Below, in pieces: positions 1 through 64,000 of a stretch of 64,000 nucleotides of DNA (positions within the stretch are counted from its first letter, which is position 1; every line of letters begins with the position of its first letter). The stretch comes from Hahella sp. HN01 (GTDB lineage: Bacteria > Pseudomonadota > Gammaproteobacteria > Pseudomonadales > Oleiphilaceae): contig NZ_JAHMIN010000005.1 of assembly GCF_018986435.1 (NCBI RefSeq), positions 96,503-160,502 of the forward strand, given 5' to 3'. A program made the translations under genes and the position numbers. The notes below the pieces were generated by a model. It searched no databases, was not told where the DNA came from, and saw nothing but the letters and a program-made list of their open reading frames with translations.

Positions 1-15
1 TATTTACACGTTTGC

Positions 16-2670
16 TTAGCGCTTAAATATCCAGCAATGAATCGTTTTATTGAGACTCTTGGAATAAACCTTCCCGGTTTCAATGAACTTGTAGCGCTGG
101 CTGTTGGGCAGCAGTTTCTTTAAGGCCTTGAGGTCCAGTGACTTCTGGCCGTGAGTGCGACACACCTCGTCAAAATGGTTCAGGTTAACGGCGATGTTTC
201 CTGTCCCTACGGCGTGGTTTAGAACTTCCACCAGGGCGCTGGACGCAAACGCGTTAGGGTCCGGCTGCGCGTTCAGATACTCGAAAGACTCCCAGAACTC
301 CGCCACCGCCGGGTGGTCATCCGCCAGGCGCTCCTGGCGACTGAGAGCCCGTCCATACAGATAATCGCTCAAAGCACTGAAAGCGCTTTCATTAAGGGTT
401 GGGAAGATATGCCGCAACGCTTTTGCAGCCGCCATTATCTGGGCGTGGTTTTTCACCAAACGCAGCAGGCTGGTTTTAATTTCCCCGCGGTTGGTGAAGG
501 CTTCCTCATAGCGATTAAACTCGTTGAAGAACGTGTTTAAGATCTGCGTTTCATTCTCCAACGCTTTACGCAGAAAGCCCGCCATCTGATCGACGCTTTG
601 CCGTTCGAACCACTGCGCCAGTTTTCGCGTGCCTGGCGAGTGGTGTTCGGTCGTACAGTGACAATGGACAATCCGTTGTAGCAGGGCTTCCGATCCATCC
701 ACCTCGGCATTTTGCGCAAACACCAGCGAGCCTAAAAAGAGCGGTTCTTCCGTGTCGTTGCCGCGCTTGGCGACGCCCAGCGTCCCGACCGCGCGCCCGT
801 TAAAGAAGGGTTTAAACTCGTCGAAATCAAACTGCTTCTTTTTCACGTCCATATCGTCGCCCCGGTCGGATTCAATCAACACCAGGGGCATGTTAGAGCT
901 TTGCGTGAATGCGCGTCGGCGTCCGGCGGCCGTCGCCTTCATGGCGTCGAATCCTTCGTAGTCGTCGCGGCCCATGAGCTTCCAAAGAAACTCAATCAAC
1001 GTGGATTTACCGGCGCCAGGATCGCCCGTCAGTTCAAGAAAGGGAAAGCTCTTGTGCTTCGCCCGGATCTGCTGAACGAACAACGAGCCCAGCCAGAAGG
1101 CAAGCGCCGTTAATCCTTGCCAGGAAAAGGTCGTTAAAAAGTTGTCGATCCACTCCGGGTTAAACTCTCCAGGCTGCACCCGAAAGCCCTTAAAGCTGGT
1201 TTTGATGCCGCCCCGGTCCAGTTCAAAATACCCCTCCGCGTTGAGTTCCAGTTCTTTGCCTTTACTAAAAGCAAAGGTCTGGTAGACGTAAGCCTGGCTG
1301 TCGGCGTGGTAGCCCACATAAGGAATGGATTGAATCTCTTTGACCTTACGGTTTAACCACAACTCATGCAGCATGGCCATGTCTTTGGAGCTACCGGAAA
1401 ACGCGCCATAGCCCTTGGTGATCATCGCCTTATGAAAGCTCGATGGCGTGTCGATGTTGCTCCCATCAAATGGGATTAACGCATCCGCGTTATTGCTGCT
1501 GTACTGCACCCGGAACACATAAAACTTTTCGTCCAGGATCTCGTCGCGCTCCGCATAAAGCAGTTCCGGCACAAAGTTACTGATAGGGAAGGCTGTGCAG
1601 TGCTGGCTAAACGAGTCATAGCCTTTACCTAGCGTCAATGCTGCACCGTCCAGTGCTTCGGACAGCTTATGTAAGTCCACCGAAACGGAATACAGCCGGT
1701 TCTCAAAGTCGATAACGAAGTAAGAATGACGCTTCCACAAATAGTACGCGTACGCCTTCCACATCACGCTTTGCGCTGTGAACATTTTCCCCCGGTATTG
1801 CGCTTCCTGCAGGAACGTATCGTTGATACTATCCAGGCGGTAAAGGTCGTCCCAGTCCTTGCTGGTTCCGGTTAGAGATATCTCGACTTTTTCACCCGCC
1901 ATCTGGAGCTTGGTGTAGTGGGATTTCATGCTCTTGCGTCCCGCTGCGTCGTCATCCAACGCCAGCACCCAAGTGATTCTTTTCCCTAGATAGGGTTTTA
2001 TCGCCTCGCTTGGGTAGTAGCCGGCGGCCAGGATCGCCACCGCCTTATGCTCGCAGAAGTGCAGCGCGAGGGCGTGAAAGATCCCCTCCACGATATAAAC
2101 GCGATCACCTTGTTTAAGCACCTGGGTCGGCGGCATCCACCATTTGCCCTTAACCGGATCAACCAAAACCCATCGCCCATTGACGTTATGGCGTTTACCG
2201 CTGAAGTTGATGCGCTGGCCGTCGTCCTTCTGTTTGTCGATCAGCCGTTCCCAATAAAGGGTCCGGTCGCTGTTCAGATAGAAACGGACGGTGTTGCACC
2301 ACTCCTGAGACTTGGGCTGCTTATAGCTGCCTTGCTCATACCACCCCACCATTTCACTCAAAGGGAAACGGCGATTGTGCGCCAGGTAGGCGTCCGCCGT
2401 GGCGTTCGGGTTTTGCTCCGTAGTGGGGAAGCGTTCAGAGTAGTTATTGAAAAGTTCCGGGTATATCTCCCGGGTTGTCTCGCTATAGCCGCAATGTTTT
2501 AAACGGTTACAGCTGACGCGCCAGGGCTCTTTCATGCTAACGAAAAGCTCTTTCTTTCCGCAGTTTGGGCATTTGCCCTGCTGTAGGTATTCCCCTACAC
2601 GCTTGAAAGCGAACTGGCCATCGCTGGCCAGCGCCTCCGCTATTTCGTTTCTGTTATCGAAAATTTGCAT
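16..2670 (-). CDS. Phage/satellite-type primase-helicase (zinc ribbon, Toprim, P-loop ATPase)
   Basis: Likely replication protein of the integrated element, making primers and unwinding DNA. The N-terminus carries a zinc ribbon (C34, C37, C54, C60). A Toprim-like stretch lies near residues 190-270, with VYIVEG and LALDDDAAG holding the acidic residues. A helicase-type ATPase follows, with Walker A GDPGAGKST near residue 548 and LVLIESDR as a possible Walker B. The middle and C-terminal part resembles DUF927-like phage and plasmid ATPases. The start is supported by AAGGA eight bases upstream of the ATG. It follows the small regulator at 2690-2887 by 19 bases and is probably co-transcribed with it. 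Known for the family: such proteins replicate P4-like satellites and plasmids. The rest of the element lies left of the window. Confidence 0.85.
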   Translation of the reverse strand: MQIFDNRNEIAEALASDGQFAFKRVGEYLQQGKCPNCGKKELFVSMKEPWRVSCNRLKHCGYSETTREIYPELFNNYSERFPTTEQNPNATADAYLAHNRRFPLSEMVGWYEQGSYKQPKSQEWCNTVRFYLNSDRTLYWERLIDKQKDDGQRINFSGKRHNVNGRWVLVDPVKGKWWMPPTQVLKQGDRVYIVEGIFHALALHFCEHKAVAILAAGYYPSEAIKPYLGKRITWVLALDDDAAGRKSMKSHYTKLQMAGEKVEISLTGTSKDWDDLYRLDSINDTFLQEAQYRGKMFTAQSVMWKAYAYYLWKRHSYFVIDFENRLYSVSVDLHKLSEALDGAALTLGKGYDSFSQHCTAFPISNFVPELLYAERDEILDEKFYVFRVQYSSNNADALIPFDGSNIDTPSSFHKAMITKGYGAFSGSSKDMAMLHELWLNRKVKEIQSIPYVGYHADSQAYVYQTFAFSKGKELELNAEGYFELDRGGIKTSFKGFRVQPGEFNPEWIDNFLTTFSWQGLTALAFWLGSLFVQQIRAKHKSFPFLELTGDPGAGKSTLIEFLWKLMGRDDYEGFDAMKATAAGRRRAFTQSSNMPLVLIESDRGDDMDVKKKQFDFDEFKPFFNGRAVGTLGVAKRGNDTEEPLFLGSLVFAQNAEVDGSEALLQRIVHCHCTTEHHSPGTRKLAQWFERQSVDQMAGFLRKALENETQILNTFFNEFNRYEEAFTNRGEIKTSLLRLVKNHAQIMAAAKALRHIFPTLNESAFSALSDYLYGRALSRQERLADDHPAVAEFWESFEYLNAQPDPNAFASSALVEVLNHAVGTGNIAVNLNHFDEVCRTHGQKSLDLKALKKLLPNSQRYKFIETGKVYSKSLNKTIHCWIFKR

Positions 2671-2689
2671 TAGTCGTCCTTAGCCCCAA

Positions 2690-2887
2690 TTACCCTTGGC
2701 TTTCGCTTGCTTTTACGCATTCCAGTGTCAGCTGGGCGATGTTAATGAGGTGAAGCCTACCAATATGCATGGTTGGTATATTCCCTCTGTCAACTTGTCC
2801 TCTTACCTGGTCAACCCTCAATCCAGAATGCTTTGCAAAATTCTCCTGAGTCATCACTGGCGTTAAAACCACAACAGCCTCGCTCAT
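2690..2887 (-). CDS. Small DNA-binding regulator, Cox/AlpA-like
   Basis: A 65-residue protein with a compact helix-turn-helix-like segment (MTQENFAKHSGLRVDQVRG, then a basic VDRGNIPTMHIGR wing). This is typical of small phage Cox/excisionase or AlpA-type regulators. A longer reading frame begins at 2971, but the start at 2887 is preferred because GGAGAG lies eight bases upstream. It sits directly upstream of the primase-helicase and diverges from the XRE repressor and integrase, the usual position of a Cox-type switch protein. Inferred role: repression of the integrase/repressor promoter and/or help with excision. The assignment rests on size, motif and context rather than on a recognised named family. 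Confidence 0.65.
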   Translation of the reverse strand: MSEAVVVLTPVMTQENFAKHSGLRVDQVRGQVDRGNIPTMHIGRLHLINIAQLTLECVKASESQG

Positions 2888-2936
2888 TAGTACAACTCTC
2901 CATTTAATCATGTTGTAACTTGGTCTTACGTGTTCC

Positions 2937-3098
2937 GGAGTATTATTTACTCCTTGCGTCTCGGCAGTCAAGTATTATTAGATCCAGGAAGAGTAAATAA
3001 TGCTCTTTATGGGTTGCGGGTGCTCATAGTTACTCCTAAAGGCGTAAAAATTCTTACGTAACATTCACTATGTATGCAGCAAGGTGTAATAATGTGCT
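2937..3098. promoter_or_regulatory. Divergent control region with repeated operator-like sites
   Basis: The region between the leftward early genes and the rightward repressor holds related A+T-rich sites. They are a perfect 6-bp inverted repeat GGAGTA/TACTCC spaced by 5 (2937-2953), AGTATTATTA at 2971-2980, AGTAAATAATGCT at 2992-3004 (the reverse of ATTATTTACT in the first site), and GTGTAATAATGTGCT at 3084-3098. This pattern suits binding sites for the XRE repressor and/or the Cox-like protein. The core promoters were not resolved. Confidence 0.5.
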
Positions 3099-3165
3099 CT
3101 AACGTGGCCTATTAACGAGATCACTGGAAGGCCAACTTATGATCAAATTTTGAGAAGGCAAAGCT

Positions 3166-3483
3166 ATGAAAATGAAGGCGGGTGATCGGCTCCAGGGACT
3201 AAGAGAATTGATTGGATTAACTCAGCGTGAATTTGCCGAACTGCTTGGTATTGACTATTTCCGGCTCAAAAATATTGAGCAGCAAAAAGCAAGAATGGCT
3301 GAGGATGAGTTCGCTCAAGTTGGATTGCTGATTCCAGAAATGCTGCATTGGGTTGCTTGCGAAAGTGATATCTCGTTAAGCGCTTTGCAAAACAGTGAGG
3401 CAAAGCTCTGTAGATTGATCGCAGCGAAAATAGAAGCAGGGCAGGTTCCTGAAGGGTATATGTTGGAGGAAAAAATTAAGTAA
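3166..3483 (+). CDS. XRE-family phage repressor
   Basis: A 105-residue protein whose N-terminal half is a Cro/CI-type helix-turn-helix (residues about 5-40; recognition segment around TQREFAELLGIDYFRLKNIEQ). The remainder is a short helical tail. AGAAGG lies upstream of the ATG. Its stop overlaps the integrase start by a base (TAATG), so the two genes are translationally coupled. The divergent promoter region upstream contains repeated operator-like sites that it could bind. Inferred role: maintenance of the integrated state by repressing the leftward replication genes. Base composition is A+T-richer than the chromosomal genes to the right. Confidence 0.8.
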   Translation: MKMKAGDRLQGLRELIGLTQREFAELLGIDYFRLKNIEQQKARMAEDEFAQVGLLIPEMLHWVACESDISLSALQNSEAKLCRLIAAKIEAGQVPEGYMLEEKIK

Positions 3484-4496
3484 TGGCTTTTAAGAAAGTT
3501 GCAACGGGATGGCAGGTTGATATAAGGCCTGAAGGGCGTGGAGGGAAAAGAGTAAGAAAAACATTTCCTAAGCTCCAGCAGGCGAAGCAGTGGGAAGCCG
3601 AGCAAAAGTCAAAAGCCTATTCTGGTGAATGGAAGGTGCCAACCAAGGACAAGCGAAGATTATCTGATCTTGTTAAAACTTGGCATGACCTGCATGGCCA
3701 TACACTTAAAGATGGAGATAACCGGCTGCACGCATTGAAAGTTTTGTGCGAGAAGTTAAATAACCCTATAGCCAAAGAGTTTACAGCCGAGGACTTTTTA
3801 GAATACAGGCGATGGCGACTTACGCAGAAAGTTAAAAACAGCAATAGGCTGGTTTCAGCAAACACGGTAAACCATGATCACATGTACTTATCGGCCGTTT
3901 TTAACAAACTGATCAAGTTTGGTAACTGGAAGCTTGAGAACCCCCTTAAAGGTGTCTCAAAACTTCGGATAGACGAACGTGATTTAACCTATCTGGAAAA
4001 GGACCAAATAAGGGCGTTACTAGAAGCCCTGAAGAAATCAAGAAATCCCAATGTATTGGCCATGTCGAAAATTTGTTTGGCAACAGGGGCCCGTTGGGGG
4101 GAAGCTGAGAAACTGAATGCGGAGCAAATCAGACATAACAAAGTTCACTTTGTTGGCACTAAAAACAGTAAATCAAGAGCAGTTCCAATTTCGGAAGAAT
4201 TGGCGGTTGAGATACTGTCAGGACGTGCAGAAAGAGGGCGCTTGTTTAGAGGAGCGGGATCAGAAGAAGCATTTGAGCGAGCAGTAAAGAGAGCTGGATT
4301 AACCCTCCCACACGGTCAGCTAACACACATCCTACGACACACTTTTGCTTCCCACTATATGATCAATGATGGGAATATCCTGAAGTTAAAATATATTTTG
4401 GGGCACGCGTCATTGGATATGACAATTCGCTACGCAAAACTGGCTCCGGCCCACTTGGCTGATGCAGTATCCAAAAACCCTCTTGCTACGCTTTAA
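3483..4496 (+). CDS. int: Tyrosine-family phage integrase
   Basis: Site-specific recombinase that integrates and excises the element. The N-terminal 50 or so residues form an arm-binding-like domain (GWQVDIRPEGRGGKRVRK), followed by a SAM-like core-binding domain to about residue 165. The catalytic domain shows the expected set: Arg in TGARWGE (about 203), Lys in the GTKNSKSRA hairpin (about 225), HILRHTF (H about 282, R about 285), GHAS (about 306) and the nucleophile Tyr in IRYAKLAP (about 316). All catalytic residues are present, so it is probably active. It is coupled to the repressor upstream. In phages with this order the attachment site lies just beyond the integrase, here within 4497-4962. 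Confidence 0.95.
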   Translation: MAFKKVATGWQVDIRPEGRGGKRVRKTFPKLQQAKQWEAEQKSKAYSGEWKVPTKDKRRLSDLVKTWHDLHGHTLKDGDNRLHALKVLCEKLNNPIAKEFTAEDFLEYRRWRLTQKVKNSNRLVSANTVNHDHMYLSAVFNKLIKFGNWKLENPLKGVSKLRIDERDLTYLEKDQIRALLEALKKSRNPNVLAMSKICLATGARWGEAEKLNAEQIRHNKVHFVGTKNSKSRAVPISEELAVEILSGRAERGRLFRGAGSEEAFERAVKRAGLTLPHGQLTHILRHTFASHYMINDGNILKLKYILGHASLDMTIRYAKLAPAHLADAVSKNPLATL

Positions 4497-4962
4497 GTGT
4501 CCGCATTGTGTCCACAGCAACGAGCTGTAAGGATGTTTAAGGAGTAGTTTGGCTATTATAAATCAGTAAGTTATGTTCTATTGTGTCCTATTGTGGGCTA
4601 TCAAGTCGGATTCGGAATCAGGGAGATGAATATGCGAAAACACGCCCATCTTTGAACCGAACGCAAGTGCTGTTGCTGATTGTGACGACGACAAGGACTG
4701 TCATAGATCTGCGCCGTATTACTACTCCCCGGCGGGCCTACGCCTTCACTCTCAGTATAGTCCACCGCACCCCGGCGCGTGCGGGCGGTAACGAAATTTT
4801 ACGGATTGGGGTGTGGAGGTTGGTTGGGGTATTTCGGTGGATATTCACTGACTTAACCTAGGGATTACGTTATCAGCCTATTGGTCTTGGCCATGAGGCT
4901 AATAGGCAAGGGTGTGAATATTGCTAGCATTGCTGTTTTTATAATCAGTTCAGGAAAGCTCC
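4497..4962. other. Gene-poor region beyond integrase; candidate attachment region
   Basis: I see no convincing gene in these 466 bases; a 92-codon frame at 4583-4861 has no recognisable protein character. Visible signals are a short direct repeat CTATTGTG at 4579-4586 and 4588-4595, related to GCATTGTGTCC just after the integrase stop, and an inverted repeat GCCTATT/AATAGGC (4876-4882 with 4901-4907). A TATAAT hexamer at 4940-4945 lies about 18 bases upstream of the next gene, without a good -35. No tRNA gene or tRNA 3' end was found. The attachment core cannot be fixed without the other element end. Confidence 0.4.
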
Positions 4963-6111
4963 ATGCAAGAAAGCAACCTCCCCGCGCAGCACCAATTACT
5001 TGATCTTGAAAACCCATTGCCGTCATGGAATTTAAAGAAAAAGATCACAGGTAAGAAATTGATGATCACCAAGGAGGCTGACACCTTCATGCGTGGTTTG
5101 AACCTTTACGAAAAAACAAAGGTTTATAATGAGGTGCTAAAGCTAGCCAGCGAGGGAGGTTATGGACGTTTTAGTAAGGGTTTTAGGAAAGACCCTATGT
5201 TCATGCGCGAAAAGAAGTGCTCAGGTGGAATTAGCTTTATGTATAACGTGAACCCTGAAATGATCGTAATTAACCGAATGAAGTTGGAACTAGAGCCTAC
5301 AAGCCTAGCAACTCCTGTAAACAAGCAGCAAATGGGTTTGTTTGAAGTTAAACGTAAGTCTGGTGTTCGCTGGCATGAAGGTTCTACCAAGGCAGATATT
5401 GAAGAGTTGGAAAATGCATGGGGGACTCCAGAGCCAATTAGTACTATTAAAACTGAGCATGTTGCTATTAACGGAATGTCAAATGACCTTGAAAAGGCAT
5501 CTTGGTTAATGGGCGTTCATATGGACACGGCATATTGGGGCGACAACGCAAAGGCATACACTCTGGTATACAACCCCACTCGCGGTAAGCTCGATATCTT
5601 CGAGTGTATACAAGATCGGGTTTCAACTTCTAAGCTGGCTGAACTATTGGCAATTATGCTGATAGAGAGTCAGCAAAATGGCGTGAATCGTAAATGGACT
5701 GCTCATAGTCAGGGTGGGATTATCATGACCCGAGCAGTGGAGCTGGTGAATATGCGCGGAATAAAGTTAGAAGGGCAACGAGTATCCATTCATGCTGGCG
5801 GAAACTATAAGACGCGAGCAGAAAATGCCTTTACAAAAGCAGGGATGATCATCGACGAAATCAGACGGGATCATCCAGATGATTTCGTGCCTCACCTTTT
5901 AGGCTTTAACGATTTATCACCCGGTTCATTTATCCGAGGCATCCGCAGTATGAAGCTTGTAACTGGTGATAAACGTCCTGTTGAAGTCAGCCCACATACG
6001 CTACCCTACCTTGGGAGAGAGACAGCTATCCGCCACTTGCAGATGAACGGCTATCATAAGAAAGCGGAAAGGCTAGCGGAGCTAACCATGAAGGAGTTTG
6101 ACCTGCTATGA
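4963..6111 (+). CDS. Lipase-like serine hydrolase, candidate toxin/effector
   Basis: A 382-residue protein not matched to a named family. The central and C-terminal part has the look of an alpha/beta hydrolase used by polymorphic or secreted lipase effectors: HVAINGMSND, a strand LVYNPTRGKLDIFE, and the nucleophile elbow AHSQGG with Ser249 in a GxSxG-like position (Ala replaces the first Gly). HAGGNYKTRAENAF follows. No signal peptide or membrane segment is visible. The ribosome site is AGGAAAG, eight bases before the ATG. The next gene starts inside its stop codon (ATGA overlap), the usual arrangement of a toxin and its immunity gene. Composition is A+T-richer than the chromosome, and it lies next to the integrase, so it may be phage cargo. 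Function is inferred only. Confidence 0.55.
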   Translation: MQESNLPAQHQLLDLENPLPSWNLKKKITGKKLMITKEADTFMRGLNLYEKTKVYNEVLKLASEGGYGRFSKGFRKDPMFMREKKCSGGISFMYNVNPEMIVINRMKLELEPTSLATPVNKQQMGLFEVKRKSGVRWHEGSTKADIEELENAWGTPEPISTIKTEHVAINGMSNDLEKASWLMGVHMDTAYWGDNAKAYTLVYNPTRGKLDIFECIQDRVSTSKLAELLAIMLIESQQNGVNRKWTAHSQGGIIMTRAVELVNMRGIKLEGQRVSIHAGGNYKTRAENAFTKAGMIIDEIRRDHPDDFVPHLLGFNDLSPGSFIRGIRSMKLVTGDKRPVEVSPHTLPYLGRETAIRHLQMNGYHKKAERLAELTMKEFDLL

Positions 6112-6875
6112 TCAAACAGCTGGTGAGGCCCCTATTAACAGGAAAAGGGCCGAACTTTTCAAAGCTAACTACTAAGGAGTGTGGCATTGGTGACTACAGA
6201 TTGCGATATAAGCTTCCCGGCAACATCATAAAAATTGGAACTGCCGATGCTCAGACTCCATCAAGAGTTAACTTGCAAGCTGATCTATTTGAGTCATATA
6301 GCCCAAAGAAGCTTTTTAACCGTACCTTTGTGCGAATGGATTTCGAGTGGTGGGCTTATAGAGGAATTTTCTTACAGGGCGATTCGGGGCTGATTAGTAA
6401 GATGAGTTTGCATCTTGACGTCAATCAAGCAGAATCTCACACGCCACTTTTTAAAGAGAAACTTGATAGTTTGGAGTCGTATCTTAAAAAGGACTACTGG
6501 GAATATTACGAAACAGAAGAAAATAAGGATGGAGAGCCTGGGGCTAATTGGCAGCAGCGTTATAATTTTGAAAATCCTGACGAAGTTAGAGCTAAGGGAT
6601 ATATACCCCTTGGGAGGTTAGAGTTAGTGACGCACTTGCCAGAAATATACTACAGAGAGGCTATTAATGGACTTGAATGGCTTCACTATTGCATTAGAGG
6701 TGAAGGCGTCGGGCGGGGACAAAGTTATTATTGGGCTTATCCACTGAGCGATAACTATTACTTAACACTCAACTTTCGGGTTTCTTCAGAGATTGGCAAC
6801 AAAGAACTGAGATATCAGCGTATGTACGAAGATGCTAAACGTATCATGTCAATGGTTGAACTACGTAAAGAGTAA
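6108..6875 (+). CDS. Unknown protein, candidate immunity partner
   Basis: A 255-residue soluble protein with no recognised family. It has many aromatic and acidic residues (YWEYYETEENKDGEPG; WWAYRG) and no signal peptide, transmembrane segment or catalytic motif. The start overlaps the stop of the lipase-like gene by four bases (ATGA), with AAGGAG upstream, so synthesis of the two should be coupled. A rho-independent terminator follows immediately, making a two-gene unit. In toxin/immunity loci the second, non-enzymatic and often acidic gene is the antidote, and that is the inference here. Alternatives are an adaptor or chaperone for the hydrolase. Confidence 0.5.
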   Translation: MIKQLVRPLLTGKGPNFSKLTTKECGIGDYRLRYKLPGNIIKIGTADAQTPSRVNLQADLFESYSPKKLFNRTFVRMDFEWWAYRGIFLQGDSGLISKMSLHLDVNQAESHTPLFKEKLDSLESYLKKDYWEYYETEENKDGEPGANWQQRYNFENPDEVRAKGYIPLGRLELVTHLPEIYYREAINGLEWLHYCIRGEGVGRGQSYYWAYPLSDNYYLTLNFRVSSEIGNKELRYQRMYEDAKRIMSMVELRKE

Positions 6876-6885
6876 CAACAGCACC

Positions 6886-6924
6886 GACCCCACACCCAAT
6901 CAGAAGGTGTGCGGGGCTTTATTA
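6886..6924 (+). terminator. Rho-independent terminator of the hydrolase/immunity pair
   Basis: The arm CCCCACACC (6888-6896) pairs with GGTGTGCGGGG (6906-6916) with one bulged C, followed by TTTATTATT. It lies 12 bases after the preceding stop codon. Confidence 0.85.
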
Positions 6925-6974
6925 TTGATTTGCTTCTCTTTTGGGAAGTTAATGACTGCATAGACCATCTTTAC

Positions 6975-7850
6975 TCAACGCCCACTATGCTCCAATAAAA
7001 ACTCCACAAAGGCCTGGTTTGCTCGGGAGAGGTAGCCGTTGCGGCGCCAGGCGATGCTGAGGTCGAGCCAGATGGGGGTATCGAAGGGGATGGTGACGAG
7101 GCTTTCGTTTTCCTCCACTACCATTCCCAGCAGGGTGGAGATGCCGAAGCCTTGTTTGATGATGGATTTGATCAGTGGCAGCAGGTTGGTTTCGAAACCG
7201 ATGTTGGGGGTGACGCCGGCGGCTTTGGCGAGTCTGTCGACCACTTTGCGGTGAAAGTAGCCTTCCTTGAACATCACCAGTTCCTCCTGGAAAAACTGCT
7301 CCGGCGTAACGCTTTCCTGTTTCGCGAACGGGTGTTCCTGGGACACGGTCACCAGCATTTGCTCTCTTAGAAAAGGACGGGCTTCCAACTCCTCCGGCAC
7401 GAATTCCGCCACGATGACGCCCAGGTCCAGTTCTCCTTGCTCCAGCATTTGCTGCAAACGCCAGGTGCCGCCTTCGATGACCGACAGGTTCAGGGTGGGA
7501 TAACGATGGCGAAAAGCCATCAGAATGGGCGGGAAGTAAAAAGACCCCAACATGCTGGGCACTCCTACGCGCACCTCGCCGCGGGTCAGGCCTTTCAACT
7601 CGCTCATCTCCAGCGCCGCGTCGTCAGCGGCTCTCAGTATCTTTTCCGCATGGCGATACAGAATCGCGCCCTCGTCCGTGAGAGAAATGCGGCGATCGTT
7701 ACGGTGCAGCAGCGTTAACGTCAGCTCCGTCTCCAGCTTGCGCAACGCCATACTGACCGCCGGTTGCGCGACTCCGAGGGATTCGGCGGCGCGGGTGAAA
7801 CTGCCGAGGCGGGCGACCTCGTAAAAGTAGCGCAGGCTTTTAATGTCCAT
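6975..7850 (-). CDS. LysR-family transcriptional regulator
   Basis: A 291-residue regulator of standard LysR length. The winged helix-turn-helix occupies about residues 1-60 (LRYFYEVARLGSFTRAAESLGVAQPAVSMALRKLE), followed by a periplasmic-binding-fold effector domain (GVPSMLGSFYFPPILMAFRHRYP). It is transcribed away from an MFS exporter gene, the classical layout in which a LysR protein controls the divergent transporter and itself. The inducer cannot be read from sequence. Direct TAACTGTA repeats in the shared intergenic region are candidate binding sites. Confidence 0.93.
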   Translation of the reverse strand: MDIKSLRYFYEVARLGSFTRAAESLGVAQPAVSMALRKLETELTLTLLHRNDRRISLTDEGAILYRHAEKILRAADDAALEMSELKGLTRGEVRVGVPSMLGSFYFPPILMAFRHRYPTLNLSVIEGGTWRLQQMLEQGELDLGVIVAEFVPEELEARPFLREQMLVTVSQEHPFAKQESVTPEQFFQEELVMFKEGYFHRKVVDRLAKAAGVTPNIGFETNLLPLIKSIIKQGFGISTLLGMVVEENESLVTIPFDTPIWLDLSIAWRRNGYLSRANQAFVEFLLEHSGR

Positions 7851-7963
7851 AAGTAATCGTTATTAACTGTATAAGCAGCATATATTTTATTGATGATAAC
7901 TGTAGCTCTATAGTGATCCTGCATCCAGCTTCATTTCAGGAAAGGCGGTTGAGGGGCAGTAGC
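7851..7963. promoter_or_regulatory. Divergent LysR/MFS promoter region
   Basis: TAACTGTA occurs twice, at 7864-7871 and 7897-7904, with starts 33 bases apart (about three helical turns). An A+T-rich stretch lies between the copies and TATAGT at 7909-7914 could be the rightward -10. This fits cooperative LysR binding, but binding is inferred only. Confidence 0.4.
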
Positions 7964-9169
7964 ATGATCGAATCAGGCGGCAGACAATTCTGGTTGGCGA
8001 CACTGGCGCTGTGTATCGGCTCCTTCATGACGTTCGCCAATGTCTACATCACCCAGCCACTGCTGCCGATGATCGCCGACGCTTTCGACCTGACCGTGTT
8101 GGAAGCCAACGGCAGCTTCACCATCACCACTCTGATGCTGGGTTTGTCGCTGCTCATATACGGGCCGCTTTCCGACGCTGTTGGCCGCAAGCCCATCATG
8201 CTCATTTCACTGGTCGGCGCTACAGCGTGCACCTTGTTGCTGACGCAGGTTGAATCCTATTCCGCCCTGGTCGCGCTACGCGCCGCGCAGGGCTTTTTCC
8301 TCGGCGGACTTCCAGCGGTGGCCATCGCTTACATGGGGGACGAGTTCTCGCCCAAGGCGCTGCTGTTCGCCGTGGGGCTGTATATTGGCGGCAATAGTCT
8401 GGGCGGTATCGGCGGACGCCTGATAGGCGGTTTTGTGGGCGAAGCGTTTTCCTGGCGATCCGCCTTTGTGGCGATGACCATCGTCAGCGTTCTGTGTCTG
8501 ATCGTGTTCGCTCTGATGCTGCCCAATTCCCGCGGCTTCACTCGTAAACCGCTGCGGCCGCGGCAGATGCTGGCGGACTTGGGTGGCCACCTGCGTAACC
8601 CGATATTGCTTACCTGCTACCTGATCGGCGGCCTGAATTTCTTCATCTTCATCAACCAGTACAGCTATATCATCTTCGTGCTGGAAGACGCCCCGTTTAA
8701 CCTGTCCGCTCAGTATCTGGGGCTGCTGTTTCTGACCTATCTGGCCGGCACGGTGGGATCGTCTCTCTCCGGCAAGATCGCGTTAAAAGTCCCGCAGCCT
8801 CTGTGCATCGCTCTGGGCGTGGCCATTCTGATGAGCGGAACTCTGCTGACATTGGCGCAAACGCTGCCGACGATTATTGCGGGACTGCTGATTAACAGCT
8901 TCGGTTTTTTCCTGGCGCATTCCTCCGCCAGCAGTCTGGTCAATCGCAGCGCCCGCGGGGCCAAAGCCAGCGCATCTTCTCTGTATCTGGTGTTTTATTA
9001 CCTTGGGGCCAGCAGCGGCGGTTTTTATCTGCATCCATTCTGGAGCGCCTTGGGCTGGGATGGGGTCGTGCTGGGCTCCATGCTGGTGCTGACCGGCGTA
9101 TTGGGCGCCGCCATCTGGTTATATCGTCGGGAATGCGAACCAGTTGGAGAACCTGACGTCTGCGTGTGA
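7964..9169 (+). CDS. MFS transporter, YnfM-like drug/metabolite exporter
   Basis: A 401-residue inner-membrane major facilitator with about twelve hydrophobic helices. The conserved loop after helix 2 reads GPLSDAVGRKPIM, the MFS motif A. The overall pattern (ANVYITQPLLPMIADAF at the start) is that of the YnfM/arabinose-efflux-like subgroup. The start is placed at 7964 rather than the upstream in-frame ATG at 7913, because GAGGGG lies seven bases before it and the extra 17 residues are polar. The substrate is unknown. It is divergent from a LysR regulator that probably controls it. Confidence 0.9.
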   Translation: MIESGGRQFWLATLALCIGSFMTFANVYITQPLLPMIADAFDLTVLEANGSFTITTLMLGLSLLIYGPLSDAVGRKPIMLISLVGATACTLLLTQVESYSALVALRAAQGFFLGGLPAVAIAYMGDEFSPKALLFAVGLYIGGNSLGGIGGRLIGGFVGEAFSWRSAFVAMTIVSVLCLIVFALMLPNSRGFTRKPLRPRQMLADLGGHLRNPILLTCYLIGGLNFFIFINQYSYIIFVLEDAPFNLSAQYLGLLFLTYLAGTVGSSLSGKIALKVPQPLCIALGVAILMSGTLLTLAQTLPTIIAGLLINSFGFFLAHSSASSLVNRSARGAKASASSLYLVFYYLGASSGGFYLHPFWSALGWDGVVLGSMLVLTGVLGAAIWLYRRECEPVGEPDVCV

Positions 9170-9234
9170 TGCCTTCCTCTTTTGTCTATGCTTAACTATG
9201 GGGATTTTTAGTCTAGCCGGACGGGGAAAAGTTT

Positions 9235-10110
9235 GTGCGTACATTACGTTGGGCGGTGGCGTCCGCGTTACTGTTGATGACGCTCGCGGTTGCAGCGGAA
9301 ACCATAGTGGTGCGATATCCGCGACCTGAGGCGGATGTGGATAAGCGGACCGAGTATCCGCTGAAGCTGCTTGAGCTCGCCTTTCAGAAAATGAAAGTCG
9401 ACTACAGTCTGGTTCCCACCGATCAGTTGATGAATCAGGGGCGCGCTTTGCAACTGTTGCGTTCCGGCTCTAATCTGGATGTGGTCTGGAGTATGACTTC
9501 CGACGAGCGCGAAAAGGAATTGCTGCCGGTGCGCATCCCCATCTACAAAGGCCTGATCGGCTGGCGCATCTTTCTGATCAATGAAAGCGACGTGGAGCGC
9601 CTCAGCCGCCCCATGACCGCGCAGGACATGAAACAGTTTCTGATGGTGCAGGGCCACGACTGGCCGGACGCCAAAATCCTGCAGATGAACGGCTACAAAG
9701 TGCTGGGCACGCCCAACTACGAAACCATCTTCGATATGCTGGCGCGCCGCCGCGTGGATCTGTTTCCCCGCTCTATCGTGGAAATCTGGGCGGAGCTGGA
9801 GAACCATCGGGAAATGGGGCTGGCCATCGAACAGACCAAGCTACTGCGCTATCCCACCGCCTTTTACTACTTCGTCGCTCCGGATAACAAGGAACTGGAG
9901 GCGCTGATCGAAGAAGGTCTGCTGCGCGCCTTGGCGGACGGCTCCTTCGACGATATGTTTTTCTACTACCACGGCGAACTGCTGAATAAAGCCAAGCTGG
10001 CGCACCGCGAAGTGTACATGCTGACCAATCCTATCCTGCCTGAAAGAACCCCTTTGCATCGCGAAGGTCTCTGGTATCAAGGTTACGAGGACTCGCCACG
10101 GGTGCGTTGA
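9235..10110 (+). CDS. Periplasmic solute-binding-protein-like protein
   Basis: A 291-residue exported protein with an N-terminal signal peptide (about residues 1-20, cleavage near AVAAE). The body looks like a family 3 amino-acid-type binding fold (ETIVVRYPRPEADVDKRTEY; LDVVWSMTSDERE; DLFPRSIVEIWAEL). No permease or ATPase gene is adjacent, so it may be an orphan receptor or a sensory binding protein rather than part of an importer. The start is GTG at 9235 with GGGGA upstream. The retron promoter lies just downstream of its stop. The ligand is not predictable. Confidence 0.75.
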   Translation: MRTLRWAVASALLLMTLAVAAETIVVRYPRPEADVDKRTEYPLKLLELAFQKMKVDYSLVPTDQLMNQGRALQLLRSGSNLDVVWSMTSDEREKELLPVRIPIYKGLIGWRIFLINESDVERLSRPMTAQDMKQFLMVQGHDWPDAKILQMNGYKVLGTPNYETIFDMLARRRVDLFPRSIVEIWAELENHREMGLAIEQTKLLRYPTAFYYFVAPDNKELEALIEEGLLRALADGSFDDMFFYYHGELLNKAKLAHREVYMLTNPILPERTPLHREGLWYQGYEDSPRVR

Positions 10111-10135
10111 TCCCCTTGGCGTCGCGCTTCCAGCG

Positions 10136-10165
10136 TTGACAAGTGCGTTTGTTGTCCTCTACCTT
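10136..10165 (+). promoter_or_regulatory. Predicted retron promoter
   Basis: A perfect -35 TTGACA (10136-10141) is followed by an 18-base spacer and a weak -10, TACCTT (10160-10165). The expected start point, about seven bases on, is near 10172, which coincides with the start of the a1 repeat of the retron RNA. Confidence 0.6.
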
Positions 10166-10171
10166 GCTCTG

Positions 10172-10338
10172 CGACGACGCTTCAAGCGAGCGTGATCCGG
10201 AACCGGCGCGACCGGGCCTGATCCGTTGCTCCGGGGCTACCCCGGGGTTACATGTTGACTGAACATATCGCCGTCCATACCGCCCTACGCCAAGGCGTAG
10301 AACGGTATCGACCACGGGAGGAGGGTTGGAGCGTCGTC
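10172..10338 (+). ncRNA. Retron msr-msd non-coding RNA
   Basis: Template and primer RNA for the adjacent reverse transcriptase. The arm GACGACGCTTCAA (10173-10185, a1) pairs with TTGGAGCGTCGTC (10326-10338, a2) over 13 bp with one G-U pair. G10186 follows directly in the context AAGCGAG, the position expected of the 2'-branching guanosine. The msr part shows hairpins CCGG/CCGG (10203-10206 with 10212-10215, inside GATC/GATC), CCGGGG/CCCCGG (10231-10236 with 10240-10245) and ATGTT/AACAT (10252-10256 with 10262-10266). The msd part is one long stem: CCGT/ACGG (10271-10274 with 10314-10317), ATACCG/CGGTAT (10277-10282 with 10303-10308) and CTACGCC/GGCGTAG (10285-10291 with 10294-10300). By analogy with known retrons the DNA product should be roughly 55-70 nt. 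Confidence 0.8.
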
Positions 10339-10384
10339 CTCTTTCCCTTTTTAGCGTCCAATACTCTCCAGGGATTTTTTGGCG

Positions 10385-11719
10385 ATGAGATATGACCGCT
10401 GGTTGGCCGCCCGCCTCGCCGACGCATACCAATCCGGCCCGCCGATAACGCGGGAAATGAATCAACGCGCCGCTCTGTCCCTGGCGCAACACCCTGGCTG
10501 GCTTTCGCCATTGACGCGCCGAATGCGGACGCGGTTCCATCGGGCTTGGGAAACTACCTCCGCCTATACTCTGACGGAAGCCATTCTGGCTGACCGGGGC
10601 TTTCAGCGGGGGCTTGCCTTATCTTCCGACCCGGTTCAGGTGCGGTATATATTTTTGCCGTCGCCTCAGGAACTGCCGCCAGACTCTCCGGCGGCGCAAT
10701 GGGGATTGCCGGCGTTGCGTTGCGCTGGCGACCTGCTGGACTGGCTGCATTTGACCCCGGAGGACCTGAACTGGCTGACGCAGGCCCGTGGGGAACCGGG
10801 TAGGGCGTCATCCAGATTGGGACATTACTGTTATCGCTGGCTGGATAAACCCCGTGGCGGCGCCAGATTACTGGAAGCCCCTAAATCCTGGTTGAAGACA
10901 GTGCAGCGGCGTATTCATCAGGAGATTCTCGCTCCGCTGCCTTTGCACGACGCTGTTCATGGTTTTCGCGCAGAGCGCTCCAGCCTGACTCACGCCCGCG
11001 TCCATATCGGGCAGCCATTGTTGCTTAAGTTCGACCTCAAGGACTTCTTTCCGTCGGTGAATTATGCACAGATTTATCGCGCGTTCCGGCGTCTTGGATA
11101 TGGTCATCAGGTCGCTCGCCTGCTCAGTAAGCTGTGCTCTCATGTCACGCCCAACGAGATACTTCGCCATCCGGCGGCGCGTCATCTTGAACGCGGCGAT
11201 GAACTATTCCGCCGTGCGCACTTGCCTCAGGGCGCGCCAACCTCTCCGGCGCTCGCCAACCTCGCCGCCGCTCATCTGGATCGGCGCCTGAGCGCGCTGG
11301 CTGACAGTATGGGGCGGCGTTACAGTCGATACGCCGATGATTTCGTTTTATCGGGGCCGACGATGAGTCCCGGCGCGATAACGCGCTTACAAGCCTTGGT
11401 CGGCGCTATCGCATTGGAAGAAGGTTTCGTTTTGAACACGCGCAAAAACGCGGTGATCGGGCAGGGCGCGCGTCAGCAGGTGGGAGGCGTGGTAGTGAAC
11501 GCCAAGGCCAATATTCCGCGCAAGGACTACGATGCACTGAAAGCGGTGCTGCATAACTGCGTGCGCTTCGGTCCCGTTGGACAGAATCGCCAGAGCCACG
11601 AGCACTGGGCGGCGCACTTGAGGGGGCGCATTGCGTATATGGCGGGAATCAATCCAGAAAAAGGGCGCAAGTTGCTGGCGTTGTATCAGCGTATTGTCTG
11701 GCCGCAGGAATCCGTCTGA
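10385..11719 (+). CDS. Retron-type reverse transcriptase
   Basis: RNA-directed DNA polymerase that should extend from the branching guanosine of the upstream RNA to make msDNA. The palm motifs are clear: FDLKDFFPS (first catalytic Asp about 217), LPQGAPTSPALANL, YSRYADDFVLSG (YADD about 316-319), and a thumb-like C-terminus with HLRGRIAYMAGINPEKGRKLL. Where retron enzymes usually carry VTG, this one has QVGGVVVN (V366, G367, G368). RT homology begins near residue 110-155; the first roughly 110 residues are an extra N-terminal region, longer than in short enterobacterial retron RTs but comparable with long myxobacterial ones. ATG 10385 is preferred over TTG 10379 because AGGGA then has a ten-base spacing. 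No adjacent effector gene is evident. Known for retrons: they act in anti-phage defence. Confidence 0.93.
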   Translation: MRYDRWLAARLADAYQSGPPITREMNQRAALSLAQHPGWLSPLTRRMRTRFHRAWETTSAYTLTEAILADRGFQRGLALSSDPVQVRYIFLPSPQELPPDSPAAQWGLPALRCAGDLLDWLHLTPEDLNWLTQARGEPGRASSRLGHYCYRWLDKPRGGARLLEAPKSWLKTVQRRIHQEILAPLPLHDAVHGFRAERSSLTHARVHIGQPLLLKFDLKDFFPSVNYAQIYRAFRRLGYGHQVARLLSKLCSHVTPNEILRHPAARHLERGDELFRRAHLPQGAPTSPALANLAAAHLDRRLSALADSMGRRYSRYADDFVLSGPTMSPGAITRLQALVGAIALEEGFVLNTRKNAVIGQGARQQVGGVVVNAKANIPRKDYDALKAVLHNCVRFGPVGQNRQSHEHWAAHLRGRIAYMAGINPEKGRKLLALYQRIVWPQESV

Positions 11720-11741
11720 GCGTCATCGCTAAAGCCGAACT

Positions 11742-12107
11742 TTAAACACGTCCGCTTTTCTGCAGGCGTTGCATGACACTGCGGCGATACCAGCGGGACA
11801 ACCAGCTTTTCAAACCGGGCAGGCTCAGCAGCCAGGCCAGGGGACGCAGCAGCAGAGTACGACGCATAAGCAGGATATAGGCGTCCAGTTCCCGATGAAC
11901 ATCGCCGTTTTCATCGCGTACGTGCAGCTCTGTCATGGCGGCGTGGGGATCGATGCCTTCGCGGCGCAGGTCGTCATCGCGGCCGGTGATGTCCAGCCAG
12001 CACACATCGGCGGCGCGGTCCCCCGCCAGCTTTTCATAATTGCGACGGTCGCGGACGCAGCGGGGACAGGCGCCGTCGTAGTAAACCGTCAGTTTAGGTT
12101 GGGTCAT
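11742..12107 (-). CDS. DCC-family (DUF393) thiol-oxidoreductase-like protein
   Basis: A 121-residue protein with the DUF393 signature DGACPRCVRD near the N-terminus, a DxxCPxC motif resembling a thioredoxin-fold active site, followed by WLDITGRD. The C-terminal part has a hydrophobic, basic stretch (LLRPLAWLLSLPGLKSWLSRW) typical of the family. The start is set at 12107 rather than 12122 because GGAGGG lies at the proper distance. It is probably co-transcribed with the TerB-like gene upstream (20-base gap). The biological role of DCC proteins is not well established. Confidence 0.85.
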   Translation of the reverse strand: MTQPKLTVYYDGACPRCVRDRRNYEKLAGDRAADVCWLDITGRDDDLRREGIDPHAAMTELHVRDENGDVHRELDAYILLMRRTLLLRPLAWLLSLPGLKSWLSRWYRRSVMQRLQKSGRV

Positions 12108-12127
12108 TATTTTCCCTCCCATGCGGC

Positions 12128-12577
12128 TCAGGCTTGTTCTTGCGCCTCCAGTTTAGCGCGAATGAACTCCGCATGGGGCACATAGATCAGTTCCGCCGCC
12201 CGTCGAACAAAATGCTCTTCGTACTTGTCCAACTGGCCATCAGCGAAAGCCACGCGCCACAAGTTAAGAATGATGCTGTATTTATCCTGGGGCGAGCAGA
12301 TTTCGTTGATGTGCGAGGTGAACTCATACAAAGAGGTGGCGCTCTCGGCTTCTTTGGCGGCGGCTTCCATCAGCTCGGTCAACTCGGCGCCGTCCACATT
12401 GAAGGCCTGCCGCACATACTTTTCCACCACCTGCAGTTCCGCGTTATCCACGTGCTGGTCGACTCTGGCCAGTTGTATCAACAGGGCCGCGGTGACCCGC
12501 TCCAACGCCGGTTGCTTGATCGGCATGCGCGCGTCAGCGGCCAGTTCCTGAAAGATCGCCTGTAACTTTTTCAGCAT
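12128..12577 (-). CDS. TerB-family protein
   Basis: A 149-residue all-helical protein of the TerB/DjlA-N type. The pattern ALLIQLARVDQHVDNAELQ and NLWRVAFADGQLDKYEEHFV gives two repeats of the acidic DGxxxxxE metal-binding-like motif seen in tellurite-resistance TerB. No other ter genes are present, so a tellurite role should not be assumed; isolated TerB-domain proteins are common. ATG 12577 follows GGGAG by five bases, so it is chosen over the upstream ATG at 12589. Confidence 0.85.
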   Translation of the reverse strand: MLKKLQAIFQELAADARMPIKQPALERVTAALLIQLARVDQHVDNAELQVVEKYVRQAFNVDGAELTELMEAAAKEAESATSLYEFTSHINEICSPQDKYSIILNLWRVAFADGQLDKYEEHFVRRAAELIYVPHAEFIRAKLEAQEQA

Positions 12578-12693
12578 GAATACTCCCATGATATGATGTG
12601 GCGTTTATCGCCGTCGGGCGCTTTTCGACTTGCCCCTGACGGAATTCATACCATCATTAACTGATGGATACTCCGCTAACAACAGGCAAGGCT

Positions 12694-13629
12694 ATGAGTT
12701 CAGGGATACTACGCGGAGCTGTCATCGTCGCGGCCATATCTATGATGTATGGTTGCGGAGGCGATGAATCAACCGCGCAGCCGCCGAAGATTCCGGAAAA
12801 AGGAATCGCGGCGCTGGTGCAGGCGAACTTACCCGCTTCCGGCGCGCAGGCGCAGGTGGGCGCGGTAATTTTCAAGGATAGCGTACGGCAGCCCCTGGTG
12901 GGCGGCGATGTGATTGTCGCCGAGAGCGCCATCGACAAGGTGCGCCTGAATGCGCTGGAAAACCTCAGCGGCGACTACCAGGGGCTCCTGGATGTGGCGT
13001 CCGAATTCGACACCGTTTATTTCAGCGTGGAATATGATGTGGCCGCGGCGCAGGACAAAAGCTGGTTCACCTCCGGCCTGCCTGATGTCAGCGCTCGCCC
13101 CGGCGAATTGGTGGGTTTGACCACTTCTATCGAATTCCCTCCCGCGATTCATTTGGCTTCTCCCGCCGCGCAGATGGAATACGCCTCGCGTAGCGACCGT
13201 ATTGCGTTACAGTGGGCGCCTCTGGGCGAAGACGATCAGATCCGTTACACCGTGCGCGGACGCTGCGACTATAGCAACGGCCGTCGGCAGTATTACACCC
13301 GCTCCGAAGTATTGGGAAGGGAAGACGGCGCCGGTGCGGCGGAAGGGTACGCGGAAATCAAAGTAGGGGACATCATCGCCTCACAGGACGGCGCAGAAAG
13401 TGGCTTCCTGGCCGATATGAGCGCGCGTCTGGTCGGCGCCGTAGTGGATGCGCTGACGTTTGGCTCTCCGGAAGTGGACATGCGCAACGGCGAGTTGCAG
13501 TCCTGTGAGTTTGATTTGTCGCTGTTGCGCGAACGTATTTCCACGCCCGCGCAGCCCTTCGACGGCGGGCGCATCATCGCCAGCCGCAGCGACACCGTGC
13601 GGCTGTATTATCACCCCATCGGCGAGTGA
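12694..13629 (+). CDS. Predicted lipoprotein of unknown function
   Basis: A 311-residue exported protein. It begins MSSGILRGAVIVAAISMMYG followed by Cys21, an acceptable though not ideal lipobox, so it is probably a lipid-anchored envelope protein. The following GGDEST tract is a flexible linker. The rest is soluble, rich in beta-type segments, and not recognised. AAGG lies just before the ATG; an upstream frame to 12664 would put a polar extension before the signal peptide. It converges with the DUF411 gene, separated by only six bases. Confidence 0.75.
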   Translation: MSSGILRGAVIVAAISMMYGCGGDESTAQPPKIPEKGIAALVQANLPASGAQAQVGAVIFKDSVRQPLVGGDVIVAESAIDKVRLNALENLSGDYQGLLDVASEFDTVYFSVEYDVAAAQDKSWFTSGLPDVSARPGELVGLTTSIEFPPAIHLASPAAQMEYASRSDRIALQWAPLGEDDQIRYTVRGRCDYSNGRRQYYTRSEVLGREDGAGAAEGYAEIKVGDIIASQDGAESGFLADMSARLVGAVVDALTFGSPEVDMRNGELQSCEFDLSLLRERISTPAQPFDGGRIIASRSDTVRLYYHPIGE

Positions 13630-13635
13630 CGCGGC

Positions 13636-14106
13636 TTATTCGTAGTGACTGTAGGGAACGGCTCCACCGTCCTTGCTCACCAGCAATACGTCAAACTTGG
13701 CTTTAACGCCGGGAACCTCCATGCCGGGCACATTTTCCCCGGCGGGCATTCCTGGAACGCTGAGACCCAAGGCGTCAGGCTTTTCCTGCAACAAACGCTG
13801 AATATCCGCCGCCGGCACGTGGCCCTCGATCAGATAACCATTGACTAATGCGGTGTGACAGGAAGCGAGCTGCGGCGCCAATCCCGCCTGCTGCTTCACT
13901 GGCGACACATCGCGGGTTTCATGCACAGTGACGTCGAACCCGGCGGCTTTGACGTGATCGACCCATACTTTGCAGCACCCGCAGGTGGGCGATTTGTAGA
14001 CGGTCATTTCTTCCGCTGCGGCCTGCTGCGCGCCGGCGAATCCAGCGCTCAGCGCCAGCAGGACGCCGCTGAGACGGCGCGGCAAGGTTGAGATATTTGA
14101 GATCAT
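13636..14106 (-). CDS. DUF411 periplasmic metal-binding protein of the copper operon
   Basis: A 156-residue exported protein with a signal peptide ending near QQAAAEE. The mature part starts EMTVYKSPTCGCCKVWVDH, the CGCC core of DUF411 proteins, which are repeatedly found with copper and mercury resistance genes. It also has C-H pairs (LASCHTALV, IEGHVPA) and a Met-rich tail (PGMPAGENVPGMEVPG) that could hold Cu(I). ATG 14106 is chosen because AAGGAG lies six bases before it. As the last gene of the merR-copA-cupredoxin unit it probably binds or shuttles copper outside the cytoplasm. Confidence 0.88.
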   Translation of the reverse strand: MISNISTLPRRLSGVLLALSAGFAGAQQAAAEEMTVYKSPTCGCCKVWVDHVKAAGFDVTVHETRDVSPVKQQAGLAPQLASCHTALVNGYLIEGHVPAADIQRLLQEKPDALGLSVPGMPAGENVPGMEVPGVKAKFDVLLVSKDGGAVPYSHYE

Positions 14107-14145
14107 GATTGGCTCCTTGTTGCTCATGCTATTCATCGCTGGCGA

Positions 14146-14505
14146 TCAGACAACTTTCAGCGATCCCTGGTACATGTTCATCTGACAGTTAAATTTATAG
14201 ACGCCTTTTTCCTGCGCCTGAATGCGGATGTCCTTGGCGTGGCCGACCGGCAACTCCTCGCTGATATTCAGGCCGTCGAAAATCACCATGGCGGCGCAGG
14301 GGCTGGGGTCTTTGCGCAGGAAGCGCAAGGTGGCGTTTTCCCCAGCGGGTATTTCGATGTGATTGGGACTGTACACGCCGTCCGCCACCGTGATTTCGAT
14401 GGCGCCGCCGGCGCTGCGCGCGGCGCTTTGCGGCCGCCACAGCCAGAACCAATAGATCACAAAAGCGATAGCGCCCAGGCCGAGCAGGTTGACCAGAATA
14501 CTCAT
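14146..14505 (-). CDS. Membrane-anchored cupredoxin-domain protein
   Basis: A 119-residue protein with one N-terminal transmembrane helix ([20 protein letters not shown]) and a C-terminal cupredoxin domain ([25 protein letters not shown] and then [12 protein letters not shown]). Cys, Met and His residues are placed like a type 1 or Cu(I) site. Its ATG overlaps the copA stop by four bases, so it is translationally coupled to the pump. Inferred role: receiving or holding copper on the outer face of the inner membrane. Confidence 0.88.
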
Positions 14506-17114
14506 GCCGCTTTCTCCTCTTGTTGATGCTGCGCGTTGGCGGCGCTGCTTTTGAACAGACGCAGGCGATTGGCGTTGCTGACCACCGTGACCGACGACAT
14601 GGACATGGCGGCTCCGGCCAGCACCGGGCTCATCAGCACGCCGAGCAGGGGATACAGCAATCCGGCCGCCACAGGAATCCCCAGCGCGTTATAGATAAAA
14701 GCGCCAAACAGGTTCTGTTTGATATTGCGCACGGTGGCGCGGGAAACCTCAATGGCGTCGGCAAGACCGTGCAGGGAGCCGCGCATCAGGGTGATGTCGG
14801 CGCTTTCAATTGCTACGTCCGTACCGGTGCCGATGGCGAAGCCTACGTCCGCCTCGGCCAGCGCCGGAGCGTCGTTGACGCCGTCGCCCACCATGCCCAC
14901 CAATTCACCCTGCGCGGCTTTCTGGCGCAGGTCGCGAATCACGCGCGCTTTATCTTCCGGCAACACTTCGGCGATAACTTCATCTACACCCACCTGTTTG
15001 GCGATAGCCTCGGCGGAGCGTTTCACATCGCCGGTCAGCATGATGACGCGCAGGCCGCGTTCGCGCAGACGGGCGATGGCGTCGCGGGAGTCGGATTTGA
15101 TCTTGTCCGCCACAGCGATGACCCCGGCCAGTGCGCCATCGGTCGCCATAAACAGCGGTGTGGCGGCCTGTTCCGCCAGTTTATCCGCCGCTTCCTTGAG
15201 CGGGCTGGCGTCAATGTGATTGGTCTCCATCCAGCGGCGATTGCCAAGCAGCACGGTGACGCCATCAATCACTCCGGTCACGCCTTGACCGGATTCGCTA
15301 TGGAAGTCGACGGGATCGCTCAAGGTCAGGGACTGTTCGCGAGCGGATTCCACAATCGCCATGCCCAGAGGGTGCTCGGAGGCTTTCTCCAGACTGGCGG
15401 CGAGACGCAATAGTTCAGTTTGATCGCGTCCGTCGACCGCCTGAATCTCCAGCACGGAAGGCTTGCCCTCGGTGATAGTGCCGGTTTTATCCAGCACCAG
15501 AGTGGCCAGCTCGCCCGCCTGCTGCAGGGCGCCGCCGTTGCGGATCAGTACGCCAGCCTCCGCCGCCTTGCCGACGCCGACCATCACCGACATGGGCGTC
15601 GCCAGCCCAAGAGCGCAGGGACAGGCGATGATCAGCACGGTGGTCGCCGCCACCAGCATATGCGCGATCCGGGGATCGGGACCGAAGTTATACCAGGCAA
15701 GGGCGGCGATGACGGCGATGATCAGCACCACAGGAACGAACACGGCGGAAATCTTGTCCGCCAGTCGTCCCAGCGGGGGTTTAGCGTTCTGAGCTTTTTT
15801 CACCATGGCGATGATTTGCGCCAACGCCGTGTCTTTGCCGACTTTCACCGCGACATAGGTCATGGAGCCAGTTTTATTGAGCGCGCCGGCGGACACCTTG
15901 TCCCCCTGTTTTTTCTCCACAGGAATCGGTTCGCCGGTCAGCATGGACTCGTCCACCAGACTTTTACCATCGCGCACCTCGCCGTCCACCGCGATTTTTT
16001 CGCCGGGGCGCACGCGCAGGAGGTCGCCTTTACGGACGTTCTCAATGGGAATGTCTTTCTCGTCGCCGTCGCGAATGACGCGGGCGGTTTTGGGCTGCAA
16101 GTCCAGCAGTCGTTTTATGGCCTGGGAGGTTTTACCGCGGGCGCGCACTTCCAGCGCCAGACCCAGGTTGATCAAACCAATGATCATGGCGGAGGCCTCA
16201 AAGTAGACATGCCGCGCCATTTCCGGCACAGCCTGGGGTAAAGCCGCCACCGCCATGGAGTACAGCCAGGCGGCGCCGGTGCCGGTAGCGATCAACGTGT
16301 CCATGTTGGCTGAATGATTCTTGAAGGCTTTCCAGGCGCCGGTGTAGAAGTGGCCGCCGGATTTCGCCATCACTCCCAAGGTGATCAGGCCGACCGCCAA
16401 CCAGGCGAACTGGCTGAGACCCGTCTGCACCATCATTTCCCCGCCTAACAGCCCCCAGGCCATCAAGGGGACGCCCAGGACCAGGGCCAGCCACATATTT
16501 TGCAGCAACCGCTTGTAGTAGGCCTGCTCCGCCTTCTCCTTGGCTTCCTGATCAGCGGCGTCATCCGTCGCCGGGGTGGCGCCGTATCCGGCCTGCTCGA
16601 CCGCCTGAATCAATGCGTCCGTATCGGCATCGCCTTCCACTGCAGCGGTGCGGTCGGCGAAGTTCATGGAGGCGCTGGCGACGCCGGGAACGTTCTGCAA
16701 CGCCTGCTCGATTTTACTGACGCAGGCTGCGCACTTGGCTCCAGTGATATTTAATTGGATGACGCCAGCCTGACCTGTCGACGGTGGTGAAGCGTTTTGT
16801 TCCGGTGAGGATTCCAGTTTCTCGGTGTTGAGTTCGCAATGGTCGTCAGCGGCGCCATCGTTATTCCGTTTGTTCTCTTTATCCTGCTGGTTCTCTTTCA
16901 GCTCCGCCGGATAGCCTAACTGGCGGATCGCCTCCAGCGCGGCGGGAATATCCACGGCGGCGTCGATGGCGACGGTTTGTTGTTGCAGATCCACCGACAC
17001 CTTGTCTGTGTCGGTCAGAGGGGTCAGCGCGTGTTTGATTTTCTTCACGCAGCTTTGGCAACCGGCGCCTTGGATTGCGATAAGCGCGCCTTGTTCCGAT
17101 AGTGTCTGGTTCAT
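14502..17114 (-). CDS. copA: Copper-exporting P-type ATPase CopA
   Basis: An 870-residue P1B-type ATPase. There are two N-terminal heavy-metal domains, [11 protein letters not shown] and [11 protein letters not shown], separated by a polar linker. Eight hydrophobic helices include the metal site [10 protein letters not shown] (near residue 496). The phosphorylation motif DKTGTITEG (near 540), the nucleotide-domain SEHPLG and the hinge [16 protein letters not shown] are all intact. CPC together with the HMA domains and a MerR regulator indicates Cu(I) export from cytoplasm to periplasm. It lies 27 bases downstream of the regulator and overlaps the cupredoxin gene. Confidence 0.96.
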
Positions 17115-17141
17115 GTCAGCCTCCGTTATCAGAGCTTAGTC

Positions 17142-17573
17142 TTATACGTTGGATTCTTGTTCCCAATATTCGATCAGCCGGCAGATGGTGTGGCCGTTGG
17201 GATCGCCGTCAGGCATGTGCTCCCAGGCGCTCATCGCCTCCTGCATACGGACTTTGAGCTGAGTGAGTTCGGCGATCTGGCGTTCCACTTCGGCGAACTT
17301 CTCTTCAAACAAGCGTCGCACCATCGGGCAGGGGGAGTGATGATCCTCCGCCTGAAGCATGATTTGATTGATCTCTTTGACGCTGAACCCTAATTGCCGC
17401 GCCTTTTTGGCGAAGATCAGCTTTTGCAGGTCGTCCCGATCATAGAGTTGGTAACCGTTGTCCGGATCGCGCCTGGGCTTCAAAAGACCCTGTTTGGTAT
17501 AGAAGCGCACGGTGTCTGCGGTGACCCCGCTGCGTTTCGCCATCTCGCTGACTTTCAGTTGTAAACCCGTCAT
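17142..17573 (-). CDS. MerR-family metal-responsive regulator, CueR/CadR-like
   Basis: A 143-residue MerR-type activator. The N-terminal winged helix reads LKVSEMAKRSGVTADTVRFY, a dimerisation coiled coil follows, and the C-terminal metal loop carries Cys/His residues (HHSPCPMVR and GHTICRLIE). As the first gene of the copper operon it is expected to sense Cu(I) and activate this same promoter. The Cys spacing is not the classical CueR CxGxxxxDCP loop, so sensing of another soft metal cannot be excluded. Confidence 0.9.
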   Translation of the reverse strand: MTGLQLKVSEMAKRSGVTADTVRFYTKQGLLKPRRDPDNGYQLYDRDDLQKLIFAKKARQLGFSVKEINQIMLQAEDHHSPCPMVRRLFEEKFAEVERQIAELTQLKVRMQEAMSAWEHMPDGDPNGHTICRLIEYWEQESNV

Positions 17574-17615
17574 GTTCCGGCATCTCCCATTGTCTGCGTC
17601 GATGAATTTAAGCTT

Positions 17616-17647
17616 AGTGTAAAACCTGGGAGTAACACATAGGTCAA
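17616..17647 (-). promoter_or_regulatory. MerR-type promoter of the copper operon
   Basis: On the minus strand a -35 TTGACC (17647-17642) and a -10 TACACT (17621-17616) are separated by 20 bases, the abnormally long spacing typical of promoters that MerR proteins remodel. Within the spacer the arms ACCT and AGGT form the expected inverted repeat, as in E. coli copA. Confidence 0.75.
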
Positions 17648-17755
17648 GGGGGAGTAGAAAATGATTGAAAAGAGACTGCCTTAGGAGGATGTGATCGCGC
17701 TAACCCTGTATTACCATTCGGATTTTGGTTACCGAGAGAGTTCGCCGAGGGACGC

Positions 17756-18121
17756 ATGTATACCTGGAATGACAAACCCTATCGATGCCCGGTGGAGATC
17801 GCCTTTGCGGCGGTGGGCGGCAAATGGAAGTGCCTGATACTGTGGCACCTGCATTTGGGCAAAATGCGATTCAAGGAACTGGAGCGTATCGTGCCGGGAG
17901 TGAGCCAGAAAATGCTGACGCAGCAGCTCAAGGAAATGGAGCGAGACGGACTCATCGTGAAGACGGTTTTCCCGGAAGCGCCTCCCAAGGTGGAGTATGA
18001 GTTGACGGAGCGTGGCCACAGCATCTTTCCCATTCTGGAGCAGATGCATGAATGGGCCATCGCGCAGTTCGATCTGAAAAAATCGGCGCAAACAGAGTCG
18101 CTCCCACCCATCTCCACTTAA
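17756..18121 (+). CDS. HxlR-family transcriptional regulator
   Basis: A 121-residue winged-helix regulator. It begins with the HxlR hallmark CPVEIAFAAVGGKWKCLILWHL followed by LGKMRFKELERIVPGVSQKMLTQQL and a beta-wing (GLIVKTVFPEAPPKVEYELT). The single Cys near the N-terminus (C12) is often the redox- or aldehyde-sensing residue in this family. It precedes a VOC-family gene by 247 bases on the same strand and could regulate it. Confidence 0.92.
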   Translation: MYTWNDKPYRCPVEIAFAAVGGKWKCLILWHLHLGKMRFKELERIVPGVSQKMLTQQLKEMERDGLIVKTVFPEAPPKVEYELTERGHSIFPILEQMHEWAIAQFDLKKSAQTESLPPIST

Positions 18122-18368
18122 GTCAGCAGAGGCGCGGGTTTAACGGCGATCCTGCCTGCTATGCAAGTTGGAATCGCTGGCGGAAGAGAGGATGCTTACC
18201 AAAAAGTGCCTACTTGATCAGCCACTTAGCCCTGCCTATGATGCTCTCAGATCGCAGTCGCTCTGCGATATAATTAAGAGAAAAAGTTCGGCCGACTTGT
18301 TTTTCTGCTTCTCATTTCTATGTGAAATGCGCCTGCGGGCGCGAGCAACAAAACATTGAGGTCAACAG

Positions 18369-18884
18369 ATGGAAAAAAGATATCCAAGAGCCTTTTCCCA
18401 CATTGGGATATCCGTTCCCGATATCGCCAAAGCCCTGGAGTTTTATCAACAGGCGCTGGGCTGGTACGTCATCATGGACGTCACGGAGGTCAAGGAAGAA
18501 AAGGACACCGCGATTGGCGCCATGTGCATCGACGTATTCGGCGAAGGCTGGGGCTCCTTCAAAATCGCCCACCTGTCCACCAGCGACAGCATCGGAATAG
18601 AACTGTTCGAATTCCCGCAAAACAAAACGCCCCGCCACGAGTTCAACCCCTATCAGACTGGCGTGTTCCATTTCTGCGTACAGGACCCGGATGTGGAAGG
18701 GCTGGCTCAGCGCATCGTCGAACTGGGCGGCAAGCAAAGAATGCCGATCCGGGAATATTTTCCGGGTGAAAAGCCCTACAGAATGGTCTACATGGAAGAC
18801 CCGTTCGGCAACATCGTGGAAATTTATTCGCATTCCTACGAGCTGCACTACAGCGCTGGAGCGTACCAGAATCAATCCGTGTAA
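18369..18884 (+). CDS. VOC (glyoxalase/bleomycin-resistance) family protein
   Basis: A 171-residue protein with two beta-alpha-beta-beta-beta modules of the vicinal oxygen chelate fold. The first module begins AFSHIGISVPDIAKALEFYQ and the second GVFHFCVQDPDVEGLAQRI, ending in EDPFGNIVEIYSHS. Candidate metal ligands are His11 and Glu73 in the first half and a His and the Glu of VEIYSH in the second. The substrate is unknown; family members include glyoxalases, dioxygenases and antibiotic-binding proteins. The start used follows GAGGTCAACAG. Confidence 0.88.
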   Translation: MEKRYPRAFSHIGISVPDIAKALEFYQQALGWYVIMDVTEVKEEKDTAIGAMCIDVFGEGWGSFKIAHLSTSDSIGIELFEFPQNKTPRHEFNPYQTGVFHFCVQDPDVEGLAQRIVELGGKQRMPIREYFPGEKPYRMVYMEDPFGNIVEIYSHSYELHYSAGAYQNQSV

Positions 18885-18920
18885 AGGGCGACAGCCCCGC
18901 TGACACTGGGACTTTAGACC

Positions 18921-18968
18921 GGTTAATACCAGGTTTGGTTATTACCATACTTGGTTAATGCCAGGTTT
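18921..18968 (+). repeat. Three 16-bp tandem repeats in a 339-base intergenic region
   Basis: Between the VOC gene and the AGE-like gene (18885-19223) no gene is visible. Three 16-bp direct repeats stand out: GGTTAATACCAGGTTT (18921-18936), GGTTATTACCATACTT (18937-18952) and GGTTAATGCCAGGTTT (18953-18968). Copies 1 and 3 differ at one position. Sixteen-base periodicity without an open frame suggests binding sites or a small slipped repeat. Confidence 0.6.
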
Positions 18969-19223
18969 AGTAAATACATAAGCGACGCGTTGCGCCGGTC
19001 GGTGGCGGAGCGCGTTGTCCTCACAGACTTATTTCTGCGTTGTAAGCAATTCATATCTTCAAACAAGCGCCTGCGTGGGTGCGCAGACAGGGGGATCAGA
19101 CCGGTTCAGCCGGTGAAAACAGGCAGTTTTCAGGCGCTTCCAGGGAGATGGAGCGATAGGGATTTTTGTTTATAGCACATTGGTAGTTGTTGACGTTAAA
19201 CGAAAAGAAAACGAAAGAATAAT

Positions 19224-21167
19224 ATGTTTAAGAAGAAGATACTGGCCTGCGTTGTTACTGCTTCACTCTCTCCATTACTTTTCACATCCAGCCTGGCCGT
19301 GGCGGCGAATGAGCCGCAGGCGGCAAGCGCTGTAGTCTCTGCGTCATCCATGGCGGAACGCACGGGATTTACTTTTTCCGATCTGGTCGCCGGTTACGTG
19401 AACGGATATGACCGCACGAATAAGACCTTCGCCATGAAAACCCGCAATGGCCACGAGCTGTCCGTGAAAATCGGCGATAACGCTTATGCGGAATTCGTGC
19501 GCAACCTCGGGGAGGAGTTCAAGAACGCCACGGATAAGCTGGACGTCATGCTGACCCAGGGCCGCTACGTATACGCCTATGGCGTGTTTTATCCCGATGG
19601 CGGTCAGTATGCTCTGGAAGCGACCCATCTGGTTTTCCCCACAAGTCAGGATAACCAATACGTCTTTGAACAAAGCGACTGGTGGAGCCGTCAGATCCGT
19701 GAACTGGCGGATTTTTATCTGCAGGCGGAGTTTGGCGATGGTCCCATCGATTACACACGCTATCGCACCAACCTGTCTCTTGAAGGGGATAAACTGGGTG
19801 ACGGCATTCAGGAAGCTGCCACCTTATCGCGCCTGATATACGGTTTCGCCACCGCGTACATGATGACGGGGGAGGATCGCTACTGGGAGGCGGCGCAGAA
19901 GGGAACAGCATACCTGCGCGCCAACTTTCAGGTGAACAAGGGCGAGCAGTTCTATTGGCTGCATGCGTTGGACGTTAATGGCAAAAACGGCGTTGAAACC
20001 TTTGCGGGCTCGCGTTTTTCCGACGATTACAACGCCATTCCCTGTTACGAGCAGATCTATGATCTGGCGGGACCGGTGCAGACCTACCGCATCACCGGCG
20101 ATAGCGCCATTCTGCAGGATGTGGAGAAAACGCTCGCTCTGTTTGAAGATCGCTATCGGGACAAGAGCGCTCAGGGCGGCTATTTTTCCCATATCGACTC
20201 AAGCACGTTCAGTCCTCATGCGGAGTCTCTGGGCGATAATCGCAGCAAGAAGAACTGGAATTCCGTCGGCGATCACGCGCCAGCGTATCTGATCAACCTG
20301 TGGCTGGCCACCGGCAGGACGGAATACGCCGACTTTCTGGAAGATACCTTCGACACTATCGTCGCCCGCTTCCCCAGCGTGAGCGAGAGTCCCTTCGTCA
20401 ACGAGCGCTTTTTCGCGGACTGGTCCGTGGACGCCGGCTACAAATGGCAGCAGGATCGGGCGGTGATCGGCCATGATCTGAAAATCGCCTGGAACCTGAT
20501 GCGCATGAACAACCTGCGCCCGAAGGCGTCCTACTCCGAGCTGGCGCAAACCCTGGGCGACGCCATGCCGAAATACGGCGCTGACTTGCAGCGCGGCGGC
20601 TGGTATGACGTGGTGGATCGCAAGCGTGATGACGGTCAGAGTCAGCACCGTTTCGCTTTCCATGATCGCAAAGCCTGGTGGCAGCAGGAGCAGGGCATTC
20701 TGGCCTATCAGATTCTGGCGGGCGTGACTGGCAATCCTGACTATCTGCAACTGGCGCGAGAATCTTCCGCTTTCTACAACGCCTGGTTCCTGGATCGCGC
20801 AGACGGCGGCGTGTACTTCAACGTATTGGCGGGCGGACAGCCCTATGTGGAAGGGATGGAACGCAGCAAGGGCAGCCACTCCATGGCGGGATATCACGCG
20901 TTTGAGTTGGCCTATCTGTCGGCGGTGTACAACAAGCTGCTGATTCTGAAGCAACCCATGGATCTTTACTTCAGGCCGCAGGCGAACGGTTTTACCGGAA
21001 ACCTGTTGCGAGTGCAGCCGGACATCCTGCCCCAAGGCAGCGTGAAGATCGACAAAGTGTGGGTGAACGGCGAACTCTATGAGGATTTCGACCCCGCCAA
21101 CCTGACGGTGACGCTGCCTCGCGATCATCAGGAAATGAGCGTCAAAGTCAGGCTGACGCCCGCCTGA
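19224..21167 (+). CDS. Exported AGE-family (N-acylglucosamine 2-epimerase-like) protein
   Basis: A 647-residue protein with a signal peptide (about residues 1-28, cleavage near AVAAN). An N-terminal domain of about 120 residues is unrecognised. From about residue 150 to 580 the helix-rich pattern resembles an alpha/alpha six-barrel: DYNAIPCYEQIYDLAGPVQTY, NSVGDHAPAYLINLWLATG, VIGHDLKIAWNLMRM, RKAWWQQEQGILAYQ, GSHSMAGYHAFEL. The conserved His and Trp/Glu clusters are as in AGE epimerases. A short beta domain ends the chain. Cytoplasmic AGE enzymes are about 400 residues, so this one is long and, unusually, exported; it may act on an extracellular glycan. A hairpin lies between it and the next gene. 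Confidence 0.75.
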   Translation: MFKKKILACVVTASLSPLLFTSSLAVAANEPQAASAVVSASSMAERTGFTFSDLVAGYVNGYDRTNKTFAMKTRNGHELSVKIGDNAYAEFVRNLGEEFKNATDKLDVMLTQGRYVYAYGVFYPDGGQYALEATHLVFPTSQDNQYVFEQSDWWSRQIRELADFYLQAEFGDGPIDYTRYRTNLSLEGDKLGDGIQEAATLSRLIYGFATAYMMTGEDRYWEAAQKGTAYLRANFQVNKGEQFYWLHALDVNGKNGVETFAGSRFSDDYNAIPCYEQIYDLAGPVQTYRITGDSAILQDVEKTLALFEDRYRDKSAQGGYFSHIDSSTFSPHAESLGDNRSKKNWNSVGDHAPAYLINLWLATGRTEYADFLEDTFDTIVARFPSVSESPFVNERFFADWSVDAGYKWQQDRAVIGHDLKIAWNLMRMNNLRPKASYSELAQTLGDAMPKYGADLQRGGWYDVVDRKRDDGQSQHRFAFHDRKAWWQQEQGILAYQILAGVTGNPDYLQLARESSAFYNAWFLDRADGGVYFNVLAGGQPYVEGMERSKGSHSMAGYHAFELAYLSAVYNKLLILKQPMDLYFRPQANGFTGNLLRVQPDILPQGSVKIDKVWVNGELYEDFDPANLTVTLPRDHQEMSVKVRLTPA

Positions 21168-21233
21168 TGCTCTCTACGAGCGCCCTGTGTGCGGGGCGTT
21201 CGTCCGCATATTTGGATAGAAAGGAATTAACCC

Positions 21234-21935
21234 ATGTTTTTAAGATCGACGACCCTACTGCTGGCGGCGCTGACGCTGTCCGCCTCGCTTTTTTCTTCCG
21301 CTTCCTCAGTAGAAATACCGCAAGTCACAGTGCAGACGCCGCCGGTGACGGGGGACTACAAAGGCAAAATCGGCGTGCTGGTGGAAGAACATTTTGATGA
21401 AACCGAGCTGGTGGCGTTCCAGCAATATTTTCCCGCCCACGGCTACGAAGTGGTGTTCATGTCATACTTGTGGGGGCAGTCTGAGCTGACTTTTAACGGC
21501 AACGATCACCAGCGCCAAGTGGTGGTGAAGACGGATATCACTCAAGCGGATCTGTCGCAATATGCTGGCGTTATCCTGATCGGCGGCTACGCCATGGATC
21601 GCCTGCGCTATCAAACCGAGCTGAGCGAAGATGGTGTTTCCCATGCCCCGGCGGTGGAGTTTTTGCGCCAGATTATTGCCACCGATCGCATCAAAATCGG
21701 CGCTATATGCCACTCGCTCTGGTTATTCACGGCAGATCCAGCTCTGCTGCAGGGTCGTAAGGTCACCGCCGCGCACAATATTGTTGCCGATGTCCGTAAC
21801 GCTGGCGGGATATTGCAGGTAGAGAATAATCAGGCGGTGGACACCTTCGTGGACGGCAATCTGATTACCGGCAAGCACCCGGCGGTGGTGGACGCTTTTA
21901 TGGAGATTTTTTTGCGGGAGCTGGATAAGTCCTGA
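21234..21935 (+). CDS. Exported DJ-1/PfpI-family protein
   Basis: A 233-residue protein with an N-terminal signal peptide (about 1-23) and a DJ-1/PfpI/glutamine-amidotransferase-like fold. GKIGVLVEEHFDETELV carries the conserved Glu, AGVILIGGYAMDRL the glycine-rich loop, and GAICHSLWLF the nucleophile elbow Cys. HNIVADVRNAGG follows. Family members are peptidase-, glyoxalase- or chaperone-like; an exported form is uncommon. It lies 66 bases after the AGE-like gene on the same strand and is likely co-expressed. A strong hairpin follows it. Confidence 0.85.
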   Translation: MFLRSTTLLLAALTLSASLFSSASSVEIPQVTVQTPPVTGDYKGKIGVLVEEHFDETELVAFQQYFPAHGYEVVFMSYLWGQSELTFNGNDHQRQVVVKTDITQADLSQYAGVILIGGYAMDRLRYQTELSEDGVSHAPAVEFLRQIIATDRIKIGAICHSLWLFTADPALLQGRKVTAAHNIVADVRNAGGILQVENNQAVDTFVDGNLITGKHPAVVDAFMEIFLRELDKS

Positions 21936-21987
21936 CGTTCACGGTTTAGGAGGAATAGGAGTTTTCGTTCCCACTCTGATCAGGTGA

Positions 21988-22015
21988 AAGCAGGGAAGCA
22001 AAGGCTTCCCTGCTT
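21988..22015. terminator. Hairpin between convergent genes
   Basis: A perfect 12-bp stem AAGCAGGGAAGC / GCTTCCCTGCTT with an AAAG loop sits between the DJ-1-like gene and the convergent HAD gene. There is no long T-run, so it may be a weak bidirectional terminator or an mRNA-stabilising stem. Confidence 0.65.
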
Positions 22016-22037
22016 ATGACTGCTTAGGGATCGTTGA

Positions 22038-23021
22038 CTATCGCCACTCGCATCCCGCGGCGGGCGTTTCCGTCACAACCGTGGAGTAGTGATAGGCGTA
22101 ATCGCCGTCAATCGCCCGAGTGCCTTCCTGGCCTGCTTCCGGCCCGATGATGTAAGTCTCGGCCTTTGACAAACCGGCGTCGGAGTAGGCCGCGATATCG
22201 GTGGCGGCGTTACCGTAGGCGCGCACGATATCCAACTGCACGTCATTCAGCAGGTGGCGGATATAAGCGGTTTTATAGGCCTGAGTTTGTGGGCTGGCGG
22301 GGTTTTCCGCGTTGCTGTCCGTGCGCAGGTGCCATTGAAACAGGCCTTTGGTGTTGAACCAGTTGCGGGTGGTTTTGGCCATCCAGTACTGGCGACCGGT
22401 GAGATACACCACTTGATAGCCTTTCTCCACATAGTCCCACACCACTTCCGCCGCGTAGTTGTGCATTTCCGCAGTGTCTGTGCCCAGGTAGTCGCCAATG
22501 GCTTCGAAGTCGTTGAGGGTCAGCGTGCCGTCGATGTCGAAAAGCACGGTTTTACGGCCGGGTTGCACCACCGTCAGGTAACCGGATGCTTCCGTCTGGT
22601 CGCCTTCCACCACCATGCGCACCACATAATCGCCTTCAGGCTTGTTGATGTTGACGTAAATCTTGCCGTCGCTATTGGTGCGATGTTCTCCCAGGTATTC
22701 CCAACCGGACATGCCGGTACCGTAGACGTAGACATGAATGTCCTCGTCCTCCAGATCTTTGTGGAACAGGGCGGAGTAATCGAATTTGCCCACCATGGTG
22801 GCGGAGTCGCCGGCTTTGACGATCTGGTCATGGACCATATGGAACGGCTTGTTCAAGGAAGCGAGCAGACGGTTTCCCCAGTGGTGAAACGACTTCTGCG
22901 CCGGCTTTTGCAAACCGGGCGCGTGCAGCACGCTGTCGTAGTCAGGGCAATATTCAGCGTTAGCGGTCAGGCTGAGCGAAGCGGCGAGCAAGCCGCCAGT
23001 CAGAAATGAGAGTTTATGCAT
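22038..23021 (-). CDS. Exported lipin-like (LNS2) HAD-family phosphatase
   Basis: A 327-residue protein with a signal peptide (about 1-22, SLTANAEY). The C-terminal half is a HAD phosphatase: VLFDIDGTLTLNDFEAIGDYLG is the DxDxT nucleophile motif, and YQVVYLTGRQYWMAKTTRNW is motif II. This form is typical of LNS2/lipin-type phosphatidate phosphatases. The N-terminal half (about 50-170) is a beta-rich domain (GKFDYSALFHKDLEDEDIHVYVYG). Export to the periplasm is unusual for this group and suggests action on lipid or environmental phosphate esters. It converges with the DJ-1-like gene. Confidence 0.82.
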   Translation of the reverse strand: MHKLSFLTGGLLAASLSLTANAEYCPDYDSVLHAPGLQKPAQKSFHHWGNRLLASLNKPFHMVHDQIVKAGDSATMVGKFDYSALFHKDLEDEDIHVYVYGTGMSGWEYLGEHRTNSDGKIYVNINKPEGDYVVRMVVEGDQTEASGYLTVVQPGRKTVLFDIDGTLTLNDFEAIGDYLGTDTAEMHNYAAEVVWDYVEKGYQVVYLTGRQYWMAKTTRNWFNTKGLFQWHLRTDSNAENPASPQTQAYKTAYIRHLLNDVQLDIVRAYGNAATDIAAYSDAGLSKAETYIIGPEAGQEGTRAIDGDYAYHYSTVVTETPAAGCEWR

Positions 23022-23447
23022 GATTTTAAAGAGTCCTTTTCTAATTATTGTTCAATGAGGCATCCCCATTTCATCCTGTTCAGTAAATGGGGTGTGAACG
23101 CGGCCCTAATTTTTCACAGCAATATGAAAAACTGGTTAAAGCCGTCGGGAAATTGTGCATGCTGAGGAAGGCGTGGAGTATCCCTAATACAGACTATATC
23201 CGATGGGGTTTGGGTGGTTTTTACAGGATATTGTGGGCATATCCCTCATCATGAAAACGCCAACTGGTCGAGCCTTTTGTGAGCGCTCGGACTTATGCCC
23301 GATTGCAACGAAATGATGGAATTTTGTAATTTAATGGATAATTGGGATCTTGTGGTCACTTTAGCAACAAATAATACCTAGAGATGCCGGTGCGGAAGGT
23401 ATATATTTTGGAATGTAAAGCGTACTCGTCAGCAGGAGGGGAAGGCT
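23022..23447. other. 426-base intergenic region with one hairpin
   Basis: No gene is visible. An inverted repeat CCCCATTT (23064-23071) / AAATGGGG (23085-23092) lies about 45-70 bases upstream of the leftward phosphatase start and could be in its leader. The right part is A+T-rich and should hold the promoter of the small gene at 23448. Confidence 0.5.
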
Positions 23448-23765
23448 GTGTTGAATAAAGTTGTAAAGATGGGCGCACTCGCCTCATTGTTGGTTATTTC
23501 CGCGTTTAGCTCTGCGGCTCCGAATGAGGGCGGTATGGTATACAGCGGATATGTATACAAGTTTGATAAAGGCTCTCATAGCCTGGGCTTGGTCAGGGCT
23601 TGGTCCACCTTTAACAAAGACTCCGACGTCAAAATGGTGAAGCTGGATTCCAGCTTGAAGTTTGACGGTCTTACAGAAGGAACCAAGATCGAATACAAGC
23701 TTGGCGATAGCTTCAGTGCGAACGAGCGGATTGTTGAGTACTGGAAAGCCAATCCAGATTCCTGA
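23448..23765 (+). CDS. Small exported protein of unknown function
   Basis: A 105-residue protein with a clear signal peptide (KVVKMGALASLLVISAFSSA, cleavage near SSAAP). The mature part is about 80 residues, probably beta-rich (GGMVYSGYVYKFDKGSHSLG; FDGLTEGTKIEYKLGD), of no recognised family. The start is GTG 23448 or TTG 23451; AGGAGG upstream supports either. It is monocistronic and followed by a good terminator. Confidence 0.75.
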   Translation: MLNKVVKMGALASLLVISAFSSAAPNEGGMVYSGYVYKFDKGSHSLGLVRAWSTFNKDSDVKMVKLDSSLKFDGLTEGTKIEYKLGDSFSANERIVEYWKANPDS

Positions 23766-23794
23766 TACCGTCTTTGTTTAAGCGGGTTTGATTG

Positions 23795-23828
23795 AAAGCT
23801 GCTGACCATCAGGGGAGCAGCTTTTTTG
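23795..23828 (+). terminator. Rho-independent terminator
   Basis: The stem AAAGCTGCT (23795-23803) / AGCAGCTTT (23816-23824) is followed by a T-run, 30 bases after the stop of the small exported protein. Confidence 0.88.
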
Positions 23829-23887
23829 TTTTCAAGGTTCCATTTCCTCTTAATGTCTGGGATAGAATAGTTACTCTATATAAAGTT

Positions 23888-24859
23888 CTACTTTGATTGC
23901 GCATACAACTGCGCCATCTCCTCCGCGATACTCGCCATTTTTTCCCGCAACTCCGGCGGTCCCAGCACTTCCAGATCAGCGCCGAACCGCAATAATTCCA
24001 CACAAGCCTGACGCAGGGCGCCAACGGGCAGTGTGGCTTTACGCCAGCCTTGTGCGTCTGGAGTGGGGTCTAACAAGGTGGCGGCGCGCACATAGGGCGA
24101 GTTGAGCGCGTCCATCATCCAGACGCCTTTTTCGGATAGGCGCACTTCAGCGACGTAGGTGTGCAGCTCCTCTTCCAGACGGAGAGTATTGGCGCGCCAA
24201 TAAGCGGCCAGATCGAATTCCACTGGGCGTTCAAAACGAGTGGTGGAGACGCTTAGCTCCTGAATGCGGGAAATGCGATAGGTGCGGAGGTCGCCATCGA
24301 CCTGCGCCACCAGATACCAGGAACCGCTTTTCAGGACGACGCCAAGTGGTTCGGCGCGACGTTGCTTTTCTCCTTTCCAGCTCTGGTAGCGCATCTCGAC
24401 CGTTCGTTGTTCCCAGACTGCCTGGGTGATGTCCCGGAGGTGATCTGGATGTTCTGACTCCGCGAACCAGGCGGGGGCGTCAAGATGAAACCGGGATTGC
24501 ATGCGCTCCGCCCCGGAACGCAGTTCCTGAGGCAGGGCCGCCAACAGTTTCGTCTGGGCGGCGGAGACGGCGGCGCCCAGACCCATATCGTTGGCTGGGC
24601 CGGATAAACCGGTCAGGAACAGGGCCTCTGCTTCTTGCGACGACAGTCCGTTGAGCCGGGTGCGGTAGCCGTCCAGAAGACGGTATCCGCCCTCAGCGCC
24701 CCGCTCGCTATAAACCGGGATGCCCAGTGCGCTCAGGGTTTCTATATCGCGGTAGACCGTGCGCAGAGACACGCCACACTCCTTCGCCAGCACCGGCGCG
24801 GTGGTCTGGCCGCGGGCTTGAAGGGTCATAAGGATGGTCAGGAGACGGCTGGCGCGCAT
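23888..24859 (-). CDS. YafY-type HTH/WYL-domain transcriptional regulator
   Basis: A 323-residue regulator. The N-terminal HTH_11 domain reads RLLTILMTLQARGQTTAPVLAKECGVSLRTVYRDIETLSALG, and residues about 135-210 form a WYL domain (VEMRYQSWKGEKQRRAEPLGVVLKSGSWYLVAQ, here KSGSWYLVA). A WCX-like C-terminal domain follows. WYL domains are thought to sense nucleic-acid or nucleotide ligands. It is divergent from a glutathione S-transferase gene 103 bases away, which it probably controls. Confidence 0.92.
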   Translation of the reverse strand: MRASRLLTILMTLQARGQTTAPVLAKECGVSLRTVYRDIETLSALGIPVYSERGAEGGYRLLDGYRTRLNGLSSQEAEALFLTGLSGPANDMGLGAAVSAAQTKLLAALPQELRSGAERMQSRFHLDAPAWFAESEHPDHLRDITQAVWEQRTVEMRYQSWKGEKQRRAEPLGVVLKSGSWYLVAQVDGDLRTYRISRIQELSVSTTRFERPVEFDLAAYWRANTLRLEEELHTYVAEVRLSEKGVWMMDALNSPYVRAATLLDPTPDAQGWRKATLPVGALRQACVELLRFGADLEVLGPPELREKMASIAEEMAQLYAQSK

Positions 24860-24962
24860 AACAAACCTGCTGCAAATTTTTATTTTAAACCTGACAAAAG
24901 TTGACAGGTATGGGGTCGTATTATGCCACTGAGTTTATTTCCCAACCAAAAGGATATGCGTC

Positions 24963-25616
24963 ATGGCTTCTGATTCGAAAATCACGTTGTTTCACTGCCC
25001 ACAGACCCGTTCCACAGGCTCCATGGTATTGCTGGAGGAGCTGGAAGCGGCTTATGAAGTGAAACTGATCAACATTCGTAATGGCGACAATCGCCGAGAT
25101 GAGTATTTGCAGGTGAACCCCTTGGGCAAAGTCCCTGCACTGCAGCATGGCGATGCGCTGATCACGGAGCAGGTGGCGATCTTTCTTTATCTTGCTGACT
25201 TGTTTCCACAGGCAGGCCTGGCTCCAGCGTTGAATGATCCATTGCGCGGGCCTTATTTACGCTGGATGGTGTATTACGCCAGCTGTTTTGAGCCGGCGGT
25301 GGTGGACAAAGCGATGCAAAGAGACCCAGCGCCGCGGGACACCAGTCCCTATGCGGATTATGACGTCATGTTGAACGCGATCGTCGAGCGTATCGCCAGC
25401 GGGCCCTATATTCTGGGCGAGAAGTTCTCGGCGGCGGATGTATTGTGGGGAATGGCGTTCCACTGGTGTACTCAGTTTGGTTTGGTTCCGCGCACGGAGG
25501 TCATCGACGCTTACATCAAACGCGTCACCGGTCGTCGCAGTTTCAGCGAAGTGTTGGCCAAAGACGTGGAGATAGCGGCGCAACTGCAGGCGAAAACGGA
25601 AGCATCGGCAGACTGA
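24963..25616 (+). CDS. Glutathione S-transferase family protein
   Basis: A 217-residue two-domain GST. The N-terminal thioredoxin-like domain (ITLFHCPQTRSTGSMVLLEELEAAYEV) contains the QVNPLGKVPAL and ITEQVAIFLYLAD glutathione-binding segments. The C-terminal domain is helical with the N-capping motif GEKFSAADVLWGMAF. It is cytoplasmic and probably conjugates or reduces electrophiles with glutathione. AAAGGAT lies before the ATG. It is divergent from a WYL regulator. Confidence 0.93.
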   Translation: MASDSKITLFHCPQTRSTGSMVLLEELEAAYEVKLINIRNGDNRRDEYLQVNPLGKVPALQHGDALITEQVAIFLYLADLFPQAGLAPALNDPLRGPYLRWMVYYASCFEPAVVDKAMQRDPAPRDTSPYADYDVMLNAIVERIASGPYILGEKFSAADVLWGMAFHWCTQFGLVPRTEVIDAYIKRVTGRRSFSEVLAKDVEIAAQLQAKTEASAD

Positions 25617-25642
25617 TTACCCTTCTTATTCCTCATCCTATC

Positions 25643-25663
25643 GCCGCCCTTTGTGGGCGGCTT
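25643..25663 (+). terminator. Short hairpin after the GST gene
   Basis: The stem GCCGCCC (25643-25649) / GGGCGGC (25655-25661) has a five-base loop and is followed by TT only; a weak terminator candidate. Confidence 0.5.
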
Positions 25664-25757
25664 ATGCGTATGGTTTTCCCTGTCCGCCACAGGATAATAC
25701 AAACTCCTACCGCCCATTTGGGCATTCGCCGCGTAGTCATAGGAGTGAGTTGGCGAC

Positions 25758-26306
25758 ATGAAAAAAATCGAATACGGTGCAGGCGTTTTCGCCATTCAAG
25801 GGTTTCTAACGCCGCCAGAGTGCGACGCTTATATTTCCGACAGTGAAGCAATGGGATACGACGAAGCGGAGATTCAAACCGCGCGCGGGTCGCAGATGTA
25901 CAAAGATATCCGTAATAACGATCGCGTTATTTTTGACGACGCCGTCATGGCGGATAATATCTTCAACCGAATCAAAGCCATGCTGCCGCAGGAAGTGGAC
26001 GGCTGGGAACTGATCGGCTTGAACGAACGCTTGCGCTTCTATCGCTATGAACCCGGCCAGTACTTCAAATGGCATCGCGATGGCTCATACGCCCGCAGCG
26101 AGAAAGAAGCGAGTCTACTGTCATTCTTGATCTTTCTGAATGAAGACTACGAAGGTGGAGAAATCGCCTTCCGCTGGGACAAAATCAAACCCGAAAAAGG
26201 CTCCGTGGTAGTATTTCCCCATGCCACAATGCATCAAGGCTCCACTGTCGAAAGCGGCGTTAAATATGTGCTGCGCACGGATGTGATGTATCGGGAAATA
26301 GCGTAG
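25758..26306 (+). CDS. 2-oxoglutarate/Fe(II) oxygenase, prolyl-4-hydroxylase-like
   Basis: A 182-residue single-domain dioxygenase. The jelly-roll core shows LRFYRYEPGQYFKWHRDGSY with the HxD iron ligands H106 and D108, a distal His in FPHATMHQGSTV (H159 likely), and a 2-oxoglutarate-binding basic residue in GVKYVLRTDVMY (R173). The sequence resembles P4H-like oxygenases acting on protein or small-molecule substrates. AGGAG lies about 14 bases upstream of the ATG. There are no neighbours that suggest the substrate. Confidence 0.9.
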   Translation: MKKIEYGAGVFAIQGFLTPPECDAYISDSEAMGYDEAEIQTARGSQMYKDIRNNDRVIFDDAVMADNIFNRIKAMLPQEVDGWELIGLNERLRFYRYEPGQYFKWHRDGSYARSEKEASLLSFLIFLNEDYEGGEIAFRWDKIKPEKGSVVVFPHATMHQGSTVESGVKYVLRTDVMYREIA

Positions 26307-26339
26307 CCTTTATATTCCTCAATTCTATGTGGTATTTCG

Positions 26340-26567
26340 ATGGAAGATATACTTGTCCTTCTCCTTAGACTGCTGGGCGTCATTGCGCAAGGCGTGTTCT
26401 ATTTCGTGATGGAGTTTCTGATCAAAGGTCCGGGATATCTGATCCATCGGCTATTCGCCGGTAAACATGCCGACCCGGAAGGATTATTTGCGTTTGTGTT
26501 TGGGATACTGTTTTGGGTTGTCGTGGGATTCGTTTGCTATTTCGTCTACAAAGCCTTTCTCAGTTAG
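26340..26567 (+). CDS. Small membrane protein of unknown function
   Basis: A 75-residue protein with two strongly hydrophobic segments (ILVLLLRLLGVIAQGVFYFV and GLFAFVFGILFWVVVGFVCY) joined by a basic loop, so it is probably an inner-membrane hairpin. No family is recognised. It begins 33 bases after the oxygenase on the same strand. No strong ribosome site is visible. Confidence 0.55.
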   Translation: MEDILVLLLRLLGVIAQGVFYFVMEFLIKGPGYLIHRLFAGKHADPEGLFAFVFGILFWVVVGFVCYFVYKAFLS

Positions 26568-26634
26568 CTATTGAATTAATGGTTCATTCTGCCCGTTATT
26601 ACCTCTCTATCTCACGCTCTTCGAGAAAATAATA

Positions 26635-27447
26635 GTGCTGTATAAAATAAGTTTTAGACCTGACGCTTCCAGGGACTTTGACATGACGGAAGCCAAGGAG
26701 GTTTTTGAAAATTACCTCGCGGCTATGCTGAAAAATGGTCAAATATTTGGTGATTATTATATCGTTTCCCAAAACGGAGCTTTGCATGCATACGCTAACC
26801 TTCAGGGCGCACAAGCCATGCATCGTAAACATCATAGTCAGTTTGGGCTTGATTGTTTGGCGAAGATAAATGCACTTTTCGGCACTCATCCACACTGGGA
26901 GTGTTTGGAGGATATGCAGGAAGAAGAATTTGATTGGCGTACTTCTTCGTCGCTGATTCTAGCCACGGATATGTTTGCTGAAGGGGCTTCTCTACGGAGA
27001 GAAGGTGATGGCAAAGGGGTTCCGCTTTATCACCTTCCTGTGTCTGACGAAGTCAGGGAAAATATTTACCGTTGGAACTTGTCGTATCAAGCTCATGATC
27101 AGCTCTGGATAGATAGCGGCTCTCTTGAAATACCCGCTTACAAGGAGATGACGGATGTTAATAGCGAACTGTCCGAGATGGGAAGGGAATACTGCCGACT
27201 AATAGAGTTGGCGACTGATCTGCCTACCTATTATTTTCTGTATCGTTATTGGGGGCGTGGCCAGGATGAAGCGCATCGCAAATGCCCGGGCTGCGGTGGC
27301 CGTTGGCGTACTTCAGAGCCGCTTGATGGACGACGCGAATACTGGCTTTTCCCATTCAAATGTGACCCTTGCCGTCTTGTTTCCGGCGCAGGCGTCGAAA
27401 TGGATGATGACGACCTCGCACTCATTGGCGAGTGGACAGGCCGATAG
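26635..27447 (+). CDS. DUF2310 zinc-ribbon protein, copy 1
   Basis: A 270-residue protein of the DUF2310 type (zinc-ribbon, possibly nucleic-acid-binding). The C-terminus carries the ribbon CPGCGGRWRT ... FKCDPCRLVS, giving two CxxC pairs. The N-terminal part is alpha/beta without a recognised catalytic motif. LIELATDLPTYYFLYRYWGR is shared almost exactly with the next gene, so the two are tandem paralogues. The start is GTG 26635; the ribosome site is weak. It is cytoplasmic and of unknown function. Confidence 0.82.
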   Translation: MLYKISFRPDASRDFDMTEAKEVFENYLAAMLKNGQIFGDYYIVSQNGALHAYANLQGAQAMHRKHHSQFGLDCLAKINALFGTHPHWECLEDMQEEEFDWRTSSSLILATDMFAEGASLRREGDGKGVPLYHLPVSDEVRENIYRWNLSYQAHDQLWIDSGSLEIPAYKEMTDVNSELSEMGREYCRLIELATDLPTYYFLYRYWGRGQDEAHRKCPGCGGRWRTSEPLDGRREYWLFPFKCDPCRLVSGAGVEMDDDDLALIGEWTGR

Positions 27448-27483
27448 TTATTAGGAGCGGTAAAGCCTGGTAAGGAGAGAGTC

Positions 27484-28302
27484 TTGATTCTACATAAAGT
27501 AACCTTCGGTTCGCTGGTTAATGACGATAAAGATGAGGCGCTGGAGCTGGCGTTCAACTTTCTCTCTACGCTTGCACATAATGGGCAGGTGAATGTAGAC
27601 GATTATGTCTGTGCAGTTCAGCAGGGGCTTGTTTGCGCATATGTTAATACGCTTGGACCCAGCGCCACGGAGCTGAGGTTTTATAACCGTTATGGTTTGA
27701 GTTTATTGGAAGGGCTTAAACGATATTTCGGTGGTGAACCAGTTTGGGAAATATTGGAGGATAACGCGCCAAAGAAAGAAGCCTCGTGGAAAGGCGCGCC
27801 ATTCCTGTACTTGCATACGCTCGATAATGGCGGCGAGTCGCCGTTATATCGGGGCGACAATGGAGAAAATATCACCCTGTACACTGTCCCTTTCGATGCA
27901 GACGAACGTGAGCAGGCTTATTTCTGGCAGCGGAATTACCGCCAGTGTGACTCGATTTGGATGAGATCCGCTGTGCTTGAGTCAGAAACCTACAAGGAAC
28001 TTGCCGACGTCAATAGTGCGCTGACTTTGGCTGGGAAGGAAGTTTGCCGGCTCATTGAACACGCTACCGGCGTACCTACGTACTACTTTCTCTTTCGGTA
28101 TTGGGGCCGACGCAAACATGAGGAAAAACGCAGGTGTCCGGGGTGCGGTGGAGATTGGCGGACAGGTCATTCTATTGAGAGGGGCGGCGACCTCTGGTTA
28201 TTCCCCTACCAATGCGAACCCTGCAGGCTGGTCGGCAGTCACGCGTTAGCGGATGACGATGAGCGTCGTGCTTCCATTGGTGAATGGAAGGGCGCTAAGT
28301 AG
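27484..28302 (+). CDS. DUF2310 zinc-ribbon protein, copy 2
   Basis: A 272-residue tandem paralogue of the preceding gene. It ends CPGCGGDWRT ... YQCEPCRLVGSH with the same two CxxC pairs and has LIEHATGVPTYYFLFRYWGR in the same place. The start is TTG 27484, supported by AAGGAG seven or so bases before it. The gap of 36 bases suggests one transcript. Divergence is highest in the N-terminal half, so the duplication is not recent. Confidence 0.82.
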   Translation: MILHKVTFGSLVNDDKDEALELAFNFLSTLAHNGQVNVDDYVCAVQQGLVCAYVNTLGPSATELRFYNRYGLSLLEGLKRYFGGEPVWEILEDNAPKKEASWKGAPFLYLHTLDNGGESPLYRGDNGENITLYTVPFDADEREQAYFWQRNYRQCDSIWMRSAVLESETYKELADVNSALTLAGKEVCRLIEHATGVPTYYFLFRYWGRRKHEEKRRCPGCGGDWRTGHSIERGGDLWLFPYQCEPCRLVGSHALADDDERRASIGEWKGAK

Positions 28303-28415
28303 CCGTTTGGCGAGTGTTTCCGCGTTTATTTGTATCCTGGAATTGATGGTCTATTCTGGTTAGTTTGTAAGGCTGCTCGTTAGGAGCGGCGTGGACTGAG
28401 CCTTTGGAGTTGGAA

Positions 28416-28871
28416 ATGCGGAAGTTGGCGGTGATTTTCTTGTTGTGTTCAGGGATGGCGAATGCGGGTATCTATAAGTGTACGGATGCGTCGGGCAATA
28501 TGACGTTTTCGGATCGTCCCTGTCCGGGGCAGAAGCAGGAGCAAATCAAAAAGGATGCGGCGCCTGTTGCTACAGACGATGAGGGTTCTGCGTCCGGGGA
28601 AGCATTAGGGTCTGATTTCTGTTCTAAATCCATCAGCAATGGCAAAGACTGGCTCTCGAGCATGCGCGACGTCGCCAGGAAAAACCTGAACTCCGGCCAC
28701 ATGACGCAGGCGCAATACGATCAGGGCATGCCTGAATTGAAGCGCATCGAAAGCAAGTTGACCCAGCGCGAATGCTCGCAGGCAAAAGGTAAGCAACGCC
28801 AGTTCTTCGAGTGTATCAATGACGCGTCCAATCACATCGCCCAGTGCATGAGCACCTATCGGCCTTATTAA
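28416..28871 (+). CDS. Exported DUF4124-domain protein
   Basis: A 151-residue exported protein. The signal peptide MRKLAVIFLLCSGMANA precedes a DUF4124 motif (GIYKCTDASGNMTFSDRPCPG), a short beta-rich module common in gammaproteobacterial secreted proteins. The C-terminal part is helical with four Cys likely in disulfides (FCSKS, RECSQ, FECIND, QCMSTY). ATG 28416 has GGAG seven bases upstream, so it is preferred to the in-frame TTG at 28404. Function unknown. Confidence 0.82.
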   Translation: MRKLAVIFLLCSGMANAGIYKCTDASGNMTFSDRPCPGQKQEQIKKDAAPVATDDEGSASGEALGSDFCSKSISNGKDWLSSMRDVARKNLNSGHMTQAQYDQGMPELKRIESKLTQRECSQAKGKQRQFFECINDASNHIAQCMSTYRPY

Positions 28872-28890
28872 TCCCTTAAAACGTCGGGCG

Positions 28891-30840
28891 TCACACTACA
28901 AATTCAGACACCTGCCGCCGCAAGTCCGACACGGACTGCTGGATACTGGCTCCGGCCTGGGCGGATTCGGCGGCGGACTGCTGGGTGCGCTCTGACGCGT
29001 CGGCGATATTGACGATGTTGCGGTTGATCTCCTCCGCAACGCCGCTCTGTTCTTCCGCCATTGAGGCGATCTCGGTAGTGCGATCGTACAGACCAATCAC
29101 CAACTGGTTGATGTTCTCCAGACTGCTGTCCGACTCGGTGAATGCCTCACTGGAGCGCTTGGCCCGCTCTGAGGCGGCGCTGATGGAGCGCACTGCGCTC
29201 TGACTGCCGCTTTGCAGGCTGTCTATGCGGTTTTGAATCTCTGTGGTGGACTGCTGGGTTTTATTGGCGAGAGTGCGCACTTCATCCGCCACCACCGCGA
29301 AACCGCGCCCGCTGTCTCCCGCCCGCGCAGCCTCGATGGCGGCGTTAAGCGCGAGCAGGTTGGTTTGTTCGGCGATGGTGCGTATCACCAGCAATACGGA
29401 GCCGATTTCTTTGCTGTGAGAGTCGAGTTGATTGACGACTTCTTCCGCGTTGCTCATCTCTGATTGCAGCGAGTGCAACATATTGCGCAGATTATGCGAG
29501 ATAGAGCCGGACTTCTTGGTTTCCGACTTGATGTGATCGACGTCGTTGGCCACCAGTTGCACATGCTCCGCCACATGATGAATGCTGCTGGACATCTCTG
29601 AGATGGCGGAAGAGATCTGTTCGATTTCCTGCTTTTGATGCGCCACGGCTTCATCGGCGTGCTGGGTGTTCTGCTTTAATTCATCAGATTGCGACGAAGC
29701 CAGTTCCGCGGATTTATTCACGTTCAACACGATTTTCTGTATCCGCTCGATAAAGACGTTGAGGCCTTTGCCCACGTCGGCGATTTCGTCATTGCCCTGA
29801 ATTCTCACCCGTTGCGTCAGGTCCGCCTCACCCTCGGCGATGTTCCAGATGGCTTTGCTCAGCACATCCACCTTCAACACCACCCGTACGCCCAGCACCA
29901 GTGATATGAGCACGACCAAAATAACTCCCGCTGCAAGAGAAGCCGTAGTCAGACTGCCGATTAACGACTCCGCCCCTTCGCGAATCTGCAGGACGGCGGA
30001 AGAGATGGATTCGTCCGTTTGCGTTTCGGTGTTTTTCAGAGATAACCGTAGCGCCTCTGATACCCGCGACAATTCACTGCCGAGCACATTGGCCACCGCC
30101 ACTTTGCTCTGGTTGGTAAGATCTGAGAACTGGCCTTTCAGGCGCTCCATTTGTCCGTCGATGCGGGAAGTGCTGACGCCAACTACAAACTGGCCGATCA
30201 CGGCGCCCTGGGGCGCGATATCCGTACGAATGACGACGATGCCGGGATCTTTCTCCGCCGCATCGATGACCTTGGCCAGCGAGCCTTTGCCTTCGCCCTG
30301 TTTGATCAGCTCCTGCACTTTCTCATCGGTGCGGTCGACATAGCGGGTCAACTGCTCCGGCTCCTGGCCGAAAAAGCCATAAAAGCCGGCGAACACGATG
30401 GAATCGCTGTTGTCCACCAACTGCGCCAGGCGCGTCAATTCGGGAGTGTCCCGGTCCCAGATAGCGGGCGGGGCGATAGCGGCGACGATGCCGGTGAGGT
30501 TCTTAACCCCTTCATCCAGGGTCTGTCGCAGATTCTGGGCGATATCTTTACGTTGAGTCTCCAACTGCGCGCCCAGCTTGCTCTGTAGCTGCTGTTGGGC
30601 GTTGTCGGACATGGTCTGTAATTGCGTGGCGACGGTGCTTTCCGCCGCGCTCAACTCAGTGCTGACCTTCTGGCGGCTGTCACGCAGGCCGGATTCGACC
30701 TCTTTGACCAGATTGTTTAACTGAAATTGTCCGAGCAGAATATTGGCGACAATCTGCAGCGCCACCGCAACGCACAACACGATAAGCACCGGCCGCAACA
30801 GCCGGGTGGTGAAAAAACGCAGCAATTTAGGCATAGACAT
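28891..30840 (-). CDS. Methyl-accepting chemotaxis protein
   Basis: A 649-residue transmembrane chemoreceptor. TM1 is near residues 12-32, and the periplasmic region is about 250 residues and helical, with heptad-like Gln/Ser-rich segments. TM2 is near 300-320 ([21 protein letters not shown]), followed by a HAMP linker and a signalling domain whose hairpin tip contains [20 protein letters not shown] and [12 protein letters not shown]. It should control a CheA/CheW pathway; the ligand is unknown. The start may be ATG 30834, which sits six bases after GGGG, rather than 30840. It stands alone, not in a che operon. Confidence 0.94.
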
Positions 30841-30983
30841 CCCCAGAAAGTACTGACAAACGGCGCAAAGCCCCCTCGCGTCCTGAAGGAAGAGAAGGGG
30901 ACTTTTGTCAAAAACCTTCTTTAAGAATAGTCTATCCCACTGTTTTGGCTAAAAATAATGCTAAATCTTAGTGGCTTTGACCG

Positions 30984-31946
30984 TTAAGCCTTACTGGGGC
31001 GCACCGCGTCGTCACCGTAGATGCCGGTGAAAACCTCGCCGTCGCCTTCGCTCCAGCCCCGATACATGCCTTCCGTATTAAAATTCAACACCACTGCGCC
31101 GGTATGATCGATGGCGATCAATCCGCCTTCGCCGCCTCTTGGCTGCAACTCCTCGAACAATACCTGCTGCGCGCACTGCTGCAGCGATTCGCCAAGATAG
31201 CGGTAACGGGCGCACACCTCATGGGCCACGACATGGCGAATAAAGTATTCCCCGTGCCCGGTGGTGGACACGGCGCAACTGCGATTGTCGGCGTAAGCGC
31301 CGCAGCCGATCAGCGGAGAGTCGCCCACACGGCTGTACTTTTTATTGGTCATGCCGCCAGTGGAAGTGGCGGCGGCCAGGTTGCCGGCCTGATCAAAGGC
31401 GACAGCGCCCACGGTGCCGAATTTATAGTCCTCTGCGCCCGGCTCCAGGCTGGGCTTGGCTTTATCCTGAGCCTGACGCCACTGGCTATGGCGCATGGGC
31501 GTGCCGAACCAGGAATTTTCCACCTGGGGCAATCCCATCGCTTTGGCGAAACGATCAGCGCCTTCGCCCGCCAACAGGACGTGTTCGGATTTGTTCATGA
31601 CCGCGCGGGCCACAGTCACAGGGTTCGGGCTGTTGCGGATGCCCGCCACGGCGCCGGCTTTCAGGGTAGCTCCGTCCATGATGGAGGCGTCCAGCTCATG
31701 ATCGCCATCATAGTTATAGACGGAGCCTTTGCCGGCGTTGAACCACTCGCTGTTCTCCAACTCGCGCACCGCCGCTTCGACGGCGTCCAGGCTGGTTCCT
31801 CCCTGGGCTAATATCTGTTTGCCCGCCATGACCGCCTGCCGCAGGGCGGCGTGTACTTCGTCCTCCTGGTCCTCTGTGAGCATTCCTTTGGACAAGGTCC
31901 CCGCTCCTCCATGAATGGCGATCGCGTATCGATTCGGCTGCGTCAT
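30984..31946 (-). CDS. Isoaspartyl peptidase / L-asparaginase, Ntn-hydrolase type
   Basis: A 320-residue precursor of the plant-type asparaginase family. It begins YAIAIHGGAGTLSKG, and the self-cleavage and nucleophile site is GTVGAVAFD with Thr178; GNLAAATSTGGMTNKKYSRVGDSPLIGCGAYAD follows in the usual spacing. After autoproteolysis the two chains would form an alpha2-beta2 enzyme hydrolysing beta-aspartyl dipeptides and asparagine. No signal peptide is visible, so it is cytoplasmic. Confidence 0.93.
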   Translation of the reverse strand: MTQPNRYAIAIHGGAGTLSKGMLTEDQEDEVHAALRQAVMAGKQILAQGGTSLDAVEAAVRELENSEWFNAGKGSVYNYDGDHELDASIMDGATLKAGAVAGIRNSPNPVTVARAVMNKSEHVLLAGEGADRFAKAMGLPQVENSWFGTPMRHSQWRQAQDKAKPSLEPGAEDYKFGTVGAVAFDQAGNLAAATSTGGMTNKKYSRVGDSPLIGCGAYADNRSCAVSTTGHGEYFIRHVVAHEVCARYRYLGESLQQCAQQVLFEELQPRGGEGGLIAIDHTGAVVLNFNTEGMYRGWSEGDGEVFTGIYGDDAVRPSKA

Positions 31947-32086
31947 AAAAGTTTCCTGGTTTTCTTGATGAAATACTGCTGGCGCCTGGGGTTTTCCCCA
32001 GTTATCGCCCCAGGCGGGGCTTGTTTAACTGGAGCGTTTTAACAGCAGATCAATATTCCAATTTTCCAGTCAGGGGATCAATCATC

Positions 32087-33265
32087 ATGTTAAACCTTTG
32101 CCGATCGTCTCTCGCCATACGCTATCGGCGCTCTGTGCTGACCATGGCGCTGGCCGTCCTCGCTGCGCCTTTGCTGACGCTGTCGTCAGCGCGCGCTGCG
32201 GAAGGGCTGGCGGATGTTTATCAGCATATTGAGGCCATGCGCATCAGTCGTGAGCTCTGTAACAAGGCGAAATTGTCCGTAGTCAGCGAAGCGACTTTTC
32301 GTGAATGGGCGGAACATAATCAGGTGGCGCAAGTTGATGCAGTAGTGAAACGGCGCATTGAGGATAGCGCTAAAGTGGAACACATACTGGAGTCAGCCAA
32401 ACTCAAACTGCGCCGCTCCCTGGAAAGTAAGATGCCGGGGTTATGTCAGGCGATGGCGGGTGCGATCGCCAGTGATGAATTTAATCTAATCCACAGTTAT
32501 CCCGCATTTTACCGGACACTTAAGGCTTCCCCGCAACACGCGGATGCTGCGCAAACCCCCAAGCAAAAAGGAAGTAAACCTGCGGTGAAGGTGTCCCTTA
32601 TTTCCGCTGAGATGGATAAGTACCTGAAACAGGGGGGCGGCCCGGATTGGGATGAGGTGGAGAAGGTAGTGCTGATCTCCTCGACAAACGGCTTCAACCT
32701 GATATTTAAACCCCAGCTACTGTTCCGTAATGGCGATTTGTATTGTGATTTCGATCTGGCGTTGGAAGACCTGGATGTGGAAGCCTCCAGGCGCGTCCGG
32801 CCCAGAGCCTGGGGAGGATGGAAGGAGCAAGGCGAGACTTATGTTTTCAATATGCCCGGAGACGATCCATGGGAAGTTCCCCAAGTTTACCCGGTATGGC
32901 CGGCGGATAAGGGCGCGAAGCTGGATGGAACCTGGAAAGCAGGCTCAACCATGATCATGCCTAGCGCCGAAATGGGCATGATGGATGTCGTCGCCTCAGC
33001 GCAAACCATCACCTTCACCCGTGACGGACGCTTCGAACTGAACCGCTCTTCCGGCGGCTCCGTGGCGTCTGCAGGCGCGGGCGTCTCCACCTACGCCAAC
33101 GCTGGCGCCGCCGGGAAATATCGCCTGAGCGAATACGCGCTCACCCTGCAGTTTGATGATGGGCGCACCGAGCGCGTCAGCTTTTACCATTTCGACAGCA
33201 AGGGAGGAAAATCCTCCACCGTGGTGGGCATCGCTGGCGTCACCTTTATCAAACAGGATGACTAA
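32087..33265 (+). CDS. Exported protein of unknown function
   Basis: A 392-residue protein with a long signal peptide (MLNLCRSSLAIRYRRSV then a hydrophobic core, cleavage near ARAAE). The N-terminal mature part is helical; the C-terminal 150 residues look beta-rich and lipocalin-like (LDGTWKAGSTM, GKYRLSEYALTLQFDDGRTERVSFYHFD). No family is recognised. The start at 32087 is chosen because the frame upstream to 32021 would place 22 polar residues before the signal peptide. Its 3' end overlaps the convergent binding-protein gene by four bases. Confidence 0.72.
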   Translation: MLNLCRSSLAIRYRRSVLTMALAVLAAPLLTLSSARAAEGLADVYQHIEAMRISRELCNKAKLSVVSEATFREWAEHNQVAQVDAVVKRRIEDSAKVEHILESAKLKLRRSLESKMPGLCQAMAGAIASDEFNLIHSYPAFYRTLKASPQHADAAQTPKQKGSKPAVKVSLISAEMDKYLKQGGGPDWDEVEKVVLISSTNGFNLIFKPQLLFRNGDLYCDFDLALEDLDVEASRRVRPRAWGGWKEQGETYVFNMPGDDPWEVPQVYPVWPADKGAKLDGTWKAGSTMIMPSAEMGMMDVVASAQTITFTRDGRFELNRSSGGSVASAGAGVSTYANAGAAGKYRLSEYALTLQFDDGRTERVSFYHFDSKGGKSSTVVGIAGVTFIKQDD

Positions 33266-34506
33266 TTTTTCGTCAGCGCCATTTGTTCAATGACGGACTC
33301 AAGGGAAAAGTTGTAGGCGGAGATGGTTGGGTTTAAGGCCAGGGAATAGCGGGAGAAGTCGACTTTGCGTATCGTCTGTGGATAGTCCTCCAGACGCTTC
33401 AGCACGGCGATGATCTTGCCGGCATTACGGTGATTGGCCAGCAGCAGTGGGGTGTGAAATACGCTGGTGGCCACCGGGCGACGCCTACCCTGTAAGTGGT
33501 CGAAGGCCAGAATGACCGCCCAGGCGCCTTCGACATAATGGCCTCCGGCGGTAATCGTAAGCGCGCCTTCGCTTACCTGGCGCAGAGAGGTGGGGTTGAT
33601 GTCATAGGAATTGACCCAGACATCCCGCCCTGGCGTGCGCTGGTATTTCTCCAATGCGGCCAGAACGCCTACCGTTGTGCGATAGTTGGCGGACCAAATA
33701 GCGTTGGTGTCAGGAAAGCGCTCCAACAGGCCCATGGTGCGGCTTTCAGCGTCCTCGGCGCTCCAGTCGGTATACACCACCTGATTAAGCGTGACGTCGT
33801 CGAATAAGCCTACCGCCGTGCGCAACCCTTTCTCCCGGGCGATGGCCGGGCCATCGGCGGCGAATCCGTTGACGGCGATCATATTGACCCGGCGTCCGGG
33901 AGCGCTGGCTCTGACATCGCGAATCAATGCGACAGTGACGGCGGTGGCGGAGCCGATATCGTCCGGCAGCAGCTGGGCGATCCAGTGTTCGAAGCGCTGC
34001 TTGGGACTCCCCAGCCTGTCGGCGGCTTCTCCTTCCAGGCCGCTGTTATAGAGCACGCAAATCACCGGAGAGCTCTCGCAGAGGGGGATGAAGGTTTCCG
34101 CCGTCTGCAGAAAGTTCGGAAAAATGATGGCGTCGAACTTACGCCGCTCTTTCAGCAGGCGCTCGAACTGCCGCAGCATTAAGTGGCGGTCGGCGTCGCC
34201 GTCCAGCACGTGCAGTTCCACATCCAGGTCTTCCGCGGCGCTTTGCGCGAACAGCGCCACCCGGCTCCAAAACGGGGTGTCATTGGGAATCAACAGGGCG
34301 AAGCGATATTGTGCAGCGTTTGCAGCGCAGCAATAAAACAGCAGAGCGACCCATAACGACGCGCCTCTGACCACAGATGCCTCTCGATACTTGCAATACA
34401 TGCAGTTTTTGCCGTTCAGCAATTCAAGACAGGAATATGACAAAGTATCGCCTACCTCTGAGGAAAAGCCAAAGCGGTGAGGACGAGCGGAGTGGTCATT
34501 GCTCAC
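33262..34506 (-). CDS. Periplasmic sugar-binding-like protein (Peripla_BP_4 type)
   Basis: A type 1 periplasmic-binding-fold protein. The segment YRFALLIPNDTPFWSRVALFAQSAAEDL followed by DAIIFPNFLQTAETFIPLCESS and VNSYDINPTSLRQVSEGALTITAG matches LacI-like/sugar ABC receptors. A signal peptide appears near VRGASLWVALLFYCCAANA. The true start is uncertain: the frame opens with GTG at 34506, but an ATG at 34401 lies closer to the signal peptide and neither has a good ribosome site. No permease is adjacent, so it may serve a sensor kinase or distant transporter. Confidence 0.75.
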   Translation of the reverse strand: MSNDHSARPHRFGFSSEVGDTLSYSCLELLNGKNCMYCKYREASVVRGASLWVALLFYCCAANAAQYRFALLIPNDTPFWSRVALFAQSAAEDLDVELHVLDGDADRHLMLRQFERLLKERRKFDAIIFPNFLQTAETFIPLCESSPVICVLYNSGLEGEAADRLGSPKQRFEHWIAQLLPDDIGSATAVTVALIRDVRASAPGRRVNMIAVNGFAADGPAIAREKGLRTAVGLFDDVTLNQVVYTDWSAEDAESRTMGLLERFPDTNAIWSANYRTTVGVLAALEKYQRTPGRDVWVNSYDINPTSLRQVSEGALTITAGGHYVEGAWAVILAFDHLQGRRRPVATSVFHTPLLLANHRNAGKIIAVLKRLEDYPQTIRKVDFSRYSLALNPTISAYNFSLESVIEQMALTKN

Positions 34507-34699
34507 TCAAATGGTGCGATATACCGCGGGCATAGTGCATGGTGTTGGGATAACTTGGTGCGTTATACGATTTTCGCCAGCGCCAAAAAAGTGCGTCGTT
34601 AAAGTGATTGAATATCAACTAAATGATTTAAAAGATAAAAATCCGTCAATGGTATGAATGTTGGATTGATGTGGTCAGTTCTTAACCTCGGAGCGGACC

Positions 34700-36061
34700 A
34701 TGAAAGTCAAGATAACGCTAAAGAATCTGGTGAAGGGTATTGTCCTGTCCTGCTGTGTAAGCGGCGCGTTTGCAGCGGAACCGGAGAAGGAAGATCTGAA
34801 GTTCGGTTTCATCAAATTGACGGATATGGCGCCATTGGCGATTGCGCGGGAAAAGGGATTTTTTGAAGACGAAGGTTTGTATGTGGAACTGGAGGCGCAG
34901 GCCAACTGGAAAGTGCTGCTGGACCGGGTGATCACTGGTGAGTTGGACGGCGCGCACATGCTGGCGGGGCAACCGCTGGGCGCCACCATCGGCTTCGGCA
35001 CTCAGGCGCATATTATCACCGCCTTCAGCATGGACTTGAACGGCAACGGCATCACCGTGTCCAATGACGTCTGGCGGGAGATGAAAAAGCATATCCCGAT
35101 GGAGAACGGCAAACCCGTGCATCCTATCAAGGCGGATTACCTCAAGCCGGTTCTGGAGAAGTACCGGAACGAGGGCAAGCCTTTCAAGATGGGCATGGTG
35201 TTTCCCGTCTCCACGCATAACTATGAACTGCGGTACTGGCTGGCGGCGGGCGGGATTCATCCGGGGTATTACGCGCCCCACAGAGGAGACATCACCGGAC
35301 AGATCAATGCCGACGCCCTGTTGTCGGTGACGCCGCCGCCGCAGATGCCGTCAACATTGGAGGCGGGCACTATATTCGGTTACTGCGTGGGCGAACCCTG
35401 GAACCAGCAGGCGGTCTTCAAGGGCATCGGCGTGCCCGTCATCACCGATTACGAACTGTGGAAAAATAATCCTGAGAAAGTCTTTGGCGTTTCCAAAGCC
35501 TGGGCGGATAAGTATCCCAATACCCATATCGCTGTGGTGAAGGCGATGATCCGCGCCGCCAAATGGCTGGATGAAAACAATAACGCCAATCGCCCCGAAG
35601 CGGTGAAAATCCTGTCCCAATCCAATTACGTCGGCGCGGACTACGAGGTGATCGCCAACTCCATGACCGGCGCGTTTGAGTACGAAAAAGGCGATAAGCG
35701 CGCTCTGCCGGACTTCAACGTGTTCTTCCGCTATCACGCCACCTATCCCTATTACTCCGACGCCATCTGGTATCTCACTCAGATGCGCCGTTGGGGCCAG
35801 ATTTCTGAAGCCAAACCTGACAGCTGGTATATGGAAACCGCGAAGCAGGTCTATCGCCCTGATATCTATCGCAAAGCCGCGGAAGCATTGATCGCGGAAG
35901 GCAAGATGGCGAAATCCGACTTCCCTGATTTCGCCAGTGAAGACGGCTTCCGGCCGCCGCAAGCGGAATTCATAGATGGCGTCGCCTATGACGGACGCCA
36001 GCCCAACGCTTATCTCGCCAGCTTCAGCATTGGCTTGAAAGGCGACGAGACGGTGGAATAA
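34700..36061 (+). CDS. nrtA: Nitrate/bicarbonate-type ABC transporter substrate-binding protein
   Basis: A 453-residue exported protein of the NrtA/CmpA class. The signal peptide is residues 1-26. [31 protein letters not shown] is the characteristic opening, with [43 protein letters not shown] and [10 protein letters not shown] in order. It captures nitrate (less likely nitrite or bicarbonate) for the permease and ATPase that follow. CGGAG lies seven bases before the ATG. It is the first gene of a three-gene operon, and a strong palindrome separates it from the permease gene. Confidence 0.9.
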
Positions 36062-36068
36062 CGGCCCT

Positions 36069-36088
36069 GCGTCGGGCGCGCCCGACGC
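36069..36088 (+). promoter_or_regulatory. Perfect intercistronic palindrome between nrtA and nrtB
   Basis: A perfect 20-bp inverted repeat with half-site GCGTCGGGCG lies seven bases after the nrtA stop and is followed by TTCTTGG. Such stems after binding-protein genes commonly stabilise the upstream message or partly terminate transcription, giving more binding protein than permease. It could also act as a partial terminator. Confidence 0.65.
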
Positions 36089-36109
36089 TTCTTGGCGTGA
36101 GGACGGAAA

Positions 36110-37126
36110 ATGATGGCTCAAATTTCTCAACGACTGGAAAGCGCCGCCTGGCTGGCGCCTTGGGTGCGTCTGCTGAAAGGGGAAAATCCCCGTGAGCAGG
36201 TCTCCGCCATTGTGCGGGGCGTTGGCGTGCCGTTACTGGCTTTTCTGCTGTTTCTGGGCGTCTGGGACGCGGCGGCGTCGCGCATTCAGACCTCTCTGGG
36301 CGCGGTGCCGGGGCCGGCGCAAGTCTGGGAGCAGGCGCAAGGGCTCTGGCTGGAGCACCGACAAGAGCGGGAAAAGGCGGAGGCGTTCTATCAACGTCAG
36401 GAAGAACGCAACGCGAAAAAGCTGGCGCAAGACCCCACGGCGGAAGTGAAGTGGCGCTCTTACAACGGGCGTCCGACCTACTTGGACCAGATCGTCACCA
36501 GCCTCTACACCGTCTTCGTCGGCTTCAGTCTGGCGGTGCTGATCGCCGTGCCGGTGGGCGTCGTATGCGGGCTTAGCAAGACCATGTACGCGGCGGTCAA
36601 CCCGTTGATTCAGATCTTCAAACCCGTGTCGCCGCTGGCCTGGCTGCCGTTGGTGACCATGGTGGTGAGCGCAGTCTATGTCACCGACGATCCACTGCTG
36701 GAGAAATCCTTCGTCAACTCTGCCATTACCGTCACCCTGTGCTGCATGTGGCCGACCCTGGTCAACACTATCGTGGGCGTGTCCGGACTGGATAAGGACC
36801 TGAACAACGTCAGTCTGGTGCTGCGCCTGTCCTGGATGACCAAGGTGCGCAAAGTGGTGCTGCCGTTCGCTGTGCCGATGATCTTCACTGGCATGCGCTT
36901 GTCATTGGGGGTGGGCTGGATGGTGCTGATCGCCGCCGAAATGCTGGCGCAGAATCCGGGGCTCGGCAAATTCGTGTGGGACGAGTTTCAGAACGGCAGC
37001 TCCAATTCCCTGGGGCGCATCATGGTGGCGGTATTCACCATCGGGACCATCGGCTTTGCGCTGGATCGCGGCATGTTGGCCATCCAGCGGCGCATCGCCT
37101 GGGATAAAACAGCGGACATACGCTGA
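36110..37126 (+). CDS. nrtB: Nitrate ABC transporter permease
   Basis: A 338-residue inner-membrane permease. A first hydrophobic helix (VPLLAFLLFLGVWDAAAS) is followed by a charged insert (LEHRQEREKAEAFYQRQEER) and then the five-helix BPD core with the ATPase-contact loop near RLSWMTKVRKVVLPFAVPMIFTGMRL. The C-terminal GKFVWDEFQNGSSNSLGRIMV is typical of NrtB-like proteins. It forms the membrane channel for the substrate delivered by the upstream binding protein. Confidence 0.9.
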   Translation: MMAQISQRLESAAWLAPWVRLLKGENPREQVSAIVRGVGVPLLAFLLFLGVWDAAASRIQTSLGAVPGPAQVWEQAQGLWLEHRQEREKAEAFYQRQEERNAKKLAQDPTAEVKWRSYNGRPTYLDQIVTSLYTVFVGFSLAVLIAVPVGVVCGLSKTMYAAVNPLIQIFKPVSPLAWLPLVTMVVSAVYVTDDPLLEKSFVNSAITVTLCCMWPTLVNTIVGVSGLDKDLNNVSLVLRLSWMTKVRKVVLPFAVPMIFTGMRLSLGVGWMVLIAAEMLAQNPGLGKFVWDEFQNGSSNSLGRIMVAVFTIGTIGFALDRGMLAIQRRIAWDKTADIR

Positions 37127-37166
37127 ACAAATTGAACCTATGAGTTTTAACCAAGAGGAGTCGCCT

Positions 37167-38048
37167 ATGTCCGCTGAACATTTGTTGATCGACCATGTCA
37201 GCATAGAATTCGATACGCCAAAAGGGAAATTCAGAGCCCTGGATCGGGTCAATCTGCGCATTGGGAAAGGGGAGTTCGTCTCCCTGATCGGGCATTCGGG
37301 ATGCGGTAAGTCCACGGTGCTCAACATCATCGCAGGGCTGTTGCAGGCCACGGAAGGCGGCATCGTGCTGGACGGCAAGGAAGTAAACGAGCCGGGGCCG
37401 GAGCGGGCGGTGGTGTTTCAGAACCATTCCCTGCTGCCCTGGCTGACCGCCTATGAAAATGTGGAGCTGGCGGTGCGTCAGGTGTTCCGCGGCAAGAAGA
37501 ATAAGCGGGAAATGAAAGAATGGATTGAGCACAACCTGCGTCTGGCGCATATGGATCACGCCATGCACAGGAAGCCGTCGGAAATTTCCGGCGGCATGAA
37601 GCAGCGGGTCGGTATCGCCCGCGCTCTGGCGATGGAGCCCTCGGTGCTGCTGATGGATGAACCTTTCGGCGCCCTGGATGCGTTAACCCGGGCGCATTTG
37701 CAGGACTCCTTGATGGAAATCCAGAATGCGCTTAACAACACGGTCGTCATGATCACGCACGACGTGGATGAAGCGGTGCTGCTGTCGGACCGCATCGTCA
37801 TGATGACCAACGGGCTGGCGGCGACCATTGGCGAAGTGCTGTCCGTGGACCTGCCGCGTCCGCGCGATCGACTGGCGCTGGCGGATGACAGCCGCTATAA
37901 CCACTTAAGGGCCGAAGTGCTGCGTTTCCTGCATGAGCGGCGCGGGAATAAAACAGCGCCCGCTGTGGAAGAGGACTCCAGTACAGTGATTGAAAACGGC
38001 GTAAAAATGCCCTCTAAGTCGCCGCGAAAGGCGCAAGAAGCGGCCTGA
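37167..38048 (+). CDS. Nitrate ABC transporter ATP-binding protein
   Basis: A 293-residue ABC ATPase. Walker A GHSGCGKST, Q-loop VVFQNHSLLPWLTAYENV, signature SGGMKQRVGIARAL (first Ser as usual), Walker B VLLMDEPFGALDAL and switch His ITHDVDEA are all intact. The C-terminal tail is longer than in minimal ATPases, but there is no NrtA-like receiver fusion, so it is NrtD- rather than NrtC-like. The frame is open from 37056, but GAGGAG seven bases before the ATG fixes the start at 37167, outside the permease gene. Confidence 0.92.
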   Translation: MSAEHLLIDHVSIEFDTPKGKFRALDRVNLRIGKGEFVSLIGHSGCGKSTVLNIIAGLLQATEGGIVLDGKEVNEPGPERAVVFQNHSLLPWLTAYENVELAVRQVFRGKKNKREMKEWIEHNLRLAHMDHAMHRKPSEISGGMKQRVGIARALAMEPSVLLMDEPFGALDALTRAHLQDSLMEIQNALNNTVVMITHDVDEAVLLSDRIVMMTNGLAATIGEVLSVDLPRPRDRLALADDSRYNHLRAEVLRFLHERRGNKTAPAVEEDSSTVIENGVKMPSKSPRKAQEAA

Positions 38049-38057
38049 TCAGGCCGC
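38040..38057 (+). terminator. Palindrome at the end of the nitrate transporter operon
   Basis: A perfect 18-bp inverted repeat (half-site GCGGCCTGA) overlaps the stop codon of the ATPase gene. There is no T-run, so it is a hairpin of uncertain terminator strength. Confidence 0.5.
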
Positions 38058-38193
38058 TCAGAGAGGCGATTAATAAACTTTATCGACACTATGGCGTTAC
38101 TTTTCTTCACAGACATACGTATTTCCCGCTAGACTTATCGGCGGCTAAATGACTCTCATTTAGTCACTAAAGAAAAGAAGAGGGATAATTCCA

Positions 38194-39666
38194 GTGCCTG
38201 TAACTTCTACATCATCACAACCACAATCATCATCGAGACCCAAGCTGTCGATCAAAAAAGTATTGATAGCCAACCGCGGCGAGATCGCGGTGCGGGTCGC
38301 CCGCGCCTGTCGCGAACTGGGCATTCGGTCTGTTGCGATTTATTCGGAAGCCGACCGCTACGCCTTGCACGTGAAGAAAGCGGACGAGTCCCATTGCCTG
38401 GGGTCCGATCCGTTGCAGGGCTATCTCAACCCGCATCAGATCGTGAATCTGGCGGTGGAGACAGGCTGTGACGCGCTGCATCCGGGCTATGGATTTCTCT
38501 CCGAAAACGCTGAGCTGGCGGAAATCTGCGCCCAGCGGGGGGTGAAATTTATCGGTCCGAGCGCCGACGTCATTCGACAAATGGGCGATAAAACCGAGGC
38601 TCGCAACAGCGCCAAGCGCGCCAGAGTGCCTGTGACTCCCGGCAGTGAAGGCAACCTGAGGGATCTGGAGCACGCGGTGGAAGTCGCCGCGGGCTTAGGC
38701 TACCCGGTCATGCTGAAAGCCACCTCCGGCGGCGGCGGACGCGGCATTCGCCGCTGTAACGACGAGAAAGACCTGCGCAGCAACTACCAACGGGTTATTT
38801 CAGAAGCCACCAAGGCGTTTGGCCGTGCGGAAGTGTTCCTGGAAAAGTGCATCGTCGACCCGCGCCATATTGAGGTGCAGGTGTTGGCGGACGCCCATGG
38901 CGGCGTCGTGCATCTGTACGAGCGGGATTGCTCCATCCAGCGCCGTAATCAGAAACTGATCGAACTGGCGCCCTCGCCGCAGCTCTCCAACGAACAGCGC
39001 CATTATGTGGGCGAACTGGCGGTGAAAGTCGCCAGGGAAGTGGGTTACGAAAATGCGGGGACGGTGGAGTTCCTGCTCGATCATGACGGCAGCTTCTACT
39101 TCATGGAGATGAACACCCGGGTGCAGGTGGAGCACACCATCACCGAGCAGATCACCGGCATCGACATCGTCAAAACCCAGATCCGCATCGCCGCAGGCGA
39201 GCCACTGCCGTTCCTGCAGGCGGACATCAGCTATCGCGGTTTCGCCGCCCAGTTCCGCATCAACGCGGAAGACCCGAAAAACGGTTTTCTGCCCAGCTTC
39301 GGACGCATCAGCCGCTATTACTCTCCCGGCGGCCCGGGCGTACGGACCGATGCGGCGATTTATACCGGTTACACCATTCCTCCTTATTACGATTCCATGT
39401 GCGCCAAGCTCATCGTCTGGAATCTCACCTGGGAGGATATGCTGGAGCGCGCCGAGCGGGCGCTGGAGGACATGCAGATTTACGGGATTCGCACGACGAT
39501 TCCCTATTATCGCGAAATTCTCCGGCATCCCGAGTTCCGCGCGGGAGACTTCAATACCGGTTTCGTCGAAGCCCATCCTGAACTGATCAACTATTCCATC
39601 AAACGTCGGCCGGAATCGCTGGCCGCCGCGCTCGCAGCGGCGGTCGCCGCGCAGGCGGGCATGTAA
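38194..39666 (+). CDS. pycA: Pyruvate carboxylase subunit A (biotin carboxylase)
   Basis: A 490-residue ATP-grasp biotin carboxylase. KKVLIANRGEIAVRVARACRELG opens the domain, the ATP lid reads MLKATSGGGGRGIRRC, and VQVEHTITEQITGIDIV carries catalytic residues. It carboxylates the biotin of the partner subunit encoded next. Because the neighbour is a carboxyltransferase/biotin protein of the pyruvate type, this is the A subunit of two-subunit pyruvate carboxylase rather than AccC. The GTG start has AGAGGG upstream. The first 20 or so residues are a Ser/Gln-rich extension. Confidence 0.9.
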   Translation: MPVTSTSSQPQSSSRPKLSIKKVLIANRGEIAVRVARACRELGIRSVAIYSEADRYALHVKKADESHCLGSDPLQGYLNPHQIVNLAVETGCDALHPGYGFLSENAELAEICAQRGVKFIGPSADVIRQMGDKTEARNSAKRARVPVTPGSEGNLRDLEHAVEVAAGLGYPVMLKATSGGGGRGIRRCNDEKDLRSNYQRVISEATKAFGRAEVFLEKCIVDPRHIEVQVLADAHGGVVHLYERDCSIQRRNQKLIELAPSPQLSNEQRHYVGELAVKVAREVGYENAGTVEFLLDHDGSFYFMEMNTRVQVEHTITEQITGIDIVKTQIRIAAGEPLPFLQADISYRGFAAQFRINAEDPKNGFLPSFGRISRYYSPGGPGVRTDAAIYTGYTIPPYYDSMCAKLIVWNLTWEDMLERAERALEDMQIYGIRTTIPYYREILRHPEFRAGDFNTGFVEAHPELINYSIKRRPESLAAALAAAVAAQAGM

Positions 39667-39681
39667 GGGAGCGAATTAAGT

Positions 39682-41478
39682 ATGAGTAAGAAAATAAACA
39701 TCACTGACGTCATCCTGCGCGACGGCCACCAGTCGCTGATCGCCACCCGCATGCGCACGGAAGATATGCTGCCGGTGGCGGAAAAACTCGACAAAGCCGG
39801 TTACTGGTCTCTGGAAGTATGGGGCGGCGCCACGTTCGACGCCTGCGTGCGCTTCCTGAAGGAAGATCCCTGGGAGAGACTGCGTCAACTGCGTAAAGCC
39901 ATTCCCAACACGCGTCTGCAGATGCTGCTGCGCGGCCAGAACCTGCTGGGCTACAGACACTACTCCGATGACGTGGTGACGGCGTTTGTGGAAAAGGCCG
40001 CCAGTAACGGCATCGATGTATTCCGCATCTTCGACGCCCTCAATGACGTGCGTAATCTGGAAACCGCGATTGCGGCGGTGAAGAAAACCGGCAAGCACGC
40101 TCAAGGCACGATCTGCTACACCACCAGTCCGGTGCATACCGTCGAGGCGTTTGTGGATCAGGCCAAGCGTATGGCGGATATGGGCGCGGACAGTATCGCC
40201 ATCAAAGACATGGCGGGTCTGCTGACTCCGCAAGTGACTTTCGACCTGGTCAGCGCGCTCAAGCAATCCCTGAAGCTGCCGATCTTCCTGCATTCCCACT
40301 ACACCTCCGGCATGGCGTCCATGTGCCAGCTGAAGGCGGTGGAAGCCGGCGTGGATCACCTCGACACCTGTATTTCCTCCTTCGCCGGCGGCACCAGCCA
40401 TCCGCCCACGGAAACCATTGCGGCGACCCTGAAAGCGGCGGGCTACGAAACCGGCCTGGATATGAAACTTCTGGGCGAGGTGGCGGCGCATTTCCGTGAA
40501 GTGCGCAAGAAGTACCACCAGTTTGAAAGCGAGTACAACGGCGTCGACACCAGTGTGCTGATCAATCAGGTGCCCGGCGGCATGATGTCCAACCTGGCCA
40601 ACCAGTTGAAAGAGCAGGGCGCGCTGGATCGCATTCGCGACGTATTCGCCGAAATTCCACGGGTGCGCGAAGACCTTGGTTATCCGCCGCTGGTGACGCC
40701 GACCTCACAGATCGTGGGAACGCAGGCGGTGCTGAACGTGATCACCGGCAAACGCTACGAGACCATCACCAACGAAGTGAAGCGCTATCTGCAGGGCTGG
40801 TACGGTCAGGCTCCGGCGGCGGTGAATTTGGAGTTGCAGAAGCAGGCGATCGGCAAAGAAGACGTGATCGACTGTCGTCCCGCCGACCTGTTGCAGCCCG
40901 AGTTGCACAAACTGAAAGAAGAAGTGGGCGATCTGGCGGAGTCGGATGAAGATATGCTGACTTACGCCATGTTCCCGGAAGTGGCCAAGCCGTTCCTGCA
41001 AGGGCGCAAAGCGGGCACCCTCAAGCCGGAGCCGTTGCAGCCGAAGGCGGACGCCAAAGCGGCGGGCGTGGCGACCGAGTTCAAGATCACCGTTCACGGC
41101 GAAACCTACGACATTCATGTCACTGGCGTCAGCCCCGGCAGCGAGAGCGAGCGTCGTTTCTATATGACGGTAGACGGCGAGCCGGAAGAGATCATGATCG
41201 AGTCCACTGGCGCTTATACGCCGGCTGAAGGCGGCGGCAAGCGTCAGCGCGCTTCCGCACCCGGACATATCACTACCGCCATGCCCGGCAACATTGTCGA
41301 TGTGCTGGTCAAGGAAGGTCAGACCGTGGCCGTTGGCGACGCGGTGCTGATTATCGAAGCCATGAAGATGGAAACCGAGATCAAAGTCGGCGTCGCCGGT
41401 GTGGTGAAAGGTGTTTTCGCCAAGAAGGGCGACCGCGTTACGCCGGGAGAAATCCTGGTGGATATCGAGACCGCCTGA
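39682..41478 (+). CDS. pycB: Pyruvate carboxylase subunit B / oxaloacetate decarboxylase alpha-like
   Basis: A 598-residue protein. The N-terminal TIM-barrel carboxyltransferase begins INITDVILRDGHQSLIATRM with metal-binding HSHYTSGMAS later; a PYC-OADA domain follows (VPGGMMSNLANQLKEQG). The C-terminal biotinyl domain has the biotinylated Lys in EAMKMETE. With the upstream biotin carboxylase it should convert pyruvate to oxaloacetate, an anaplerotic step. An oxaloacetate decarboxylase Na+ pump is unlikely because no beta or gamma membrane subunits are nearby. A strong terminator follows. Confidence 0.92.
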   Translation: MSKKINITDVILRDGHQSLIATRMRTEDMLPVAEKLDKAGYWSLEVWGGATFDACVRFLKEDPWERLRQLRKAIPNTRLQMLLRGQNLLGYRHYSDDVVTAFVEKAASNGIDVFRIFDALNDVRNLETAIAAVKKTGKHAQGTICYTTSPVHTVEAFVDQAKRMADMGADSIAIKDMAGLLTPQVTFDLVSALKQSLKLPIFLHSHYTSGMASMCQLKAVEAGVDHLDTCISSFAGGTSHPPTETIAATLKAAGYETGLDMKLLGEVAAHFREVRKKYHQFESEYNGVDTSVLINQVPGGMMSNLANQLKEQGALDRIRDVFAEIPRVREDLGYPPLVTPTSQIVGTQAVLNVITGKRYETITNEVKRYLQGWYGQAPAAVNLELQKQAIGKEDVIDCRPADLLQPELHKLKEEVGDLAESDEDMLTYAMFPEVAKPFLQGRKAGTLKPEPLQPKADAKAAGVATEFKITVHGETYDIHVTGVSPGSESERRFYMTVDGEPEEIMIESTGAYTPAEGGGKRQRASAPGHITTAMPGNIVDVLVKEGQTVAVGDAVLIIEAMKMETEIKVGVAGVVKGVFAKKGDRVTPGEILVDIETA

Positions 41479-41499
41479 TCCCGCCTAGACAGTCATTCG

Positions 41500-41534
41500 C
41501 CATCGTCGTCCCCGAGGGGACGGCGGTGGTTTCT
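41500..41534 (+). terminator. Rho-independent terminator of the pyruvate carboxylase operon
   Basis: A long stem pairs 41500-41513 with 41516-41529 around the core GTCCCC/GGGGAC, then TTTCT. The stem contains two G-T pairs and a very tight loop. Confidence 0.8.
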
Positions 41535-41588
41535 CCTTGCTTAGCTTATCCTGACCTTGCCCGTTTCCCCGCCAATAAGCCCCGCTCG

Positions 41589-42650
41589 TCAGGGTTGGAA
41601 GGGCTGAATGTCGTCCAGACCTTTGCCAGTGGCGACCATTTCGTGCAGGGCGTCCGCCATGCGCTCGCTTTCCTGCAACACCGTGCGCCAGTATTTGAGG
41701 CGGCTGTCCGCGTCCAGGTGCTTGAAATCATTACGATCGGAGATTTTGCCGTAGGGGAGTTTCGCCACCAGTTCCCTGGACGGCGTCAGCATCAACACGT
41801 TGTCATAATGGCGGGGGTCGACGCGTCGATAAGGCAGCTTTTTATCCAGCCAGCCCGGCGTCACCTGCTGACTGAAGTGCGGGTAGAGGACCAGCCCCTG
41901 GCTTTGATTAAAAGGCAGATCAAAGTGGTAATCCAGAATACCGCCGTCCCGGTAGACGCCTTTAGGAGCGTCCGTTATGCCGGAAACCCCGGACAGCACC
42001 AGCGGAATCGCGCCTGACGCCATGAGCGCCTGCTCCAGATTCTGCGCATGGAGAGGTGCGGTGCGAGTAGGCAGATCCTTTAACTGCAACGCCGGTTCTG
42101 CGCCAGTGTGAAACAGCACGCGTTCGAAGAACAATCCCAGCGCCCGCCGGCTTAGCGCATTGGCCCCGGCGGCCAGCGCCAGGCCGAATAACTGCAGCCA
42201 GACTTTTTCCGAAGCGGCGGGGCCGCGGCAGCGGTCCGCCAGAATATGCGTACGAATAGTAGGATGGGCGGCGACTTCCGCTGCGCCATTGGCGCCCAGC
42301 GTGGTTTGCACCATCAGTCTGGCTTTGGCGGTGATCTCCGCCACGTCGGGCTTGTCGGAATAGCGCTCCTGGGAATAATGCTCCGCCAGTCGGGTGATCG
42401 CCGCTACTGGATCGTTCTGGGCGAAGCAGGCCATGCGCCAGGCGCCGGCGGAGGAGCCGATGGTGTGCAGCGGCGTACCGCGATCTTTGAAAAACTCACC
42501 GGACAGATACTTATCCAGCCCGAACAGGATGAACCATTTGGGGCCCCCGGATGCTCCCGCCAACAGATTGAAGTCATTCGCTTTCAGACCGCGATTGCGG
42601 ATGTGTTGCAAGGCCTTTGGGCCGGCGATCAGGGTTAGGGCGGATGACAT
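41589..42650 (-). CDS. Patatin-like phospholipase
   Basis: A 353-residue patatin-family protein. The oxyanion segment is LLAGASGGPKWF, the nucleophile elbow GSSAGAWRM with Ser67, and the Asp of the dyad in VYRDGGILDYH (the DGG motif). No signal peptide is visible, so it is probably cytoplasmic or exported without a classical signal. Members hydrolyse phospholipid acyl esters. It converges with the pyruvate carboxylase operon. Confidence 0.88.
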   Translation of the reverse strand: MSSALTLIAGPKALQHIRNRGLKANDFNLLAGASGGPKWFILFGLDKYLSGEFFKDRGTPLHTIGSSAGAWRMACFAQNDPVAAITRLAEHYSQERYSDKPDVAEITAKARLMVQTTLGANGAAEVAAHPTIRTHILADRCRGPAASEKVWLQLFGLALAAGANALSRRALGLFFERVLFHTGAEPALQLKDLPTRTAPLHAQNLEQALMASGAIPLVLSGVSGITDAPKGVYRDGGILDYHFDLPFNQSQGLVLYPHFSQQVTPGWLDKKLPYRRVDPRHYDNVLMLTPSRELVAKLPYGKISDRNDFKHLDADSRLKYWRTVLQESERMADALHEMVATGKGLDDIQPFQP

Positions 42651-42669
42651 GGCGGGCTCCCGTGAAATG

Positions 42670-42984
42670 TCAGTGGGGCATCATGCCAAAGCAGAGGAAG
42701 AGCGACAAGCGTGCAGACGCCAGGAAAAAGGGTGGGAGGCCGGCGTTGCGACCGGCTCCCGGGGTGGCGGTTAAGCCTATGCCGTCCCTGGCGACGAAAT
42801 ACTTTTCGCTCCACAGCGCCTGAGCATACGACTTTCCGGTTCCCGGCGACATCTGGGGATAACGCGCGCGCTGCCAATCGCCACGCACGTAGGCGCACAA
42901 CGGGAACTGGCCGGAAAATTGCTGCAGGATTTGGGAGGGCGCGAATGCTACAGAAAGCCCCTGGCATTTACAAGGAAATCCCAT
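42670..42984 (-). CDS. Possible small protein in a 522-base intergenic region
   Basis: The interval 42651-43172 holds no confidently recognised gene. On the minus strand a 104-codon frame ends 20 bases upstream of the patatin gene and reads plausibly in its middle (FPLCAYVRGDWQRARYPQM, SYAQALWSEKYFVARDG), with GC-rich third positions. It has no known domain and no strong ribosome site. Overlapping frames on both strands (for example plus-strand 42711-43097) read as Arg/Pro-rich shadows. The A+T-rich stretch 43000-43170 should hold the promoter of the next gene. Confidence 0.28.
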   Translation of the reverse strand: MGFPCKCQGLSVAFAPSQILQQFSGQFPLCAYVRGDWQRARYPQMSPGTGKSYAQALWSEKYFVARDGIGLTATPGAGRNAGLPPFFLASARLSLFLCFGMMPH

Positions 42985-43172
42985 CCGCCGCAGCGGTTAA
43001 AATGTCAGCGTTTGTAACTGAATGTAAGATAACGGAACGACTCACCTGCTCTGGTGTATGTTTAATAAGGTTTGGACAAAAAGACTCGACAAATTGAGTA
43101 GTGGGTTTAATAGCTGAAGGCTATATACTTATAACTCTGAAAACTAACCACAGAACTAAGAGGTAATCGGGC

Positions 43173-44225
43173 ATGAGTTGGGTCAGTGAGGCGATTCAGA
43201 AGATTGAGGCGGATTTCCAACGTTCGGCGGACACGCATTTGATCAAGGTCGATCTGCCCTGCATTCCAGATATTCATCTCTATTTAAAAGACGAATCCAC
43301 CCACCCCACCGGCAGCCTGAAACATCGCCTGGCGCGTTCCCTGTTTTTATATGGGCTGTGCAACGGCTGGATTCGCGAGGGGACGACGATCATTGAAGCG
43401 TCCTCCGGCAGCACTGCGGTGTCCGAAGCCTATTTCGCCCGCTTGCTGGGACTGCCTTTTATCGCGGTGGTGCCGGCGTCCACGTCGCAGCAGAAGCTGG
43501 ATCAGATTACGTTCTACGGCGGCAAATGCCATAAGGTCAGCACGGGTAGCATTTATGACGAGGCGGAGCGACTGGCGCGGGAAGTCGACGGCCATTATAT
43601 GGACCAGTTCACTTACGCGGAGCGGGCGACGGACTGGCGCGGCAACAACAATATCGCCGAGTCCATTTTCCAGCAGATGCGGGCGGAGCCTTTTCCTATT
43701 CCCACCTGGATTGTGATGAGCGCGGGCACTGGCGGCACCTCCGCCACGATCGGGCGCTATCTGCGTTATCAACAACACGCCACCCGGCTGTGCGTGGCGG
43801 ACCCGGAAAATTCGGTGTTTTACGATTACTACCAGACCCGCGACGCCTCACTGACTCTGGCGCAACCCTCCTGCATTGAAGGCATTGGTCGTCCGCGTGT
43901 GGAGCCGTCCTTTATCGCCGGTATTGTGGACCGCATGATCAAGGTGCCGGATGCGGCTTCCATGGCGTCGCTAAGCTGGCTGCAGCATTTATTGAATCGT
44001 CGTTGCGGCGGCTCCACCGGCACCAACCTGTACGCCACCGTACAATTGCTGGCGGAGATGCGCGCCCGGGGCGAATCTGGTTCAGTCGTCAGTATGATCT
44101 GCGACGGCGGCGAGCGTTACCTGGATACTTACTACAACCCTCAATGGCTGCGGGACAAAGGCTTCAACACGGTTCCCTATGAGGAACAACTCAAGCGTTT
44201 TGAATGCAGTGGCGAGTTGAACTGA
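43173..44225 (+). CDS. PLP-dependent cysteine synthase/desulfhydrase-like enzyme
   Basis: A 350-residue fold type II PLP enzyme. The cofactor Lys is K50 in [32 protein letters not shown] is the substrate-carboxylate loop and [19 protein letters not shown] the phosphate-binding glycine loop. The closest recognised group is Cds1-like L-cysteine desulfhydrase within the cysteine synthase family, which makes H2S, pyruvate and ammonia from cysteine. A synthase role is possible. AAGAGG lies before the ATG. Confidence 0.87.
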
Positions 44226-44232
44226 GCGGCTT

Positions 44233-44253
44233 CCGCCGCAGTGGATGCGGCGG
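44233..44253. terminator. Hairpin between convergent genes
   Basis: The stem CCGCCGCA (44233-44240) / TGCGGCGG (44246-44253) has a five-base loop, followed by TTCTC. It lies between the PLP enzyme and the methyltransferase and could work in both directions. Confidence 0.6.
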
Positions 44254-44266
44254 TTCTCATCATCGA

Positions 44267-45079
44267 CTAGCCCGCACAGACGCTATCGTTGACCTGCACG
44301 GATGCGGCTCCCAGACTGAGGAATTTGTCGCTGATCACGTTCGGGCGGCGGAATGCGATGTGCAATTCGTCGCTGAGCGATTCCAGATAAAAGCCGTGAG
44401 TTTGTAACACGCGCTGCAGACTGCGGCGGGTATGAAACGCCATGTGCGCATTGCGCGGACAGGCGTACCACCAATCCACTCCCTGCATTTCAATATCTCT
44501 GGGCTGCAACAGCGTGCTCAGCAGCAGCGCGCCGTTCGGCGCCACCAACGAACATAGCTCTTTGAACAGGTTGTGCTGATCGCTGACATGCTCCACCACT
44601 TCGAAGGTGGTGACCAGGTTGTAAATCCGGGAAGGCTTTTTACAGTTGGCGTGATGGTGAGGGTCGTAAGTAGCGCAATCGCTGAAGCCCTGACGACGCA
44701 ACAGACGTTCCAGATGCCCTTCGCCGCCGCCGAAGTCGAGCAGGGACTCATTCCTTAGATCATCGCCCAGGGCGCGGGTCAGGAATTGCGACAGGCGAGC
44801 GGCGCGCTCACCGGCGAAGGGCGGATCGGCTTTCAGGTAGTCGCTGTTGTACACCTGCCGCTCGAAGTCCGCATCGCTCCAATCGTCAAAATAGGGCGTG
44901 AACATGAAGCCGCACTCGCGGCAACGGTAGTAATCGACTTGAATGAGGGACGGGGGAAAGACCCGGCGGCCTTCAAAATGATCACTGCCGGATTTGTTGA
45001 AGTCCGTGGCTCCCACATAATTCACACCGCCCATGCAGATCCTGCAGGCGTGTACTGCTTTGTCCATAATCGCATCCAT
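44267..45079 (-). CDS. SAM-dependent methyltransferase with N-terminal Cys pairs
   Basis: A 270-residue class I methyltransferase (Methyltransf_23-like). The SAM motif I is ESLLDFGGGEGHLERLL, and TTFEVVEHV and APNGALLLST follow as motifs II/III. Before it are two Cys pairs, CRICMG and CRECGFMF, likely a zinc-binding site as in sugar or small-molecule C-methyltransferases. The substrate is unknown. The start may be four codons shorter (45067). It stands alone. Confidence 0.85.
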   Translation of the reverse strand: MDAIMDKAVHACRICMGGVNYVGATDFNKSGSDHFEGRRVFPPSLIQVDYYRCRECGFMFTPYFDDWSDADFERQVYNSDYLKADPPFAGERAARLSQFLTRALGDDLRNESLLDFGGGEGHLERLLRRQGFSDCATYDPHHHANCKKPSRIYNLVTTFEVVEHVSDQHNLFKELCSLVAPNGALLLSTLLQPRDIEMQGVDWWYACPRNAHMAFHTRRSLQRVLQTHGFYLESLSDELHIAFRRPNVISDKFLSLGAASVQVNDSVCAG

Positions 45080-45348
45080 TTCTATGCTTATTAGTATCGT
45101 CGGCGCTGCCGGAGCGCATCCGACCGACGCCGTCCTGAACCCTTTTTCTTTTTTTGATGGCCTACCCGCACAGCAAGCGCCGCCGCGCGCGCGCCAGCTG
45201 CGCCTCAGGCCCGAGGGGCTGCGCCAGCGTGAATAGACCTATGCCGTTAATATAAAACGAAAAGCCGTAAAATATCCAAGTTTCGTTGGAAACAGCGCGG
45301 CGCGATAACGTAAAGCAGGTATGAATGTGGCTGGAGGGCCAGGCGCGT

Positions 45349-47148
45349 CTAGTGCGCCTGTGGGCGACCGAGGTATTTGAAGATAGTGGACTTCATCAGC
45401 TCCACGTCGATGGGCTTGAGGATGAACTCCTGAAACTTGAGGCCTAGCCGACTGGCTTCCTGGCTGCCGTTCACATTGGCGGTGACAGCGACGATGGGGA
45501 TGTCGGCGAGTTCCGGGTCTTCCTGAAAGCGGGAGCAGACATCCAGCCCGGAAGTAGTGGGCAGGTTGAGATCCAGCAGCACCAGTTGCGGACGATAAGT
45601 GCGCGCCATGGCGATACCTTGCTCGCCATTGTTGGTGGTCAGCAACTGGACGTTGCGTAGACTGGCGAACAGGCTCTCCATCAAGCGAATGTTGGAGTAG
45701 TTGTCTTCGATATAGAGCACCGTGGCTTTGGGCGCAGCCAGAATCTCCAAATCCGGCGGGCGCGGCGACACGGCTTTGACGGCGCTGCGGTCCTGGGCTT
45801 TGACCACATCAAGAATCGGGAATTTCACCCAGAACAGACTGCCTTGGCCTTCCTTGGATTTGAAGCCGATCTGACCGTTCATCAACAGCACCAACTGTTG
45901 GCTGAGGGCGAGTCCGATGCCGGTGCCTTCGATCGCCATATCCTGGGCCAGGCGCTCGAAGGGTTTGAATACCTTATGGTGATCTTTCTTGTGAATGCCG
46001 ATGCCGTTGTCCGCCACGCTCAGGCACAGCATGCCGCTGCGGCTTTCGTGCTCCAGCTCGACCTTCACCCAGCCGCCTTTGCGATTGTACTTGATGGCGT
46101 TGGTGAGGAAATTGGTCAGCACCTGAACCATGCGGGTGCGATCCACCTTGATCAGGTAATCCAGGCGCACTTCCGGCTCATAGACGCTGATGTTGTTCAT
46201 CATCGCCATGGAGCGAATCATGGATACGGACTCATTAACCAGAGACTGCACGGAGCAGGGCTCGATGCTGATGCTGAGCTGGCCGCTCTCGATCTTGGAC
46301 AGATCCATGATGTCGTTGATAAGAGAGAGCAGGTGCTCGCTGGCCTTGTAGATTTCGTCGATGTTCTGCATCTGTTCCCGGGACAGATTGCGGCTTTCCA
46401 TCTGCATGAGCTGGGCGAAGCCCATGACCGCATTCAGCGGCGTGCGCAGTTCGTGGCTCATGTTGGAGAGGAAACGGCTCTTGGCGTCGCTGTTGGCCTC
46501 CGCCCGACGGCGGTGGAAATCGGCTTCGACCTTGGCCTGTTTCGCCAGATACATCAGCCAGTACAGGGAAATGAAACCGATCAATACGGTTACCGCCAGC
46601 ACGGACAGCAGCACTTCCGCATAGAAGAAGATATTGGCCAGCTCGTCCCGCTTCGCCACTCGCAGCGTCACCTGCTCCTGGTGGGCGATCAGCGTCAGTT
46701 CATGGGCGATGCGGCGGGTTTCGTCGAGCTTGTCGATCAGTTCGGGGAGTATCGGGTCCGGGTCATTGACGGCGTTGTCGAATAAAGGCGACAGGGCTTC
46801 GATCTGATACGTGACGGAGGTCATCAGGGCCTGGGTTTTTGGCAGCAGGCTGATGGCCTCGCGAAACTCGCCTTTCTTGAACAGGTCGGTGCGGCTAAGC
46901 AGCACCGAGTAACGGATATCCAGATCTTCCGGCAGGTGATCGCCATGCTGCAGCGCATGGGCGATGATCAGCATATTCATCACTTCCACTTCGATCTGAT
47001 GAATAGACCAATACAAATCGTCCTTCGCGACTCGCACCTCCAACGCACCTTCGCGTAACGTGACTATGGTGGCGGTAACGGCGATGGCGAGTATGACTGT
47101 GGCGGCGGCTAATACAACACCGAGAATCGACCGAATTCGCTTTACCAA
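45349..47148 (-). CDS. Hybrid sensor histidine kinase with receiver domain
   Basis: A 599-residue inner-membrane sensor. TM helices lie at about 10-30 and 175-200, with a helical periplasmic domain between. The HisKA site is FLSNMSHELRTPLNAVMGF with His232. The HATPase_c domain carries an N box (FLTNAIKYNRKGG), VADNGIGIHKKDH and GTGIGLALSQQLV. A C-terminal receiver has its phospho-acceptor Asp near 524 in VLLDLNLPTTSG. It lies 34 bases downstream of a small periplasmic protein on the same strand, a likely sensory partner. The output regulator is not nearby. Confidence 0.93.
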   Translation of the reverse strand: MVKRIRSILGVVLAAATVILAIAVTATIVTLREGALEVRVAKDDLYWSIHQIEVEVMNMLIIAHALQHGDHLPEDLDIRYSVLLSRTDLFKKGEFREAISLLPKTQALMTSVTYQIEALSPLFDNAVNDPDPILPELIDKLDETRRIAHELTLIAHQEQVTLRVAKRDELANIFFYAEVLLSVLAVTVLIGFISLYWLMYLAKQAKVEADFHRRRAEANSDAKSRFLSNMSHELRTPLNAVMGFAQLMQMESRNLSREQMQNIDEIYKASEHLLSLINDIMDLSKIESGQLSISIEPCSVQSLVNESVSMIRSMAMMNNISVYEPEVRLDYLIKVDRTRMVQVLTNFLTNAIKYNRKGGWVKVELEHESRSGMLCLSVADNGIGIHKKDHHKVFKPFERLAQDMAIEGTGIGLALSQQLVLLMNGQIGFKSKEGQGSLFWVKFPILDVVKAQDRSAVKAVSPRPPDLEILAAPKATVLYIEDNYSNIRLMESLFASLRNVQLLTTNNGEQGIAMARTYRPQLVLLDLNLPTTSGLDVCSRFQEDPELADIPIVAVTANVNGSQEASRLGLKFQEFILKPIDVELMKSTIFKYLGRPQAH

Positions 47149-47182
47149 AAATATCTACTCTGAAAATGACGCGTTACGCGGG

Positions 47183-47689
47183 TTACTCGACTTTTATCTG
47201 AACAAGTTGCCATATGCAACGTTGAAAGAAAATTTCATTTTTGGTTTCGGGGACAAGGTCGAAGGGATAGATGACGAAAACCGGACCTTTTTCCCTGATG
47301 TTTAACGTTTCTCCATCTATACGCGTGGCCAGCACGACATCATAGGTTTGAAAATCCTGAATCGGGATGTTGGTGGCGTAGTCGTTCAGAGCGATGGCTT
47401 TGACTTTGCCGCCCTGCGCTCCCACCAGTTTCATCAGATCACGCGCCAGCGGGCCGGAAAATGTTTTCGGCGCATCAAACCAGGGCGTACTGGTCTTGAT
47501 GCTGTGCTGGGGCAGTTGATCGAGCATAGCCAGATCGAATTTCGCTACGTTCCTACCGTTAGTGTTGGCGATTTTACCGCTGACGGTAAGCGCGGCCCTT
47601 CCCTGTGGCGCATTGAGTCCCTCTGCGAGGGCGGGGGCGCAAATCAATCCCAGCCCGAATACTACCAAAATAAGACGCAGTGCTTTCAT
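47183..47689 (-). CDS. Exported protein with molybdopterin-oxidoreductase-like fold
   Basis: A 168-residue exported protein (signal peptide about 1-22, PALAEGL). The mature part matches the Oxidoreductase_molyb/SUOX-fold domain in outline: KFDLAMLDQLPQHSIKTSTPW, FSGPLARDLMKLVGAQGG, AIALNDYATNIPIQDF, GPVFVIYPFDL. It lacks an obvious molybdopterin-ligating Cys. Isolated domains of this kind occur beside signalling genes. As the promoter-proximal gene before the hybrid kinase it may be a periplasmic input or binding subunit. Confidence 0.78.
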   Translation of the reverse strand: MKALRLILVVFGLGLICAPALAEGLNAPQGRAALTVSGKIANTNGRNVAKFDLAMLDQLPQHSIKTSTPWFDAPKTFSGPLARDLMKLVGAQGGKVKAIALNDYATNIPIQDFQTYDVVLATRIDGETLNIREKGPVFVIYPFDLVPETKNEIFFQRCIWQLVQIKVE

Positions 47690-48057
47690 GACGCCCTCAA
47701 ATGACCATTTCCTTCATAAAAATAACCGACAAGCATGAGCTTTGAATGACGGACAGGCAAATTTTTTTCGGGCTTTGGACCTCGAATTCTCCCTGCGGAA
47801 ACGCCTCGGAAGCATGCTGCAGCCGTTCAAGGAACAGTTGTAATTAAATAATAATAGACGGATTCGCATTAAATGCTGAGTCAGTTTCTTATCCGGCCCC
47901 ATAAATTGACAGAAAAGCGGCCGTTTTCATAGTTCGCCTGCGTAAAAAGATTTTTCCGGCCAAACACACGCAACTCTATGAAATTAATACTTCTTTCACT
48001 CGCCATCTAGGATTGCCGGATAATTTGATCTAAAGTTGTCCAGTCAAAGGAGGACTT
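47690..48057. other. 368-base intergenic region
   Basis: It lies between the leftward SUOX-like gene and the rightward GST gene. It is A+T-rich, with no gene, repeat or strong hairpin that I can support. It should hold both divergent promoters; AGGAGG immediately before 48058 is the GST ribosome site. Confidence 0.5.
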
Positions 48058-48711
48058 ATGCAAACTGAACTTACTCTCGTTATTGGCAATAAGAATTACT
48101 CGTCGTGGTCTTTACGCGCGTGGCTGCCATTGAAGCGCAGCGGGCTGGCGTTTTCAGAGGTGTTTGTCCCCCTGATGACGCTGGGTTACAAAGAAAAACT
48201 GTTGGAATACTCCCCGGCTGGGAAAGTGCCGGCGCTGTTGATTGACAGCCGTCCGGTATGGGATTCGTTGGCCATCGCCGAATGGGTGGCGGAACAGAAG
48301 CCTGAATTCTGGCCCCGGGACTCTCTGGATCGGGCTTGGGCCCGCGCTGTGACTGCGGAAATGCACTCCGGTTTCTTCGGCGTGCGCGGCTCCATGCCGA
48401 TGAACTGTCGCGCAAGCGGCCGTCGGGTGGAATTGGATGAGGAGACCCGGGACGAAGTCGCGCGTATTTGCGAAATCTGGACCCAGTGTCGGGAAGCCTT
48501 CGCGGACCGCGGCCCCTGGTTGTTTGGAGAATGGAGTATCGCCGACGCCTTCTATGCGCCGGTGGCGTCCCGTTTCCGCACCTATGGCGTTGAAGTCAAC
48601 GCGGTTTGCGCAGGCTATATTGAAACGACCTGGAGCGATCCGTTAATGCAGGAGTGGCTGACCCATGCCCAGCAGGAAACGCAAGTCATCGAAAAAGGGG
48701 AGGCGGGATAA
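48058..48711 (+). CDS. Glutathione S-transferase family protein
   Basis: A 217-residue GST-fold protein. It opens LTLVIGNKNYSSWSLRAWLPLKRSGL, the signature of the bacterial GST group with NKNYSSWSLR, followed by YSPAGKVPALLI and DSLAIAEWVAE. The C-terminal helical domain has WLFGEWSIADAFYAPVASRF. It is cytoplasmic; the substrate is unknown. AGGAGG lies seven bases before the ATG. It is unrelated in detail to the GST at 24963. Confidence 0.93.
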   Translation: MQTELTLVIGNKNYSSWSLRAWLPLKRSGLAFSEVFVPLMTLGYKEKLLEYSPAGKVPALLIDSRPVWDSLAIAEWVAEQKPEFWPRDSLDRAWARAVTAEMHSGFFGVRGSMPMNCRASGRRVELDEETRDEVARICEIWTQCREAFADRGPWLFGEWSIADAFYAPVASRFRTYGVEVNAVCAGYIETTWSDPLMQEWLTHAQQETQVIEKGEAG

Positions 48712-48744
48712 CCCCCTCCTGTCTGCGGACGTAATCGAAATTTG

Positions 48745-51693
48745 ATGTCTTCGATGCGCACCTTTCTTTCCGTAGCGTGCGGCGCCAGCCGCCGCTGCGG
48801 CATTCCTGCTGCTGCCGTCTTATTGTCGCGATGGCGCTGGGCCCTGATGGGGCTTTTTGCGTTGTTGGCGATGCATCAACCTGCTCTCGCCCGCGATCCC
48901 TGCGACGCCATTTCCCTGTTGGAGCAACAATGGCGCGTGCGTCTGGCGGAGTCGCAACGGGATATGGCGTCTTTCGCCGCGTTGCGACGGGGCGAGGTGG
49001 AGCCTGGATTTCAACTGTCGCATTTAACGCCGGTGGCGCTGGATGATGATTCCGCCGTAGCGGATTACCTGCAAGTGCTGCGCTCTGACGGCTATCTGCC
49101 TATCCCACCGTCGGGGCTGGATCAGTGCGCGCGCCTGCTCAAACCGATGCAGGCGCTGCAGGGGGAGCTGACTGCTCAATTAACCCAACTGCGGGACGCG
49201 CGGCTGGCGTTGCTTACTCAACCCGCGGATATCCGATGGGCGTTGCAGCGTCTGCTGTTGAAGCTGGAGCGCCTGCAACCATTGACGGCGGAACTGGCGC
49301 AACGTCAGGCGGCGTCGCAAAACGTTGGGCCTGACGCAGCGGTAGCGAGCCCAACCCCGTCTTCGCCGGAGGCAGGTAAATCCGCAACCGACCCTGAAGC
49401 CCAGGCCGAAGCGGTGCGCCGCGCCGCCGCCGTAGAGCGTCTGGCGGCGATGAGTCAACGCACGCAGACGTTGCTGGCGGAATTGGCTGCGCATTTATAT
49501 ATAGACGCAGCGTCCGGGAGCCTGGACGACTTGTGGCCGCAGATCCTGGCGCTCAGCGGCAATCCCGTGCGGGAACTGGCGACGCGGCTGCCGGATTTGC
49601 AAGCGCGGCCCCAGGCGCTGGCTGAAGCCATAGAGGCTCTGCGGGTGCAGGCGACTTATCTGCGCAATCACCGCATTGCGGACGATGGCGTGAGAGCTGC
49701 GTTGCGCACCTGGCGTGAGCCGCAGCGGGAGTGGACCGGGTTGCGGCAGGAGTTGATCATGCTGCCGGAAATGACCCTGAATGCATTGGTCGGCCCGGTC
49801 GTGGAAGAATACAGACTGGCCCAAGAGCGCCACGAGCAAATAACGCTGTTGTCGCTGTGGTCGTTGCAGGTGATTTTGCTGGCTCTGGCCGCCTGGCTGA
49901 TGGCGCGGGCCGCAGCCTGGTCGACCCAGGCGCTGTCGCAGTTGCAGCGACGACTGTTGCGACTGCTGGGGCAGACCGCCGCCATGCGGCTGGTCAACGG
50001 ATTGTTCTGGGTGCTGAAGCCCAATGCACCCTGGCTGATGATCTGGTGGCTGTCCGTCACTCTCAGTAATCTGTCTCCTTCTCATTGGTATCTGTTTCAT
50101 CTGCTGCGCCCCTTGGGCGTGGCTTACGCGTTGTTCCGCGGCATCCGGGTCATGAGCGAGTGGCTGTTTTCCCGCATGTATGGACAAAGCGGCGTGTTCG
50201 TTACTCAGCAAACCGGCGAACTGTTGCGGGCGGAGGCGGGACGTCTGGCGGTCAGCGCCGTGGTGTGTTGGGCGTTGCGGGAAATGGCGTTAGCCACGGG
50301 AGGCGGATACGTCTATTTCATCGTACAGAGCGCTGTGATTCTGTATCTGTGGTGTCTGGCGGTGCTGTCGTTACGTCGTCATGGCGATGTCTGCCGTAAG
50401 TTCATTTGCCGGTTGAGTAAGGTGAACTCGCGGGAGTCCTGTTCGCTTCTACTGGACCGTGCCTGGATCATCCCCTGGTGGCCGCTGCTGTTCATTGTCG
50501 CGCAGGGTTGGGATTTGTTGCTGCGCTTGCACCAACTGCTGGGACAGTTCGACGCCTACCGCTCTCTCAGCGTGCGTATTCTGCGCCTGCATCTGGAAAC
50601 CGCCACCAGCGCGGAGACCGAGGGCGACGACGCGGAGGCGGATGAGTATCAGGCTCGTTCTTATCGTTATTGGATGCTGGACCGTCCTCGCGAGGAGCAG
50701 GCGGTTATTGCTCAGGACGCACTGCTGGCGACCTTGACCAAACCGGCCGCCGACTGGGCGGAAAAGCCGGGCGAGGACAATATGTTGTTGCTGGTGGGTG
50801 AGCACGGCAGCGGCAAGACGTCTCTGGTCAGCCAGTTTGAGAAACATTGGGACAAGACGCCAGTGCGTTTTCTCAGCGCGCCGCCGAAGCTGACTTCCGT
50901 GGAAGCGGTGACGGCCTTTCTCGCTGACTCTGCGGCCGCGGGCGCAGAGCGAAAGGAAGGGGACGCGCCGGCTGCGCAGAAAAAAGTCGTGATTGTCGAT
51001 CAGGCGGAAAACTTTTTACTGGCGCAAGTAGGGACGTTGGACGGCGTCAAAGTCTTCCTGCAGCATCTCAATGACGCTTCTCCAGACACATTCTGGATTG
51101 TCGTCATGCATGCGCCGACCTGGCGTTATCTCAGTCGGGTTTTCCAGCGTCATCATCAGTTCTCCACGATCATCGCCATGCCCAAGTGGAGTCCTACAGA
51201 CATTCGCAAACTGCTGTTGTCCCGTCATCATGCCTCACACCGACGCTTGCGTTACGATGAATTGTTGCTGTCGGCGCTGGCGGGAACGGAGTCTGCCTCT
51301 TTCAAAGCCGCTGACACCCGCGTCTTCAACCTGATGTGGGAGCTGAGCGCGGGCAATCCATTGACCGCGTTGCATCTGTGGCTGGAATCCGCCCGTTTCG
51401 ATCACCGCACGGTGGAGATCGGCATTCCCCAGCGTGTGGCGACCTCCGTGCTGAACGCTCTGCAGGACGATGAGTGCTTTATGCTGGCGGCGGTGATTCA
51501 GCATGAGAATCTCACCGCGCAGGAGATCGCCGCAGCTACCACGCTGCCGCTGGCGATGGTGCGGCAGACGCTGAAATCCGGCTGCGCGGCGGGTATTTTG
51601 TGGGGAGATGAAAAGGACAGATATCGCGTGCATGCGCTTTGGTATCCGGCTTTAACCACTTACCTGGGCAGGAAGAATATTCTGCATGGATAA
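48745..51693 (+). CDS. Large membrane protein with cytoplasmic AAA-type ATPase domain
   Basis: About 980 residues. A basic N-terminus and a hydrophobic helix (ALMGLFALLAMHQPALAR) look like a signal sequence. A predicted periplasmic helical, coiled-coil region runs to about 350, and roughly five to seven transmembrane segments lie between about 370 and 610. A P-loop ATPase domain follows, with Walker A GEHGSGKTS near 686 and Walker B VVIVDQAENFL near 748, then a winged-helix-like C-terminus. It overlaps the MscS gene by eight bases, so the two products are coupled. The periplasmic plus membrane layout recalls MscK/KefA N-terminal halves, but the ATPase module is unusual. Inferred role: an ATP-dependent regulator or partner of the channel. 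The start could also be ATG 48754. Confidence 0.7.
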   Translation: MSSMRTFLSVACGASRRCGIPAAAVLLSRWRWALMGLFALLAMHQPALARDPCDAISLLEQQWRVRLAESQRDMASFAALRRGEVEPGFQLSHLTPVALDDDSAVADYLQVLRSDGYLPIPPSGLDQCARLLKPMQALQGELTAQLTQLRDARLALLTQPADIRWALQRLLLKLERLQPLTAELAQRQAASQNVGPDAAVASPTPSSPEAGKSATDPEAQAEAVRRAAAVERLAAMSQRTQTLLAELAAHLYIDAASGSLDDLWPQILALSGNPVRELATRLPDLQARPQALAEAIEALRVQATYLRNHRIADDGVRAALRTWREPQREWTGLRQELIMLPEMTLNALVGPVVEEYRLAQERHEQITLLSLWSLQVILLALAAWLMARAAAWSTQALSQLQRRLLRLLGQTAAMRLVNGLFWVLKPNAPWLMIWWLSVTLSNLSPSHWYLFHLLRPLGVAYALFRGIRVMSEWLFSRMYGQSGVFVTQQTGELLRAEAGRLAVSAVVCWALREMALATGGGYVYFIVQSAVILYLWCLAVLSLRRHGDVCRKFICRLSKVNSRESCSLLLDRAWIIPWWPLLFIVAQGWDLLLRLHQLLGQFDAYRSLSVRILRLHLETATSAETEGDDAEADEYQARSYRYWMLDRPREEQAVIAQDALLATLTKPAADWAEKPGEDNMLLLVGEHGSGKTSLVSQFEKHWDKTPVRFLSAPPKLTSVEAVTAFLADSAAAGAERKEGDAPAAQKKVVIVDQAENFLLAQVGTLDGVKVFLQHLNDASPDTFWIVVMHAPTWRYLSRVFQRHHQFSTIIAMPKWSPTDIRKLLLSRHHASHRRLRYDELLLSALAGTESASFKAADTRVFNLMWELSAGNPLTALHLWLESARFDHRTVEIGIPQRVATSVLNALQDDECFMLAAVIQHENLTAQEIAAATTLPLAMVRQTLKSGCAAGILWGDEKDRYRVHALWYPALTTYLGRKNILHG

Positions 51694-52585
51694 CCAATCA
51701 GTCGAAAACCTGTTGCAACTGGGCGGGCTGTTCGAGCCCGGCAAAATCGCGCTGCTGGCCCTGGGTATTTTTATCCTTTGGGGCGTTAACCGGGCGGCCC
51801 GGCATCTGTCCGACAGCCTGATGGACAAGCTGCCCAGCCAGCGTTTCCTGACCTTGCAGGTGATCACCTTATTCAGCTTCATCTGGTACATCGGCGGAAC
51901 CTACTGGCTGCTGGTCACGGTGATCGAACCGCCGAAAGAGTTCCTGCTGGCTATAGGCGGCAGCGCCGTAGTGGCCATTGGCTTTGCGCTGAAGGACATC
52001 GCCGCGTCCATGATCGCCGGCATTATGTTGCTGTTTGACCGGCCTTTTCAGGTCGGGGACCGGGTGGCGTTCGGCGACGACTACGGTGAGATTGTCAGCA
52101 TTGGCCTGCGCTCCGTGCGTCTGCGCACGCTGGACGACAACATGGTGACGATTCCCAACTCCCGCTTTATCACGGAGACTGTCTCCAGCGGCAACACTGG
52201 CGCATTGGACATGATGGTGGTGACGGAGTTTTATCTGTCCCTTGATGCGGATCTGGAACTGGCGCAAAACCTGGTTTACGAAGTGCTGGCCACCAGCCGC
52301 TTCATTTTTCTGAAGAAGCCGATCAGTTGCGTTATGACGGAAGTGGCGCTGGCGGATCGTCTGGCGGTGCGCCTGACGGCCAAGGCTTATGTGTTGGACG
52401 TTCGCTTTGAGAAGGCGTTCCAAAGTGATGTGGTGATGCGGGTGGAGCGTCAGTTTCGCGCGCACCATATCGCCCGTCCGCAGCGGGACGGCGTGCGTGA
52501 AAGCGAAGCCGGGCGTAACGCCGTCACATCCGCGCCAATACCGAGTACGTCTTATCGACCGCCTGAGGCGCCCGTCGTAGACTAA
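51686..52585 (+). CDS. MscS-family mechanosensitive ion channel
   Basis: A 299-residue small-conductance channel. There are two or three N-terminal transmembrane helices. The pore helix and its follow-on contain LAIGGSAVVAIGFALKDIAASMIAGIMLLFDRPFQVGDRV, with the Gly/Ala pattern of TM3, then the beta domain FGDDYGEIVSIGLRSVRLRTLDDNMVTIPNS. It opens under membrane tension to release solutes. Its ATG lies inside the end of the upstream ATPase gene. Confidence 0.93.
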   Translation: MDNQSVENLLQLGGLFEPGKIALLALGIFILWGVNRAARHLSDSLMDKLPSQRFLTLQVITLFSFIWYIGGTYWLLVTVIEPPKEFLLAIGGSAVVAIGFALKDIAASMIAGIMLLFDRPFQVGDRVAFGDDYGEIVSIGLRSVRLRTLDDNMVTIPNSRFITETVSSGNTGALDMMVVTEFYLSLDADLELAQNLVYEVLATSRFIFLKKPISCVMTEVALADRLAVRLTAKAYVLDVRFEKAFQSDVVMRVERQFRAHHIARPQRDGVRESEAGRNAVTSAPIPSTSYRPPEAPVVD

Positions 52586-52810
52586 GCGCAATGGCCGCAA
52601 CGAGGCGACCAGCGTTAAGCTTTGTCACTGGCGGTGATAAAGAGGTTGGTGCGGAGCATAGCCCGGCGTGTTTCCAACCGCCGGTCAGGCTTGGCTGCGT
52701 GTCGGGCGCAAAGGTCCTCCTGGACGGCTGCCCCGCCTGTGCCTGGCGGTATGTGCGGGAAACGCCGCAATGCAGTTGCGGCGCGCCACATCAGTTACGG
52801 AAAACTGGGA

Positions 52811-53413
52811 TCAGCGTTTGAACCAACCTGAGATCTGATCCAGCCAACCTTTTTCGTTGGCGGCCTTCTCAGGCGAATCCTCTCGGTCCAAATGCATGGC
52901 GGTCGCTTCCGACAGACCCGGGGGAAGGTCATATTTCTCCTTGTAGGCGTCGATGCACATCAGCATCTTGCCATAAGCCTCCGAATCCTCGGTTATGCCC
53001 CGTAATTCGCAGATGCGTTTCACGGATAGCTCGAACGCTTTCTCAAAGCCATGCTTGTCCACCGATACCGATTTAAACAACGGCTTCCGCCCTGGAAGCT
53101 TCACCCGTAGTTTAAATTCCGTGGCGGGCTTGCGGCCCTCCCGATGCCGGGTTTGCAATTGCAACCCGAGGATGGTGCCATCCTCGTGGATCAATGTATC
53201 GCCTTTCAACATCATGAGCTGACGAACGGCGGACTGCCATTGTTCCAACCGCTGATCGATTTCCTTCGCCTCTTTCATCGCCCTTTTCATGGCTGATTTC
53301 GAGGCCCCTTCAACCCGCACGTAGCGTTGTTGCTCGCGCCCGTTGATGGCGCGGGTAATTCGCAGGTAGGTACGAGTGCTGTCGCTGCTGTCTTTGAAAA
53401 CGGTAATGCCCAT
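52811..53413 (-). CDS. Unknown cytoplasmic protein
   Basis: A 200-residue, highly charged protein with no signal peptide or membrane segment. The N-terminus (RTYLRITRAINGREQQRYVRVEG) looks like a three-stranded basic beta sheet, as in AP2 or arm-type DNA-binding modules of phage proteins. A helical segment rich in Lys/Glu follows (KSAMKRAMKEAKEIDQRLEQ), then LRVKLPGRKPLFKSVSVDKHG. No family is recognised and no partner is adjacent. The preceding stretch 52586-52810 shows nothing I can support. Confidence 0.6.
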   Translation of the reverse strand: MGITVFKDSSDSTRTYLRITRAINGREQQRYVRVEGASKSAMKRAMKEAKEIDQRLEQWQSAVRQLMMLKGDTLIHEDGTILGLQLQTRHREGRKPATEFKLRVKLPGRKPLFKSVSVDKHGFEKAFELSVKRICELRGITEDSEAYGKMLMCIDAYKEKYDLPPGLSEATAMHLDREDSPEKAANEKGWLDQISGWFKR

Positions 53414-53907
53414 ATCAATTCACTTTGCTTGAGGAATGAGGAGCTTTATCAAGCTGATTTCGTATAACGAATTCAGAATTGGATAGTTTTCGAAGAATTG
53501 AATATCAATACGCTAAAGCGGTGGTATTGGATCAACCTTGGCAACTATCTATCAGATAACGCTTCCCAGTCCATACAATCTCCCTAAAGATGTTGATACC
53601 AAACCGAGGGGCGCCACAAATGATACCGCTCCGATAAGTCCTTGTTCGGATCTTCATTCATAACGCACGATTACTGCTGGTGATCGGCGGCGCGGAATGC
53701 GCCTGACCCACTATAAGAGACGACTACAATAACGTCACACCTATCAATATAACCACACTCCGTGATTTTTCAAATAGGCTTCATGAGTACATATGTAAAT
53801 AATGTCTATTCGTTCGAAATCAAGCTAATTTTAGAAAGTTAAGGAAACTTTAATGCAAATAATTGGTCCTATATTCGCATGTAATTACAGGCCTGTAGGG
53901 GTGTTTC
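53414..53907. other. 494-base A+T-rich intergenic region
   Basis: No gene, strong hairpin or repeat is evident between the unknown leftward gene and the rightward symporter. The part 53720-53900 is markedly A+T-rich and should include the symporter promoter; AGGGG before 53908 is its ribosome site. Confidence 0.5.
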
Positions 53908-55311
53908 ATGGCTGCGACGTTTTTGCCAGCTTTCGTGGCGATAATCGCCATTTTCAGCATTTTTCTCTCTCCGCGCGCCAAAAGTGACGGCGCTTTCTTC
54001 AAAGGCCTCTCACCGGATGGCCGCCAACCCAGCTTAATAACGCTGATATTTTCACAGGTCACCACCTGGATTTTCGCCAGATCCCTGATGAATGCGGCGA
54101 TCCTGGGATATTACTATGGCCTGTGGGGCGCATTGGCCTACGCGGCCTATTACCTTTCTTTTCTGACTGGCGCGGCCATTATCGATAGTCTGCGATTTCG
54201 TCACGGTTGCGAGAGCGTTCAGGAATTTTTACGGTTGCGCTTCGGTGGCGCAGGCGCCTCTTGTTATAACCTGGTGATTGCAATTCGTTTAGTTAGCGAA
54301 GTATTCGCCAATTTATTGGTGATCGGCATTCTCTTCGGCTCCGACGGCAGTCATGCCTATGTGATCGCTATTCTCGGATTTTCCGCCATCACGCTTCTTT
54401 ATTCCGCGTTGGGCGGCCTGCATGCCTCTTTGCGCACGGATGTCTTTCAGATGGGCGTTTTTCTGGTTGTGCTCGCCGCACTGGTAGCGGTGGCGCTCAC
54501 TGCGGACGACTTCAGTTTCGCGACGCTGTTGTTCAAACCCTTCGTCATTGACGATCCTGGTCCTATCCTGCTGGCGGTGGCGCTGTTGCAGGTATGGAGT
54601 TATCCCATGCATGACCCGGTCATGATGGACCGCGGCTTTCTGGCGGACAGGCAAACTACGCGGAAGAGCTTTGTTCACGCCGCCTGGATCAGTAGTCTGT
54701 GCATTACGCTGTTTGGATGTCTGGGCGTGTTCGCCGGCGCGCAGGCGCTGCAGGGCGAAGACATGAACGCGGCGCTGACCCGGTTGCTGGGAGAAACGCC
54801 GATGCTGATATTCAGTGCCGCGCTGGTGGTGTCTGCGATGTCTACATTGGATTCCACACTGGCCAGCTCGGCGAAGCTGGCGGCGTTGGACATGGGGCTG
54901 TTGCGCCCAACGCTGGCTAACGGCCGCGTCGCGATGGCGTTGTTTATGGCGGCCGGTTTGCTGTGCGTCTTTTTTGGCAGCAAGGACCTGTTCGCCGCCG
55001 TGGCGGTGAGCGGAACCGCATCCATGTATCTGACTCCTGTAGTGTTTTTCTCTTTGTGGCGGGATTGGCGTGATGTGCCGCTATGGAGCTATTTAACCAG
55101 CTTCTGTGTGGCGGTGGGGGGCGCGGCGCTGTATTTCACGGAGTCGTCCAGTTACAGCAACCTGATTGAGCCGCTTTTCGGCGTTAGCCATAAATACAGC
55201 AAACTGTTGCTGATTTCTCTGGTCGTGATGGCGGTGGGATGCGCCGCTTTTTGGGTGGGGGCGCGCTTTCCGTTTCGTTCGTCCCGGACGCCGCAACCGG
55301 CGCTGGAGTGA
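53908..55311 (+). CDS. Sodium:solute symporter family (SSS) transporter
   Basis: A 467-residue inner-membrane protein with about thirteen hydrophobic segments. SSS-type signals are SQVTTWIFARSLMNAAILGYYYG near the start, the sodium-site region, and a central LLYSALGGLHASLRTDVFQMGVF (the GGxxAxxxTDxxQ motif of SSS proteins). The substrate is not predictable. The following metallophosphoesterase begins 11 bases after its stop and is likely co-transcribed. Confidence 0.9.
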   Translation: MAATFLPAFVAIIAIFSIFLSPRAKSDGAFFKGLSPDGRQPSLITLIFSQVTTWIFARSLMNAAILGYYYGLWGALAYAAYYLSFLTGAAIIDSLRFRHGCESVQEFLRLRFGGAGASCYNLVIAIRLVSEVFANLLVIGILFGSDGSHAYVIAILGFSAITLLYSALGGLHASLRTDVFQMGVFLVVLAALVAVALTADDFSFATLLFKPFVIDDPGPILLAVALLQVWSYPMHDPVMMDRGFLADRQTTRKSFVHAAWISSLCITLFGCLGVFAGAQALQGEDMNAALTRLLGETPMLIFSAALVVSAMSTLDSTLASSAKLAALDMGLLRPTLANGRVAMALFMAAGLLCVFFGSKDLFAAVAVSGTASMYLTPVVFFSLWRDWRDVPLWSYLTSFCVAVGGAALYFTESSSYSNLIEPLFGVSHKYSKLLLISLVVMAVGCAAFWVGARFPFRSSRTPQPALE

Positions 55312-55322
55312 AGGCGGCTCAC

Positions 55323-56225
55323 ATGACTTTGATGCAAAAGACCCTTGATCTCGGAACCTTCGATGACACTGTCTTGGTGTTTGGCGGTCCCTACGGCAAT
55401 CTTCAGGCGACCCTGGCGTTGCGAAAGCAGGCGGAGGCGTTGGGCGTCACCCCGGATCGCGTCATTTGCACCGGGGATGTCGCCGCCTACTGCGCGGAAC
55501 CGCAGGAGGTGGTGGAGGCCTTGCGCGATTGGGGCGTACAGGTGTTGATGGGAAACTGCGAGGAGTCCCTGGCTGCAGACGCCGCCGACTGCGGGTGCGG
55601 ATTCACTGCTGGCAGCCAGTGCGCGGTGTTGTCGGAAGACTGGTACAGCTACTGTCGTCAGGCTTTGACCGCGGAGGCCAGGGCCTGGATGGGGGCGTTG
55701 CCTCGTCGTATCCAGTTTCGGCTGGGTCCCTGGCGCGCAGCGGTGATACATGGCGGCGCTGAGAGGCTGAATCGATTTATCTTCGCGTCCACGTCGCGGG
55801 AGATCAAACAAGAAGAAATAGCGCACTGCGATGCGGACCTGATGATCGCCGGCCATTGCGGCATTCCGTTCACTCAGGCGTTGAATGGCGCGGTCTGGCA
55901 TAACCCGGGCGTCATCGGCATGCCCGCCAATGATGGCTCCCCGGATGTGTGGTGGGCGTTGCTGCGGGTGGATAGCGAAGGACGGTTGCGCATTCGCCAC
56001 CAGCGCCTGAGTTACGATTATCGTGCCGCACAGGAGAGGATGCGCCACAGTGGTCTCGATAATGGCTACGCCAGCGCGCTGTCCAGCGGTTTATGGCCCA
56101 GTATGGACGTGCTGCCCCCTGCGGAGTGCGCGCAACAAGGCGCGCCTCTCTCTTTAACCGAGGAGCTGGTGTTTCAGGCGAGAGACGCCTGCGACAGCGC
56201 TGACTGCACTAACCAGATTGTGTAG
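55323..56225 (+). CDS. Metallophosphoesterase
   Basis: A 300-residue protein of the calcineurin-like superfamily. The pattern is GGPYGNLQATL (replacing GDxHG), VICTGDVAAYCAEPQEVV (GDxxxxG-like), LMGNCEESLAAD (GNC for GNH/D), and IHGGAERLNRFIF ... IAGHCGIPF (GHxH replaced by GHCG). Several canonical metal ligands are thus altered, as in YfcE/UPF0025-like divergent members, so activity is uncertain. ATG 55323 is used because a ribosome-like AAGGCGG lies before it. Its last 52 bases overlap the convergent antiporter gene. Confidence 0.8.
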   Translation: MTLMQKTLDLGTFDDTVLVFGGPYGNLQATLALRKQAEALGVTPDRVICTGDVAAYCAEPQEVVEALRDWGVQVLMGNCEESLAADAADCGCGFTAGSQCAVLSEDWYSYCRQALTAEARAWMGALPRRIQFRLGPWRAAVIHGGAERLNRFIFASTSREIKQEEIAHCDADLMIAGHCGIPFTQALNGAVWHNPGVIGMPANDGSPDVWWALLRVDSEGRLRIRHQRLSYDYRAAQERMRHSGLDNGYASALSSGLWPSMDVLPPAECAQQGAPLSLTEELVFQARDACDSADCTNQIV

Positions 56226-57157
56226 GCGGCGTAACAGGCGATCAGCAAACCGCCTTTGGTGCGGTTGATCAGGCCCTGGTTGGCGCGGCTATAACAGAAT
56301 GCGAACAGGGTGATAGTGAGGAAACCCATGACCGGGAAATCCCGATAGAGAATATCCGATTCCGTGGTCAATGGGTGGATAGCGCCGGCGATGCCGATCA
56401 CCGTCAGGGTGTTGAACAGGTTGGAGCCGATGACGTTGCCCAGGGCGATATCGTGTTCTCCCTTGCGGGTAGCGGCGATGGCGGAGGCCAGCTCCGGCAG
56501 CGAGGTGCCGATGGCGACGATGGTCAGGCCGATAATCAGATCGCTGACGCCAAAAAACGAGGCTGTCTCCACTGCGCCCCACACCAACATGCGGGAGCTG
56601 GCGGTGAGCAGCAGCAAGCCGATGACGAGCCAGAACAGCGCCATCTTCAGACTCATATGGTCCTGCTCGTATTCCGATTCCAGCTCGCCCACCAGGGCGT
56701 CGCCATCTCCCTTTAGCCCGGTCATGATCGACCAGCCCATCACCACCACAAAAATGCAGAGCAGGATGAAGGCGTCGGTTCTGCTCAGGTGTTTATCCAG
56801 CAACAGTAAGATGGCGACGGCGCTGACGCCGATCAAGATGGGAAGTTCCCGCCGCACGATGCCGGACTTAACGGCGATAGGGCTTAACAGGGCGGTGACG
56901 CCGAGGATCAGAGCGATATTGGTAATGTTGGAGCCGACGGCGTTACCCAGCGCCAGACCGGGACTGCCCTCCAGCGCCGCCAGGGCGGACACCACCATTT
57001 CCGGCGCAGAGGTGCCGAAGCCGACGACGACCATGCCGATCAACAGCGCGGGCATGCCGGCGTGTTTGGCGGTGGCGGCGGCGCCGTCCACAAAACGGTC
57101 CGCGCTCCATAGCAGGACGATTAACCCGACGAAAATAGCGGCTGCGGCGATCAGCAT
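56174..57157 (-). CDS. Calcium/sodium antiporter, YrbG/CaxA-like
   Basis: A 327-residue inner-membrane exchanger of the CaCA family. It has two inverted repeats each with the alpha motif: GFGTSAPEMVVSALAALEG ... GNAVGSNITNIALILG and AIGTSLPELASAIAATRKG ... GNVIGSNLFNTLTVIG. The conserved Glu residues (SAPE, SLPE) and GNxxGSN are intact. There are about ten transmembrane helices. It probably expels Ca2+ in exchange for Na+ or H+. The 3' end overlaps the metallophosphoesterase gene. Confidence 0.95.
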   Translation of the reverse strand: MLIAAAAIFVGLIVLLWSADRFVDGAAATAKHAGMPALLIGMVVVGFGTSAPEMVVSALAALEGSPGLALGNAVGSNITNIALILGVTALLSPIAVKSGIVRRELPILIGVSAVAILLLLDKHLSRTDAFILLCIFVVVMGWSIMTGLKGDGDALVGELESEYEQDHMSLKMALFWLVIGLLLLTASSRMLVWGAVETASFFGVSDLIIGLTIVAIGTSLPELASAIAATRKGEHDIALGNVIGSNLFNTLTVIGIAGAIHPLTTESDILYRDFPVMGFLTITLFAFCYSRANQGLINRTKGGLLIACYAAYTIWLVQSALSQASLA

Positions 57158-57230
57158 AGGCTCCTCTATGCGGCGTTAACGTTGAGGGCCGTAATCTATC
57201 AGATACTTAGCGCCAGCCCAAGGGGAGGGA

Positions 57231-59729
57231 TCAGGGGCGCCAGCTCGACTCCACTTGGGTATGTTGCCGCAGAAAATCGCGCATGCCGTCCGCCGGAAGC
57301 GGCTTGGCGACGTAGTAGCCCTGGATCAGATCGCAGCGATGCAGACTGAGGAAATCCAGTTGCGTGCGCTCTTCCACGCCTTCCGCCACCACCTCGATAC
57401 TGAGCTCTTTGGCCAGCGCCAGGATCGCCTTGATGATCGCCCGGCCCTGGCTGTCGTGATTGATTTTATCGACGAAGGATTTGTCGATTTTGAGCTGGTC
57501 GATCGGCAGGTCGCGCAGCGATGCGAGAGAAGAATAACCGGTGCCGAAGTCGTCCATGGAGATGCTCACCCCCAGGTTCTTCAGCGCGTTCAGTTTGTCC
57601 ACGCCCACCTTGCCGGACTGCATCATGGCGGTCTCGGTGATTTCCATGTCCAGGCAGTCCGGGTTCAGGCCGCTCTGGGCCAGCGCTTCCCGGGTAACGG
57701 CGACGATATCGGTGGCGCTGCCGAACTGCAGCGCGGAAATATTTACCGACATGCGGATTTCGTCCAGGCCTTCAGCTTGCCATTGCCGGCACTGGCGGCA
57801 GGCCTCTCTCAGCACCCAACTGCCGATTTCGATGATCTGGCCGGTTTCCTCCGCAATGGGAATAAACTCCACCGGAGAGACGAAGCCGCGCTCGGGATGA
57901 CGCCAGCGCAGCAGCGCTTCGCAACCCATTACATTACCCGCCAGCGCGGATACCTGAGGTTGGTAGTACAGCTCGAACTGTCCTTTCTGCAAAGCGCTGC
58001 GGATGTCGCTGATAATTTGATGCCGCTCCACCGCCATCTGATTCATTTTCTTGTCGAAATACTCAAAGCCATTACGGCCCTGGCGCTTGGAGTGATACAT
58101 GGCGATATCCGCGCACTTCAGCAGCTCATGGGCGTCCTTGCCGTCTTCTGGATAGACGGCGATGCCCACGGAAGCGCCGAGCAGAAAGCTGTGGGACTCA
58201 ATGAGGAACGGCGCCTGCATGGCGTCCAGCAGTCGTTTCACTATGTGGGAAATGTCCATGGGCGAGTGCAAATGGTTGACCACGATAGCGAACTCGTCGC
58301 CGCCGATGCGCGACATTTTGGTCGCTTCCATGGCCTCATGCTGCGCGGACATATCCGCCACCAGATCCTCTGCGCGCAAGACGTTGTGCAGACGCTGGGA
58401 AATTTCCTTCAGCACCAGATCCCCAGCTTCATGGCCAAGAGAATCATTAACGTCTTTGAAGCCGTCGATGTCGATGTACAGCAGGCCGAGGCGGAAGTTA
58501 TGCCGCGCCGCTTCGGTGATGGCGCGATGCAGAAATGCGCCGAAAGTATGTCGGTTGGCCAGCCCGGTCAGACTGTCGTGATAAGCGATGAAGGTCAGCT
58601 TGGACGCCGTGGCGCGCAGGTTGCCGTCCATATTCTTGAAGGCTCTAGCCAGCTCGCCGATTTCATCTCGTCGTCGCAATGTGGACTGAAAATCCCGCGC
58701 CGCTTCCGGCGGCGTTTCCGCATGGCTTTCGCCCAGTATCTGCGCCAGCTGGGTGACCCGGGAAATCGGTTTGATCAATTGCCCATGCACTACGCTGAAT
58801 ATCAGTGCGCTGGTGATCACGATCAGCACCAGAGTCAGCCAGGCCACTTGATTGGCCAGATAGAAGGCGTTTTCCTTGAGCTCGCTCATTGGCCAGACGC
58901 CGACAATACGCAGATCGGGCAGCACTTCCTTTTGCAAGGTCAAATAGTAATTTCCCGGTTCGCCAATGACGACCGCTTCACCGTTTTCAGAAGGAGAGGG
59001 GAGATGCTTGAATATCTCGCGGTAACCAGAGTGATGCTCTCCATCTTCCGGCACATAGGGGGTTCCTGAGGCGTCGACCAGCATCACGTGGCCGTGCTTG
59101 CCGATATGGGTGGACTGAATGTTTCTGGCGATATCGTCCAGGCGGCTGGCGATCACCAGACTGCCGGCGCGGTCGCTTTCATCGATGGTTCTCCAGTCCG
59201 TGAAAGTGGATAGCGAAATGGACGCGCCCACCAACAGCAGCGGCGCCCCTGAGACGGCGCGGATGACGCAGGTCTTCTCTTTTTCAGGCTGTCCTTTATC
59301 CGCGTTGATCCAGGCCTGCGTTATGGCGTCGGCGTTGTCTTTGAATGCGGCTTGGGGAAGGCTGGTCTGTGGCTTGCCATCCGTGTCCAGTATCCGCATG
59401 TCGATGTACTCGGGGAATATCTCCTGGTAAGAGCGAAACAGCTCCAGCACCGGGCGATAAAACAGGAAGAAGCGTTGCTCTTCGTCATCGGTCATGAAGT
59501 ACTGACGGATCAAGTTTGATTTGGAGATCAGGCGCAGATTGCCCTGTGCGACATCGACCCGGCGTTGCAGATTCGCCTGGGCCACATTCAGCTGGTCCAC
59601 CAGTTGATCATTCACCTGCTCCAGAAAGTTTTCCGACTGGCGGTGATACAGCAGCAGCCCGGCGACGATCAATGGCAACATGATCAATGGCAGCAGCATC
59701 AATGTAATTCGGGTTTTTAGTCTGAACAT
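57231..59729 (-). CDS. Membrane GGDEF-EAL cyclic-di-GMP enzyme, MbaA-like
   Basis: An 832-residue inner-membrane signalling protein. TM1 is near 8-27, then a large periplasmic sensor region of the Cache type to about 285, TM2 near 290-310 (VAWLTLVLIVITSALIFSVV), a HAMP linker, and GGDEF with intact RIGGDEFAIVV. The EAL domain is complete: EALLRWRHP, NISALQF, EITETAMM, DDFGTGYSSL, EGVEERTQL and QGYYVAKPL. It could make and/or degrade c-di-GMP. The gene starts three bases after a PotD-like binding-protein gene, matching the nspS-mbaA polyamine-sensing pair of Vibrio. Confidence 0.93.
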   Translation of the reverse strand: MFRLKTRITLMLLPLIMLPLIVAGLLLYHRQSENFLEQVNDQLVDQLNVAQANLQRRVDVAQGNLRLISKSNLIRQYFMTDDEEQRFFLFYRPVLELFRSYQEIFPEYIDMRILDTDGKPQTSLPQAAFKDNADAITQAWINADKGQPEKEKTCVIRAVSGAPLLLVGASISLSTFTDWRTIDESDRAGSLVIASRLDDIARNIQSTHIGKHGHVMLVDASGTPYVPEDGEHHSGYREIFKHLPSPSENGEAVVIGEPGNYYLTLQKEVLPDLRIVGVWPMSELKENAFYLANQVAWLTLVLIVITSALIFSVVHGQLIKPISRVTQLAQILGESHAETPPEAARDFQSTLRRRDEIGELARAFKNMDGNLRATASKLTFIAYHDSLTGLANRHTFGAFLHRAITEAARHNFRLGLLYIDIDGFKDVNDSLGHEAGDLVLKEISQRLHNVLRAEDLVADMSAQHEAMEATKMSRIGGDEFAIVVNHLHSPMDISHIVKRLLDAMQAPFLIESHSFLLGASVGIAVYPEDGKDAHELLKCADIAMYHSKRQGRNGFEYFDKKMNQMAVERHQIISDIRSALQKGQFELYYQPQVSALAGNVMGCEALLRWRHPERGFVSPVEFIPIAEETGQIIEIGSWVLREACRQCRQWQAEGLDEIRMSVNISALQFGSATDIVAVTREALAQSGLNPDCLDMEITETAMMQSGKVGVDKLNALKNLGVSISMDDFGTGYSSLASLRDLPIDQLKIDKSFVDKINHDSQGRAIIKAILALAKELSIEVVAEGVEERTQLDFLSLHRCDLIQGYYVAKPLPADGMRDFLRQHTQVESSWRP

Positions 59730-59732
59730 GCG

Positions 59733-60803
59733 TTACTGAGAGGTGATGGTGACGAAGTCTGCGATCACTCTCCGCATCGTTGAGGCGGGAAGGCGCTCTA
59801 ATTGCTCAAAGCGCGCCAGGCTCTTGGCGGAGGGGTAAATCACGGGGTTATTCAGAAAGCTTTTGGGCAGTCGCTGCTCCGCTCCGATATTGGCGGTGGC
59901 GAAAAAGATGCTTTTGGTATTGCGGGCGTTGATCTCCGGATCGTGAATAAAGTTGATGAACTGCAATGCGAGGTCCTTGCTGTTCGATTTGGTCAGGACG
60001 GCGATGGAGTCCAGCCACAGTCCGCTGCCCTCCATGGGGTAGACAAAATCGATATTGGCGTTGCGATGCATCAGATTCAAAGCATCGCCGTTGTAAGCCA
60101 TTGCCATCCATACTTCGCCGCTGAACAAGTCTGCGCCTTCGCCTGCCAGCGGGTTGCGGTAGGCGCGAACGTAAGGACGTTGTTTGCGCAGCAGTTCCGC
60201 GGCGGCGTTCAGTTCGTTTTCGTCAATGGAGTTGACGGAATACCCCAACGACTTCAACGCCATACTGAACGCCGTCGTGGCGGTGTTGATGACCAGGATT
60301 TTGCCCTTCAGCGCCTCCACCGGGCGAAACAGGTCCATCCATGAGGTCGGCGGTCGCGGCGCGAGATCCTTGCGATAGATAATGCCGACGCTGCCCCAGG
60401 CGTAGGGAACGGTCTGCAGCTCCTGTGGGAGATCCTGCTTTTTCAGGGGATAGCGCACGTATCTAAGGTTGGGCAGGTCGGATTTGCGGAAAGTTTCCAG
60501 CCAGCCCTTGGCGTGGTAGGGCTCGCGCATCAACTCATCAAAGACCAGCAGATCGAATCCGGCTCCGCCGGTGTTAGCCATGATCAGGTCGCGCTCATCA
60601 TCGTCCTCATAATAGACCTGACGTACTTTGACGTTGTATTTGGCTTCAAAGGCCTCAATCACCTCGGGAGCCATGTAATCTTCCCAGGTGAGAATCACCA
60701 AAGTATCCTCCGCAACAGCCGTCGCACTGGCCGCAATGCCTGATAACACGAGGCATAAAGTGAGCGCGAGGCCGCCTCTTAACAAGGGCGTGAAAAGACG
60801 CAT
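59733..60803 (-). CDS. PotD/NspS-like polyamine-binding periplasmic protein
   Basis: A 356-residue exported binding protein of the spermidine/putrescine class. The signal peptide is about 1-32. VILTWEDYMAPEVIEAFEAKYNVKVRQVYYEDDDE opens the mature part, with YAWGSVGIIYRKDL, PVEALKGKILVINTA and MAMAYNGDALNL following. No PotABC permease or ATPase genes are present. The next gene downstream is the GGDEF-EAL receptor, so it is more likely a ligand sensor for that receptor than an importer subunit. Confidence 0.9.
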   Translation of the reverse strand: MRLFTPLLRGGLALTLCLVLSGIAASATAVAEDTLVILTWEDYMAPEVIEAFEAKYNVKVRQVYYEDDDERDLIMANTGGAGFDLLVFDELMREPYHAKGWLETFRKSDLPNLRYVRYPLKKQDLPQELQTVPYAWGSVGIIYRKDLAPRPPTSWMDLFRPVEALKGKILVINTATTAFSMALKSLGYSVNSIDENELNAAAELLRKQRPYVRAYRNPLAGEGADLFSGEVWMAMAYNGDALNLMHRNANIDFVYPMEGSGLWLDSIAVLTKSNSKDLALQFINFIHDPEINARNTKSIFFATANIGAEQRLPKSFLNNPVIYPSAKSLARFEQLERLPASTMRRVIADFVTITSQ

Positions 60804-60991
60804 GCTGATTCCTGAAAGTCCCCGTCAGCTCCGCCGTAAACCCGGGAAAGGCGGGCGCTGGTGTTTTTCTTGGTTATAGTGAGTATAGATGAGTCCGTGA
60901 AGATGGCGTTGGCGGGCGTTCTTTTTTCATGCAAGGGCGAAGGCGTTCTGGCTGACATGCCTCACCAAATCAGTAAGATAGGCGCTTTGTT

Positions 60992-61435
60992 ATGGCGGTT
61001 TGGGCGATTATTGAATATCAGGCTGAGCTCCTTTTCGTGCAGCGTAGCGCCCGGACGACCAGGGCGGGACAGTGGTGTTTTCCCGGCGGCGGCGTTAAGC
61101 GTGGGGAAACGCCGGAAGCAGCCTGCGTGCGTGAAGTGCAAGAGGAAACCGGCCTGCAGGTGAAGGTTCAGCGTCTGGTCGCGGAAGTCGGCGGGGAGTG
61201 CTACTTCGTTTGTGCTCTGGAGGCGCTTCCGCTGGTCGTTCAACTGAAACAGAACGAATGCGTAGACTATGCCTGGGCGGCGCCGCAGCGGTTGTCCGGG
61301 CTGGGAACTATCATGAACTTCAGAATCGTGGGACCTCTGTTGCGTAGTCTGGGTTACGACGTGAATCTTGGCGCGGCGGATGAAGAATCTTTAGTCGCCA
61401 CAGAGAGTCGATGCGATAACGGGAGGTTCGCCTGA
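60992..61435 (+). CDS. Nudix hydrolase
   Basis: A 147-residue Nudix-fold pyrophosphohydrolase. The full signature is readable as GGVKRGETPEAACVREVQEETGL, followed by VKVQRLVAEVGG. It is preceded by FVQRSARTTRAGQWCFPGG, the usual entry strand. The substrate is not predictable from sequence: (d)NTP, ADP-ribose and RNA-end-type substrates are all possible. It lies 24 bases upstream of a P-loop kinase and a Thg1-like gene on the same strand. Confidence 0.93.
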   Translation: MAVWAIIEYQAELLFVQRSARTTRAGQWCFPGGGVKRGETPEAACVREVQEETGLQVKVQRLVAEVGGECYFVCALEALPLVVQLKQNECVDYAWAAPQRLSGLGTIMNFRIVGPLLRSLGYDVNLGAADEESLVATESRCDNGRFA

Positions 61436-61459
61436 TGCGGACGATAAACGGGAGGAACC

Positions 61460-61906
61460 GTGCAGGGTGTGATTTTTATTGGGTTGCAGGCGAGTGGAAA
61501 GTCCTCGTTTTATCTGCAGCAGTTTTACCGAACTCATCTGCGTCTGAATATGGATATGCTGAAAACCCGGCGACGGGAGGACATCCTGCTCAGCGCATGC
61601 ATTGAAGCCAAGCAGTCGGTGGTCATCGACAATACCAACCCGACCCGGGAAGGGCGCGGCAAATATATCGACCTGTTTCGGCGTGGACGTTTCAGTGTGG
61701 CGGGTTATTACTTCAGCTCCTCATTGGCGGACTGTATGGCCCGCAATAGCGGCAGAGAAGGCAAGGAACGAATTCCCGACGCCGGACTGCGCAGCGTTTA
61801 CGCAAAGATGGAATTGCCGGAATATGCGGAAGGGTTTGACGCCCTGTATTACGTCCGGCTCAACGGTGGCGAATTTATAGTGGAAGAGTGGCGCAGTGAA
61901 ATTTAA
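61460..61906 (+). CDS. P-loop kinase, AAA_33/polynucleotide-kinase-like
   Basis: A 148-residue predicted kinase. Walker A is GLQASGKSSFYLQQF near the N-terminus, SVVIDNTNPTREGRGKYIDLFRRG contains the DxTNPT-type motif of T4-Pnkp-like kinases, and a lid-like segment NSGREGKERIPD follows. It may phosphorylate RNA 5' ends or a small metabolite. The start is GTG 61460 after GGAGG. The 3' end overlaps the Thg1-like gene by 11 bases, so they are coupled. Confidence 0.85.
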   Translation: MQGVIFIGLQASGKSSFYLQQFYRTHLRLNMDMLKTRRREDILLSACIEAKQSVVIDNTNPTREGRGKYIDLFRRGRFSVAGYYFSSSLADCMARNSGREGKERIPDAGLRSVYAKMELPEYAEGFDALYYVRLNGGEFIVEEWRSEI

Positions 61907-62657
61907 CGATCTCGATAAAAAGATGCGGGTGTATGAGACCGCTCATGATTTTTGCGTATTGCCGGGCATGTACATAGTGGCGCGCATTGACGGCAGGGGC
62001 TTCACTAAACTGACCAAGGAAGCGCATGACTTTGAAGCGCCCTTTGATGTGCGCTTTCGGGACATGATGGTGGCGACGGTGGACCATCTGATGAACAGCG
62101 GATTCAACATTGTTTATGGCTACACGCAAAGCGATGAAATTTCGCTGTTGTTTCACCCTGACGACAACAGCTTCAACCGCAAGGAGCGCAAACTCAACTC
62201 CCTGCTGGCTGGAGAAGCCAGCGCTAAATTCAGTCTGATGCTGGGAGACATCGGCGCCTTTGACAGCCGTATCTGCCAACTGCCGAATCCACGTCTGGTG
62301 GTGGATTACTTCCGCTGGCGCAACGAAGACGCTCATCGCAATGCCTTGAACGCTCACTGCTATTGGGCCATGCGCAAAGAGGGCGTAGACCCGGAAACCG
62401 CCGCGGCGAGATTGAGCAAAGTCTCCATCGCCAATAAAAACGAACTCCTGTTTCAAAAAGGCGTTAACTTCAATGAACTGCCCAACTGGCAGAAGCGAGG
62501 CGTGGGAATGTACTGGGAACAGTACGAGAAGGAAGCGCTCAACCCAAAGACCGGCGAGACCGTAACGGCTATGCGTAAGCGACTCAAAGTCGACTACGAA
62601 CTGCCTATGAAAGATAAGTACAGCGCGTTTATCGAAACAGTGATCCTGCAACAATAG
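61896..62657 (+). CDS. tRNA-His guanylyltransferase (Thg1)-like protein
   Basis: A 253-residue member of the Thg1/TLP family, which adds nucleotides in the 3'-5' direction to RNA 5' ends. The metal-binding ARIDGRGFTKLT (Asp32, Gly33) and YTQSDEISLLF (Asp80, Glu81) palm motifs and RKLNSLLAGEASAKF are intact. The eukaryotic HINNLYN region is DAHRNALNAHCYW here (residues about 145-157), as expected for bacterial TLPs rather than true tRNA-His enzymes. Known for bacterial TLPs: repair of 5'-truncated tRNAs with base-paired template. The start is GTG 61896, within the kinase gene. Confidence 0.92.
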   Translation: MKFNDLDKKMRVYETAHDFCVLPGMYIVARIDGRGFTKLTKEAHDFEAPFDVRFRDMMVATVDHLMNSGFNIVYGYTQSDEISLLFHPDDNSFNRKERKLNSLLAGEASAKFSLMLGDIGAFDSRICQLPNPRLVVDYFRWRNEDAHRNALNAHCYWAMRKEGVDPETAAARLSKVSIANKNELLFQKGVNFNELPNWQKRGVGMYWEQYEKEALNPKTGETVTAMRKRLKVDYELPMKDKYSAFIETVILQQ

Positions 62658-62723
62658 AGAAATCGGACGCGGGCTTATTCATCGAGATTCGGACAAGCCT
62701 GGGACGATGGGATATTGGGTGGT

Positions 62724-63050
62724 GACGCTCTGGGAAGTCCTTCGACAAGCTCAGGACGAACGGGGTATGACAGGTGAGTTTGGAATTTTGTGGTGGTTTG
62801 TGAGCTTATGGTGAGACGCTCTGGGAAGTCCTTCGACAAGCTCAGGACGAACGGAGTATGGCAGGTAAGTTTGGAATTTTGTGGTGTTTTGTGAGCTTAT
62901 GGTGCGACGCTCTGGAAAGTCCTTCGACAAGCTCAGGGCGAACGGGGTATGGCTGGTGAGTTTGGAGTTTTGTGGTGGTTTGTGAGTTTCTGGTGTGACG
63001 CTCTGGAAGGTCCTTCGACGGGCTCAGGACGAGCGGGGTATGGCAGAGCA
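62724..63050 (+). repeat. 91-bp tandem repeats containing the TTCGACAAGCTCAGG motif
   Basis: Units start at 62724, 62815, 62906 and 62997, a constant 91-base period; the first three are complete and the fourth is partial. Each contains TCCTTCGACAAGCTCAGG plus GACGAACGG (motif cores 62738-62763, 62829-62854, 62920-62945, 63011-63036) and a GT-rich linker (TGGAATTTTGTGGTGG-like). The Thg1-like gene ends at 62657, and no gene is visible from there to 63274. The motif is a dispersed repeat known from many bacterial genomes. Confidence 0.9.
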
Positions 63051-63157
63051 AGAGGGGTAGATATGATGAGTGGATACCATTCGGAATGTTCTGAGGCGCT
63101 TCCCCCTAGAACACCGCCCATTTTATTAGTAATACTTGCTGGCGCCCTAATGATCCA

Positions 63158-63183
63158 CCGTTCGCCCTGAGCTTGTCGAAGGG
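63158..63183 (-). repeat. Inverted copy of the dispersed repeat motif
   Basis: CCGTTCGCCCTGAGCTTGTC and following bases are the reverse complement of the motif in the 91-bp tandem array. It lies 29 bases left of a second inverted copy that borders the GIY-YIG gene. Confidence 0.85.
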
Positions 63184-63211
63184 CCCCACTGAGCTATGTT
63201 ATCCAGTATCC

Positions 63212-63610
63212 CCGTTCGTCCTGAGCTTGTCGAAGGACTTCCCAGGGCGATGAATATCAAAAAGGAGTTTGAGATTGAGTTTTTTCACCTACATCCTGAA
63301 GTGTGCTGATAACAGTTACTACACCGGACACACGGAGAATCTTGAAGCGCGTATTTACCAACATATTGAGGGCGTGTTTCCTGATTGTTATACGTTTAAC
63401 CGTAGACCTTTGACGCTGGTTTATTCCCAAACGTTCGCCACGCGTGAAGAAGCCTTGGCCTCGGAGAGACAGATCAAGGGATGGAGTCGGGCGAAGAAGG
63501 AAGCGTTGATTAATGGTGATTGGGAGGCGGTGGTGCGTTTGTCCAAGTCCAGGGGTAAATAGTATTGGTGGTCGCTCTGGGAAGTCCTTCGACGGGCTCA
63601 GGACGAACGG
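63212..63610 (+). mobile_element. Candidate GIY-YIG unit bounded by ~40-bp inverted repeats
   Basis: The left border 63212-63250 (CCGTTCGTCCTGAGC ... CTTCCCAGGGCG) and right border 63572-63610 (CGCTCTGGGAAG ... CAGGACGAACGG) are near-perfect inverted repeats, differing at only a few of 39 positions. They enclose only the GIY-YIG gene. No target duplication was identified. The borders are themselves copies of the local dispersed repeat, so this may be a mobile or REP-like non-autonomous unit, or coincidence of abundant repeats. Confidence 0.5.
63275..63562 (+). CDS. GIY-YIG nuclease-domain protein
   Basis: A 95-residue single-domain GIY-YIG protein of the UPF0213/URI type. TYILKCADNSYYTGHT contains the GIY- and YIG-like strands, followed by YTFNRRPLTLVYSQTFATREEALASERQIKGWSRAKKEALI with the catalytic Arg/Glu region. 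The preferred start is TTG 63275, seven bases after GGAG; TTG 63269 is too close to it. The gene is immediately flanked by inverted copies of the dispersed repeat. Small GIY-YIG proteins of this type are common but of unknown role. Confidence 0.88.
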   Translation: MSFFTYILKCADNSYYTGHTENLEARIYQHIEGVFPDCYTFNRRPLTLVYSQTFATREEALASERQIKGWSRAKKEALINGDWEAVVRLSKSRGK

Positions 63611-63746
63611 TGCATCATGAGGATTCAACAGTGTATTGCTATGACGAAAGGGATTGGGATCTTCAAAAGGAGCGCGTCGGGATATTTGGAGGTTACTCCG
63701 TTCCTCCAGACTTTACCCAATATAATTCCGTCCACACCAACATCCC

Positions 63747-63780
63747 CCGTTCGTCCTGAGCCTGTCGAAGGACTTCCCAG
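63747..63780 (-). repeat. Further inverted copy of the dispersed repeat
   Basis: CCGTTCGTCCTGAGCCTGTC and continuing bases to CTTCCCAG repeat the left-border orientation of the GIY-YIG unit. From 63611 to 63746 no gene is seen. Confidence 0.85.
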
Positions 63781-63795
63781 AGCGTCCCATAAAAG

Positions 63796-63836
63796 AACAC
63801 CGCCAGCCCTGTATCGAACAGGCTGGCGGTGTTTTT
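63796..63836. terminator. Bidirectional rho-independent terminator
   Basis: A perfect 13-bp stem AACACCGCCAGCC (63796-63808) / GGCTGGCGGTGTT (63821-63833) has T-runs outside both arms (TTTTT to the right; CTTTTAT when read leftwards). It ends the minus-strand gene at the window edge. Confidence 0.88.
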
Positions 63837-63866
63837 ACGACAGGGACGAGCTATTCAGCGCCTATC

Positions 63867-64000
63867 TCACCATTCATCATCGTCAATAATCACCGGTACT
63901 TCCGTATAGGCGCCGCCTTTTTGGGTGACGCGTACGAGGTAGTAGCCGTTGACGGTGTAGTTGTGGGAGACGGTTTGTTGTGAGCCCAGGTTGTTGAGCG
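63867..64000 (-). CDS. 3' end of a gene running off the window
   Basis: Partial minus-strand frame giving a C-terminus that reads NNLGSQQTVSHNYTVNGYYL then VRVTQKGGAYTEVPVIIDDDEW before the TGA at 63869-63867. The beta-strand-like pattern resembles the end of a PKD- or Ig-like domain of an exported protein, but too little is present to name it. It is followed by the bidirectional terminator. Confidence 0.6.
   Translation of the reverse strand, partial: LNNLGSQQTVSHNYTVNGYYLVRVTQKGGAYTEVPVIIDDDEW

Follow-up and report, generated by a model that had tools for sequence, protein, structure and literature searches.

A chromosomal retron of Hahella sp. HN01 from a clade with its own RNA and no linked effector

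In described retrons, reverse transcription is primed at a branching guanosine, the msd part of the RNA is copied and RNase H trimming takes place, the RNA being recognised by the reverse transcriptase (RT) through an 8-9-bp stem capped by a loop of three bases (PMC6868368). The RT motifs NAXXH (region X) and VTG (region Y) are typical and not obligatory: each is kept by 14 of 16 validated retron RTs, the exceptions being Ec48 and Mx65 for NAXXH, and Vc81 and Ec48 for VTG (PMC6868368). Retrons lacking clear nearby effectors are already known (PMC8867640; Retron-Bth1, PMC12548924). The locus described here resembles the retrons Mx65 and Mx162 (Retron-Mxa2 and Retron-Mxa1, respectively) in the extended N-terminus of its RT and in the AGC-type context of its branch site, Mx65 in the missing Asn of NAXXH, and the myxococcal retrons in general in the vertical inheritance that has been reported for them (PMC6868368). 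It shares with Retron-Bth1 an unclassified RT and the lack of an apparent effector; the RT-DNA of Retron-Bth1 was shown, and Retron-Bth1 differs in being extrachromosomal, with a group II intron inserted in its RT gene (PMC12548924). An initial annotation of this DNA knew of no description of the retron. This agrees with our literature search (retron and Hahella; the Mestre 2020 classification and the experimental census were outside its reach), in which no description was found, but the RT clade already has PADLOC profiles. The RNA matches nothing in Rfam 15 (no family matched the RNA region, even at E≤10).

The element (1.58 kb) is located in the chromosome of Hahella sp. HN01 (genome of 7.13 Mb, genus Hahella), in a 64,000-nt part of contig NZ_JAHMIN010000005.1; this whole stretch is called the window below. 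The element is flanked upstream by a gene ending at 10110 (62 bp before a1) and downstream by a converging ORF with its low end at 11742 (22 bp after the RT stop). It is very probably a working chromosomal retron, in which one transcript would carry the msr-msd RNA and the RT, and which is predicted to make msDNA, with no effector gene in the cassette (Table 1). The retron identity is strongly supported: the RNA structure is borne out by covariation, the RNA is linked to the RT, the RT resembles retron RTs in homology and predicted fold, and purifying selection is seen. The neighbourhood holds no widely conserved gene. The initial annotation had read the locus as a complete retron, with msr-msd RNA, branching G and RT. 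Covariation, RNA-RT linkage and RT family agree with the retron reading, and the coordinates of the arms, the branch-type G and the YADD RT agree with a direct reading of the sequence; "complete" holds for the RNA plus RT only, as no effector gene is present in the cassette and none is widely conserved nearby.

Table 1. Coordinates of the retron features in the window and the evidence for each.
Feature	Position	Strand	Evidence
Probable promoter (TTGACA, 18-bp spacer, TACCTT)	10136..10165	+	Sequence; TTGACA and -10-like hexamers of relatives
a1, 5' arm of the inverted repeat	10173..10185	+	13 bp with 10326-10338; covariation
Putative branching (priming) guanosine, context AAGC	10186	+	AAG or GAG in 36/36 aligned sequences
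msr hairpin 1	10189..10227	+	MFE; 12/12 modelled pairs with change on both sides
msr hairpin 2, 9-bp stem, 3-nt loop, possible RT recognition element	10228..10248	+	98.8% of cells paired (36 sequences); loop tally
msd hairpin, template of the predicted reverse-transcribed DNA	10273..10312	+	Upper-stem pairing 98.1% (36 sequences)
a2, 3' arm; reverse transcription expected to begin at the preceding GG/CG	10326..10338	+	Pairing with a1; covariation
Retron reverse transcriptase, 444 aa, YADD	10385..11719	+	PADLOC, AlphaFold2, Foldseek, dN/dS

The 13-bp inverted repeat that had been noticed at first is present with its single G-U pair (T10182-G10329), and the G directly after its first arm lies in the context CAAGCGAG, i.e. 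a priming-type G in an AGC-like context at the end of a1. Folding of 10165-10345 gave a minimum free energy (MFE) of -84.6 kcal/mol (z -3.65; 0/200 shuffles as good), and the RNAs of three diverged relatives folded with z values of -7.65, -6.35 and -5.86. The long interrupted msd hairpin exists as claimed, with its pairing at 10273-10312 (10271-10317 in the initial annotation); three further outer pairs (10268-10270 with 10315-10317) were found only in the MFE structure. Three small msr hairpins had been proposed, and two of them (hairpins 1 and 2 in Table 1) are conserved. The third (10252-10266, 5 bp) was rejected as a conserved part: one of its pairs is lost and one is now G-U in 2/3 of the closest species, and it was not seen as such in the MFE structures of the three diverged relatives. 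It was excluded from the covariance model. The core of hairpin 2 is near-invariant (GGGG-NNN-CCCC), and its motif gave one exact match within the window and 0 in 100 shuffles. With its stem and loop sizes, hairpin 2 resembles the known retron recognition stem-loop (PMC6868368).

The perfect TTGACA seen at first is present (10136-10141), and the -10 box TACCTT (10160-10165) matches the consensus at 3/6 positions. A generic promoter scan reported no promoter. TTGACA is kept in 7/7 of the closest loci, and a -10 hexamer with at least 4/6 consensus positions was found 3-12 nt 5' of arm 1 in 24/47 loci, versus 4.6% of random places. From these promoter elements of the relatives, the transcript probably starts at about 10172.

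For the analysis of covariation, seven loci were aligned: the window, three close Hahella, H. ganghwensis, Hahella sp. CCB-MM4 and one genome of another genus of the family. Compensatory changes in the arms were already visible in this alignment, from which the covariance model R1 was built. R1 was run on 80 public genome-contig loci (two of which were training members) and on the close set. A plus-strand match at E≤0.01 was obtained in 51/78 further loci (38/48 in one set, 13/30 in the other), and the remaining 27/78 had no R1 match at this threshold. The RNA lies just upstream of the RT gene in 50/51 of the matched loci, and an RT ORF stands behind the RNA in 36/38 loci of the first set and 13/13 of the second. 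The first RT start codon is at most 65 nt from the R1 match, except in one locus (L041, 243 nt); in another (L074), the RT is directly behind the RNA and split over two frames. The single locus with a distant RT is that of Massilia rubra (L067:2268-5758), where about 3.3 kb with a P-type-ATPase-like ORF separate the retron RNA from an intact RT gene.

R1 matched the own 7.13-Mb genome at one place (plus the complement of the same place). In a search of 369 genomes of the class with R1 alone, blind to the RT (E≤0.001), 4 genomes were matched, one being the own genome, and the three new matches were each followed downstream by an RT of the same family (3/3, E 5e-152 or better). On 40 RT loci of several kinds, R1 matched 14/14 loci of the window RT family (L132 and L133 among them coincide with L031 and L042) and 0/26 loci of other RTs.

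In an alignment of 36 sequences (A4), which was fitted to the model structure and whose pair counts lean towards the model, 92.3% of cells were paired, versus 68.1% when shuffled and at most 43.9% when slid. Changes on both sides were found in 42/49 pairs, doubly changed cells numbered 397 (125.6 in shuffles) and the covariation score was 0.566 (0.170 shuffled, 0.096 for the best slide). In the a1/a2 arms, 96.3% of cells were paired and 11/13 pairs were changed on both sides; the two parts of msr hairpin 1 were 86.3% and 91.4% paired, with many gaps; all 6/6 pairs of the msd upper stem were doubly changed; and the msd lower stem was 76.1% paired, two of its pairs fitting poorly. The branch site reads AGC in 26/36 sequences, and the two bases before a2 are GG (31/36) or CG (5/36). 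The check for compensatory changes in the arms and msd stems, which had been set beforehand as a refutation test, therefore found strong compensatory change. Thus, as in known retrons, an msr-msd RNA is enclosed by complementary a1/a2 arms upstream of an RT, and contains a long msd hairpin with conserved pairing.

The RT ORF ends at 11719; a TTG is present at 10379 and an ATG at 10385, and the latter is most likely the start, because the relatives align from there. The YADD of the initial annotation is present in the window RT and in 41/41 family members. The RT was modelled with AlphaFold2 (41-sequence alignment, mean pLDDT 90.8), and a Foldseek search of the model against the PDB gave retron RTs at all ranks 1-18: the protein has a YADD-type core and a predicted retron RT fold. 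The best structural match was Retron-Eco1 (Ec86; TM 0.82 by target length, 27% identity). Retron-Eco1 is a Type II-A retron with a linked effector, and its RT (about 320 aa, chain 7v9u) lacks the N-terminal extension (about 140 residues) of the window RT. Both typical motifs deviate: region X is HARVH instead of NAXXH (mostly HAxxH in the family), and region Y is VGG instead of VTG (VTG in 12/41 and ITG in 8/41 family members).

The RT consists of a helical N-terminal domain (about residues 1-81, five helices in the AlphaFold2 model), a linker and the RT domain. The N-terminal domain could be assigned to a known domain neither by Pfam (in 40 members no match below E 0.03; five single-member matches, E 0.033-0.096), nor by sequence search of the PDB (two designed repeat proteins over 23 residues, otherwise E≥0.03), nor by Foldseek against the PDB (no fold match at E≤0.001, best E 2.8). 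Among the positions conserved in 60% or more of members, only R30 (31/40) and R89 (26/40) are charged, the others being hydrophobic, small, aromatic or Pro. Because of the missing Pfam and PDB matches and because only two Arg are found among the kept charged residues, the domain is unlikely to be an enzyme, and the kept residues suggest a structural or RNA-binding role instead.

Among PADLOC profiles, the window RT matched RT_other (PDLC02949; 8.2e-128, 425.6 bits), RT_outgroup (PDLC03740; 1.1e-120) and RT_XIII (1.1e-90, 302.9 bits); the NCBIfam retron models matched below their cut-offs. RT_other and RT_outgroup, untyped retron RT profiles that name neither effector nor RNA, fit the window RT best; 41/41 aligned family RTs matched both at E≤0.001, and they were the two best profiles in the seven RTs that were ranked (window, L031, L042, L029, L059, L055 and L137), with near full-length matches in most of the seven.

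A tree of 82 RTs (FastTree, 400 columns) was rooted on the RT-Toprim of the own genome. The window RT family forms a clade of 59 tips (support 0.91), of which 12 come from genomes in the same genus as a Pyxidicoccus locus. The remaining ingroup (22 tips) contains RTs of Mx65 length (L160, L161), other retron RTs of the genus of the Pyxidicoccus locus, and another RT of the own genome (592 aa) together with its orthologues in Hahella. In that genus, 27/27 genomes had an RT match at E≤1e-30 and 13/27 had a full-length RT of the window family; besides the Pyxidicoccus locus, 12 window-family loci of the genus carry the R1 RNA (one truncated). The coordinates of the Mx65 RT give 427 aa (PMC8934634). 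L160 and L161, also of 427 aa and considered Mx65-like from this length, belong to the sister clade and had no R1 match; the best PADLOC profile of L160 is RT_XIII, whereas that of the window RT is RT_other. An assignment of the window RT as Mx65-like or RT_XIII was therefore rejected, on the bit scores given above and the sister position in the tree. The Hahella retron belongs to a widespread and little-studied clade with its own RNA, a helical N-terminal domain and no linked effector.

The retron occupies the same chromosomal site in four close Hahella genomes (the own genome, G000, and G001, G002 and G005). Among these four species, identity is 95.8-98.2% for the RNA, 80.9-88.1% for the RT gene, 90.8-93.1% for the upstream gene and 65.1-100% for the spacer after the RNA, and dN/dS is 0.10-0.16 for the RT versus 0.018-0.051 for the upstream gene. 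The RT is under purifying selection, weaker than that on the flanking gene, and the RNA is the best kept part. The two closest named loci are those of H. ganghwensis and Hahella sp. CCB-MM4; besides these two, three Hahella genomes carry the RT at 82-91% identity. An RT match at E≤1e-10 was found in 9/58 relatives searched (own included; full-length in 7), and one of the six other genomes of the genus Hahella had no RT match. In H. ganghwensis and CCB-MM4, homologues of the flanking genes are on other contigs than the retron. Because of these off-contig homologues, the lack of an RT match in one congener and the few matches among the relatives, the retron must have been gained, lost or moved; an empty site in other Hahella was not demonstrable, as the homologues of the two flanking genes are on other contigs.

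A phage collection contained one RT match at E≤1e-20, covering the RT core only (43% of the query), and no relative was confirmed in a pattern scan that used the window RT against viral contigs. Four plasmid matches were obtained at E≤1e-40, all predicted to be non-mobilizable (three on Burkholderia replicons of 0.9-1.3 Mb, one on a Tsukamurella replicon). A mobile or phage retron was rejected as the main setting, on the sparse phage match and the non-mobilizable plasmid matches.

For the effector search, 462 neighbouring ORFs (at least 80 aa) of 47 loci were compared, and no family was present in more than 6 loci. An effector among the neighbours was rejected: the widest clusters comprised either four Hahella genomes joined by one or two further loci, or a set of four with mixed kinship, and clusters that reached beyond close kin had differing distances and strands. 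A linked or fused effector was thus found neither among the neighbours (ORFs of at least 80 aa), nor in the room of the cassette, nor in the RT N-terminus. With an effector absent from the cassette and no gene widely conserved beside it, the data give no support to the usual tripartite scheme for this retron, although an effector could still be encoded in trans or be very small (under 80 aa). A tripartite anti-phage retron, in which a toxic effector encoded elsewhere is held in check by the RT-msDNA complex or in which the fused N-terminal domain is itself the effector, nevertheless has a real chance, if one somewhat below even: effector-bearing retrons are abortive-infection systems (PMC12548924) and PADLOC contains single-gene retron types with fused effectors (Toprim, TIR, protease), whereas the gaps at both ends of the cassette (only 62 bp and 22 bp), the neighbour comparison and the N-terminal domain, with R30 and R89 as its only kept charged residues and no Pfam or PDB fold match, speak against it. 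A bolder reading, at less than even odds, is a separate class of effector-free retrons, marked by a conserved RNA of its own and by a helical RT N-terminal domain of unassigned fold. Here the complex of RT and msDNA would by itself be the functional unit, possibly with a role outside toxin-antitoxin defence; the loci of this class lie in Pseudomonadota, Myxococcota, Actinomycetota, Planctomycetota and Acidobacteriota. A vertically inherited maker of msDNA with a housekeeping or regulatory task and no defence role is conceivable, although somewhat doubtful: the shared site in the four close Hahella genomes, the GC content of the RT (0.60) close to that of the flanking gene (0.57), the single match in the phage collection and the possible other functions noted for retrons without clear nearby effectors (PMC8867640) fit this explanation, but one Hahella gave no RT match and few of the relatives did, and the off-contig flanking homologues of H. 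ganghwensis and CCB-MM4 point to gain, loss or movement.

The deviating motifs of regions X and Y might also be taken as signs of a decayed retron, inactive and with RT gene and RNA kept by chance. Decay is very improbable in view of the intact ORF, the YADD, the dN/dS and an RNA better conserved than the RT gene; moreover, the change in region X is nearly family-wide and not local damage. That the inverted repeat is a terminator, an attenuator or a chance structure before an orphan RT, and no retron RNA, is hardly credible: it would agree with the missing Rfam match, but not with the covariation, the RNA-only search of the class genomes or the restriction of R1 matches to the loci of one RT family among the 40 RT loci compared.

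In the working retron that we favour, the steps would be as follows, by analogy with known retrons. One transcript from about 10172 would carry the msr-msd RNA (10173-10338) and the RT, and a1 would pair with a2 in the folded RNA. The RT, which probably recognises msr hairpin 2, would prime on the 2'-OH of G10186 and copy the msd leftwards, from about G10325 to about 10265-10270. The predicted product is single-stranded DNA, about 55-62 nt long and linked to the RNA. The most likely arrangement would be a vertically kept RT-msDNA complex, with its partner, if any, encoded elsewhere. An anti-phage role would be an extrapolation from other retrons, and the chances of a defence role are about even.

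The clade addresses the question of what msDNA does without an adjoining effector, in a compact 1.6-kb cassette of RNA and RT only. The covariance model and the cultured hosts (for example Hahella, Massilia and Rhodococcus) make the production and function of effector-less msDNA accessible. As no Rfam 15 family is matched, a new RNA family could be added, and the short msd and simple architecture may be of interest for retron-based DNA production.

Three other RTs were met in the own genome. The second RT (C44:51660-52607; L001, L016), with a 592-aa frame and a hydrophobic C-terminal end, is of a kind common to four Hahella genomes (also L014, L015 and L017) and has RT_XIII as its best PADLOC profile (L014 tested); it had no R1 match and no convincing inverted repeat upstream. 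The 613-aa RT (C60:29258-29851; L004, L020) looks like an RT-Toprim retron of the Eco2/Ec67 type. The 551-aa RT (C73:30186-30614; L002) is unlike the window retron family (E 1.4e-05 with its profile) and may be a defence-associated RT. In Pyxidicoccus (L135:2922-3046), a sub-threshold match to Rfam mir-763 corresponds to a very long hairpin just 5' of another retron RT, and is probably the msd of this adjoining retron. In a Comamonadaceae MAG (L054:7350-7446), a SAH riboswitch (over the gathering score) was found 3' of the retron RT gene.

Within the window, the upstream gene (9235-10110, 291 aa) has no Pfam or NCBIfam match and is a member of a large paralogous family, with 6-13 matches in each of seven Hahella genomes. 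An ORF pair without Pfam match (4963-6875; 382 and 255 aa) lies further left, the 255-aa kind being present in several copies in a row in two relatives (L024, L025). The region 16-4496, about 5.6 kb to the left of the retron, contains an 884-aa minus-strand ORF, a small ORF (at 3166) and a phage-type integrase (at 3483), and may be the end of an integrated element.
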